A stretch of DNA of 36,341 nt from the IMG/VR virus record IMGVR_UViG_3300013307_000177, positions 1 through 36,341 of that record. One strand, given 5' to 3'. Within the stretch, counting starts at the first letter, position 1. Each line of letters opens with the position of its first letter. This DNA comes from a virus. The notes under the pieces were generated by a model. The model was not told the DNA's origin. It did not search any database and saw only the letters and a list, made by a program, of their open reading frames with translations. Position numbers and translations under genes: made by a program. Positions 1 to 36,341 of this stretch are shown piece after piece.

Positions 1-410
1 AAGCTAAGGGCTACACAATTGGCTCGACAAAGAGCTATGCAGGTGGCGTCGGTCATATGGCTGGCACTCTTGCAGGTGTCAATGTCGAGTCCCGTGGAGG
101 CACTGGTGTAATTGTTGGTCCGCGTGCCCGAGGTTATCTGGACCCCGGCTTCAACCAGCATGCATATCTTCCACTCAAGGAAGGCGGCATCGCGCTGGCG
201 AATCGTGGCCCGCTCCTTGCTGCTATGGGTGATGGTAGATATGATGAGGCTGTCGTGCCACTTCCCAAGGGATTCCGTGACAGCCTTATCGGTGGTGCTG
301 GGGGCGAAACTGTCATCAACATAAATGGAGACCTTTCCTTCCCGAACATCAAGAGTGGCGCAGACGCTAAGACGTTCATTGATAACCTCGAGAGTCTGGC
401 TAAGGACTGA
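1..410 (+). CDS. Tape measure protein, C-terminal end (partial)
   Basis: The reading frame is open from the left edge (first full codon at base 3) to the stop at 408-410, so only about 135 C-terminal residues are visible. The fragment is Gly-rich, with GGTGVIVGPRARGYLDPG and YLPLKEGGIALANRGP, and ends in a short charged segment. I call it the tape measure protein because of position: it lies directly upstream of three minor tail genes on the same strand, which is the standard siphophage order. The Gly-rich tail resembles the ends of actinophage tape measure proteins, which set tail length. The ATG at 57 is internal and not the start. The next gene begins 2 bp after the stop. Confidence 0.7.
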   Translation, partial: AKGYTIGSTKSYAGGVGHMAGTLAGVNVESRGGTGVIVGPRARGYLDPGFNQHAYLPLKEGGIALANRGPLLAAMGDGRYDEAVVPLPKGFRDSLIGGAGGETVININGDLSFPNIKSGADAKTFIDNLESLAKD

Positions 411-412
411 CC

Positions 413-3385
413 ATGCCTAACACTTTGCTGCGGACTAACGCTAGTGCCGTTGATCCGGGTAATATCGAGTTCAGTCGTGCGTCAGTTACTCGTTCAACTG
501 GAATCACGTACAATGCTGTTTATTGCTCGGATAGCAAGATTCACATTTTCGAGGTTTCTGCTGATAGGCTAACTGTTACTGATCGTATCGCTATCTCTCC
601 AGCTGGATCTGAGACGCCGCAGAGAATTACGATGGCGTGGAATGCTGCTGACAGTAGCCTGGGTATTGCATACAAGAATGGCACCACTGTCGACACAGTG
701 AATAACCGAGTTCGGTATGCGAAGGTCAATACTTCTACCTGGGCTGCACCAACATGGGAAGATGTTACTGGTCTTGCTGGCGCGACCGCTCAGTTCTCGA
801 ACTTCGACATGGACATTTCTGATACTGGACTTATTACCATCGTCGTTATCAACGTTGACAGAGCTATCGCTGCCGCTTGGGCACTGTATACTAAGGCTAC
901 TACCGGTGGCGCCTGGACCAATCCTTTTACTGCAAATATCTACAATAGCCACCAGGGCTATAAAGCTGGCGAGGCGTGTTCAGTTGTATGCCTTGCTGCA
1001 TCAAGTGGTATTCGAGACATCGTGGTTGCTGCTGGAGCAACTGGAATCGGTAGCCCTGGAGCCAGGCTTTACACGATGCGTGTTACTGAGTCTTCAGGTG
1101 GTGCATCAGGTTCAGCTACACTTCGTAACACTTTCATGGCGTCTCCTTTCGTTGGTACTGACTTCACCAATGCTACAACTAAGATGCTCCATTACAAGTT
1201 GTTCCGTCAGGCTACGAATACTTATGTTTTCTGTGGCATGTCCAGGTCTAATAAGACTTTATACTTCCACCAGGGAACTTTCAATGCCGGCACCTGGAAC
1301 AGCACGATCAGCGAGCAGACTACGACCTGGTCTAACAAGACTTGGATCGGCATGGGTATCAGTTACGGAATCAATGCCGGAACTGTAGGCCTCGGTCCTA
1401 CCTTCTACGTGAGGGATAATCTGGGTGTCGTCTGGATCAAGTCCTTCTGGTTGAGTTCTACGAGCTCATTCGGATGGGCTGGTGGTGAAGGTCGAACCTT
1501 CCCGAATACCAGTACACAGACTGTTTCGACGATCTCGGATAACTCTGTTTCGTTCCCCTCGGTTACCGATCAGGACATCGTTCAGATCGTTCAAGACTCG
1601 ATTACAGGTAGTTGCACTACCTACGACTCCTATGTTGGCTTCCCCGCGACGATGCCTGGTGGCAACACTGGTATTCTCTCGCTGACGCCAGCATCTGGGG
1701 AGATCAACGTTGACAGCCTGCCTTCGGTGGTGGCGCAGGTTGATACGGATCTGAAGTATGCACAAGGTCCATATCAGGTTGACTGGCAGGTAGCGTCGGA
1801 CGCAGGTTTCACTACCAGTGTTCAGACATTCCGCCTCCCCCTGGCCTCTGCGGTCTATGTGAACGGCACTGACACTCCTGGTGTCTCGGTCAACATCGCA
1901 AGTCACTTCGCTCCAAGTCTTTCTAAGCAGGTTTGGTTCTATCGAGCACGACTCGTAGACCAGTGGAACAACCTGGGTAGCTGGTTCAACGGAGGAAGCT
2001 TCACTGTTGGTCACCCTCCTACAGCTGTTCCGACATCTCCGTTATCAGGTGGCATCTATGCCTGGAACGGTGGCTCGATGACTTTCATGTGGAACTTTAC
2101 CGATCCTTCTGTAGGTGATGTGCAGACAGCTTATCAGGTTCAGATTTTGGATTTGACTGGTACTGTTCTCACAGACACAGGAAAGGTTCTCTCGAGCGCA
2201 AAATCCTTCACCACCACCCTGGCTGGGGCATTGAAGGACACCCAGCTTCGTTGGCAGGTAAAGTTGTGGGATTCGCAAGATACTGCAGGTATCTATTCGA
2301 CTCCTCAGCAGTTCATGTCGACTGATCCTCCAGTTGTGCCTGTTTCTGTTCCTGCATCGGGAGCAGTCATTACTACTGGTGTTCCAACCTATACGTTCAC
2401 TCCGACTACAGGTGGATCGCCGGTAAGGCGGATTGCTGGATACCAGATCGTTCTTACTTCAGCGGCCGATACTGTCTATACCTCTCCGATGATATCTGTT
2501 GATCTTGCGTCTGGAACTGTCATTAACTACAAGCAGGCAAGGAATATTCTCAAGAACAACAAGAACTATACCTTGCAGGTCTTCGTGATCGATAATGCTG
2601 GGTTAGTAGGTGCAAGCGCTCCCATTCCGTTCTCTACAGCTTGGAGCGTTCCTGCTACGCCATCTAGTGTGACGGCTGACGTTTCAGGCTATGACGTCGA
2701 AGGCGTCGGTTACAACCTCGTGCAATGGGCTGATACTGGACGAGACGCAGCCTTTACCCACTGGACTGTGTATCGACAAGATGATCTGATCGACCCCAAC
2801 ACTGGATCGGTGCTTGTCACTGGCACTCCCCAGCCAATCTACGATGATTACGATACTGGTTCGGGATATGCCTATAAGGATTACGTCGCTCCTGCGAACC
2901 AGTATCAGTGTACTTATTTCGTTACTCAGTGGTCTAATGTGGCAGGCCAGGATATCGAAAGCAACATGGGCTCATCTGCTGTTGTGAAGCCGGTCTGTCA
3001 AGCGTACTGGCTGATCAATCAGTCCCAGGATACGAATACAGCAGACACAATGCGCTTGGGTATCGTAACTGATGACTCCTATACAGAGGAGCAGGAAGAG
3101 GCTGAGTTCAACGTCATTGGTCGAGGTCGTGTTGTTAACAGTGGACAGTACCTTGGGCCGAAGGGTAGTCTTACTGCAAGACTTCGTAATACTGGCACGC
3201 TGACCGCTCGTCAGAAGCGCCTGCTCATCATGTCGATTATCCAGGAGACTGGATCGTTGCAGTTGCGTAACCCGTTCGGTGATATCTGGCAAGTCAATGT
3301 GAGTAATATCGGTGTGACTCGCATTGCTGGCGTAGGTGCGCAAGAGTTCTGTGATGTGACACTTCCTTACTCCGAGGTGAGCTAA
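413..3385 (+). CDS. Minor tail protein with Fn3-like repeats (990 aa)
   Basis: This is a large structural protein, probably part of the tail tip or receptor-contacting fibre complex. Residues about 1-410 are rich in short beta-strand segments and aromatic residues, as in beta-propeller or fibre domains. Residues about 420-760 hold repeated units with the pattern TP-x-SG near a strand start and WQV/WQVKLWD later, typical of fibronectin type III-like modules in actinophage tail proteins. The last 90 residues include QLRNPFGDIW and a closing EF-x-DVTLPY-x-EV, a C-terminal module I associate with actinophage minor tail proteins. The ATG lies 2 bp after the tape measure stop. The stop TAA overlaps the next ATG by one base (TAATG), which suggests translational coupling. 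No catalytic motif is visible. Confidence 0.8.
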   Translation: MPNTLLRTNASAVDPGNIEFSRASVTRSTGITYNAVYCSDSKIHIFEVSADRLTVTDRIAISPAGSETPQRITMAWNAADSSLGIAYKNGTTVDTVNNRVRYAKVNTSTWAAPTWEDVTGLAGATAQFSNFDMDISDTGLITIVVINVDRAIAAAWALYTKATTGGAWTNPFTANIYNSHQGYKAGEACSVVCLAASSGIRDIVVAAGATGIGSPGARLYTMRVTESSGGASGSATLRNTFMASPFVGTDFTNATTKMLHYKLFRQATNTYVFCGMSRSNKTLYFHQGTFNAGTWNSTISEQTTTWSNKTWIGMGISYGINAGTVGLGPTFYVRDNLGVVWIKSFWLSSTSSFGWAGGEGRTFPNTSTQTVSTISDNSVSFPSVTDQDIVQIVQDSITGSCTTYDSYVGFPATMPGGNTGILSLTPASGEINVDSLPSVVAQVDTDLKYAQGPYQVDWQVASDAGFTTSVQTFRLPLASAVYVNGTDTPGVSVNIASHFAPSLSKQVWFYRARLVDQWNNLGSWFNGGSFTVGHPPTAVPTSPLSGGIYAWNGGSMTFMWNFTDPSVGDVQTAYQVQILDLTGTVLTDTGKVLSSAKSFTTTLAGALKDTQLRWQVKLWDSQDTAGIYSTPQQFMSTDPPVVPVSVPASGAVITTGVPTYTFTPTTGGSPVRRIAGYQIVLTSAADTVYTSPMISVDLASGTVINYKQARNILKNNKNYTLQVFVIDNAGLVGASAPIPFSTAWSVPATPSSVTADVSGYDVEGVGYNLVQWADTGRDAAFTHWTVYRQDDLIDPNTGSVLVTGTPQPIYDDYDTGSGYAYKDYVAPANQYQCTYFVTQWSNVAGQDIESNMGSSAVVKPVCQAYWLINQSQDTNTADTMRLGIVTDDSYTEEQEEAEFNVIGRGRVVNSGQYLGPKGSLTARLRNTGTLTARQKRLLIMSIIQETGSLQLRNPFGDIWQVNVSNIGVTRIAGVGAQEFCDVTLPYSEVS

Positions 3386-5172
3386 TGCCGATCGTTGACA
3401 TTCAGCCTTACCAGCCCGATGATCTTGAGCCGCCGTACGAGGTTCGCAAGGTTATCGAGTCAGGTCGTGTTGAGATCACTCGTCGTGCAGAGTTCTACGA
3501 AGCTGACGCAATTACTCGGTGGTATCCAGACCCGAACAATCCTGACGTTCAGCGCCTCATCGACGGTAGCGTCACTGTTGATTACAATTCTGACGAGCGT
3601 AGGAAGCTGGATATTACCTTCGACAACATCGATAAGCTTCTCAGGCCGAATCCCAATGGAGGCTTGTGGTATGACAAGGTAATCAAGGTCTTCCGTGGCG
3701 TGAAGTATGACACCCATGATGTCTCGCCTCACTACGCGATCATTGAGTCCGAAGCGTCAGATATCCCAGCAGCAATGGCATACGCTGCCTTGATTGGTTC
3801 TACAGGATTTCGTGAGCCGCCTGATCTTCAACTCGGTGTGACTGATGCTGCTGCTCTTCAAGAGTACTCTTGGATTGTGTCTGCACTTTCTACTTCAGCC
3901 ACGGCTGCAGCTGCTACACTCAATACGCTCTGGGGTAAAGGTAAGAACATCATTACTTTCGGTGTAGGTAATGGTGCTGGTCAACTTCCTCACTACAGTT
4001 CATATCTTGCACCAGCCTCGCTGAGTTTCGGAATCGCCAAGCCGACGAACGACGCGCCTACTTCAGATGTTTTCGCGGGAGGGGTGTCGGAGTCGGAGGG
4101 CACCGTCACGGGGGTGACGCCCACAGGGGCTGCGGCGGGCACCCTGCCGCTCGCTGTATGGTCGAACGGGGGATCGGCCAATATCGTTACAGCGGCTATG
4201 CGACGCAACGCTAATGGTGCTGTGTGGATCGACATACACCTTCCGAACTTGAATGGATCACTGGCGAAAAAGTTCCTTAAGGCTGCGCTTAGTTTCGTGT
4301 GGAATTACTACGGAACAGGCACGTGGGAAGCTCAACTTGGCGAGTTTTACATCGACAACATCTCGGAAGCTAACTTCCCTGACGAGCTCAAGGTGGTGGC
4401 AAGAGATGCCACCAAGAAGATGATGAACAGTAAACTTGCTCGTACTGCTAGCTTCACTGTTGGCACGGTGTTGCAAGACTTCGTGACTGGACAGGCTGCT
4501 CTGGCTGGCATTCCTGTCTCCAAGATGCGATTCAATATGGCGGGCGAGACTCTCACTACTGAGTTGTCATTCGACAAGGGCACCTCAAGATGGGACATGA
4601 TTAAGGGGGCACTCGGAAGTTTTAATTACGAATTCTTCTTTGACGGTCGAGGGTACTTCGTAATCCGCCCTTTCAACGATCCCACTCTTTCACCTATCGA
4701 CTTTAGTTTCGGCACAGGACCAGATGGAAACCTCGTTGACTTTGAGAAGGCTGTCAATGACTCTCGAATCTACAACATCGTCCAGGTCACAGCAGCTCCG
4801 TCGGATAATGCTGACATTCCTATCTCGTACTTCGGTGAGGCTCGTAATGACGATCCGAACTCACCTACTAACACTACTCGACTTGGTGAGCGCGTTCTTC
4901 CAATTGATGCTCCTTGGCTTAGCACCGACGAGGACTGTGCGGCGCTGGCTGCGGAATACCTCAAGATCAGCGCGCTCGAGTCATATGAACTGAATTTCCA
5001 CTCGATCTACTATCCGTGGCTAGAGGCTGGAGGTATCATCGAGATCCTTGATCCTGATGCATTCAGTTTTGAGCCGACACGATTTCTCATGGACACTATT
5101 GACTATGGACTCGGACTTGGCCCAATGCAGGCCACCGGAAAGAGAGTCACCTTCGTCGGACAGGCAAACTAA
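3385..5172 (+). CDS. Minor tail protein / baseplate component (595 aa)
   Basis: This is the second minor tail gene, coupled to the first by TAATG and to the next by the same one-base overlap at 5172. The N-terminal region (ITRRAEFYEADA, then LDITFDNIDKLLRPNPNGG) and the later KVVARDATKKM segment resemble tail-tip or baseplate hub proteins of actinophages, which assemble below the tail tube. No enzyme motif is visible. Codons about 225-260 (4060-4165) lie in a GC-rich island encoding a Gly/Thr/Ala/Ser-rich stretch, unlike the rest of the gene; this is reported separately. The tail role rests on position and general resemblance, so the specific subunit cannot be named. Confidence 0.75.
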   Translation: MPIVDIQPYQPDDLEPPYEVRKVIESGRVEITRRAEFYEADAITRWYPDPNNPDVQRLIDGSVTVDYNSDERRKLDITFDNIDKLLRPNPNGGLWYDKVIKVFRGVKYDTHDVSPHYAIIESEASDIPAAMAYAALIGSTGFREPPDLQLGVTDAAALQEYSWIVSALSTSATAAAATLNTLWGKGKNIITFGVGNGAGQLPHYSSYLAPASLSFGIAKPTNDAPTSDVFAGGVSESEGTVTGVTPTGAAAGTLPLAVWSNGGSANIVTAAMRRNANGAVWIDIHLPNLNGSLAKKFLKAALSFVWNYYGTGTWEAQLGEFYIDNISEANFPDELKVVARDATKKMMNSKLARTASFTVGTVLQDFVTGQAALAGIPVSKMRFNMAGETLTTELSFDKGTSRWDMIKGALGSFNYEFFFDGRGYFVIRPFNDPTLSPIDFSFGTGPDGNLVDFEKAVNDSRIYNIVQVTAAPSDNADIPISYFGEARNDDPNSPTNTTRLGERVLPIDAPWLSTDEDCAALAAEYLKISALESYELNFHSIYYPWLEAGGIIEILDPDAFSFEPTRFLMDTIDYGLGLGPMQATGKRVTFVGQAN

Positions 5173-6089
5173 TGAGCATGACCTTTGATGATGTAAAGAC
5201 TGCGAGTCGTATGCGCTCGCTCATCGAGCGTATCTCACTCGGCGTCGTGAACCGAGAGCGACCTGACGTTCGCATCGGTCGGGTTCACCACTTCGACTCA
5301 GGTTTACAGTATGCTTGGGTCTTGTTTCCTGGTGAGTCGGATGATAGTTTGGTCAAGGTTCGTATTGCTTTAGATCAGACTCCGACTAGAGATATCTTGA
5401 CATATGGTGACCAAGCTGATGTCGTCCGAGTACTTGGTAAGCCAGGTAATTATTGGATTACAGACTTTGTGAGTGGACTTCCGCAGTCTCCTCACCTCAA
5501 GCCCGGCAGTCTCATTCGTTATGGAGGCTTGGGCACTCCTGATGGATTCCTTGCATGTCAGGGTGGCGAAGTTTCGCAGTCGCAGTATCCTGCTTTGTAT
5601 GCAGCGATCCAGAACAACTACGGTACAGCCTCGGCAGGGAACTTCAAGCTCCCTCTGTTTCATAAGATCTATGACGACGTAGATCAGATTACTTCTGGAC
5701 TGTTTACTGCCGCATCTGGCTGGACGCAGAATGCTGTAAGCCTGCGTATTCGTAACAGTATGGTCTATCTTCAATGCACTGTTACGTCTAATAGTCTGAT
5801 TACACTGAACAACGTAGATCACACTAATCAGACTGTACTGAACTCTGGAGTTACCTTTCAGAATCTTTATGCACCAGATCTTACAGTATCTGGTGGACCA
5901 CAAGGTAACATGCGAGCAGCAGTCATGCTACTGGACGGAACTGTTCAATTGACAGCTGGTGTTGTATCTGCTGGCTCTACTCTTAAGGCAGATATTGCTG
6001 CAGGTGAGCAATTTGTACTGAACTTTTTCTACCCCGTCCCTGATGATGTTGCAGGCCTGATGGGCGAGCGAATGATTATCAAGACCTAG
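5172..6089 (+). CDS. Minor tail protein with tail-collar domain (305 aa)
   Basis: The N-terminal 105 residues look like an OB-fold/baseplate region (VRIGRVHHFDSG, then DQADVVRVLG). Around residues 110-165 is a tail collar domain of the microcystin-dependent-protein type: PGSLIRYGG, PDGFLACQGG, SQYPALYAAI and then a GNFKLPLF strand. The remaining C-terminal part is a beta-rich segment that may form a receptor-binding tip. Collar domains occur in short fibres and baseplate proteins. The gene overlaps the previous stop by one base and is the last structural gene on this strand. It is followed by a 68-bp gap that carries a probable promoter for the lysis genes. Confidence 0.8.
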   Translation: MSMTFDDVKTASRMRSLIERISLGVVNRERPDVRIGRVHHFDSGLQYAWVLFPGESDDSLVKVRIALDQTPTRDILTYGDQADVVRVLGKPGNYWITDFVSGLPQSPHLKPGSLIRYGGLGTPDGFLACQGGEVSQSQYPALYAAIQNNYGTASAGNFKLPLFHKIYDDVDQITSGLFTAASGWTQNAVSLRIRNSMVYLQCTVTSNSLITLNNVDHTNQTVLNSGVTFQNLYAPDLTVSGGPQGNMRAAVMLLDGTVQLTAGVVSAGSTLKADIAAGEQFVLNFFYPVPDDVAGLMGERMIIKT

Positions 6090-6095
6090 TGGTGC

Positions 6096-6124
6096 TTGCA
6101 AGACTGCGGGTACACGAGTAAGCT
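6096..6124 (+). promoter_or_regulatory. Predicted sigma70-type promoter of the lysis cassette
   Basis: TTGCAA (6096-6101), a 17-bp spacer and TAAGCT (6119-6124) lie in the only non-coding gap between the tail and lysis genes. Transcription would start near 6131, about 27 nt before the holin-like gene, leaving room for its GAAGGAG ribosome site. The -35 hexamer is identical to that of the leftward promoter at 28494-28522. The call is from sequence only. Confidence 0.5.
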
Positions 6125-6157
6125 TCCTGTACTTGATCCGACAAGAAGGAGTTCTTG

Positions 6158-6532
6158 ATGAACAGTCCTACAATCTTCGGACGAGAGCCAGCGTTTTATG
6201 TTGGTCTGACGGAGGCTGCACTTGCAATCGCCCTCTCGTTCCACTTCCTCGGCCTCACCATGGATACCGAGGGCGTCATCATGGCAGTTGTTGTTGCCCT
6301 CCTGGGCTTCTACACGGCCTGGGTGACTCACCAGACGCTGCTCGGTGTTGGTACAGGCCTCGCTAAGGCCCTCATGGCTTTGTTCGTGACCTTCCATATG
6401 CATCTGACAGATACGCAGCAGACTGCAATCATCGCAGGTGTCGTGTTCATCCTCGGCGCCTTCCAGCGCACGCAGGCTTCACCGGTGGCAAGCAAGGCTG
6501 AGCGCAACTTGAACCCGGCTGCAGACTCATGA
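6158..6532 (+). CDS. Holin-like multi-span membrane protein (124 aa)
   Basis: This is a small integral membrane protein with hydrophobic spans near residues 12-33, 38-56, possibly 60-80, and 88-102, followed by a short polar charged tail. It is the first gene of the lysis cassette and sits upstream of the endolysin, the usual place for a holin or a holin partner. I chose ATG 6158 because GAAGGAG (6145-6151) lies 6 nt ahead of it; a TTG directly before it is less likely. The stop overlaps the next start (ATGA). No sequence signature assigns a specific holin family, and a general phage membrane protein is the alternative. Confidence 0.65.
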   Translation: MNSPTIFGREPAFYVGLTEAALAIALSFHFLGLTMDTEGVIMAVVVALLGFYTAWVTHQTLLGVGTGLAKALMALFVTFHMHLTDTQQTAIIAGVVFILGAFQRTQASPVASKAERNLNPAADS

Positions 6533-6708
6533 ATGGGTCCGAGGGTATCAACGAGGTTCCCGAGGTCACCGAAGCTGTCGACGAGGAAGAAGTCGCACCT
6601 GAGGATGTGACTGATCTCGTCGAGAACCACGAGCATGGTGACTTCCCTGACCCTTGGGCTGAGTCTGACGTGGTGCAAGACCCTGAGGCGGTGGACGATG
6701 CCGACTAA
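6529..6708 (+). CDS. Small acidic protein in the lysis cassette (59 aa)
   Basis: This is a very acidic, Val-rich 59-residue protein with runs such as EVTEAVDEEEVAPEDV and an Asp-rich end (EAVDDAD). Basic residues are almost absent and there is no membrane span or signal peptide. It starts in an ATGA overlap with the holin-like gene and its last 11 bases overlap the endolysin start, so it is translated within the same coupled unit. I do not recognise it. Its location between a membrane protein and the endolysin could suggest a regulatory or chaperone-like role in lysis timing, but that is inference. The tight overlaps on both sides support it being real. Confidence 0.65.
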   Translation: MNGSEGINEVPEVTEAVDEEEVAPEDVTDLVENHEHGDFPDPWAESDVVQDPEAVDDAD

Positions 6709-7309
6709 GCTCGCTCCTCGGAACACCCATGAGACGATGGTCTGGGAACGGCAGCAGCGGATCTCTGGCGCACGCTATCCCGGCCAATGTCTGATCCTGC
6801 AGCGTTCTGCACGCGGCATCCCGCCACTGGCACCGACGGCCTACAGTGCTTCACTCATGGTGCCAGACTCCGAACGAGTGCGAGCAGTTACTCGCCTCAG
6901 GCAAGGCATGATCGGGTTCAGTAAGGGAGCTAACCCTGCTGGACACATCTTCCTCATCCTGGGTCGACGGAAGGGCTTCGAGCTCGATGATCCAGATGGG
7001 GTCATCACTGAGAGCAACGATGTCGTACCTGGCCAGTTGGGTCGCATCGGCATCGTTCCCCTGTCGTTCTACCATGACGTCTGGGGGCATCACTTCCAAT
7101 TCGGTGCAACGTGGCTCAACGGCTACGACTTCGCAGACTTCAACAAGCCTCCGAAGGCAGTTCATCCGAAGTTGGGAGACAACTACAGACACGCGATCTC
7201 CGACGTCAAGAAGGCGCTCGCGATGCACAAGGGCAAGGACAAGAAGTTGGATGCCGCGTTGGAGCGCGACATCGAGCGGATGACTCGCAAGCTCAAGAAG
7301 TACAGCTGA
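6698..7309 (+). CDS. Endolysin, CHAP/NlpC-like cysteine amidase or peptidase (203 aa)
   Basis: This is the peptidoglycan-degrading lysis enzyme. The layout matches short actinophage endolysins: a Cys near the N-terminus in PGQCLILQRSARGIP (C31), an AGHIFLILG segment with the likely catalytic His (H83), then VITESNDVVPGQLGRIGIVP and WGHHFQFGATWLNGYDF, corresponding to the family's closing Trp-Gly strand. Residues about 160-203 form a Lys-rich tail (HKGKDKKLDAALERDIERM) that may bind the wall. I chose ATG 6698 because it overlaps the 59-residue gene; an upstream in-frame start at 6635 would lie within that gene. The bond cleaved cannot be told from sequence. No signal peptide is present, so release depends on the holin. 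Confidence 0.8.
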   Translation: MPTKLAPRNTHETMVWERQQRISGARYPGQCLILQRSARGIPPLAPTAYSASLMVPDSERVRAVTRLRQGMIGFSKGANPAGHIFLILGRRKGFELDDPDGVITESNDVVPGQLGRIGIVPLSFYHDVWGHHFQFGATWLNGYDFADFNKPPKAVHPKLGDNYRHAISDVKKALAMHKGKDKKLDAALERDIERMTRKLKKYS

Positions 7310-7356
7310 ATTTAGCTTAGCCCTCTTGAATTGCACTACGTCGGGAATGGGGACTG

Positions 7357-7563
7357 ATGAAGGAATGGCAGTTCAATGTCGCCTTCATCGTCGCCATTCT
7401 TGGCGCTGTTGTAATGTTGTTTGCTGATCCCTTGAGAATCAACATCAGTCCAGGTGTTATCACGATCTACGCTGGTTTGTTGGCGTTCATCTACCAGTCG
7501 CGTGATAAAGGGAACGATGATGACGAGCAGCCCAAGGGTGGCGCTCGAAAGAGGGAGAAGTGA
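7357..7563 (+). CDS. Small two-span membrane protein, probable holin (68 aa)
   Basis: Two hydrophobic segments (about residues 5-23 and 33-47) are separated by a short turn, PLRINISPG. A strongly charged tail follows (SRDKGNDDDEQPKGGARKREK). Two spans plus a charged C-terminal tail is the usual class II holin design, and the gene directly follows the endolysin. It is a stronger holin candidate than the 124-residue protein, although actinophages often carry more than one membrane protein here. A GGGGA site lies 3 nt before ATG 7357. The stop overlaps the next ATG by one base. Confidence 0.65.
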   Translation: MKEWQFNVAFIVAILGAVVMLFADPLRINISPGVITIYAGLLAFIYQSRDKGNDDDEQPKGGARKREK

Positions 7564-7775
7564 TGTTCCTTGAACACGTAGAGACATGGCTCCCAAGTAG
7601 TGACAACTTGTTCTTCCTGTTCTTGGGGATGGCTATAGGATACGTAGCAGGATGCATAAGGCGAACCATGATCTATGCGCGAAAGGTGAAGCATGAAGTG
7701 CATGAGATCCATGTAGAGTTGCAGCGACTTGAAGGCAAGATTGATGGTCATCATCCACCAGGAGAGAGCAAATGA
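7563..7775 (+). CDS. Small membrane-anchored protein in the lysis cassette (70 aa)
   Basis: A single hydrophobic segment (about residues 17-32, FFLFLGMAIGYVAGCI) is followed by a basic amphipathic helix (KVKHEVHEIHVELQRLEGKI) that may form a coiled coil. It overlaps the neighbouring genes at both ends (TGATG upstream, ATGA downstream), so the three small membrane genes form one coupled unit. I do not recognise a named family. A role in membrane disruption or regulation of lysis is suggested by context only. Confidence 0.6.
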   Translation: MFLEHVETWLPSSDNLFFLFLGMAIGYVAGCIRRTMIYARKVKHEVHEIHVELQRLEGKIDGHHPPGESK

Positions 7776-8242
7776 GATTCAATAACAAGGGATCTGTAAT
7801 CATCTGGGCTCTGCTGGCGATGATCTTCCTGGCGTCGTTCATCTCAACGCTCGTGACCAACAGCAAGTTGCAAGATACCCAGGATGCGATGCTGGTTCAG
7901 GCACACCGCTCGGATATCGAGCGTCGTTGTACCACAGACTTCCTTGGTAAAGCGTTCGAGGTACTCAATCAGCGTACGAGTGTTACGCCTGAATTAAATC
8001 AGTCTGATTCTGACAAGGTAATGGCTGAAGGAAAGTTGTTTGGATTCCTGGTCAAGCTTCAGACATCTGATTCAGCTACTAGAGGATCACAAGAGACTAT
8101 CAACAAGTTCAATCGCCTTGTCAGGCAGTACTTCCACAGCATCCAGCGCTACTTGACTGTGCTTGGTCGCACGAACATCAATCAGGTTGTCAACCCGATT
8201 CCGACCCGGAAAGCCTACGAGGCCTGCCTCAATCAAGACTAG
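7772..8242 (+). CDS. Membrane-anchored lysis-region protein (156 aa)
   Basis: A single N-terminal transmembrane segment (about residues 8-28) is followed by a roughly 125-residue mainly helical domain with CTTDFLGKAFEVLNQRTSV and a closing YEACLNQD. This one-span form with a conserved Cys near each end (CTTDF and EACL) resembles a membrane protein often found next to lysis genes in Streptomyces phages; its function is unknown to me. The topology would put the helical domain outside the cell. It is the last + strand gene, and its final 14 bases overlap the 3' end of the convergent gene at 8229-8372. Confidence 0.6.
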   Translation: MRFNNKGSVIIWALLAMIFLASFISTLVTNSKLQDTQDAMLVQAHRSDIERRCTTDFLGKAFEVLNQRTSVTPELNQSDSDKVMAEGKLFGFLVKLQTSDSATRGSQETINKFNRLVRQYFHSIQRYLTVLGRTNINQVVNPIPTRKAYEACLNQD

Positions 8243-8372
8243 GCGGCTCAGGCAAGTCCGGCCCCGGTGCGATGCCGGGGTTTCCGCACATCTGTACGGC
8301 TAGTAGATAGAGCGCTTGGGGAGCAGTGAAGCCAGCCGCTATATTTGACTCGTAGACGTGACGGAACTCCAT
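8229..8372 (-). CDS. Small hypothetical protein (47 aa)
   Basis: This short leftward protein begins MEFRHVYESNIAAGFTAPQAL, continues with a helical segment, and ends in a Pro-rich tail (PGPDLPEPPSLD). The N-terminal pattern, a short amphipathic helix with AGFT-x-QAL, is common in tiny actinophage proteins of unknown role. I chose ATG 8372 because AGAAGG lies 7 nt ahead. A longer reading from GTG 8450 (73 residues) is possible but has no clear ribosome site and would overlap the upstream gene by 35 bp. It is the last gene of the leftward block and its 3' end overlaps the lysis block. Confidence 0.55.
   Translation of the reverse strand: MEFRHVYESNIAAGFTAPQALYLLAVQMCGNPGIAPGPDLPEPPSLD
8262..8280. 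terminator. GC-rich hairpin at the convergent junction
   Basis: CCCCGG (8262-8267) pairs with CCGGGG (8275-8280) around a 7-nt loop, and TTT follows on the + strand. It lies 20 bp beyond the last lysis gene stop and inside the 3' end of the leftward gene, so it could stop rightward transcription or both directions. The T tract is short, so intrinsic termination is only probable. Confidence 0.45.
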
Positions 8373-8415
8373 GGCGATGCCTTCTGCTCGTCCAATGGGG
8401 TCTTGAGGTAATCCC

Positions 8416-8631
8416 TCACCGGATGCCACGCGGGTCCACCGAATCCGCACCCAGGGTAAAATCTAGTGGCAACTCAGCCTTCGGCTCTCCATGGCACTCT
8501 TCGCAGTTACAGTGCGCGATGTGCTGGTCTGTAAGACCAACAGTGATGACGCCGCAGTGGTGACCACAGTCAGGACCGAGAACACCAGTGTCGTCAGGTT
8601 TCTCCATGTGCGGCTTCTCATGCTGTGCCAT
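8416..8631 (-). CDS. Small Cys/His-rich protein, probable zinc binding (71 aa)
   Basis: The sequence contains GPDCGHHCGVITVG followed by HIAHCNCEECHGEP, giving five cysteines and several histidines within about 35 residues, an arrangement likely to bind zinc. ATG 8631 begins one base after the stop of the Cas4-like nuclease gene, and the ribosome site (GAAGAAGG) lies in the end of that gene. The role is unknown. It could be an accessory of the nuclease or a general nucleic-acid-binding knuckle; only the linkage supports the former. Confidence 0.6.
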   Translation of the reverse strand: MAQHEKPHMEKPDDTGVLGPDCGHHCGVITVGLTDQHIAHCNCEECHGEPKAELPLDFTLGADSVDPRGIR

Positions 8632-8632
8632 A

Positions 8633-9823
8633 TCAGAACACCTTCTTCTTCGGTTTGACGAACACCTTGAGGTTTCCATTCCCCTTGGTGATGAGTTTCT
8701 TGAGAGCAGTGCGGATTTCTTCGTCGACAGACTGATCAGCGATGATCTTGTCGAGGCTACCAAGGGTCATGTTGCCCATCTGTGCGAACAGTTCAGGCCC
8801 CATGATCTCGGCTGCTCGTTGAGCATCGAACTCCCGACGCGCCGATGTCATGCCGATCTCTACCTCTAGCGCACCATCACCGGTCTCCCATTGAAGAATC
8901 TCCGCCTTCGCGGCGTGACGCATTAGGTTATCTTCGAGGGTGTCTAAGATTGACTTCTCGGCCTTGATCTTGCTTGACAGATCAGCATGCAACTGAGCTT
9001 GTTCGTCAAGACTGAGACTCATGATCCCGCCAGCGTCAACGTTCCGCTGGAACAAGCCGCAAGTGAACTTCTTTACACAGTAACTGCATTCAGGATTCAG
9101 CGTCGGCTTGACGGCAGACTCAGGCATGTTGACGATGCGTTGAGTCTCTTCGCAGAGGAATCGCCAGAAGGCAATATTGTCGTCTCGTATGAATGTCAAT
9201 CCTACGGGCTGATGACGAAGTAGATCGAAGACAACCTGAATTTTCTGCGCCTCAGGATGCTTGATCTGAATAGCCAGAGCATAAGCCCGAGCCTGAAGCT
9301 TCGCGGCGAGGTCTTCAGGTTGGATGGGTGCGCGGACTGTCTTGTAATCGACTACGCGCCACTCGACATCGTTGAGCTGATCTACCCTGTCCATGATGTA
9401 ATTGAAGGGGATCTTGTGTTCTGTGCCATCAGGGTGATTGTACGGAACCTGGATGGTCTCCTTGAGCTCGCAAGATTCGACAGTGAAGTCGTCGAACGAA
9501 GTTCGTTGGAACCAGTCCATAGCCAGCTTGAAACCATCCTTGAATTCAGAAGTTTCCATGTCTGCTGAGCCGAAGGTCTCTACGTAACTCATCTGATAGA
9601 ACGTGATGAGCAGTTCCTTCTGCTTGACGCGATCGAGGTCAGCGTGCGTCTTGTCGAGGTAGACAGCCTTGACAAACTTCTCTAGAGCGCCGTGAACCGA
9701 AGTGCCGACATCGGCTGCTGTATTAGAGAAGCCTGGCGCTCGATTGAGATACTCAGCCTTCCAGCGATCCATGCACAGCGATGCGACCTGGAGACTAGTA
9801 GCCGAGAGAGTCTTGGGGATCAC
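8633..9823 (-). CDS. Cas4/RecB-like PD-(D/E)XK exonuclease with Fe-S cysteines (396 aa)
   Basis: This is a probable DNA exonuclease for replication or recombination. The nuclease core is visible as MDRVDQ (D145), VVDYKT (D159, K161) and the QARAYALA helix (Q177), matching RecB-family motifs I, II, III and the QxxxY-type helix. Cysteines C17, C246, C249 and C255 (ASLC, then CSYC and FTC) form the four-Cys set that binds an Fe-S cluster in Cas4 and AddB-type nucleases. About 140 residues follow the last Cys, a helical region with charged repeats, longer than in CRISPR Cas4. No CRISPR array or other cas gene is near, so this is a phage replication/recombination nuclease. The start is GTG 9823, in a GTGA overlap with the upstream gene. 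Confidence 0.85.
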   Translation of the reverse strand: MIPKTLSATSLQVASLCMDRWKAEYLNRAPGFSNTAADVGTSVHGALEKFVKAVYLDKTHADLDRVKQKELLITFYQMSYVETFGSADMETSEFKDGFKLAMDWFQRTSFDDFTVESCELKETIQVPYNHPDGTEHKIPFNYIMDRVDQLNDVEWRVVDYKTVRAPIQPEDLAAKLQARAYALAIQIKHPEAQKIQVVFDLLRHQPVGLTFIRDDNIAFWRFLCEETQRIVNMPESAVKPTLNPECSYCVKKFTCGLFQRNVDAGGIMSLSLDEQAQLHADLSSKIKAEKSILDTLEDNLMRHAAKAEILQWETGDGALEVEIGMTSARREFDAQRAAEIMGPELFAQMGNMTLGSLDKIIADQSVDEEIRTALKKLITKGNGNLKVFVKPKKKVF

Positions 9824-10251
9824 TTTTCTGTGAACTTCTTCTGTGCAGTTTCCTTATCCCCGATCATGAAGATGGAGTAAGGATCTTCGCCTTCGGAGTG
9901 GTGAGGCGCAAAGATACGTTCACCGGCGATGCGGAAGAACTCACAAGCTTCGTGGATCTCGACTTCAAGCAGACGATCCAAGAGCCACCGAGTCCAGGCG
10001 GTCCGATTGTACGCGGCAGGCGGCACCGGAAAGAGGTGATTGACCCTGTAGTCGGGCGTGAGGTTCTGAAGATCAGGGTCATAGGAGTTGGTTGTCAGAG
10101 TAGTGACGATGAACGTCAGACCCTTCGATCCCTGGCCGCGATCCTTATATCGCAGAACATAGTTCCACCCTGGCTTGTACTCAAGGTTGTCAACCAGCTC
10201 TTCGAGGATGGTCGGCCAGGGTGATTCTTGAACAGCGATCTTCTCACTCAC
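9820..10251 (-). CDS. Hypothetical protein (143 aa)
   Basis: This is a soluble protein with no motif I can name. It contains GSKGLTFIVTTLTTNSYDP and DYRVNHLFPVPPAAYN, then a helical region with WTRWLLDRLLEVEIHEACEF. Proteins of this type are common in actinophages next to recombination nucleases, but I know no function. GTG 10251 overlaps the preceding stop (GTGA) and its own stop overlaps the nuclease start the same way, so it is translationally coupled to the Cas4-like nuclease and may act with it. Confidence 0.65.
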   Translation of the reverse strand: MSEKIAVQESPWPTILEELVDNLEYKPGWNYVLRYKDRGQGSKGLTFIVTTLTTNSYDPDLQNLTPDYRVNHLFPVPPAAYNRTAWTRWLLDRLLEVEIHEACEFFRIAGERIFAPHHSEGEDPYSIFMIGDKETAQKKFTEK

Positions 10252-10442
10252 TTGATGTACCTCTTATTCATAAGGCCGATCTCCGGTGTCCACATTCCAG
10301 CACAAGCAGGTATGTTTTCGAGAGGTGTGTCAACAGCAAGTACTAGTGTGCATTTCGGACACTGATAAAGATCAGGAGCTGCAGGTATCTCTACCCAATT
10401 ATGGGTACGCGCTCGCTTCCAGTCTTCAGGCTGTGTTGACAC
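10248..10442 (-). CDS. Small zinc-ribbon-like protein (64 aa)
   Basis: The protein contains YQCPKC and a later PACAGMW, a possible zinc site with three cysteines. I chose GTG 10442 because it overlaps the stop of the WhiB reading frame by one base (TAGTG) and has GAGG a few bases upstream. An in-frame GTG at 10514 would add residues that only mirror the WhiB coding sequence in another frame. The coupling to WhiB supports both being translated. The function is unknown. Confidence 0.6.
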   Translation of the reverse strand: MSTQPEDWKRARTHNWVEIPAAPDLYQCPKCTLVLAVDTPLENIPACAGMWTPEIGLMNKRYIK

Positions 10443-10672
10443 TACTTCCTCTTCTCGATCTTCCCAGCCCACATACCTTCCCTGGACCGGGTACGCTCTT
10501 TGTAATCCTCGCACTGAGCGCGTACGTTACAGCTAATGCAAATGAGTTGTCCTTCGTCTAACGGTTGACCCTTCTCTGGAAACCAAGGGTCTTTCGCGTC
10601 AGGGTCTAGGCGCTTGTTGGGGGCTTTGCCGCGACAGGCGGCGTGGGCTTTCCAGGGCTCGTCTTCGAAGAT
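10442..10672 (-). CDS. WhiB-family Fe-S transcription regulator, no canonical start codon
   Basis: This frame encodes a complete WhiB core: PWKAHAACRG, then PWFPEKG, CISCNVRAQC and REGMWAGK, with cysteines spaced C-x31-C-x2-C-x5-C. WhiB proteins bind a 4Fe-4S cluster and the primary sigma factor and regulate transcription; phage versions such as WhiBTM4 repress host whiB genes. No ATG, GTG or TTG occurs in frame for at least 45 codons upstream of AACRG. The boundary given uses an ATC codon at 10672, which would give 76 aa, a normal phage WhiB length. The frame lies -1 relative to the 162-residue gene above it and overlaps it by 67 bp. It may be made from a rare start, by frameshifting from that gene, or be broken by an indel. 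The family is sure; the start is not. Confidence 0.75.
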   Translation of the reverse strand: MFEDEPWKAHAACRGKAPNKRLDPDAKDPWFPEKGQPLDEGQLICISCNVRAQCEDYKERTRSREGMWAGKIEKRK

Positions 10673-11094
10673 GAACTTTGCGAGGAGTCCTCTGGACTTT
10701 GCTCCGTTGTCTTCGGAGGTTGAGGCTCGTCCTCGTTCGACTCGCTGTCCTTCCCACTCGCCCTGACCGCAGCCTCGAGCTTCTCCGTCGGGAGAACTTG
10801 ATCTGGGAGGGCAGGGGTCTCCGATTGCACCTGCACAGCGCTCTGCTGGGACTCCGAGGAGGTCACAGATTCCTGTGCAGATGAGTCTTTTGGGGCCGGC
10901 GTCAGAACTTCCTCCACCTCCTCTTCATCCGACTCCTTGATGTGCGGCGAAAGGTCCTTAAAGTTCGGACCAGGTTGAGAGAACTTCATGAACGGAGTCA
11001 AGACTCTGGGCTGTGCTTCTTCCTCAGGCATGAGGTGGATTCTCCTAGCGGTCGGGTCTGTGTGGGGCGACCATACGTCCCCGGTGTTTGACAT
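10606..11094 (-). CDS. Disordered acidic Ser/Pro/Glu-rich protein (162 aa)
   Basis: After a short N-terminal segment (MSNTGDVWSPHTDPTARRI) the protein is low-complexity, rich in Ser, Glu, Gln and Pro (EEEVEEVLTPAPKDSS, then SSQSSSSKTSPGKP) and is predicted to be disordered. ATG 11094 follows AAGG by 6 nt. The stop at 10606 lies inside the WhiB frame, so the last 22 codons are read in two frames. It may be a stand-alone unstructured protein or the N-terminal extension of a frameshifted WhiB fusion. I recognise no family. Confidence 0.6.
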   Translation of the reverse strand: MSNTGDVWSPHTDPTARRIHLMPEEEAQPRVLTPFMKFSQPGPNFKDLSPHIKESDEEEVEEVLTPAPKDSSAQESVTSSESQQSAVQVQSETPALPDQVLPTEKLEAAVRASGKDSESNEDEPQPPKTTEQSPEDSSQSSSSKTSPGKPTPPVAAKPPTSA

Positions 11095-11135
11095 GCAAGC
11101 CCTTCATACGATAACGGCGTGTCGGTCCATCTGGT

Positions 11136-11876
11136 CTAGCCGAAGTCCAGACCTTGTGGCATCGTATCGAGTCGCGCTTTAGCTGTCGCCGCACGATCAG
11201 GGTCGAGTTCGATACAGACTGCGTTACGCCCTGTGTTTCGCGCAGCCAGTGCCAGGGAACCTGATCCGCCGAAGGGGTCAACGAGGAAGTCACCCGGAAC
11301 AGTGGACTGCTTGATGAGCAACTCCAGTAGCCACTGAGGCTTCTCGTGCGGATGGATCAACTTGTCGGGTCTTATCTGCGGGCCACGGATAACAGAGTTA
11401 CGTCGCACTCCAGTCTTCTCGCGACGGCCCTTCTGGAAGAAGAAGATGAACTCCATGCCCATCCCCCATGGACACTCTAAGTCTCCCATACCTGGACCTT
11501 CTTTCTCCCAGAACAGGATGGCTTTGCGCTTGAAGTTGTGGTGACTCATGAAGTCATCCAGCATAACCATCCACTCCTTGACTACCTGCCAGGAGGTGAA
11601 AACGTAGACATCACAGTTGTCTACAGTCTTAGGCAGTAATTCGTTCATCACTAACTGGAAGATTGCGATGGCCTGCTCGGGAGTCTCGTCGTTGAGAATC
11701 TTGGTAGCGTGAGACTTGCCGACATCGGTTACAGCCATGTTGGACTGATTGTCAACTCCGAAAGGTGGGTCTGTGATGATGCAGTCAACCCACTTAAAGC
11801 GCTTTGAGAGCTCGCTCGAGTCGCCTTCCCAGATCTGATGCACGGCGGGCATGGTCGATGTCGGCTTCGTCGGCAA
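11136..11876 (-). CDS. DNA methyltransferase, DPPF-type (N6-adenine or N4-cytosine)
   Basis: This is an AdoMet-dependent DNA methylase. The catalytic motif IV ITDPPFG is at residues 34-40, a HPHEKPQWLLE segment at 175-185 corresponds to the family's motif before the AdoMet site, and the AdoMet-binding motif I DPFGGSGSLALAA is at 200-212. Motif IV before motif I is the beta-class order. Phage methylases of this kind usually protect phage DNA from host restriction; no cognate endonuclease is seen, so it looks like an orphan methylase. The start is taken as TTG 11876 with GGAG 7 nt upstream; ATG 11852 is the alternative and would remove eight residues. The first 83 bases overlap the upstream gene. 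Target specificity cannot be read from sequence. Confidence 0.85.
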   Translation of the reverse strand: MPTKPTSTMPAVHQIWEGDSSELSKRFKWVDCIITDPPFGVDNQSNMAVTDVGKSHATKILNDETPEQAIAIFQLVMNELLPKTVDNCDVYVFTSWQVVKEWMVMLDDFMSHHNFKRKAILFWEKEGPGMGDLECPWGMGMEFIFFFQKGRREKTGVRRNSVIRGPQIRPDKLIHPHEKPQWLLELLIKQSTVPGDFLVDPFGGSGSLALAARNTGRNAVCIELDPDRAATAKARLDTMPQGLDFG

Positions 11877-12114
11877 GGTACAACTCCGTCTCTGTCAGTG
11901 TGTCGAGTGCAAGCTGAATTAAGCCCAGAACATTATAACGCTTTCTGGGGAATCCTTCAACAGTTCTCTGCAGCATGGTGATGCCATTAGCGCCATCGAA
12001 TAAAGCAATCTGGATTGAGTAGTCGCCAAACTTCCCATCGGAGTATGTCTGGACACACTCCATCTGCATGCGAGCGATCTGCATGCAAGAAGTGTTGATG
12101 ACTACTTCGATCAT
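11794..12114 (-). CDS. Hypothetical protein (106 aa)
   Basis: This is a small soluble protein with CMQIARMQMECVQTY, FGDYSIQIALFDG and a C-terminal helical region (ARRASDLGRRLERALKAL). I recognise no family. ATG 12114 is chosen because it forms an ATGA overlap with the upstream stop; an in-frame TTG at 12162 would lie within the upstream gene. Its 3' end runs 83 bp into the methyltransferase gene in another frame, an unusually long overlap that could couple their translation. Confidence 0.55.
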   Translation of the reverse strand: MIEVVINTSCMQIARMQMECVQTYSDGKFGDYSIQIALFDGANGITMLQRTVEGFPRKRYNVLGLIQLALDTLTETELYLADEADIDHARRASDLGRRLERALKAL

Positions 12115-12623
12115 ACGTGATATACTGTCCCAGGATTTATGGACTTGAAAGAGACTGACCAAATAGCACCAGTGATCGTATCAACGTGAGTATCGTGTGT
12201 TCCTACTGAGGATAGGATGCGACAAGTATTAGGACCGTTGACTGCGCCACAGATTGAAATAGGCAATGTTGGATTCCACATGACCATTCCGGACGGAGGC
12301 GAAGGTGCAATAGGAGATGGAATCAAACCTGGTATAGTAGATATAGGCTGAGATTGAAGTTGAGTAGCCTGTGTACCCAGAGCGCTATCGCATTGATGCT
12401 CTGCGCCTTGCCATCCGCAGAGGGGGCATCTGAAGACCATGCCTGTCACATGCGCCTCTGAGTTAACCTGCACCATGTCCATGAAGACTGTGGCCTCGGT
12501 GACTCGTTGCGCTTCGATGTGCAAGTCAATGCCGGTGACCTGCTCGATGATCTTTCCTTCGTCATCGAGCACGACTGTTCCGGTGCCTCCGAATCCATCG
12601 GAGTGTACTGTGATCTTACGCAT
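12111..12623 (-). CDS. Hypothetical protein with N-terminal beta domain and zinc knuckle (170 aa)
   Basis: Residues 1-56 (MRKITVHSDGFGGTGTV, then GIDLHIEAQRVTEATVFMD) resemble a small beta-sheet domain that recurs in actinophage proteins of unknown function. CPLCGWQG (C66, C69) and a later C78 may bind zinc. The C-terminal 90 residues are Pro/Ser/Ile-rich and then beta-like (ITGAIWSVSFKSIN). I chose ATG 12623 because GAGG lies 6 nt ahead. The first 8 bases overlap the 55-residue gene and the last bases overlap the next start (ATGA). Confidence 0.55.
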   Translation of the reverse strand: MRKITVHSDGFGGTGTVVLDDEGKIIEQVTGIDLHIEAQRVTEATVFMDMVQVNSEAHVTGMVFRCPLCGWQGAEHQCDSALGTQATQLQSQPISTIPGLIPSPIAPSPPSGMVMWNPTLPISICGAVNGPNTCRILSSVGTHDTHVDTITGAIWSVSFKSINPGTVYHV

Positions 12624-12783
12624 CAAAGACCTCACGCCTGATCCTCAGAACCCAGTACCCATCTGGACGCTGAACCCACTCGCCAGCGTTGATACTGGCG
12701 CCCTCGGGATTCTCGACCTCTACGAACCTTCCAGCTTCGTGAGACGGCGGGCCGTCGAAGACGATGTCGATGAACTTATCCAT
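12616..12783 (-). CDS. Small conserved-type phage protein (55 aa)
   Basis: The sequence begins MDKFIDIVFDGPPSHEAGRF and continues with EGASINAGEWVQRPDG then YWVLRI. The pattern FVEVE-x-PEG-x-SI-x-x-GEW-x-x-RPDGYW is a recurring small protein in actinophage genomes; its role is unknown to me. It overlaps the resolvase stop by 8 bp and the next start by 8 bp, which strongly supports translation. No motif suggests catalysis or DNA binding. Confidence 0.65.
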   Translation of the reverse strand: MDKFIDIVFDGPPSHEAGRFVEVENPEGASINAGEWVQRPDGYWVLRIRREVFDA

Positions 12784-13273
12784 TGTCTGGTCCCATCCAA
12801 GTGTTATCGAAGATAGTTGGCATATCTACACGGTCGATCTGCTCCCAGACGTAATCAGGAATCTCGCTGGGATCATGCCCCTCCCAGAGTTCTGCCTTGA
12901 TGACGATGCATGGGTCTGCCGTTGCAGACTGCTCGATGATGACAGACCTGACTTCGCGGACGTCTCTGTCGTTGTCGAACAGGACTCCCTGAAGTGCATC
13001 TTCGAGAGCCTTCTGAAGATTAGTCACATCAGCTTGATGTTTCTTGCCATCTTGATGCTCGTCAAGTCTGCGCCAGAAGTAGAAGGTGAGACTGTACAAA
13101 GAGTTCTTGGAAAGCATCTCGATCTCAGAGAGCGCCTCACGAACAGCCTCCTGGTAATCACGGAGCTGGTTATTGCGTCCGACATAAGGATAATACTTTC
13201 CACCCTTTTTGCCGACTCCGAGAGGCCCGATCGCCCAAGGATCAGGGTTCACGGCCAGGACAAACCAGTGCAT
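12776..13273 (-). CDS. RusA-like Holliday junction resolvase (165 aa)
   Basis: RusA enzymes cut four-way DNA junctions during phage replication and recombination. The key segment is QADVTNLQKALEDALQGVLF, followed by DNDRDV: it matches the family pattern D-x-D-N-x-x-K-x-x-x-DAL-x-G then a DD pair. Here the second Asp of D-x-D-N reads Thr (D82-V-T-N85), while N85, K88, D92 and the acidic group D100-N-D102 are present. The N-terminal part (VLAVNPDPWAIGP) fits the usual Pro-rich start. ATG 13273 has AGGAG 5 nt ahead. Whether the Thr change lowers activity cannot be told; residue positions should be compared by alignment. Confidence 0.75.
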   Translation of the reverse strand: MHWFVLAVNPDPWAIGPLGVGKKGGKYYPYVGRNNQLRDYQEAVREALSEIEMLSKNSLYSLTFYFWRRLDEHQDGKKHQADVTNLQKALEDALQGVLFDNDRDVREVRSVIIEQSATADPCIVIKAELWEGHDPSEIPDYVWEQIDRVDMPTIFDNTWMGPDNG

Positions 13274-13281
13274 CAGGACTC

Positions 13282-13971
13282 CTAGAGAGCGTCTGGGATG
13301 GTGCGATCATGCTCTATGGCATGGCCGCGGTCTGCGGTACGCCAGTCAGGCCAGGTTCGCGCCTCGTTGCGGTACTGCTTGAGCTCTAGGCGTTCCAAAA
13401 TAAGTTGAGAAGGAGTGCCGGTACGCCAGGCTCCGTCGAAGCCAAGGATGATGATGTCAACCCACTCGTCAACATCTTTGTAGTCGGACTTCTTGACCTC
13501 TTCGATTTCCTTCTCGATATGGTCGACGACGCCTGGCCGGATGCCGGGACCGAAAGTCTTTTCAGACCACGCTCGCTGACGATCCAGGCGAGCCACACTG
13601 AAAGCCGCTTCGTGTTCTCCCCAGATCTGAAGACCCGCAGCCTTTGCGGCAGCCAACTCTGCGGTTGAACCAGTGGACTTAGCGAAGCCAGTAAGTAAGT
13701 AGATCGCGTCACACGAGAGCAGTGCAATGAGATCGTTGCGCATATAGCAAGGCGCATTGTGAAGCGTCTTGCCTTCTGCATTCTCTCCGCCAGGAGGTCC
13801 GGGGGGGCAGTCCTCGCCGGGATGCTCTACTGGCGCAACATCGTGAGGATTGACGACTTCGTAACCCTCTTCCTCAAGTCTTGCTTGAGCAGCGCGAAAA
13901 GCTGCGATGTTGCCGTTGGGATAGCCCGCGATGGGACCTGCTACGTATACTCTGAAAGGTTGGAGGCTCAT
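13282..13971 (-). CDS. Deoxyribosyltransferase-like / MazG-like fusion (229 aa)
   Basis: Two domains are joined. Residues 1-115 have VYVAGPIAGYPNG, YEVVNPHDVAP, YMRNDLIALLSCDAIYLL and a STGSTAEL-x-AAKAAGL end, the pattern of nucleoside 2-deoxyribosyltransferase-like proteins (DUF4406). Residues about 134-220 resemble the DUF550 dATP/dGTP pyrophosphohydrolase group: WSEKTFGPG, then an ExxE-type helix (E155/E158), EWVD (E169, D172) and a closing RNEARTWPDWR with HAIEHDR. Together they suggest nucleotide-pool editing, which in phages can supply modified bases or lower host dNTP pools. The fusion is continuous with no internal start near the junction. ATG 13971 follows GGTGGA. No PurZ-like or other base-modification gene is visible in the window. 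Confidence 0.75.
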   Translation of the reverse strand: MSLQPFRVYVAGPIAGYPNGNIAAFRAAQARLEEEGYEVVNPHDVAPVEHPGEDCPPGPPGGENAEGKTLHNAPCYMRNDLIALLSCDAIYLLTGFAKSTGSTAELAAAKAAGLQIWGEHEAAFSVARLDRQRAWSEKTFGPGIRPGVVDHIEKEIEEVKKSDYKDVDEWVDIIILGFDGAWRTGTPSQLILERLELKQYRNEARTWPDWRTADRGHAIEHDRTIPDAL

Positions 13972-14029
13972 ATTTCCACCGTTCTAGGGTCGCTGGATGG
14001 TCGGATGGGGTGATGACACGTCGGAGGGT

Positions 14030-14233
14030 TCAGCGGCGCTTGGTGCGTCGTTTTTGTGCGCTACGCAGGCCGCTAGGGGTACGGTGCGACCACGCGGCCT
14101 TGGTGAGAATGCGATGTGCGTCCGCGCTGGATACTCCGATGTCTGCATGGCGAGTACTAATACCGTTACATTGAGAAGTCTGCGAGGAAGCATCATAGTG
14201 ATTGAAACAGTTAGTACACCAGACGAGTCTCAT
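14030..14233 (-). CDS. Small basic protein with CxxC motif (67 aa)
   Basis: The N-terminus has MRLVWCTNCFNHYDASS with a later SQC, a likely zinc knuckle. The C-terminus is strongly basic (RSAQKRRTKRR), suggesting nucleic-acid binding. ATG 14233 forms an ATGA overlap with the membrane protein gene, so the longer in-frame extension above it is not used. A 58-bp gap to the next gene follows its stop. The function is not known. Confidence 0.6.
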   Translation of the reverse strand: MRLVWCTNCFNHYDASSQTSQCNGISTRHADIGVSSADAHRILTKAAWSHRTPSGLRSAQKRRTKRR

Positions 14234-14409
14234 CTCTTGATCTCCGATCCACCCATAACACAGCCGAAACCGACTAGGATTATCAGAATGATAAGACTCA
14301 CCTGCCACCAGGCGAACGGACCACCGAACGCAAGCAGAAGAAGTGAGCCTACAATGATCAGTACACCGAGGATCATCAGCGCTATTCCCCCTGGAGTAAT
14401 GACAAACAT
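14230..14409 (-). CDS. Small two-span membrane protein (59 aa)
   Basis: Almost the whole sequence is hydrophobic: spans near residues 4-28 (IALMILGVLIIVGSLLLLAF) and 34-52 (WWQVSLIILIILVGFGC), with a short charged end (SEIKR). ATG 14409 overlaps the sliding-clamp stop by one base (TAATG) and its stop overlaps the next ATG. It sits in the replication operon rather than the lysis cassette, so a holin role is less likely; superinfection exclusion or membrane attachment of replication are possible but unsupported. Confidence 0.65.
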   Translation of the reverse strand: MFVITPGGIALMILGVLIIVGSLLLLAFGGPFAWWQVSLIILIILVGFGCVMGGSEIKR

Positions 14410-15521
14410 TATGAATCAGCCGTCCTTTCGAGATTGCGTGGCATGATGAGAACTTCGTAGCCTGATCCGCCATCGATTCTGACTGGCTTCATCGGCATAC
14501 CTTGATGGTAGTAGATGGTGACATCATCGTTTGGAGCAGCACGAAGAGCAGACGTCAGGTTCTCAGGGGTGAAGCCGATGTAATGCCGATCATGAGTAGC
14601 TTGACCTCCGATCTCCATGACGTTGCCAAGAAGACCCATCTCCTGATCCTCCATGAGGATTGCAAGCTCTTCGCAGCCAATAATGACCTTGAGAAGTGGA
14701 GTCCTGTCACGAGCACCAATGACCATAGCCTGCTCGATCATATCGAGAAGATAATCCTTCTTGACCATGATGACCGCGGTCTCATCACGCTTGTATACCC
14801 GTTGTAAGTTCGGGTAGTCCTGAGCATAGATTACAGCCCTGACCTGAGTAGCTTCGTCAGGCATGACCAAGATCTGTCCGTCCTCCTGGCCGATCTTTAC
14901 TTCGCCGAGGGACTTCATCAGCGGAGTGAAGGTAGCGGCTGGAATGGTGACCGGCTCATAGAGCTGAGGAATCTCACAAGGCGTGATTGCTACACGGAAC
15001 TGGTCGGTGGCGCCTGCGATTGCACCGTCGAGATGGATGCCACTGACAGGTGGAGGCTGCGTCTTCGATGCTGCCCACTGGACCTGCTGGAGTCGACCTC
15101 CAAAGTCAGATACTGGAGATAGCATCGCTGGATCGAAGGCTTCCCACTTGGGGTAGTAGGTGTGATCCATCAGACGCAGATTGGCTCGCATCCTGCCAGT
15201 AGCGAGTTTGATCTGTGCTGCGTCGTTCTCGAAGGCGATCGTTGCTCCTGAAGTGATTGGAAGCTTAGAGCAGATACCGTCGAGTAACAAGTTCGGGATG
15301 AGCCAGTTGACTGACTCGCCAATGATTTCAACTACGTCTACTACCTCCATATAGAAGACTTCGGTGTTCGTTGACTTCACCATAACCTGACCATTCGTCG
15401 CATCGACTTGGACCAGAATTCCGGCTGCACGATCAAAGGCCGAGCCCTTGGTGGGAGCGATACGCGCAGCTTTGCCGATCACGTCACGGATCGTGGCATT
15501 CTCGAAAGTTACTTTGGTCAC
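14409..15521 (-). CDS. dnaN: DNA polymerase sliding clamp, beta-type (DnaN-like, 370 aa)
   Basis: This is a beta-clamp-like processivity factor for the replicative polymerase. The length fits three clamp domains of about 120 residues. Visible landmarks are the N-terminal pattern ATIRDVIGKAARIAPTKG, GATIAFENDAAQIKLATGR in the first domain, and the C-terminal VRIDGGSGYEVLIMPRNL, which matches the strand that closes clamp subunits and lies by the peptide-binding pocket. GTG 15521 overlaps the exonuclease stop (GTGA). It is encoded within the SNF2 helicase/exonuclease replication block. No polymerase gene lies in the window, so the partner is probably elsewhere in the genome or from the host. Confidence 0.8.
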   Translation of the reverse strand: MTKVTFENATIRDVIGKAARIAPTKGSAFDRAAGILVQVDATNGQVMVKSTNTEVFYMEVVDVVEIIGESVNWLIPNLLLDGICSKLPITSGATIAFENDAAQIKLATGRMRANLRLMDHTYYPKWEAFDPAMLSPVSDFGGRLQQVQWAASKTQPPPVSGIHLDGAIAGATDQFRVAITPCEIPQLYEPVTIPAATFTPLMKSLGEVKIGQEDGQILVMPDEATQVRAVIYAQDYPNLQRVYKRDETAVIMVKKDYLLDMIEQAMVIGARDRTPLLKVIIGCEELAILMEDQEMGLLGNVMEIGGQATHDRHYIGFTPENLTSALRAAPNDDVTIYYHQGMPMKPVRIDGGSGYEVLIMPRNLERTADS

Positions 15522-16120
15522 AGATGCTCCGTAAAGAGGAAGTTGTCGAGGTACGCTCGGTACTCAGTGATGGAGGCGTCGATGTCTTCGAGCACTCGAT
15601 GCTTGGCATCAGCCTTAGTGCCGATGATCGGCAGCAGATTCTGATACAGCTCTGGGTTATGACGCTTACACAACTCCTTGAGCGTGCTCATGTCGATATT
15701 GCGATAACCCAGGCGCTCGTTGAACTTTGGAAAGTGAACGATCACGAAGGGTCGGTCCAGAGACCCAATCGAGTTACCCACCATCGGTAGGTTAGCGGGA
15801 GCATCATGCAGATTCATCCACTCGCAGATGAGATCGTCGGTCTTGTAGATCGGCGCGTAGTCGTGAAGTTCACGTTCGCCAAGATCCTTCCATAGACCTG
15901 AGTCCCTATGCATTGGACCGACGACAGGGTGCTGGACAGCGAGCATCACTTTGTGCTTGAAGGAGATTGTGTCATCGTGAACAAGCCACTTGTTCTGAGC
16001 AATCACGAACCCTTGATCGTCAGTGAGTTTGATGCCCACTTCGAGAGGAACTTCCTCGTTGGCATCGAGGCCGGTAGTCTCTAAGTCTACCCAGCACATC
16101 GTAATACGGTCGTTAGCCAT
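15518..16120 (-). CDS. Oligoribonuclease / DnaQ-like DEDDh 3'-5' exonuclease (200 aa)
   Basis: All DEDDh residues are visible: D12 and E14 in CWVDLETTGLD, D122 in NSIGSLDRPF, and H174 with D179 in HRVLEDIDASI. The length, SLDRPF and HRVLEDI match oligoribonuclease (Orn), which degrades short RNA to nucleotides; a proofreading DnaQ-type role in replication is the alternative. A phage Orn could recycle host RNA for DNA synthesis. I chose ATG 16120 because GGAGG lies just upstream; the longer in-frame start at 16156 lies inside the HTH gene. Its stop overlaps the sliding clamp start. Confidence 0.85.
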   Translation of the reverse strand: MANDRITMCWVDLETTGLDANEEVPLEVGIKLTDDQGFVIAQNKWLVHDDTISFKHKVMLAVQHPVVGPMHRDSGLWKDLGERELHDYAPIYKTDDLICEWMNLHDAPANLPMVGNSIGSLDRPFVIVHFPKFNERLGYRNIDMSTLKELCKRHNPELYQNLLPIIGTKADAKHRVLEDIDASITEYRAYLDNFLFTEHL

Positions 16121-16292
16121 GCCGCTCCTCCAAGAAGTTTTTGAGGTCTTGTTCACTGATGATGTAGGCGCGACCTCGCTTTTTGCCCACTAGCTTGCCA
16201 GCCTTGATCCACTCGCGGACGGTCCAGATAGTGACTTGAGTTATGGCAGCCACCTCGTCTACTGTGTAGACTTTCCCCACGCTTGACTTCAT
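16113..16292 (-). CDS. Excisionase-type helix-turn-helix protein (59 aa)
   Basis: This is a compact DNA-binding protein of the helix_turn_helix_17 / excisionase group: VYTVDEVAAITQVTIWTVRE forms the HTH, WIKAGKLVGKKRGRAYIIS is the wing, and EQDLKNFLEE is the closing helix. It overlaps the upstream stop (ATGA) and the exonuclease start by 8 bp. Members act as Xis proteins or small regulators. Being within the replication operon and 8 kb from the integrase, it is more likely a regulator than a true Xis. Confidence 0.75.
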   Translation of the reverse strand: MKSSVGKVYTVDEVAAITQVTIWTVREWIKAGKLVGKKRGRAYIISEQDLKNFLEERHG

Positions 16293-16633
16293 TTCTCAAT
16301 CCTATTCATGTACGAGTGCCATCGGTTCTCTAGATCAACTTCTGACTGAGCAATGGCTATCCAGTTTTCTCCAAGTAAATTATAGTGATTCACACAGGCC
16401 CAGATCTTGAACCTGCCAGACCGTAATCCATCTGTGTAACTAGTGAGATAAATCTCCCACTGACCTGTCGTCCAATTTCCTACAGGTGTTTTGCTGTCGT
16501 TATGGTCATACGAAGCTGAAACATACTGTGGTTCTTGAAGAGGGTTCTGTGGCCAGATAACTGCGTCTGTGTGATGATGAGCACAGACCCAGCAATCAAC
16601 CGCACTGACCCTATTCTCTGATACAAGGTCCAT
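16289..16633 (-). CDS. Hypothetical protein with CxxC-HHH motif (114 aa)
   Basis: The N-terminus has DCWVCAHHHTD, a candidate metal site, and the rest is rich in Trp, Tyr, Asn and Ser (GNWTTGQWEIYLTSY, then FKIWACVNHYNLLGENW). I recognise no family. ATG 16633 overlaps the helicase stop by one base (TGATG); a GTG one codon earlier is also in frame. The coupling to the helicase suggests co-expression. No enzyme motif is visible. Confidence 0.55.
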   Translation of the reverse strand: MDLVSENRVSAVDCWVCAHHHTDAVIWPQNPLQEPQYVSASYDHNDSKTPVGNWTTGQWEIYLTSYTDGLRSGRFKIWACVNHYNLLGENWIAIAQSEVDLENRWHSYMNRIEK

Positions 16634-18111
16634 CACTTATTCCGCAAAGCTTGCAGCAGCTTCAGCTTAAAGTCTGCATCGTTGACAATGGTTCCAAATA
16701 GCTTTGACTTCGTGCGAAGAATGTACTCTACACGAGTCTCAACCGTTCCCTTCATGTGATACTCAAGAATCTGTACCGGTTGAGTCTCAGACTGTCCGAT
16801 GCGATGAAGACGGTCTACAGCCTGCTGGTTCATGCCCGGAGTCCAGAGTTTGTCGAGAAACATTCCATGCTGTGCAGCAGTCATGTTCAGCCCAACACCA
16901 GCGACCTGGAGCATACAGACTAGCACTCCATGCGTCATAGCACGAGACCAGTTATTCACATGCATCTGGCGCTCGTGTTGAGGTACGTCACCATTCAACT
17001 CCCAGATCTCGATGCTAGGAGCGATCTTATCAAGCCTCTCGCAGAACGCTTCTTGTACGTCACGGAACTGAGTGAACACAACCAGCTTGCCAGTCTTGGT
17101 AATCTCCAGTGCATCCTCGATGGCCTGATCGAGTTTTGCTGAGTCATCAACACCTGTGAACGGAAGCGTTGTGCCACAGATCTGCTTGAGGCGAAGTAAC
17201 TTAGTAAGTGCATTCTCGATCTCACTTGGATCAGACAAACCGACCATCTGTACTTCGAGTTCTTGCTCGGCCTTGTCGTAGAGCTTCTTCTGACCTTCAG
17301 ACAATTCCAGCTTCTTGACGATGTACTGAACTTCTGGGAGATCGAGAACGTCCTTCTTGAGGCGTCGAATCATCACCCGATTGAGTTTCTCTTGAAGCTC
17401 CTTCTCATTCTTGACTCCGATGATCTGCTTGTTTTGCCAGCCACCAAACACACAATAGCGATTCTTGAATGTCCAGTACTTGGGGTATCCCACAGGGTCG
17501 ATGACGTGCAGAATCCCCCACAACTCGTGTACATTGTTGAGCATCGGAGTACCAGTCAGCATGAAGTACCGATTGGCGCGGAGTTTGTGCGATGCCTTGG
17601 TGCGCTTGGCTTGGGGATTCTTGAGGTAGTGTGCTTCATCGAAGACGACGATGTGAAACCCTATGCGATTGAGGGTTGTCAGGTGTTTTTCGATCTGTTC
17701 ATAGTTAGCGATAAGAGCCCTGGGGCCTGTCATGGCTGCGAACTCGTTGAGTTGCTGTTCACGCTTAGCGGGGGGAAGAGGGCGCATACGCTCAGGATTC
17801 TTTGTGTCCTGAGTTTGACCAAAAATCATATGAGGGATGCCAGTAAACTTGTCAAACTCATCAGACCAGTTACTCTTGAGCGTAATAGGGCAGACAATGA
17901 GAATCTTGTCGGCCCAGCCTCGGCAGATATCCCCGGCTGCGACCACCAGGGACTGCAGAGACTTTCCGAGACCCATGTCGTCAGCACATAGAAAGTTTCT
18001 CATCTGCATCATCTGACGAATGCCGACAATCTGGTGCTCGTAGAACTGTACCTCGTCCTTGATCCACGGCTCCATTGACTTCCGAATGCCGTCACGTACT
18101 TGGTCGGACAA
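16633..18111 (-). CDS. SNF2-family DNA helicase/translocase (492 aa)
   Basis: This is an ATP-dependent DNA translocase of the SWI2/SNF2 group. Motif I is ADDMGLGKSLQS (residues 43-54), motif II DEAHYLKN (158-165), motif III MLTGTPMLNN (184-193), and the C-terminal lobe has VAGVGLNMTAAQHG and QAVDRLHRIGQ (motif VI). Only the two RecA-like lobes are present, as in phage SNF2 helicases such as T4 UvsW-like and mycobacteriophage types. Roles include branch migration and replication restart, with the nearby RusA and Cas4-like nuclease as likely partners. The start is uncertain: TTG 18111 overlaps the upstream gene, while ATG 18075 has GGAAG upstream and removes 12 residues without losing any motif. 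Confidence 0.9.
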   Translation of the reverse strand: MSDQVRDGIRKSMEPWIKDEVQFYEHQIVGIRQMMQMRNFLCADDMGLGKSLQSLVVAAGDICRGWADKILIVCPITLKSNWSDEFDKFTGIPHMIFGQTQDTKNPERMRPLPPAKREQQLNEFAAMTGPRALIANYEQIEKHLTTLNRIGFHIVVFDEAHYLKNPQAKRTKASHKLRANRYFMLTGTPMLNNVHELWGILHVIDPVGYPKYWTFKNRYCVFGGWQNKQIIGVKNEKELQEKLNRVMIRRLKKDVLDLPEVQYIVKKLELSEGQKKLYDKAEQELEVQMVGLSDPSEIENALTKLLRLKQICGTTLPFTGVDDSAKLDQAIEDALEITKTGKLVVFTQFRDVQEAFCERLDKIAPSIEIWELNGDVPQHERQMHVNNWSRAMTHGVLVCMLQVAGVGLNMTAAQHGMFLDKLWTPGMNQQAVDRLHRIGQSETQPVQILEYHMKGTVETRVEYILRTKSKLFGTIVNDADFKLKLLQALRNK

Positions 18112-18577
18112 TGGGAATCACCGCCTCAAACTCAGCCTCGAAGAAGTACGGCATCGGCACGAAGGCTTCCGAGTCCATTCCCTTGCGAGTAATGAACTTA
18201 GGAGGAGTGCTGGGGAACCAGATGCTGACGATACGGAAGTAGTCCAGCGCTTCAGTATCGGTCATCGGCACAGAAGTTGTGTGCAGCTCTTCGTAGTTTT
18301 CATCGAGATAGCAGTAGGCACGCGCTTCACGCTTGACCCACAACGAGGGATCATTGGAGTCGCGGCACTCCAACTCGTGAGGTTCACCCTGCGGACGGTG
18401 GCAGTACTCGCACCAGCGAGGAAGCGGCACGACTTCGAACTTAGCGCGGGCCGTCTCAGTAACAGGATCGTCTTCGTCCATAGAGTCTAAGAACTCGACC
18501 ATCTTCCGATAGTCACCCCAGGTGTACCCCTCACGGATCAGATCCGTGTCCTTTGGCTGATACTCGACGTAGCTCAT
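18092..18577 (-). CDS. Hypothetical protein with Cys knuckle (161 aa)
   Basis: This is a soluble protein with MSYVEYQPKDTDLIREGYTW at the start, a possible zinc site CEYCHRPQGEPHELEC, and a C-terminal beta-rich region (IWFPSTPPKFITRKG). I recognise no family. ATG 18577 overlaps the upstream stop by one base (TAATG), so the longer frame above it is not used. Its 3' end overlaps the helicase if TTG 18111 is used. The function is unknown. Confidence 0.6.
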   Translation of the reverse strand: MSYVEYQPKDTDLIREGYTWGDYRKMVEFLDSMDEDDPVTETARAKFEVVPLPRWCEYCHRPQGEPHELECRDSNDPSLWVKREARAYCYLDENYEELHTTSVPMTDTEALDYFRIVSIWFPSTPPKFITRKGMDSEAFVPMPYFFEAEFEAVIPIVRPST

Positions 18578-18948
18578 TAGTACATCGACTCCCAAGGCGC
18601 AGGTGACCACATAGAGATAGGTGGACCTGGATTCTCAAGTTCCTCCACCTGACGGCGAGCATCCTCTTCCATAGCTCGCATGTGCTCGTCGCTCTCCATG
18701 CACTCTTCGCTGCATGTGTGGTCATGAACAGTCTCGAACCCAGGCAGTTTCTCTTGGTCTACAGCCTCACCGTCGATGAGTTTCTGAACGCAGGCGCGAT
18801 GAGCAAGGCGTCCAGTCTGTGTACGAAGAACTGGTCCCTGCAACTTAGGACCATGTACCCAGGACGTGACCTCTCGGTACACAGCCTCAGGATCATCTAG
18901 CTCTTCTGGGGTGATGGGGTTGCCGCATCCGAGCGCACATGAGGACAT
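18577..18948 (-). CDS. Hypothetical Cys-rich protein (123 aa)
   Basis: The sequence has MSSCALGCGNPITPEELDDP, RLAHRACVQKL and later HTCSEEC, giving several cysteines that could bind zinc, then an acidic helical region and a Pro-rich end. ATG 18948 has GGGAGGG 7 nt upstream, the strongest ribosome site in this region, so the in-frame extension above it is rejected. The start lies 52 bp inside the upstream gene's 3' end. I cannot name a function. Confidence 0.6.
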   Translation of the reverse strand: MSSCALGCGNPITPEELDDPEAVYREVTSWVHGPKLQGPVLRTQTGRLAHRACVQKLIDGEAVDQEKLPGFETVHDHTCSEECMESDEHMRAMEEDARRQVEELENPGPPISMWSPAPWESMY

Positions 18949-19079
18949 GAGCAAACCCTCCCTTCGAATCCTACGCTGTGACGCTTCAGGTCGATGCACT
19001 CGTTACAGAGCTTACGTCTGCAACGGGTACATCGCCACGGAACTAGCTTGACCTTTGTTCCAGGCGTGCCGTTCTTCAT
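18897..19079 (-). CDS. Small zinc-finger-like protein (60 aa)
   Basis: WRCTRCRRKLCNECIDL gives two adjacent CxxC pairs, and GRVCSCPH adds more cysteines, so a zinc-binding fold is likely. Several basic residues near the cysteines suggest nucleic-acid contact. ATG 19079 forms an ATGA overlap with the upstream stop. Its 3' end overlaps the next gene's start by 52 bp in another frame. The function is unknown. Confidence 0.6.
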   Translation of the reverse strand: MKNGTPGTKVKLVPWRCTRCRRKLCNECIDLKRHSVGFEGRVCSCPHVRSDAATPSPQKS

Positions 19080-19720
19080 CCCCACTTCTCCTGCTGTTGA
19101 CAACCCTCGCAGCCCTTGACGCCAGGAGGCTTGAGCATACGATCTCGCAGACTGACGTAGGTGGTCTGACAGCCTTTGCACTGAACGTAAGCCAGTCTCT
19201 CAGCGTCATGAATATAGTCAAAGACAGCGATCAAGTTGTACTTAACCAGTAGCTCATCCCAGCGATCGCTCTTAATCTCTACCACCTCGTTGTCCGGAGT
19301 AGAGATAAGTTGCTTGTTGAGCTCAGGTGGAATCTCCACGTCTTCGATGGGCCGACCCTTCAGGGCGGTGTCCTCGTTCGGCATCACAGGAGAACCAGGG
19401 CGAGTGACCTCTGGAAGTTGAAGAGACTTGGTGGGGTCGTGGTCGAGACCACAGGGACACACGTCGTACTTGATGTGGAGAAGCTGTGTAATCTGGCCGC
19501 GGAAGTATCCACCGTCGTACTCGGGGTGAACCATCACTGCAGAGACGAGAAGATCAAGCGCTTCCAGCTGATCCTGATTGAGGTCCTCGAGAAGCATGCG
19601 AACTGCGTGAGTGTTGTCCTGGGTATGCGCCAGAGTAGTGCGTCGATGCTCCAGAATCTGCTCCTTGAATTCCTCAGGGAAGCCAGGAGGAAACAAGGGC
19701 TCTTGGGGATCAAAAGTCAT
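19076..19720 (-). CDS. Hypothetical protein with three Cys pairs (214 aa)
   Basis: The N-terminal half is mainly helical (FPEEFKEQILEHRRTTLAH, then LNQDQLEALDLLVSAVMVH). Cys pairs occur in YDVCPCGLDHD, VQCKGCQTTY and GCEGCQQQEKWG, the last two forming a likely zinc ribbon at the C-terminus. GGAGAA lies 6 nt before ATG 19720. It is the first gene after a structured intergenic hairpin behind the ssDNA-binding protein candidate. No family is recognised; a DNA-binding accessory is possible because of the zinc ribbon. Confidence 0.6.
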   Translation of the reverse strand: MTFDPQEPLFPPGFPEEFKEQILEHRRTTLAHTQDNTHAVRMLLEDLNQDQLEALDLLVSAVMVHPEYDGGYFRGQITQLLHIKYDVCPCGLDHDPTKSLQLPEVTRPGSPVMPNEDTALKGRPIEDVEIPPELNKQLISTPDNEVVEIKSDRWDELLVKYNLIAVFDYIHDAERLAYVQCKGCQTTYVSLRDRMLKPPGVKGCEGCQQQEKWG

Positions 19721-19747
19721 TACTGATTCTCCAATCAGAATAGAGGA

Positions 19748-19792
19748 GTGCCCCGGTCAGCTTTTCCGGGGGATTATCGCCGACCGGGGCAC
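19748..19792 (-). promoter_or_regulatory. Intergenic hairpin with alternative pairing (attenuator-like)
   Basis: GTGCCCCGGTC (19748-19758) is perfectly complementary to GACCGGGGCAC (19782-19792), an 11-bp stem with a 23-nt loop. The same CCCCGG (19751-19756) can instead pair with CCGGGG (19766-19771) inside the loop, so two mutually exclusive structures exist. It lies between the ssDNA-binding-protein gene (stop 19805) and the next gene (start 19720). No T tract follows on the - strand, so this is a terminator lacking a U tract or an attenuator. Confidence 0.55.
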
Positions 19793-19804
19793 CCTTCAGC
19801 GGTA

Positions 19805-20818
19805 TCAGAACGGCAAGTCTGATCCCGCTGCAGGTTGCGGCTCCTGGGGGGCAGCAGCAACGGGCGTCACTTGCTGAGGTGCCGCAGGTGCCGTCGCCAC
19901 AGGTGCCGCAGGGGGCTGCGGAGGAGTGACGACAGGCGCTGCTACTGGGGCCGCGACGGGGGCCGCGACAGGAGTAGCAGCAGGAGGCGTGACCGATGCA
20001 GCGGGCACAGCCTCCGGTAAAGGAGGTGTGTTGGAGTTGTCAGTCGGAACCGACTCGCCATCAGTCTCTCGCAGCGGAGGACGATGCAAGAAGGTTCGCA
20101 TGTCCTTAAACTGCTCGCTGAACTCCATCCATCGCTCGCGAGGAGACTCGCCCTCTTGGACGAATGTCGGGATCGAGTAGGTGACTGACCCTCGCTGTTG
20201 GGTCTTGAGAGTCCCTTGTGCGATGACGAGGAAGGGCGGCTTGTTGCCCTGGCCGAACGGGGTCAAGAACGACCTGATCGGCTTGATGCTCGACTTCTGG
20301 AGCGTGAGGATCGCCGGCGCCCAGGACGACTCGCCAGTGGCGTCGTAGTAGATCGGAAGGGTCCACTGTTCTGAACAGTACGGAGAGTCACTGATTGGAT
20401 TGCTTCCCCAGTCCTTGAGCTGACAGCCTTCGCATGGAAGCTTGATATTGCCTTCCGTATCAGGCGGATAGTCAGACGGATCGAAGCCTGACAGCTCCCA
20501 AGGGAAAGACTTCTTCTCGGGAGCATCGGGGTTTGGGTAGCCGACATTGAAGTCAGCTGACTTGCACATCGGCACGTCGTTGTCCTCGACCTTGTGATGG
20601 AACAGCACACGCTGCTTCACCAAGCCGAGAGGAATGAACCGGAGGACTTGGTACTTCTGGCCTCCCAGGTTTTCGGACCACAGACCTTCGGCGTGCTCGA
20701 TCTTGATACGAGGAAGTACCGCATCGCTCATGGAGAAGTCTTCCATACCCGTGCCGTCGAAGTTCATGTCGGCTGGGTTCGCGGGTACAGCACTCGCCTG
20801 CGTGGGTTCTACTGTCAT
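19805..20818 (-). CDS. Probable ssDNA-binding protein with SSB-type C-terminal tip (337 aa)
   Basis: The C-terminus ends in an acidic-hydrophobic SDLPF (333-337), matching the tip by which bacterial SSB (DDDIPF) recruits helicases and nucleases. Before it lies a Pro/Ala/Val-rich flexible linker (about residues 262-330) with repeated VAAP units, again SSB-like. The N-terminal 250 residues are a beta-rich domain with C85, C129, C132 and C148 (LPCEGCQ and SPYC), a possible zinc site. Position in the replication block supports a role coating single strands. AGGAG lies 7 nt before ATG 20818. The fold is inferred rather than matched by motif, so a different DNA-binding protein remains possible. Confidence 0.6.
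   Translation of the reverse strand: MTVEPTQASAVPANPADMNFDGTGMEDFSMSDAVLPRIKIEHAEGLWSENLGGQKYQVLRFIPLGLVKQRVLFHHKVEDNDVPMCKSADFNVGYPNPDAPEKKSFPWELSGFDPSDYPPDTEGNIKLPCEGCQLKDWGSNPISDSPYCSEQWTLPIYYDATGESSWAPAILTLQKSSIKPIRSFLTPFGQGNKPPFLVIAQGTLKTQQRGSVTYSIPTFVQEGESPRERWMEFSEQFKDMRTFLHRPPLRETDGESVPTDNSNTPPLPEAVPAASVTPPAATPVAAPVAAPVAAPVVTPPQPPAAPVATAPAAPQQVTPVAAAPQEPQPAAGSDLPF
19920..19990 (-). repeat. Imperfect coding repeat of VAAP units
   Basis: Near-identical short units of about 12 bp encode repeated Ala-Pro-Val-Ala residues in the linker of the ssDNA-binding-protein candidate. Such repeats can slip and change linker length between related phages. The exact limits are approximate. Confidence 0.5.
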
Positions 20819-20842
20819 GCGTATTCTCCTGGTTTCTTCGGT

Positions 20843-21301
20843 TTAGTTGGCTTCTCCACCGCTCGCCGCAGGTCGCCCTGACGTAGCAGCTTCGGTAAGT
20901 TTGGCTACTCCATAGAACTGTAGCAGCCCGTTCAGTTCCTCCATCCTTGCTACTCGAACCTTGATCTTGTACTTGGTGTGCTCGATGTCCAGTTCAAGTC
21001 CAGATGCTTTGCTGGCAGCGGTGTTACGCTCCTGCTTAAGATCTCTCAGCGTCTGATCCTTATGTAACACCTCTTTAAGGTGGCGAGCAAAAGCAGCCTC
21101 GGAATGATCCGCATGCTTACCTCGCTCTTCGATTGCGAGATCCATCTCGTAATCGGAGATCTTCTCGTCGAGAGTACGACGAGTATCAAGAACAGCATCG
21201 AGAGCAGTCATCTGCATATCAAGGTCTGCGAGAAAAGCATTCGCTTCCTCGTAGACCTTGTGGACGCCTAATTCTTGCTCGGCGTACTGAACTGCATTCA
21301 C
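20843..21301 (-). CDS. Coiled-coil protein upstream of the SSB candidate (152 aa)
   Basis: Nearly the whole protein is charged helix: VYEEANAFLADLDMQMTALD, RTLDEKISDYEMDLAIEERG, and a long segment LKQERNTAASKASGLELDIE, consistent with coiled coils. The end is short and Gly/Ser-rich. GTG 21301 is placed 7 nt downstream of a TAGGAT -10 box, the position of the +1 nucleotide, so the mRNA appears leaderless. It heads the leftward unit that includes the ssDNA-binding-protein candidate (24-bp gap). I do not recognise a family; a DNA-repair or scaffold accessory is a guess. Confidence 0.6.
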   Translation of the reverse strand: MNAVQYAEQELGVHKVYEEANAFLADLDMQMTALDAVLDTRRTLDEKISDYEMDLAIEERGKHADHSEAAFARHLKEVLHKDQTLRDLKQERNTAASKASGLELDIEHTKYKIKVRVARMEELNGLLQFYGVAKLTEAATSGRPAASGGEAN

Positions 21302-21307
21302 CGCACC

Positions 21308-21336
21308 ATCCTAACCTATGCGACCCTAGGTGTCAA
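21308..21336 (-). promoter_or_regulatory. Strong sigma70-type promoter driving a leaderless mRNA
   Basis: On the - strand: TTGACA (21336-21331), a 17-bp spacer, then TAGGAT (21313-21308). This is the best promoter match in the window. The GTG start of the coiled-coil gene begins 7 nt after the -10, where transcription should start. Leaderless mRNAs are common in actinobacteria, so the position is biologically plausible. Confidence 0.75.
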
Positions 21337-21355
21337 CTTCGGACTATGGGGCACC

Positions 21356-21685
21356 TCAGTATCGTTTACGTCCGCGATGATCGTAAACAGTGTTCTTTCG
21401 AGGCGTCATGCTGTGTGCTTTGATTGGCACTCGTAGATCAAAAGCACTGTGATTCTCCTGCGGAAAGATTGCCTTTCCCATGGCTTGAATCTGTTTACCA
21501 AGTGCCTTTAGTACAGGAGTAACTTTTTCGTTGACATCAATGAAGACTGCTATACTTTTACCGTTCTGGCGAGCAGTAGTTTGTAGCACCTTTGAGAACT
21601 CAGCTGAAGTCCACCCAAAGAAAACTAGCTCCCGCCGTGACGGCGAGGGATCATAGTCCTCTTCGTACCACTCACGACGATTCAT
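21356..21685 (-). CDS. Hypothetical basic protein (109 aa)
   Basis: The protein starts MNRREWYEEDYDPSPSRREL and continues with FFGWTSAEFSKVLQTTARQN, a beta/alpha segment IAVFIDVNEKVTPVLKALG, and a basic end (PRKNTVYDHRGRKRY). I recognise no family. It overlaps the upstream stop by four bases (ATGA). The stop lies 20 bp before the promoter of the coiled-coil gene, so this is probably the end of its own transcription unit. No terminator-like hairpin was found between them. Confidence 0.55.
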   Translation of the reverse strand: MNRREWYEEDYDPSPSRRELVFFGWTSAEFSKVLQTTARQNGKSIAVFIDVNEKVTPVLKALGKQIQAMGKAIFPQENHSAFDLRVPIKAHSMTPRKNTVYDHRGRKRY

Positions 21686-21951
21686 CGCAGGTAATCTCGC
21701 TCATAGATCTTGTATCCCTTGAAGCGCATCCACCTCTTGAGGTGCCGTTCGGCTACCCTCCATTCAGGCTTGTCCCCTTCGCGTGCCACGTTTACTGCAA
21801 CCATCTCATCACGGGTTGGAACTCCGACCGTTCGGCCTTCGTAAAAGATGATACGTTCTTTCACGTACTGCTCTTTGAGCTCTAGAAGGTAAGCGATCTG
21901 ATCGATCGTATACATAAACTCGCGAAGAGGAAGTTTGACTTTCTCTGTCAT
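21682..21951 (-). CDS. Excisionase-like helix-turn-helix protein (89 aa)
   Basis: The N-terminal part FMYTIDQIAYLLELKEQYVK has the form of an excisionase-family HTH; the second part, PEWRVAERHLKRWMRFKGYK, matches the Trp-containing wing and closing helix of such proteins. It lies 2.6 kb downstream of the integrase on the same strand and is the best Xis candidate in the window. AGGAG lies 4 nt before ATG 21951. It is headed by its own promoter and a leader of about 88 nt containing a 13-bp hairpin, so its expression may be controlled separately. A transcription regulator is the alternative. Confidence 0.65.
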   Translation of the reverse strand: MTEKVKLPLREFMYTIDQIAYLLELKEQYVKERIIFYEGRTVGVPTRDEMVAVNVAREGDKPEWRVAERHLKRWMRFKGYKIYERDYLR

Positions 21952-21971
21952 ATCACTCCTAGAGTTGGACG

Positions 21972-22003
21972 CCGGGAGGCAGGTCGTGACACCTGCCTCC
22001 CGG
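21972..22003 (-). promoter_or_regulatory. 13-bp perfect hairpin in the leader of the HTH gene
   Basis: CCGGGAGGCAGGT (21972-21984) pairs perfectly with ACCTGCCTCCCGG (21991-22003) around a 6-nt loop. It lies between the predicted promoter at 22046-22075 and the ATG at 21951, so in that transcript it is a 5' leader element; it could also end transcripts from the gene upstream. No T tract follows. Confidence 0.6.
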
Positions 22004-22045
22004 ACTTACCCAACCCCTAGACCCGACAGTCTCGGAGGCGAATAC

Positions 22046-22075
22046 AGACTATCGCATCAGGGGAAGGGCGGTCAA
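22046..22075 (-). promoter_or_regulatory. Predicted promoter upstream of the HTH gene
   Basis: On the - strand: TTGACC (22075-22070), an 18-bp spacer, TAGTCT (22051-22046); a 17-bp spacer with ATAGTC is an alternative reading. The start would be near 22039, giving a leader of about 88 nt. It lies in a 139-bp intergenic region, which supports a regulatory role. Confidence 0.5.
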
Positions 22076-22090
22076 GCATCTCGGTCACTC

Positions 22091-22603
22091 CTAGGTAGGG
22101 GCGTCCTGAGATAGATCAGATATATTTCTGGCAGGGATCAAGTGTTCCCAGGTTCCGTCAGGCCAGACGATGGTATGTGGAGTCAAAGTATGACGGGCGT
22201 ATCGGATAGTGGCCCAAGTGCCTGAACCCCGAAACACTTCTTCATACTCATGTGGTCCACAGAGCATCCAGTCGACAGCATTGACGATGTGTCTGTTGCG
22301 CACGAGTGGTGGATAGATGGGATGAGTAACATCGTGTTGGTTATGCGCTCTGAGTCTCGTATGAAGGTTGCAGGGGTGGCCGTGCGTCTCGATTGTGTAG
22401 TTTGGAGACTGCCTAAGGCGCATCACTGACTGGAAGAGCTGATCATCACCTCCAATGCAGTCTCCATCGTGGAACTCGTTGGGGTGATTGTCACGAACGA
22501 AGCGACGCATCATCTGCGCCTCCATCTGCATCCACTGCTCAATGGTTAGCCCATGACGAGTCGCAGTTACTCCGACTCTGAAGGGTTGTATGATTGGACT
22601 CAT
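22091..22603 (-). CDS. SLOG/LOG-like Rossmann-fold nucleotide-binding protein (170 aa)
   Basis: The layout fits the SLOG superfamily (LOG, DprA, YspA): an early strand RVGVTATRHGLT, then HDGDCIGGDD (residues 45-54), IETHGHPC, PPLVRNRHIVNAVD (98-111) and a closing RGSGTWATIRYAR (125-137), which resembles the family's Gly-rich plus Arg motif. Such proteins bind or cleave nucleotides or sense nucleotide-derived ligands; phage versions are mostly uncharacterised. ATG 22603 overlaps the upstream stop (ATGA). The specific ligand or reaction cannot be stated from sequence alone. Confidence 0.65.
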   Translation of the reverse strand: MSPIIQPFRVGVTATRHGLTIEQWMQMEAQMMRRFVRDNHPNEFHDGDCIGGDDQLFQSVMRLRQSPNYTIETHGHPCNLHTRLRAHNQHDVTHPIYPPLVRNRHIVNAVDWMLCGPHEYEEVFRGSGTWATIRYARHTLTPHTIVWPDGTWEHLIPARNISDLSQDAPT

Positions 22604-23331
22604 CGGAATCCTCTCCTAGCAGCGCTCTCAGCTGAACGCTTGGCTGTTTTAGTGCGCGCCTTGATGCGTAGCAGTTCTTCCCAAGTTCCATCGCCAGTAA
22701 ACTTCAAGAAGCGATTAGGTTTCTTGGCTTGCTCTGAGTAGCCGATCTTCGTCCACCTGTCCCAGACAGCATTGATCGCCCCGGAAGAAGGGGTTGGAAT
22801 CTTGTACTTTTCGGCGATCCAACTACCTATCACCTTGGGAGTGAGTGGCTCTTGTTCGATAGCGTGACACGCCTCCCAGACTTGGGATTCTAGACCCCCG
22901 CGTGCAGCGCGACCGGTAGGGGTACGACGGGAGGCTAGCATCGCCGCAGCGGGCACCGTAGCACCGTCTACGGGGTGCTCTAGGTCCGGGGGTGTCATCA
23001 CCCCGTCACCGGTTGCAGCGTCATGGTCCGGCACCGGGTCCGGCACATACGGCATGAGAAACTCACTCAAAGGCGGATCATACTCCGGGTTAGGAATAGG
23101 TACGCGCTCTTGTCCTGTCATTGCGAACATCTCATCGACGCGTCGATGGCATTCACAAGGGCACTCTAGCCACATAGGACAAGTCTTGAGCGCATGACCG
23201 AGGTCATTCTTCGGCTTAGTACCTTCACACTGTGCAGGCTTCCTAATGTCGTTACAGAATCCTGAGCAGAACTTGTTGCGCCCCTTGAGCCAAGCTCGCT
23301 CGTCAGGACTACTCGCCTTCAGAACAGGCAT
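22600..23331 (-). CDS. Hypothetical Cys-rich protein with C-terminal winged-helix-like part (243 aa)
   Basis: The N-terminal 65 residues are Cys-rich (KFCSGFCNDIRKPAQC, then CPMWLECPCECHRRVDEMF), suggesting a zinc-binding domain, followed by a Pro-rich spacer. The C-terminal part (SQVWEACHAIEQEPLTPKVI, then GAINAVWDRWTKIGYSEQAK) resembles a winged helix and ends in a basic stretch. The CPCECH-x-x-VDEMF-x-M pattern recurs in actinophage proteins of unknown function. Its first 23 bp overlap the upstream gene. A DNA-binding role is likely but unproven. Confidence 0.6.
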   Translation of the reverse strand: MPVLKASSPDERAWLKGRNKFCSGFCNDIRKPAQCEGTKPKNDLGHALKTCPMWLECPCECHRRVDEMFAMTGQERVPIPNPEYDPPLSEFLMPYVPDPVPDHDAATGDGVMTPPDLEHPVDGATVPAAAMLASRRTPTGRAARGGLESQVWEACHAIEQEPLTPKVIGSWIAEKYKIPTPSSGAINAVWDRWTKIGYSEQAKKPNRFLKFTGDGTWEELLRIKARTKTAKRSAESAARRGFR

Positions 23332-23944
23332 CTGTCTCTTCCTCCACTACGTAACCTTCTGAGTCAATGGGAATGTCGGCCAGGTCTTCATAGCCGATAC
23401 CGGTGTACTCGATCACACGCTTTATGTTATAGCCCTCTTTGAGCATGATGCGAGCAGTCTGGTAGCTGAATCTCCACTTGCCATCACCAGACTGAGGAAG
23501 CTCCTTGGTGTCGATCTCGTGATAGAAAACCTTGTAGGTACGCTCGACCTCGGCGCGTTGGATGTGGGCTACAGCCTGCTTCTTATCACGAGGTACGACA
23601 GTGAGAATAACCTCTTCGCTTGACTCGATCGCTTCATCGAAATCCTTCTTGGCGTACTCGTCTTCAATAACCTGCGCTCGTTCTAGAGCTAGTTCTCGCT
23701 GACGACGAGCGTGAACAGCGCCAGGCGTCTCACCCATAGCAGGGTTCGCCTTCTGGGCAGCAATGAGTTCATCGAGAGCTTCACGAGCGCGACGAGTCTC
23801 TTCCGTCGCCTCTTGATAACGAAGATCACGCTCACGTGCTTCAGCCTTCTTGGTGTGCTTATCCTTGCCATGGCCGCGTGTACCTCTAGCAAGAGCACCG
23901 TAGCCACCTCGCTTTGTAGAGGTAGCTCTCTGACCGTGTGCCAT
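23309..23944 (-). CDS. Hypothetical charged helical protein (211 aa)
   Basis: A basic, Gly-rich N-terminus (MAHGQRATSTKRGGYGALAR) precedes a long charged helix (EARERDLRYQEATEETRRAR) and a C-terminal alpha/beta part (YNIKRVIEYTGIGYEDLADI). The ATG at 23944 overlaps the upstream stop by one base (TAATG). I recognise no family. The helical body and basic head could suit a DNA-associated or scaffold protein, but this is only a suggestion. Confidence 0.55.
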   Translation of the reverse strand: MAHGQRATSTKRGGYGALARGTRGHGKDKHTKKAEARERDLRYQEATEETRRAREALDELIAAQKANPAMGETPGAVHARRQRELALERAQVIEDEYAKKDFDEAIESSEEVILTVVPRDKKQAVAHIQRAEVERTYKVFYHEIDTKELPQSGDGKWRFSYQTARIMLKEGYNIKRVIEYTGIGYEDLADIPIDSEGYVVEEETDACSEGE

Positions 23945-24381
23945 TAGTTCAGTGCCTCCTTGAAGGCATATCCATCCTCAAGACGGTCTGGGTGCGGCCA
24001 AGCCGTGTTGACGATCTCACCAGTCTTTTGAAGACGCTTCTGCTGCGAAACGCACTTCTCGCCAGGAAGCATATGACACTTACGACAAGCTACCAGCAGC
24101 GCAATCTCCCACTGCTCATCTTGATTCTTAGTCTTGATAGCTTCGTAGTCATCGACCTCTTCGCCCTTAGCTTCAGCGAGTTGTTCTTTATATCGAGCCC
24201 AGGCTACGACAGCATCTGGATCGCACATATGAACTCTATAGATGTTCTTGAAGACAAGGTTACCCTCGTCGTCAATTACATATCCTTCGCCAGCCAGCTC
24301 CATGGGAGGCCTGAAGCGCTCTGGGTCGTCATCGCGCCGAAACCAACGAATGTCTGCACCGCAGTCTTTGTGAATAGTCAT
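23944..24381 (-). CDS. Hypothetical protein with C-terminal zinc motif (145 aa)
   Basis: The protein begins MTIHKDCGADIRWFRRDDDP, a pattern common in short actinophage proteins, and ends with CRKCHMLPGEKCVSQQ and a His-rich TAWPHPDR, a zinc ribbon likely to bind nucleic acid. ATG 24381 has GGAGAA 6 nt upstream, so the longer in-frame start at 24402 is rejected. It overlaps the 58-residue gene upstream by ATGA. The function is not known. Confidence 0.6.
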   Translation of the reverse strand: MTIHKDCGADIRWFRRDDDPERFRPPMELAGEGYVIDDEGNLVFKNIYRVHMCDPDAVVAWARYKEQLAEAKGEEVDDYEAIKTKNQDEQWEIALLVACRKCHMLPGEKCVSQQKRLQKTGEIVNTAWPHPDRLEDGYAFKEALN

Positions 24382-24554
24382 GCTCGCTTCTCCAGGTTCC
24401 AACCCTCTGCTTCAGAGTCATCACTCCGATGACAGATATCCTGCTCGTCATGCTCTATTGCTTCTGCGACTCCACTTGGAATCGGAAAACCTGTTCCACA
24501 GCCTCGACAGAAAAGAAATCCTATCGGCGGCGAACTCAACAACTTGTTAGTCAT
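24378..24554 (-). CDS. Small Cys-containing protein (58 aa)
   Basis: The sequence starts MTNKLLSSPPIGFLFCRGCG and has a later DICHRSDD. The CxxC and a further Cys suggest a metal site. The gene begins in a TAATG overlap with the integrase stop and ends in ATGA overlap with the next gene, so it is coupled to the integrase. The function is unknown. Confidence 0.6.
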   Translation of the reverse strand: MTNKLLSSPPIGFLFCRGCGTGFPIPSGVAEAIEHDEQDICHRSDDSEAEGWNLEKRA

Positions 24555-25381
24555 TAGAAGTCCACCGCCTCGGTCATCGCCTTCACGCCGACAGCCGTGT
24601 AGATCTCGGTCGTAGCCACTGAGCTGTGACCAAGCAGGTCTTGCACAACTCTGATGTTGACACCGTTGTTCAGCATGATCGTAGCATAAGTTGCTCGCAG
24701 ATCATGAGAACTGATTGCACGCTGGAGACCAGCCTTTTTACCAAGACTGGTGATGCACTTACGTGCATATCTGTTATCGTAGTGGATCAGCAGACCATCT
24801 CCAACCATCGCATGAGTGAAGGCAGTAGAGATAGCTGACCAGGCACGGGGCGATACTGGTACGATCCTCTCCTTGTCGCCCTTCCCGCGCACACGCAGGG
24901 TCATCTCGGCTGGGTTCAGCCATGACGTGCGGAAGGCTAATGCCTCACTGATTCGTAGACCGATGAAGCCACAGGATGCGATCAGTGCTTCTTGCTCGGG
25001 ATTGCGACATACCCGGAGCAGGCGCTCTAGTCCATCAAGCATCTCAGGAATGGGATGGGGAATCGTCTTAGCTGGAGTCGGTGCCTTGTATTCCGAGAGG
25101 TCCGTCTCCCACCCCGCCCACCTAGCGAAGTTTCTCAGGCTTGTCAGGCGACGGCCCGTTGTCTTGGGAGCTGACGTCAGCCTGGTCTTGTTCAGCCACG
25201 TCTGAGCACAGGTCTCGTAGATCGTCTCCGGAATCTCCGTGAACTCGTGGAACTTCAGCAGCATCCTCAGGTCCGTGCTGTACGCCTTCGCCGTGTTCTC
25301 GGAATGGCCCCTCGCGATACACCAGTTGCGGTGCTGTTCTATAGATTCTGCTGAAAGTGTCGTCACCTTGCTCGAACGCAT
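24554..25381 (-). CDS. int: Tyrosine integrase/recombinase (275 aa)
   Basis: This is a site-specific recombinase of the XerC/D-like tyrosine family. The N-terminal SAM-like core-binding domain covers residues about 10-90. All catalytic positions are visible: R143 in GLRISEA, K167 or K170 in RGKGDKERIV, H226 and R229 in SSHDLRATYA, H252 in LLGHSSV and Y261 in TTEIYT. It likely integrates the phage or resolves genome dimers. ATG 25381 has AGGAGG 6 nt ahead, so the in-frame start at 25423 is rejected. The first 260 bp lie inside the 3' part of the gene at 25122-25712 in another frame. No attP core was recognised nearby. Confidence 0.9.
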   Translation of the reverse strand: MRSSKVTTLSAESIEQHRNWCIARGHSENTAKAYSTDLRMLLKFHEFTEIPETIYETCAQTWLNKTRLTSAPKTTGRRLTSLRNFARWAGWETDLSEYKAPTPAKTIPHPIPEMLDGLERLLRVCRNPEQEALIASCGFIGLRISEALAFRTSWLNPAEMTLRVRGKGDKERIVPVSPRAWSAISTAFTHAMVGDGLLIHYDNRYARKCITSLGKKAGLQRAISSHDLRATYATIMLNNGVNIRVVQDLLGHSSVATTEIYTAVGVKAMTEAVDF

Positions 25382-25712
25382 CTTTCGCCTCCTGGTCGCG
25401 TTCTTTACAGATCGGTCGTGCAAGGTTGATAGCGGTCATAAGAAGTTCCTCGATGGCGTCGAGTTCATCCTCAGTACATGCTGTCAGGTTCCAAGTCACT
25501 GGCGCTCTGTTTGGGATTGGGTAAACAATCTTGATGTCTTTCACTTCGTCAGGATGGTCAGTATAGTAGTCTGCCCATATCACGAACTGGCCGAAGAAAA
25601 CTCGACACCAAGCCCATCTGTTTTTACTTAGCTTCCCATGCTCTTGCTTGGGAATGTTCTTGTCATTTCTGCGACCCACTTTATAGGATCGCTTTCTCTC
25701 AGGGTCGCTCAT
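25122..25712 (-). CDS. Hypothetical protein overlapping the integrase by 260 bp (196 aa)
   Basis: The first 125 residues look like a genuine phage protein: NRWAWCRVFFGQFVIWADYY, then a helical region ending DAFEQGDDTFSRIYRTAPQL, a pattern found in actinophage proteins of unknown role. From about residue 111 the frame overlaps the integrase gene and its C-terminal 70 residues are acidic and repetitive (GDSGDDLRDLCSDVAEQDQ), which may be a real tail or an out-of-frame extension. GDD-x-F-x-R-x-YR continues 20 residues into the overlap, so part is dual coding. The start at 25712 overlaps the upstream stop by 14 bp. The function is unknown. Confidence 0.6.
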   Translation of the reverse strand: MSDPERKRSYKVGRRNDKNIPKQEHGKLSKNRWAWCRVFFGQFVIWADYYTDHPDEVKDIKIVYPIPNRAPVTWNLTACTEDELDAIEELLMTAINLARPICKERDQEAKDAFEQGDDTFSRIYRTAPQLVYREGPFREHGEGVQHGPEDAAEVPRVHGDSGDDLRDLCSDVAEQDQADVSSQDNGPSPDKPEKLR

Positions 25713-26382
25713 GGAAGTTCTGATTCGGAAGGTCTACTAGGGTGCGTGACCCATAACGCTGCTGAAGATGACTCATGATGTTCTGAGTACGAGCTCCACT
25801 CGCAGTATTCGCAGTGTTCTGGAAATTACTCCCATTCAAACCGAACTCGGCAGCAGTCCATCCTTGAGCACCCTGCTGTGCAACATCACGCTGTATGTAA
25901 CAGAAAGAACAGCAGCCGTAGTAGGCGAGGCACCAGCGATTGATCTGCTTATCTTCCTTGTCGCTCGACTTCAACATCGCTTGGAATTGCATCTCTTGCT
26001 CGAATCCGTGACTAGAGAAAGTACACTTTTCGATCGGCTGACCAATGCACCACTCGTTGATAGTCGATGCCATGCTGCTACGACCCTCACCAACAGTCCA
26101 AAGTCCGAGATATACTTCTTCTTCGGCTACTCCGAACGGGTCAAGCTCCTTGATGAGATGCAGAGCAGCGCTTATCCCACCGATGACCTCGGTGTCGATA
26201 CTGACCTCTGCGTACCAGCCTTGAGTCGGGACGATAGGAACGCAGTATCGAAGACCATGCGAGATATCATCAGCATCCCTGCCCTCAAGAAGATAGGCCC
26301 GTGTCCAGTCGCACCAGTGACGTACTGTCGGATCGTGATGCTCGCCACACCTCGGCCAGGTACTGTCATCCTCAGGACGCAT
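25699..26382 (-). CDS. Hypothetical protein (227 aa)
   Basis: This is a soluble protein with MRPEDDSTWPRCGEHHDPTV near the start, a central GVAEEEVYLGLWTVGEGRSS and a Cys-rich piece CLAYYGCCSFCYIQRD that may bind metal. The end is Asn/Ser-rich. I recognise no family. ATG 26382 overlaps the upstream stop (TGATG), so the GTG one codon earlier is not chosen. It is part of the operon upstream of the integrase and shares its strand. Confidence 0.55.
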   Translation of the reverse strand: MRPEDDSTWPRCGEHHDPTVRHWCDWTRAYLLEGRDADDISHGLRYCVPIVPTQGWYAEVSIDTEVIGGISAALHLIKELDPFGVAEEEVYLGLWTVGEGRSSMASTINEWCIGQPIEKCTFSSHGFEQEMQFQAMLKSSDKEDKQINRWCLAYYGCCSFCYIQRDVAQQGAQGWTAAEFGLNGSNFQNTANTASGARTQNIMSHLQQRYGSRTLVDLPNQNFHERP

Positions 26383-26687
26383 CACAGCATGAACCTCGCA
26401 TCCTCTGGATTCAGACCCATCTTAAGCATCTCCTTTTGCAGCCACTTGTAATCTCGCTGCATCCCCCACCAGCGCAGGCGATTCCGCGCTTTAAGAATTG
26501 CACGAGCTTGTTCTAATGTCTTGGGTTTACCTCTTGGTTGCGAGTCGAGTGCGATGTCCCACTCCAACCGGTCTTGATCTGTCAGGTCACGCGGTCGTAC
26601 TGGCTCTTTGAAGGGCGCGCCGTTACCGTATATGAAGTCAAACAGATCGCGCATCTCACGGCTTACGTGATCGACCAAGGGAATCAC
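26382..26687 (-). CDS. Hypothetical basic helical protein (101 aa)
   Basis: This is a basic alpha-helical protein with LFDFIYGNGAPFKEPVRPRD, TLEQARAILKARNRLRW and YKWLQKEMLKMGLNPEDARF. Its basic helices suggest nucleic-acid or protein contact. The start is uncertain: GTG 26687 lies inside the upstream gene and has AGAGG 3 nt ahead; ATG 26654 lies just after the upstream stop but lacks a clear ribosome site. I recognise no family. Confidence 0.5.
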   Translation of the reverse strand: MIPLVDHVSREMRDLFDFIYGNGAPFKEPVRPRDLTDQDRLEWDIALDSQPRGKPKTLEQARAILKARNRLRWWGMQRDYKWLQKEMLKMGLNPEDARFML

Positions 26688-27030
26688 GCACCTCTGTTCG
26701 CATCTTTGCTAACCTCGCATTCTTGTGAGGTTGCATTATCTCTTTGTACTCCGTCACCGATCCTGGCGACATCAGCGGCTCCAGGTTCCGCAACGCCTCT
26801 CGCAAGAGAAGATCGTCCTGGGTTTGCTGTTGTACTGGCGCTTCGATCTTTGGCTTGCTGCTTGCGAACCAGTCGGGCGTGTTCGATGTATCGGTCACGA
26901 CAGGAGGGGACGGTGAAGGGATTGAGGCCGAGGGCGGCGAGGCGGGCTGTTTCTTCGGCGAGGCTTTCTTGCCGCGACACTCGCATGGTACTCCCCCGCA
27001 GAACAAGCAAGGCACCAGCTGCTTTGGCAT
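26656..27030 (-). CDS. Hypothetical protein with N-terminal Cys knuckle (124 aa)
   Basis: The N-terminus has VPCLFCGGVPCECRGKK, a compact zinc-binding pattern, followed by a Pro/Ser-rich linker (PPSASIPSPSPP) and a helical C-terminal part (LLLREALRNLEPLMSPGS). ATG 27030 follows GGAGA by about 5 nt. It heads the operon that leads down to the integrase and is preceded by its own predicted promoter. I recognise no family. Confidence 0.6.
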   Translation of the reverse strand: MPKQLVPCLFCGGVPCECRGKKASPKKQPASPPSASIPSPSPPVVTDTSNTPDWFASSKPKIEAPVQQQTQDDLLLREALRNLEPLMSPGSVTEYKEIMQPHKNARLAKMRTEVRDSLGRSRKP

Positions 27031-27064
27031 CTGGTTCTCCAGTCGGATCGAATCGTGCTAGGAT

Positions 27065-27094
27065 AGTTTACACTAACCTGTTATACGGAGTCAA
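27065..27094 (-). promoter_or_regulatory. Predicted promoter upstream of the integrase operon
   Basis: On the - strand: TTGACT (27094-27089), an 18-bp spacer, TAAACT (27070-27065). The -35 lies in the last codons of the upstream gene. The start would be near 27058, about 28 nt before the gene at 27030. The same -10 hexamer, TAAACT, occurs in the promoter at 31447-31475. Confidence 0.5.
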
Positions 27095-27827
27095 GAACAC
27101 CTTTGATATCGACAACAGTACACTCGAACATACCAGCGAGTACTTCGGGAGACTGTGTACCGTTTTCGAGGCAGTGCTTGATGAACGCGATCTTCTGAGC
27201 GTCGAAGACAACCTGTGGCTTCGGTGCGGCACCGGTGCGAACGCGGCGCTCAGATTCCTCGCTGTACGGCGTTCCGTCGAAGCGGGTATTGGGGTTCCAG
27301 ATTGCCTCCGCTAGGCCCGGAGATTCGTGTTCACGGCCCTCCTGGCGTGCTTCCCAGCGGACCATGGATTCACGCAGCACGGCGGTCGAATCTTCGTAGA
27401 AAGGACTCATGACGAGCGCGATGACCTCGGCCAGCATGTTGGCTTGAGCTTTGTTGTACTCGTCATGAACTGACGTCTGTGGCGCTCTGATCTCGTCGAT
27501 CAGTCCATCGAGCTTGTGCCACAGCTCGACGCAAACATTCCTGCCCTGATCCATGTCTACCTTCCTCGGGTAAGCCTTGAAGACCATGGTCTGGACCTTC
27601 GTCCCATCAGCCATAGCCCAGGTGAGAGTTGTACGTCCGTCACCTCCACCGTCCTGCGATAAGACGGTGACAGCGGACGCGAGAACATGCTTCATAGTGA
27701 TGCTCTCCCAATACTGCTTCGAGGGCAGTTCGCACCGAGAACATACCCAATAGTCGTAATTGAAGCTGTCATCAGGGTTACGCTTCGCAGTAAACCCCTG
27801 TGATGCTTTCCTGCATCTACAATACAC
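27081..27827 (-). CDS. Zinc-ribbon domain fused to a phage protein of unknown function (248 aa)
   Basis: Residues 1-44 form a zinc ribbon (YCRCRKASQ, then WVCSRCELPSKQYWES), a type recurrent in actinophages. The second part, from about residue 45 (MKHVLASAVTVLSQDGGG), continues in frame with alpha/beta character and a C-terminal helical end (GMFECTVVDIKGVLDSV) that may be an HTH. The second part has its own ATG at 27695 with GGGAG nearby, so both a fused and a shorter product are possible. GTG 27827 follows a GGGGGGA stretch. I recognise no function. Confidence 0.6.
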   Translation of the reverse strand: MYCRCRKASQGFTAKRNPDDSFNYDYWVCSRCELPSKQYWESITMKHVLASAVTVLSQDGGGDGRTTLTWAMADGTKVQTMVFKAYPRKVDMDQGRNVCVELWHKLDGLIDEIRAPQTSVHDEYNKAQANMLAEVIALVMSPFYEDSTAVLRESMVRWEARQEGREHESPGLAEAIWNPNTRFDGTPYSEESERRVRTGAAPKPQVVFDAQKIAFIKHCLENGTQSPEVLAGMFECTVVDIKGVLDSV

Positions 27828-27850
27828 CTAATCCCCCCAGGGAAGTAGAG

Positions 27851-27917
27851 GGAGACCCCGCCAGTGTCGGTGCTACGTGTCTACCGGTTCCAGTCGGTTT
27901 TCACTGGCGGAGTCTCC
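27851..27917 (-). terminator. 16-bp stem hairpin in the intergenic region
   Basis: GGAGACCCCGCCAGTG (27851-27866) pairs with CACTGGCGGAGTCTCC (27902-27917) with one mismatch, around a 35-nt loop. It lies in the 156-bp gap between the 137-residue gene and the zinc-ribbon gene, next to the hairpin at 27926-27978. No T tract follows on the - strand. Confidence 0.5.
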
Positions 27918-27925
27918 GAATGAGG

Positions 27926-27978
27926 CTCCCCTAGACTCTGCTGCCTGTCCCGGGCCTGCAACGATGAGTCTAGGGGAG
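27926..27978 (-). terminator. 13-bp perfect hairpin right after a stop codon
   Basis: CTCCCCTAGACTC (27926-27938) pairs with GAGTCTAGGGGAG (27966-27978), loop 27 nt. It starts 5 bp past the stop of the 137-residue gene, the usual terminator position. No T tract is seen, as with other hairpins in this window. Confidence 0.6.
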
Positions 27979-27983
27979 GTCGA

Positions 27984-28397
27984 TCAGCCGGCCGACTCCT
28001 CGGCGGGCTTCTCCTTCTTGACGTGGACGTGTCCCAGGTTGGAGTGGTCGAGAGTCGCGTGCCAGTCGAAGGCAGTCTTCTCGTCGTTCTCCTTGGCCCA
28101 GGCGAGCTCGACCCCGTGGCGATCCACGAGGTGCTGACGAGCCTTCCCGAACTCGATCGGCTCCAGCTTCTTCTGGACGACCGGCTTCGGCTTCACAGGA
28201 GCGTAGTCGATCTCCTCGATCTGGTCGAGGGTGAGCAGGTCCACACCGGACTTGCCCTTCTCCTTGAAGCCGATTCCAGCTGTGGTCGCCACCTTGATCG
28301 TGCCGGTGACCTCCTTGAGGGACTCGTCCTCCTGGACGAGGTGAAGGATGCTCTCCTTGTCGATGTACGGCTGGAGAGAATCCAGTGTGACTGCCAT
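27984..28397 (-). CDS. Hypothetical protein (137 aa)
   Basis: This soluble protein starts MAVTLDSLQPYIDKESILHL, has a Lys/Val/Pro-rich middle (YAPVKPKPVVQKKLEPIEFG) and a C-terminal part with WHATLDHSNLGHVHVKKEKP. I recognise no family. It is transcribed alone: a good promoter and a structured leader of about 90 nt precede it, and a 13-bp hairpin follows the stop. The short region before ATG 28397 has only a weak ribosome site (GCAGG, 6 nt ahead), so the leader structure may influence translation. Confidence 0.6.
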   Translation of the reverse strand: MAVTLDSLQPYIDKESILHLVQEDESLKEVTGTIKVATTAGIGFKEKGKSGVDLLTLDQIEEIDYAPVKPKPVVQKKLEPIEFGKARQHLVDRHGVELAWAKENDEKTAFDWHATLDHSNLGHVHVKKEKPAEESAG

Positions 28398-28433
28398 GTC
28401 GTGCCTGCTTTCGTTGTTGTCGGGCCTAGGTGC

Positions 28434-28480
28434 CCCCGGAGGGTTACGCAGGCTTCCCCTTCCTGCTGCCCCCTCCGGGG
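28434..28480 (-). promoter_or_regulatory. Structured 5' leader hairpin
   Basis: CCCCGGAGGG (28434-28443) pairs with CCCTCCGGGG (28471-28480), and an inner GCAGG (28448-28452) pairs with CCTGC (28462-28466). It lies between the predicted promoter (28494-28522) and ATG 28397, so it is part of the mRNA leader. It does not match a riboswitch class known to me. Confidence 0.55.
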
Positions 28481-28493
28481 ACGGTGAATCGCC

Positions 28494-28522
28494 ACCCTAA
28501 CATGGGTGACAGCCTGTTGCAA
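28494..28522 (-). promoter_or_regulatory. Predicted sigma70-type promoter
   Basis: On the - strand: TTGCAA (28522-28517), a 17-bp spacer, TAGGGT (28499-28494). The start would be near 28487, about 90 nt before the 137-residue gene. The whole element lies in the 141-bp gap after the CobT-like gene. Confidence 0.65.
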
Positions 28523-28538
28523 GCGTGTGATTGTGCTC

Positions 28539-31406
28539 CTATCGGGCCGACCGCTGTAGCCGCTTTCCAAGGTGCTCAACCACACGCCCCAGGTCTTCGT
28601 CTCCGTCAACCTGAACTGTGTCCAGCCCATGCCGAACAGGGGAATCGGTGCGAATCCCCACTCCGAGCAACGTGATCTGATCACGCTTACAGAGCTGTAG
28701 CTGTCGCAACAGGACTTCTAGTTCCTCTTCTTTGTTCGCGGCTGGGAACTTGCCGTCGGTGTAGTAGAGGAGAATCTTGTCGGTAGCTTCTACCTTTTCG
28801 AGTTCTTTGCGTCCGAACTCCATCGCGTGACCATCGAGGTTACCTCCGAGGCCGATAAGGTTTCGGACAGCATCTTTCGCGGTCTCGTTCCATGGCTCAT
28901 CCCACGTCTTGATGTGGTGTAGGTGGAGTGCGAACTTGCGGGTGCGTGAGCCATCAGGATTCTTCGAGCCGTGCGCACTGTGAGCCGTGATCGAGAACGG
29001 GATACCGACACGACTGAGCAGTTCAGCCTGAGCGAACGCCGCACGCTTGACGAGGGCAAGGTTATTACCGAGGTTGGAAGAACTAATGTCAATCATAATC
29101 TTGACTGCGTAGTCCTTCTTTCCAGGCAACCGCTTCTTAGCAAACAGCCGGTCGTCACCGCTCCAGGCACGACGACCAAGAACCTTTGTGTTCACTCGAC
29201 CAGACCGTCTGTTGCGCTCTAGTTCGGCGATCTTGTTGTCTGTGAAGATACGCCGCGTCTTGAGAAGAACAGGCCCCAATGCTTGCTCAGGGATATCCAT
29301 GTCACAGATGACGCCGTATGCCATGAGATCTTCTCGTTCGTCCTTGGTGATATTGGATAAGTCAGGTGCCCATCCGAACTCACTCGGCGCGTAGGTATGC
29401 TCTACGATCTGATCGACCCCGACACTAGGAGTTTCGAAGTACATACCCTGCAGGATAGCCGTAGTCAGCGCTTGCTTCTCGCTCATATCGCCGCGCAGGT
29501 CAGCAGTCTTTTCCTCTATCTTCTCGTGGAGATGATTGGTAGCTGTCTCGACATCTTCAGGTGAACCCCAAGGCATATCGGTGAGGTCGATACCGCCTAG
29601 CCCTTTGTCTGCTCCGGATTCGATGAGATCGGGTCCTCGAGACTCGCCGCCTTCGCTGTCGGGTCTTCGATCTGAGTCTGCCTCATTACCATGATCAGGT
29701 TGTGGAACGATGTCCGGCTCACTGGAGGAACTAGAATCCTGAACCGAGTCCTCAGAAGTTCCCCCTCTTTGATCGTCCCCGAGACTGTCGTCAGGTTGAT
29801 CAGAGACTTGCCCGTCTTCTGGATCGTCGTGTTCTCCAGAGTCGTTGCCGTCAGCCTCCCCCACGCTTGACCGCCCCTCATCTTCAGAGCTCCCAGCATC
29901 AGTATCCGTGTCGTCCGTGTCGGATGCTCCATCAGACTTTTCAGCATCATCCGATGCCGGACGATCCTCACTGCCTCCTTCGCCCTCCGACTCTTCGGGA
30001 CCTCCAGCATTGGATGCTCCCTCGCCAGACTCTTCAGGTACTCCGTCTGAATCTGCATCTACTGACTCCTCCGGAGATTGCTGCATTCCTTCAACCATCT
30101 CTGACTTGCCAGCATCTGGAGATGCCAGTCCTTGGCTTCCTCCGCCGCTTCGGTCGCCTTGCTCGTCGCTACCGTCATCTCGATCGCTTTCAGCAGAAGG
30201 TCCGCCCCGTCCCTCATCGCTTGCGGCTGACTCTTCATCTCCTGAAGTTCCTGGTTCGCCTTCTCCGCTTCCTTGAGGAGGCGTCTCACTCGAATCCACT
30301 CCAGGTGATTGAGAAGAAGACCCATCCTCACCGCTAGGCGCTTGATCAGAGAGTCCCCCGTCATCAGAACCCTCGGAGGTCCCATCGCCAGAAACTTCGT
30401 CTGGATCAACTCCTCCTTTGTCGGTGCCTTCGGAGGGGTCTCCCGATTCTTCTCGGTCGTCTTTGGACGGACTCTCGGAGGTCCCTGGGTCATTGCTCTT
30501 CTCCTCTTCTCGTTCTTCCTCGGTCTTGAAGTAACCGAGTTCTCGCAACCGAGCTAACGCTGGAAAGGCGAGGTTGTAGGTGTCAGCCGCAGTAGAGGCT
30601 GCTCGAACATCCGTGATGATCTGTTGAAGTTTCTTATCGGTGAGCAATTCACCGATTGCTGGATGGAAGTACTGTTGCCAGCCGGGATAATCGGCTGCCT
30701 CCATGTACAGAGCGAGTGATGCTTGGCTGTTAAGAGGAGCCTCATCCCATTTCTGAAGTTGAAAGTTTTGGTCGGGGATTCCGTTGGCAAGCAGATTGTA
30801 GGTGTCCGCAACCATCATCTTGCGAGTGCCCTTGCGCTTCCGAAACATATTCAGGTCTACCCGTGCATCCTCGAGACTATTAACCAGCGAGGGCAGGTAA
30901 GGGCTAATGATGTTTGCGAGGCCGAGGTAACTACTAGTTAGCCTCTTGTCACGGAATCGTGCCTTGATGCGCTCAGCGAACTCGCCGCCCCACTCTTCAA
31001 TCGCTTGCTTCAGAGCTTCCTGCTTGTCGTGCTCAGTCGTAGGAGCGAAGGTGTCTTCTGCGATATGGCTGATCTCGTGGTAGATGTTGACCAGTATCTC
31101 TTCGCGGGCCTTGCATGCTGGACAAGACTGGAGACCAGTCTGCTTGTCACGCTTGCCGCACATGAACCGATCATGAGGTGTGAGATCACCAAGTGCGATG
31201 GGAGGCTGGTAGTAGATGACGTTACCGTCAGTACGCGGAGCACCGGATGCGATCTCGACGCGCACCTTGCTGTTCCCGGTCAGGGCACGTGCGTATCCAG
31301 ACAGTTGAAACTGCATAGATCGAAAGACTTTGACAGCCGTCTGAGCACGCACAACAAGTTCATCTTGCTGTGGGCTACTGTTGTCTGTCGTTCTGAGATG
31401 CATCAT
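28539..31406 (-). CDS. CobT-like protein: HExxH region, acidic linker, VWA domain (955 aa)
   Basis: Three parts are visible. Residues 1-290 contain C83, C95 and C98 and the zinc-peptidase-like motif IYHEISHIAED (H110, E111, H114). Residues about 295-600 are a low-complexity acidic linker of Asp, Glu, Ser and Gly. Residues about 600-955 hold a von Willebrand A domain with a metal-ion-dependent adhesion site DISSS (D at about 773) and ILLYYTDGKFP. This is the CobT cobaltochelatase subunit layout; CobT and related VWA proteins work with MoxR/CobS-type AAA+ ATPases. No such ATPase gene is in the window. Two ATGs stand in tandem at 31406 and 31403. In phages CobS/CobT pairs have no established role; chelatase activity should not be assumed. 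Confidence 0.75.
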   Translation of the reverse strand: MMHLRTTDNSSPQQDELVVRAQTAVKVFRSMQFQLSGYARALTGNSKVRVEIASGAPRTDGNVIYYQPPIALGDLTPHDRFMCGKRDKQTGLQSCPACKAREEILVNIYHEISHIAEDTFAPTTEHDKQEALKQAIEEWGGEFAERIKARFRDKRLTSSYLGLANIISPYLPSLVNSLEDARVDLNMFRKRKGTRKMMVADTYNLLANGIPDQNFQLQKWDEAPLNSQASLALYMEAADYPGWQQYFHPAIGELLTDKKLQQIITDVRAASTAADTYNLAFPALARLRELGYFKTEEEREEEKSNDPGTSESPSKDDREESGDPSEGTDKGGVDPDEVSGDGTSEGSDDGGLSDQAPSGEDGSSSQSPGVDSSETPPQGSGEGEPGTSGDEESAASDEGRGGPSAESDRDDGSDEQGDRSGGGSQGLASPDAGKSEMVEGMQQSPEESVDADSDGVPEESGEGASNAGGPEESEGEGGSEDRPASDDAEKSDGASDTDDTDTDAGSSEDEGRSSVGEADGNDSGEHDDPEDGQVSDQPDDSLGDDQRGGTSEDSVQDSSSSSEPDIVPQPDHGNEADSDRRPDSEGGESRGPDLIESGADKGLGGIDLTDMPWGSPEDVETATNHLHEKIEEKTADLRGDMSEKQALTTAILQGMYFETPSVGVDQIVEHTYAPSEFGWAPDLSNITKDEREDLMAYGVICDMDIPEQALGPVLLKTRRIFTDNKIAELERNRRSGRVNTKVLGRRAWSGDDRLFAKKRLPGKKDYAVKIMIDISSSNLGNNLALVKRAAFAQAELLSRVGIPFSITAHSAHGSKNPDGSRTRKFALHLHHIKTWDEPWNETAKDAVRNLIGLGGNLDGHAMEFGRKELEKVEATDKILLYYTDGKFPAANKEEELEVLLRQLQLCKRDQITLLGVGIRTDSPVRHGLDTVQVDGDEDLGRVVEHLGKRLQRSAR

Positions 31407-31446
31407 GGTCCCCGTTCGGGTTATCGGCCAAGGTCTGTACTGATAC

Positions 31447-31475
31447 AGTTTAGCATATGTGGCCCGAATTGTCTA
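31447..31475 (-). promoter_or_regulatory. Predicted promoter overlapped by a palindrome
   Basis: On the - strand: TAGACA (31475-31470), a 17-bp spacer, TAAACT (31452-31447). It would drive the CobT-like gene with a leader of about 34 nt. The -35 lies in the loop, and most of the spacer in the arm, of the inverted repeat at 31455-31491. Confidence 0.45.
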
Positions 31476-31491
31476 GACCCGGGCCACATAT
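31455..31491. repeat. 12-bp perfect inverted repeat, operator or terminator
   Basis: ATATGTGGCCCG (31455-31466) and CGGGCCACATAT (31480-31491), 13-bp spacer. It can act as a hairpin ending transcripts of the gene at 31502-31741, or as a repressor site since it covers the -35 and spacer of the promoter at 31447-31475. Confidence 0.6.
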
Positions 31492-31501
31492 ACTTTCGTT
31501 A

Positions 31502-31741
31502 CTACGAGACGGATCGGAGCGTTCGAGTCGCCTTCCTGACAATCTGCGTCTTGTTGTGCCTGACGTAGTGAAGCATCGTGTTGACTGCAGCCTTGCGTAC
31601 AGTGTAGCCACGAGCCTCAAAAGCAGAGACTGCTTCCACACCAAGCTGCTTTGCGATCTTCTCGATGGTGACCATGTGGGCTTCCTTGCTACCTCTGGCC
31701 AGGTCGATCGAGAGAGTGATAGTTGCACGGCGAGCTGCCAT
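31502..31741 (-). CDS. Small basic protein (79 aa)
   Basis: This is a basic, Ala-rich, helical protein with ITLSIDLARGSKEAHMVTIE and a C-terminal part HNKTQIVRKATRTLRSVS. A DNA-binding or nucleoid-type role would fit the charge, but no HTH is clear. AAAGGAG lies 6 nt before ATG 31741, a near-perfect ribosome site. It stands between the exported-protein cassette and the CobT-like gene, flanked by hairpins on both sides. Confidence 0.55.
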   Translation of the reverse strand: MAARRATITLSIDLARGSKEAHMVTIEKIAKQLGVEAVSAFEARGYTVRKAAVNTMLHYVRHNKTQIVRKATRTLRSVS

Positions 31742-31771
31742 GTGACTCTCCTTTCAGAGTCCAAGGGATAA

Positions 31772-31787
31772 GGTAGCCCGAGCTACC
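31772..31787 (-). terminator. Short hairpin after the 348-residue secreted protein gene
   Basis: GGTAGC (31772-31777) pairs with GCTACC (31782-31787), 4-nt loop, 22 bp after the stop at 31810. On the - strand TTATCC follows, a poor U tract. A weak terminator is likely. Confidence 0.4.
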
Positions 31788-31809
31788 CCTCTTCCCTGCT
31801 GGTTGTTGC

Positions 31810-32856
31810 TCAGTGACAGGGCTTGGAAAGCCGTGCCGTGAGCGTCGGGCAGTGGTGATGCGGAGGACCGTGACGCGGGCAGGAGTGTGTCTTATGACAC
31901 GGGCACGGCTTGTTCGTCGTGTGAACGACATACCGCTGGTGCTTCGCCCAGCCATGGCTTCCGTTGATGCGGTTCGGCAGCAGGTACTGCACGTTGCCGA
32001 CCTTCTTGCCAGTGAGGTGCGCAACCCAGGTGGTGCGGTTGGGGTGGGTGACGTGACCCCTCACCTTGTCATGGTTCCAGAAGAACCGCACCTTGTCCAT
32101 GAAGCAATTGCACTTGTCAGTAACCTGAGCACTGGCATGAGCGTGGCGCTTCTTGACGTGCGGCGGAGGCGGAGGTGGCGGCGGCGTACAGCCGTGTCGT
32201 CCCTTCACTCCCACGTTCCACGACTGGACGATCGAGTAGTCCTGCGAGTGGTGCTCGCCAGCCTTCCGCGACAGTCCATTCTTCTTGATCGAAGCCAGAA
32301 GGTTCTCGTCTGCCTGGCTGTCGATCAGGTACAGGTCAGCCTGGTACTTGGCTCGATGACACTTCGGCGGCGCCGGACACAGGGTGCGCAGGTTGAGACT
32401 GATGTCGGTCTTGCTCTCTGACTTCCAGGTCTCGCCCGTGAGCCACTCGGCATCGGTGATGCGATTCGGAATCGAGAAGTCCGGCTTGTTCACCTGGAAG
32501 CACTCCGCCACCTTGTACGGCTCGAAGCCGGTCTGAGGTGGTGTCGTATCACGGCAATCTGCTGCCGTTGATGCCCTGTAGTCGTTCTTTGGGTCGCCCA
32601 CAACGTGCGCGACTCCTCGCCAGATCCCGTCGGACTTCCAGTACTTCGGGAAGTGACCCTTCCCATTGCTCAGATGAGCTTGGAGCGAGGCATTATCGAC
32701 CGTCTCGAAGACATACGGGTTCGTGTCACTCGCAGTGCGATGACAGATCGAAGTCTTGTGGTCACCTCCCCCGGTGGCGTTCGCATCTGACAGACCGACG
32801 GTCATCAGTGCGATTGCCAGTGCCGCCCCCATGGCGGCGTAGATGGCGCTCCTCAT
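31810..32856 (-). CDS. Exported protein with CHRT motif, oligo-Pro and His/Cys-rich tail (348 aa)
   Basis: The N-terminal 28 residues form a signal peptide (MRSAIYAAMGAALAIALMTV, likely cut after ANA), so the product should leave the host cell by the Sec route. The mature protein begins with HKTSICHRTASDTNPYVFET, a motif known from secreted actinobacterial proteins. A run of eight Pro (about 227-234) separates it from a C-terminal half ending in a Cys/His-rich stretch (CPCHKTHSCPRHGPPHHHC) that may bind metal. There are many cysteines, suggesting disulfides. GGAG lies 8 nt before ATG 32856. Strong hairpins lie upstream and downstream, so it is probably transcribed alone. Its role is unknown; it may modify the host envelope or environment. 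Confidence 0.65.
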   Translation of the reverse strand: MRSAIYAAMGAALAIALMTVGLSDANATGGGDHKTSICHRTASDTNPYVFETVDNASLQAHLSNGKGHFPKYWKSDGIWRGVAHVVGDPKNDYRASTAADCRDTTPPQTGFEPYKVAECFQVNKPDFSIPNRITDAEWLTGETWKSESKTDISLNLRTLCPAPPKCHRAKYQADLYLIDSQADENLLASIKKNGLSRKAGEHHSQDYSIVQSWNVGVKGRHGCTPPPPPPPPHVKKRHAHASAQVTDKCNCFMDKVRFFWNHDKVRGHVTHPNRTTWVAHLTGKKVGNVQYLLPNRINGSHGWAKHQRYVVHTTNKPCPCHKTHSCPRHGPPHHHCPTLTARLSKPCH

Positions 32857-32910
32857 ATCTTGTGCTCCATTCTGTTGCCCGTCGAAGTTAACGGGACGTC
32901 TCTAGGGGTT

Positions 32911-32951
32911 GACTCGGGCGGAGTCAGATTGCGTGAGACTCCGCCCGAGTC
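32911..32951 (-). terminator. 15-bp perfect hairpin between exported-protein genes
   Basis: GACTCGGGCGGAGTC (32911-32925) pairs with GACTCCGCCCGAGTC (32937-32951), 11-nt loop. It lies 16 bp past the stop of the 247-residue gene. A weak promoter-like pair (CTGACT at 32927-32922, TAGAGA at 32904-32899) overlaps its lower arm and could serve the next gene. Confidence 0.65.
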
Positions 32952-32966
32952 GGGTCGAGCGCTTGG

Positions 32967-33710
32967 TCAGCAGCGTCCCTCTCGATCGAAGCAGCGCACG
33001 CCCTTGTTGTCGCCAGAGGTGTAGGCGAACTTGGTGCCCAGAGCGATGTGATCGAGCCAGTAGGTGGCGTCACCCACGTCCATCACCACGTAGTCCGAAG
33101 TCACCCGCTGGTTGGGGTTGGCCGCGACGTAGTTCTGCCAGGCGGTGTTCGTGCCATCAGCTGCGTAGAAGCCGCCGGTGTCGCCGGTGACGTAGAAGCC
33201 GCAGTCGTGCTTGGCCCTAGTGAAGTCGCTCCGAGTCCAGCGCGAGTCCAAGGTGAGCGTCCTTGAGCAGTACTCGGCCGACAAGTACGCGATGTCACCG
33301 TTGAGGAACTCCACTGAGATCCTCGGCGCACCACCGCCGACAGCACTGGCTGCCTTGCGATCGAAGCTCAGGTTGTGGACCTTCGATGCTGCGATGTTTC
33401 GGTCAGTGCTTCGGTCGGTGTAGAAGAGCGAGTAGTAGTTCCCATCCGGTGTGCCAGCAGGGAGCTGCACACGCAGGGCCTTGTCTCCTCGATCCAGAGG
33501 CGAGTCGACGCCGTAGCTCGACCAGCGCGCTGAACCTTCTTCGGCAGGCTCTGACCCTGTGGTGTTGTCGTAGAACCACACCTCTCGATGTCCTACCTGA
33601 GCCGGGTTCGTGATCTTCACCTCTGCAGGCGATGCTCCAGCAACGCCTGCGATTCCAGCAGCGAGGGCCAGGGCCGCGCCTCCTGCGATGAGTGCTGCGG
33701 TCTTTCTCAT
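32967..33710 (-). CDS. Exported protein, second of the cassette (247 aa)
   Basis: A clear signal peptide is visible: MRKTAALIAGGAALALAAGI with cleavage likely after VAGA. The mature part is beta-rich with VWFYDNTTGSEPAEEGS, LRVQLPAGTPDGNYYSLFYT, ISVEFLNGDIAYLSAEYCS and ends in two cysteines (RCFDREGRC); four cysteines in total suggest two disulfides. No catalytic motif is recognised. The fold may be jelly-roll-like. Upstream is a 15-bp hairpin and a short palindrome near 33748, and downstream another 15-bp hairpin, so it forms its own unit. A role outside the cell is inferred from the signal peptide only. Confidence 0.65.
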   Translation of the reverse strand: MRKTAALIAGGAALALAAGIAGVAGASPAEVKITNPAQVGHREVWFYDNTTGSEPAEEGSARWSSYGVDSPLDRGDKALRVQLPAGTPDGNYYSLFYTDRSTDRNIAASKVHNLSFDRKAASAVGGGAPRISVEFLNGDIAYLSAEYCSRTLTLDSRWTRSDFTRAKHDCGFYVTGDTGGFYAADGTNTAWQNYVAANPNQRVTSDYVVMDVGDATYWLDHIALGTKFAYTSGDNKGVRCFDREGRC

Positions 33711-33747
33711 GGTTGTAACTTTCTACTAGAGGTTGGGTTACTGCATT

Positions 33748-33763
33748 CGTGACTTATGTCACG
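33748..33763. repeat. Short palindrome, possible operator
   Basis: CGTGAC and GTCACG (33748-33753 and 33758-33763) are separated by TTAT, a 6-bp inverted repeat about 40 bp before the ATG of the 247-residue gene. It could be a repressor site; a weak GTGACA/TAACCC pair overlaps it. Confidence 0.35.
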
Positions 33764-33772
33764 AGTCTGAGA

Positions 33773-33809
33773 GAAGGAGGAGCAGTTCGTCCGAAACTGC
33801 TCCTCCTTC
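33773..33809 (-). terminator. 15-bp perfect hairpin after the 180-residue gene
   Basis: GAAGGAGGAGCAGTT (33773-33787) pairs with AACTGCTCCTCCTTC (33795-33809), 7-nt loop, 11 bp past the stop at 33821. It has a long stem, but no T tract follows on the - strand. Confidence 0.65.
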
Positions 33810-33820
33810 AGAGGGTTGTA

Positions 33821-34363
33821 CTAACAGCCGCCAGAGTCCCAGTCACTGTGATGGATGGTAAGCCGGGCGCACTGGTTGATGTTGCCGCCAGGAACGAAAA
33901 TCTCCGTGAAGTACCAGCCGATCTTCAACGTCGCAGCATCCGGCATCCCGATCTCCAGGTCCCACGAACGGCACTGACCCGGGTCCAGGTCGGTGTTGGT
34001 GGTCGACCACTTCACCACCCCATTCTCGTTCCAGATCGACAGACCCTTCCCGTCGATGCCCTGGTAGGCGAGTCCTCCGCTGGCTGCGCAGATCTTCACC
34101 GACTCGACGTAGAATCCGACACTGTACTGCTGTCGGATTCGGTAGTTGCCCTGGAGCTGACCGGTCCCAGCGAAGTCACTGTGGGTGACAATCGGACCCC
34201 AGTCGTAGGCCCTCTTCGCCTGGTGATGAGCAGCCGTCGTCTTCACGGCCTGATGAGCGACGGCGTGATGCCCCGTCGCAGTCTGTGCTGGTTGGGCTAC
34301 TGACACTTGAATGCCAGCGCACGCAGCGACTGCTGCGATGAGTAATACGATTTTGTTACGCAT
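33821..34363 (-). CDS. Exported protein or lipoprotein, third of the cassette (180 aa)
   Basis: The N-terminus is a signal peptide (MRNKIVLLIAAVAACAGIQV). VAAC at residues 12-15 fits a lipobox, so it may be a lipoprotein; cleavage after VSVA is an alternative. A His/Ala-rich stretch (HHAVAHQAVKTTAAHHQAKR) follows, then a beta-rich domain with HSDFAGTGQLQGNYRI, DPGQCRSWDLEIGMP and KIGWYFTEIFVPGG. Four cysteines lie in the mature domain. AGGAGG lies 4 nt before ATG 34363, so the longer in-frame start is rejected. It follows the next gene upstream by 8 bp, probably as a two-gene operon, and is closed by a 15-bp hairpin. The function is unknown. Confidence 0.65.
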   Translation of the reverse strand: MRNKIVLLIAAVAACAGIQVSVAQPAQTATGHHAVAHQAVKTTAAHHQAKRAYDWGPIVTHSDFAGTGQLQGNYRIRQQYSVGFYVESVKICAASGGLAYQGIDGKGLSIWNENGVVKWSTTNTDLDPGQCRSWDLEIGMPDAATLKIGWYFTEIFVPGGNINQCARLTIHHSDWDSGGC

Positions 34364-34371
34364 GAAGCCTC

Positions 34372-34752
34372 CTAGATGTCCTGTCTTGGACCGCAAGTTG
34401 GGTTGCAGCGTTCCTTGTAGACAGCGATCTGGTATCCGTTCCGCCACTTGTAGAACACAGAAACCTCCCAGCCGCCACCGTTGTCATACTGATCTTCGTG
34501 ACCAGCGATCCGGTAGGTGTAGATCTTACCTGTAGTGCCGTCCGGGTAGGCGTAGTTCGTGTTCCACCCCGGAGTGCAGTCACAGATGCCGTTCTCCACG
34601 TTGGACTTGGTGAGGCCATCGCCGACGAGCTGACAACAGTACTCGTCGTTGGTGAACGAACCGCTGGGGGTTCCAGCCTGAGCAGGCGCAGCACTCAACG
34701 CGAGCGAGCCAGTCAGGATGATGCCCGCCAGAAGGGCTGACAACTTCTTCAT
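34372..34752 (-). CDS. Small exported Cys-rich protein, fourth of the cassette (126 aa)
   Basis: The signal peptide is clear: MKKLSALLAGIILTGSLALS with cleavage likely after AQA (residue 26). The mature 100 residues carry six cysteines (EYCCQ, GICDCTPG, ERCNPTC), suggesting three disulfides in a compact secreted fold, and many Tyr, Gly and Asn (DNGGGWEVSVFYKWRNGYQI). AAGGAAGGAAA lies before ATG 34752. A hairpin precedes it and its stop is 8 bp from the next exported-protein gene, so they are probably transcribed together. I recognise no family; small secreted toxins or inhibitors are among possibilities, without support. Confidence 0.65.
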   Translation of the reverse strand: MKKLSALLAGIILTGSLALSAAPAQAGTPSGSFTNDEYCCQLVGDGLTKSNVENGICDCTPGWNTNYAYPDGTTGKIYTYRIAGHEDQYDNGGGWEVSVFYKWRNGYQIAVYKERCNPTCGPRQDI

Positions 34753-34773
34753 ACCCCGTGTTTCCTTCCTTTG

Positions 34774-34798
34774 TTGAGACTGGCTAGCCCAGTCTCAA
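34774..34798 (-). terminator. 10-bp hairpin after the 110-residue gene
   Basis: TTGAGACTGG (34774-34783) pairs with CCAGTCTCAA (34789-34798), 5-nt loop, 2 bp after the stop at 34801. No T tract follows on the - strand; probable terminator separating the exported-protein cassette from the early genes. Confidence 0.6.
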
Positions 34799-34800
34799 GA

Positions 34801-35133
34801 TCAAACAGCGCAGTTGGTCTTGATAGAACCCCACCTGGGAGTACGCGACTCCTCGTCGTTTATCAAGACCTCCTGCGGTGTCGGGAAGATGATGACCCTG
34901 TGCTCCTCGACTGGTTCGTCTTGACCGATCAGCTCGAGGTATGCGCCGTAGAGGTTGAAAGCACGCTCGTAACCCCCCAGATCAACACCTGTTCCCCAAT
35001 GGGAAACGAGCACTCCTTCAGGATCATCGTCAAGATAAAGGCCTTCTCCTGGCCAGTAGTGAACATATCCCAATGGAGCCATTGCGTCCTTTACGCGCTG
35101 TCGAAAGCTCTTCTCTGCTGCTGTGATCCCCAT
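34801..35133 (-). CDS. Hypothetical protein (110 aa)
   Basis: This is a soluble protein with MGITAAEKSFRQRVKDAMAP, a middle WPGEGLYLDDDPEGVLVSHW, and EEHRVIIFPTPQEVLINDEE. No signal peptide or known motif is present. AAGGAG lies 9 nt before ATG 35133. It follows the HNH gene by 6 bp, so it is transcribed with the early genes upstream and ends at the hairpin that bounds the exported-protein cassette. No function is recognised. Confidence 0.55.
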   Translation of the reverse strand: MGITAAEKSFRQRVKDAMAPLGYVHYWPGEGLYLDDDPEGVLVSHWGTGVDLGGYERAFNLYGAYLELIGQDEPVEEHRVIIFPTPQEVLINDEESRTPRWGSIKTNCAV

Positions 35134-35139
35134 GTTATC

Positions 35140-35628
35140 TTACTCCTTCGAGTACTGATTGCGTCGTTGCCACGGCCTACGCTGATCCGCAAGTCGCAAG
35201 TTGTCGTTGTTTGTTTCTGGCCAGAGATGTGTTGGGTTGCAACACAACTTATGATTGCACTGATGGTCCACGATGTACCCCCTAGGAGGCATCCCGATCC
35301 AGTGCTCAAAGGAGATACGGTGACTATACGCCCATATGCGCTGGTTGTCAACAAGCCCCAGCCAGAAGCGTCCGTAACCCTTGTCATGTGTGCCGCCTGT
35401 CCACAGCCAACACGGCGTCTTGTAATCAATGAGCTGTGGCTCAACCTTGGCGAGGAATCGCAGAAGCATCTTGTGATCCATCTTGGTCTGATTGAGACGA
35501 GATAGTGAAGCTGGATTGTTCCAATGGCCTGGCTCAGGAGGGAGCGCCGCTAATTGCTCTCTTTTGAGCGCCAGGTTATAATGCTCCAATATTCCATCCC
35601 AATCTCGGAACGGATCAAGACTGTCCAC
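35140..35628 (-). CDS. HNH endonuclease (about 162 aa, start uncertain)
   Basis: The HNH homing-type pattern is visible: CWLWTGGTHDKGYGRFW, YSHRISFEHWIG, GYIVDHQCNHKLCCNPTHLW and a closing NNDNLRLAD. The His and Cys/Asn positions in VDHQCNHKLCCNPTHL are those of the metal-binding HNH fold, and the C-x-x-WTG start is common in phage HNH proteins. It may be a free-standing homing endonuclease, spreading itself between phages. The region before the core is open for about 85 codons and overlaps the upstream gene; GTG 35628 is a compromise, with TTG 35589 and ATG 35484 as alternatives. Confidence 0.75.
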   Translation of the reverse strand: MDSLDPFRDWDGILEHYNLALKREQLAALPPEPGHWNNPASLSRLNQTKMDHKMLLRFLAKVEPQLIDYKTPCWLWTGGTHDKGYGRFWLGLVDNQRIWAYSHRISFEHWIGMPPRGYIVDHQCNHKLCCNPTHLWPETNNDNLRLADQRRPWQRRNQYSKE

Positions 35629-35965
35629 GTTGCAGATCCGCCTTCCTCTGAACGAGCTCGGGGAGGGATGCTTTGCCAGCACGCTTGGACTTCGGATCAG
35701 TCCCCAGCATGATCCCCTCCAGTTTGTCGAACTCATTGAGGACATGATCGACGCCAGCCTGCATCGCCTCTTTGATGGTCTCGTTGTAGGAAGCGAGCGT
35801 GTCGGCCACCTGTACTGAAATCTTCTTGTCGAATTGAGTCTCGATCATCTTCTCGATCTCAGCGCGTTCGTGTTTCAGATCACGAAGAATTGTTTTAAGA
35901 TCACGAAGGGTCTCGTTGGCCTCTCGGGTTGCAATCCGCAACTCTTCAATTTTCTGTTCACTCAT
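35615..35965 (-). CDS. Coiled-coil hypothetical protein (116 aa)
   Basis: The first 60 residues form a charged helix with heptad character (EELRIATREANETLRDLKTI, then LKHERAEIEKMIETQF), then another helix (ASYNETIKEAMQAGVDHVLN) and a basic end. Such proteins are frequent in Streptomyces phages with no known role. ATG 35965 forms an ATGA overlap with the upstream stop, supporting the start. The last bases overlap possible starts of the HNH gene. Confidence 0.6.
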   Translation of the reverse strand: MSEQKIEELRIATREANETLRDLKTILRDLKHERAEIEKMIETQFDKKISVQVADTLASYNETIKEAMQAGVDHVLNEFDKLEGIMLGTDPKSKRAGKASLPELVQRKADLQRGQS

Positions 35966-36156
35966 CTTCTACTCCGAGTACGAGCTAAATGAACCTCTGT
36001 GATCTTGTTCTGACAATCCCATACAACCTCTAAGACTTCGAAGAGACGTGGCCCTTCGTCGTAGTGCCGAACGAGATCTCCGGCACGCGGAATGCTAGGT
36101 AGAGTTACGTCCTCAAAGCCATTAGAAGGCAGGTTCACTAGCCTGACGGTAATCAT
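35962..36156 (-). CDS. Small hypothetical protein (64 aa)
   Basis: This is a beta-rich small protein: MITVRLVNLPSNGFEDVTLP, then PRAGDLVRHYDEGPRLFEVL and a basic end (HLARTRSRR). The pattern P-x-x-GD-x-V followed by a beta-strand-rich end is seen in many tiny phage proteins and may form a small barrel. Both ends use ATGA overlaps with neighbours, so it belongs to one coupled early unit. No function is recognised. Confidence 0.6.
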   Translation of the reverse strand: MITVRLVNLPSNGFEDVTLPSIPRAGDLVRHYDEGPRLFEVLEVVWDCQNKITEVHLARTRSRR

Positions 36157-36341
36157 GCCTGCTTGACCCAGACTTCCTCGGAGTCAGTTGTATCGACGAT
36201 CACTGGCATGTTCTGGATGAAGATCATGTCTTTACAGGCTTCGGCTCCGAAGTCGTCGAGGGCTAACTGACCGAGGCAGTTGCCTCCGTCAGCGTCACCG
36301 CTGTCTACACGACAGGGTGCGTCGTCAGCTGCGCGACACTT
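36153..36341 (-). CDS. Hypothetical protein, C-terminal part (partial)
   Basis: The frame is open from the right edge to a TGA at 36155-36153, giving 62 C-terminal residues. Four cysteines lie in the first part (KCRAADDAPC, GGNCLGQL, EACKDMIF), followed by a beta-rich end (MPVIVDTTDSEEVWVKQA). The ATG of the next gene overlaps the stop (ATGA). The N-terminus and any domain lie beyond the window, so no assignment is made. Confidence 0.55.
   Translation of the reverse strand, partial: KCRAADDAPCRVDSGDADGGNCLGQLALDDFGAEACKDMIFIQNMPVIVDTTDSEEVWVKQA

Follow-up and report, generated by a model that had tools for sequence, protein, structure and literature searches.

Among tailed phages, the most familiar programmed frameshifts are those of the tail assembly chaperones (G/GT), in which a -1 slip at an X XXY YYZ heptamer yields two proteins, one short and one extended at its C-terminus. 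In dnaX of E. coli, a slippery heptamer is combined with an upstream Shine-Dalgarno-like stimulator, and the slip soon reaches a stop, so that the product is truncated. A review describes C_CCA_AAG, a close relative of CCCAAAA, as a sequence with a high tendency to shift in E. coli (PMC5009743). Phage WhiB proteins have been surveyed without mention of frameshifting or of start codons (PMC8612146); the WhiB of mycobacteriophage TM4, considered here from the literature alone, has four cysteines and a G-W turn, as does the protein described below (PMC8612146). The PRFect paper mentions neither WhiB nor Gordonia, and literature searches combining WhiB and frameshifting, which covered papers readable without subscription, returned no earlier report.

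In this study, we describe a locus in a virus record of 36,341 bases (IMG/VR IMGVR_UViG_3300013307_000177), the whole of which is referred to as the window, where a WhiB protein is very probably made as a fusion by programmed -1 ribosomal frameshifting, the best explanation of those considered. As in G/GT, the slip would occur at an X XXY YYZ heptamer and yield a short and a C-terminally extended protein, and as in dnaX the heptamer has a Shine-Dalgarno-like element upstream. Unlike G/GT, the locus lies between a DNA methylase or RusA gene on one side and a Cas4/RecB-type exonuclease on the other, and not upstream of the tape measure gene, a position on which it was rejected as a tail assembly chaperone; its extension consists of a four-cysteine (C4) region and WhiB, with a dual-coded overlap. 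Unlike dnaX, the slip would give a longer product bearing a recognisable domain. The features of the locus are:

10606-11031, minus strand: 0-frame ORF, with a short N-terminal part common to both predicted products, then a Ser/Pro/Glu-rich disordered tail
10908-10924, minus strand: purine-rich tract AGAGGAGGTGGAGGAAG, Shine-Dalgarno-like and 5' of the slippery site, a putative stimulator of frameshifting
10888-10894, minus strand: slippery heptamer, read in phase as C CCA AAA in the 0 frame and again as CCC AAA in the -1 frame
10828-10883, minus strand: possible downstream stem (weak evidence), with an outer stem of 11 bp separated from the heptamer by 4 nt
10769-10879, minus strand: region of the C4 motif (C-x3-C ... 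C ... CGxGE), sharing its DNA with the disordered 0-frame tail
10442-10888, minus strand: predicted continuation of the fusion in the -1 frame once slippage has occurred (RLICTGIC...WhiB), ending at the TAG at 10444-10442
10451-10654, minus strand: WhiB domain (PF02467; PDB matches WhiB, WhiB1, WhiB3 and WhiB7)
10248-10442, minus strand: next gene, 64 aa, a CxxC protein whose GTG overlaps the WhiB stop TAG

The presence of WhiB in the region 10442-10672, recognised in a preliminary description of this DNA, was confirmed by Pfam (PF02467, E=6.6e-10, 39.8 bits against a cut-off of 23.6) and by the Wbl signature of four cysteines (C...CxxC...C) and a G-[IVM]-W turn, here GMWAG. Pfam WhiB was matched in 15/15 family members tested. 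On the minus strand, its frame stays open between 10924 and 10442 and lies, as had been reported, at offset -1 relative to the disordered ORF at 10606-11094. At least 45 codons without a start had been counted; ATG, GTG and TTG are in fact absent over 96 codons before the first WhiB cysteine. Among ordinary cellular WhiB loci, which were the sole yield of a scan of genome contigs and served as controls, 78 of 81 have a start at most 38 codons from the first cysteine. The WhiB genes of phages Pupper, Fruitloop and phiGD23-1, unlike that of the window, also have a start codon nearby and carry no C4 extension. The overlap of the next gene's GTG with the WhiB stop at 10442, likewise noted before, is consistent with translational coupling. 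The 64-aa protein encoded at 10248-10442 contains YQCPKCT (CxxC), and in several relatives the gene after WhiB also starts at or adjoining the WhiB stop.

The ORF overlapped by the WhiB frame had been described as a Ser/Glu-rich gene of 162 residues. Its disordered character holds, and its length is more likely 141 aa from ATG 11031 than 162 aa from ATG 11094, because ATG 11031 has a Shine-Dalgarno-like site (AGGAGA) and fits the protein length and N-terminus of the relatives, which have a DFRP-type N-terminus in common. The 0-frame protein of the window matched no PHROG or Pfam entry. That of TIN3 matches phrog_6890 ('endonuclease'), and in RefSeq records including L002, L003 and L018 the ORF upstream of WhiB is labelled 'endonuclease'; the label is doubtful since the window protein has no Pfam support, and its assignment to phrog_6890 was rejected for want of a sequence match.

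No convincing slippery heptamer had been found in the preliminary description. One is present about 220 nt upstream of the region first examined: C CCA AAA at 10894-10888, shortly after the open -1 frame begins. The X XXY YYZ pattern is retained in every relative inspected, as CCCAAAA in 16 lineages and CCCTTTA in 12, with no exceptions among about 28 lineages, so that an in-phase heptamer is conserved where the frame changes. In two of the phages, Orchid and GordTnk2, the heptamer directly follows a TGA and the -1 frame opens exactly at this point; it can therefore be entered only at the heptamer or later. As some lineages had been found by the heptamer pattern itself, 2.9 million viral contigs were also scanned for the -1 peptide in any synonymous coding. 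The scan for the PK[RS]L[IV]C type gave 11 true members, 11/11 with CCCAAAA, and one chance match, and that for the PFxC type gave five, 5/5 with CCCTTTA, and two chance matches; neither scan returned a true member with other codons at the heptamer. The other ORFs of the window, 7,028 codons in total, contain 7 in-phase heptamers of the X XXY YYZ pattern, none of them CCCAAAA or CCCTTTA.

We propose one gene with two products. Translation would begin upstream, probably at ATG 11031, and most ribosomes would pass C CCA AAA in frame and complete the 141-residue protein with its disordered Ser/Pro/Glu tail. Some would slip back by one base with both tRNAs, CCA AAA re-pairing on CCC AAA, probably aided by the upstream Shine-Dalgarno-like tract. 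The -1 frame product, of about 196 residues, would carry the same 48 N-terminal residues followed by the four-cysteine region, a linker and the WhiB domain. Sequence and comparison show the frame layout, the heptamer, the missing starts, selection on both frames, the conserved C4 region, the WhiB homology and the enriched Shine-Dalgarno-like element; that slippage takes place, and how often, is inferred, as are metal binding and a regulatory role. An identical fused protein would result from slippage during transcription, but this is very improbable: the site has only short runs, three C followed by four A or by three T, polymerases usually need longer ones to slip, and the exchange of CCCAAAA for CCCTTTA, which alters the residues (PK to PF), retains tandem-tRNA slippage and not a homopolymer.

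The family includes phages of Gordonia, Rhodococcus and Tsukamurella and IMG/VR contigs. Among phage relatives picked up by WhiB similarity, an upstream ORF with the WhiB frame at offset -1 was found in ReqiDocB7, GTE7, TIN2, TIN3, Damp, John316, Sombrero, PokyPuppy, Chelms, Camerico, Mbo2, Orchid, RobinSparkles, GordTnk2 and GMA3, and each of these 15 phages has exactly one in-phase CCCAAAA or CCCTTTA, located where the conserved -1 protein begins. The same layout and heptamer are seen in Jumbo, Katyusha, Amore2, Perlina and Reynauld. Many relatives had been picked by protein similarity without the heptamer as a criterion, among them the last two to be inspected, Reynauld and Perlina. A single-protein scan of IMG/VR found nothing, and alignment was used instead; five environmental lineages from IMG/VR (L162, L163, L164, L167 and L168) belong to the family, and IMG/VR contig L019 shares 52% identity with the window across the -1 product. 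Coverage of 80% or more of a C4-WhiB query was reached by about 90-114 phage records, a count that includes GenBank/RefSeq duplicates and a few ordinary WhiBs. Rejected as members were L160 (a pattern match) and L183-L185 (degenerate-pattern matches), which are chance matches without WhiB, and L031, whose WhiB looks related and which has no C4 region, no heptamer and an ATG start.

It had also been suggested that an ordinary whiB gene was broken here by a sequencing error or a natural indel. The source is a single metagenomic contig, but this reading is barely credible, given that dozens of independently sequenced isolates and contigs share the identical -1 offset and that both frames are under selection. 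A single fused frame, for which the relatives were checked, was seen in none of those inspected.

Selection on the two frames was assessed from substitution periodicity. In nine CS-type sequences, which are related to each other so that counts are not independent events, mismatch rates upstream of the heptamer were 0.32 at the 0-frame wobble position against 0.09 and 0.08; in the overlap region they were 0.10, 0.14 and 0.11, all three positions being held down; and past the 0-frame stop they were 0.21 at the -1-frame wobble position against 0.05 and 0.03. In 45-nt bins of the CS cluster, the 0-frame wobble rate was 0.34 immediately upstream of the heptamer and dropped to 0.05 immediately downstream of it. 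The frame switch is sharp and falls at the heptamer.

These data bear on the proposal, made earlier for an ATC at 10672, that WhiB is translated alone from a non-canonical or other internal start with no frameshift. The ATC codon is present in the window, and in a few relatives an ATG lies 5-10 codons upstream of the first cysteine of WhiB. We nevertheless consider this reading improbable, as the ATC is not conserved, most relatives have no canonical start at all, and an internal start leaves unexplained the conserved upstream C4 coding, the heptamer and the change of substitution frame there. The close ATG in ReqiDocB7, Perlina, GordTnk2, GMA3, Jumbo and Reynauld could give an additional short WhiB, and in some phages such an internally started WhiB may be a second product beside the fusion. 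Programmed -1 frameshifting to an N-terminally extended WhiB, also raised in the preliminary description, is strongly supported by the conserved heptamer and -1 offset.

The fusion had been pictured as a disordered protein joined to WhiB. A fusion is what the data support, but its extension is a conserved cysteine-containing region. The C4 cysteines (CxGxC, a third cysteine and the CG motif) are invariant in 20 aligned sequences, with WhiB following, and the dual-coded overlap spans roughly 145-310 nt. The C4 region had no Pfam match and no meaningful PHROG match; Pfam recognised only WhiB in the -1 product, and the solved-structure matches of this product were WhiB proteins. In the AlphaFold model, which has a predicted fold resembling WhiB complexes, block means were 84-94 for WhiB and pLDDT was about 50-58 (low confidence) for the C4 region. 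Judging by its cysteines, the C4 region probably binds metal. The WhiB domain of the fusion would be expected to hold an Fe-S cluster and to bind the sigma factor of the host; in Wbl proteins these are a [4Fe-4S] cluster and region 4 of sigma-A.

Upstream of the heptamer, a Shine-Dalgarno-like stimulator element is enriched overall: mean anti-SD pairing in the interval -22 to -6 was -7.9 kcal/mol, compared with -3.2 kcal/mol for random placements (17 sequences; 0/20,000). The window's best single anti-SD match is at -29 to -22, and the element is weak in some members, for example L163. The 90 nt downstream of the window heptamer fold with -31.0 kcal/mol (z=-1.9). Downstream folds differ between lineages and are plausible in the window, Orchid and GTE7; RNAalifold returned an empty consensus across lineages for this region, with no structure in common.

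Deposited annotations of these loci vary. The WhiB gene is unannotated in GTE7, TIN2, TIN3, Camerico, Orchid, PokyPuppy, Chelms and Amore2; WhiB fragments of 33 residues are annotated in Damp, John316 and Sombrero, and a 94-residue WhiB from an internal GTG in RobinSparkles. A short gene from an internal start is annotated in ReqiDocB7, GordTnk2, GMA3, Mbo2, Jumbo, Katyusha, Perlina and Reynauld.

Elsewhere on the minus strand of the window, the segment 31810-34752 encodes four predicted proteins whose N-termini are signal-peptide-like in sequence (31810-32856, 32967-33710, 33821-34447 and 34372-34752), which is unusual in a phage. The ends of a 955-aa protein at 28539-31406 look folded and flank a long low-complexity middle part rich in Ser/Asp/Glu/Gly, and an HNH-endonuclease-like protein (VDHQCNHKLCCNPTHLW) is encoded at 35140-35745.

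The conserved frameshift proposed here concerns a transcription-factor gene in phages of three host genera, and would mean that the gene needs correcting in roughly 100 deposited records, whose annotations omit WhiB or hold only its 3' part. The cysteine-containing region of the locus is also new, and over a long stretch the DNA encodes both a disordered tail and this conserved region. As a tentative and rather unlikely idea about function, the short disordered protein and the C4-WhiB fusion might be antagonists sharing an N-terminal interaction segment, the efficiency of slippage acting as a regulatory ratio switch. If so, slippage efficiency during infection would set how strongly host sigma-A transcription is redirected, and these phages would have a class of regulator produced by recoding.
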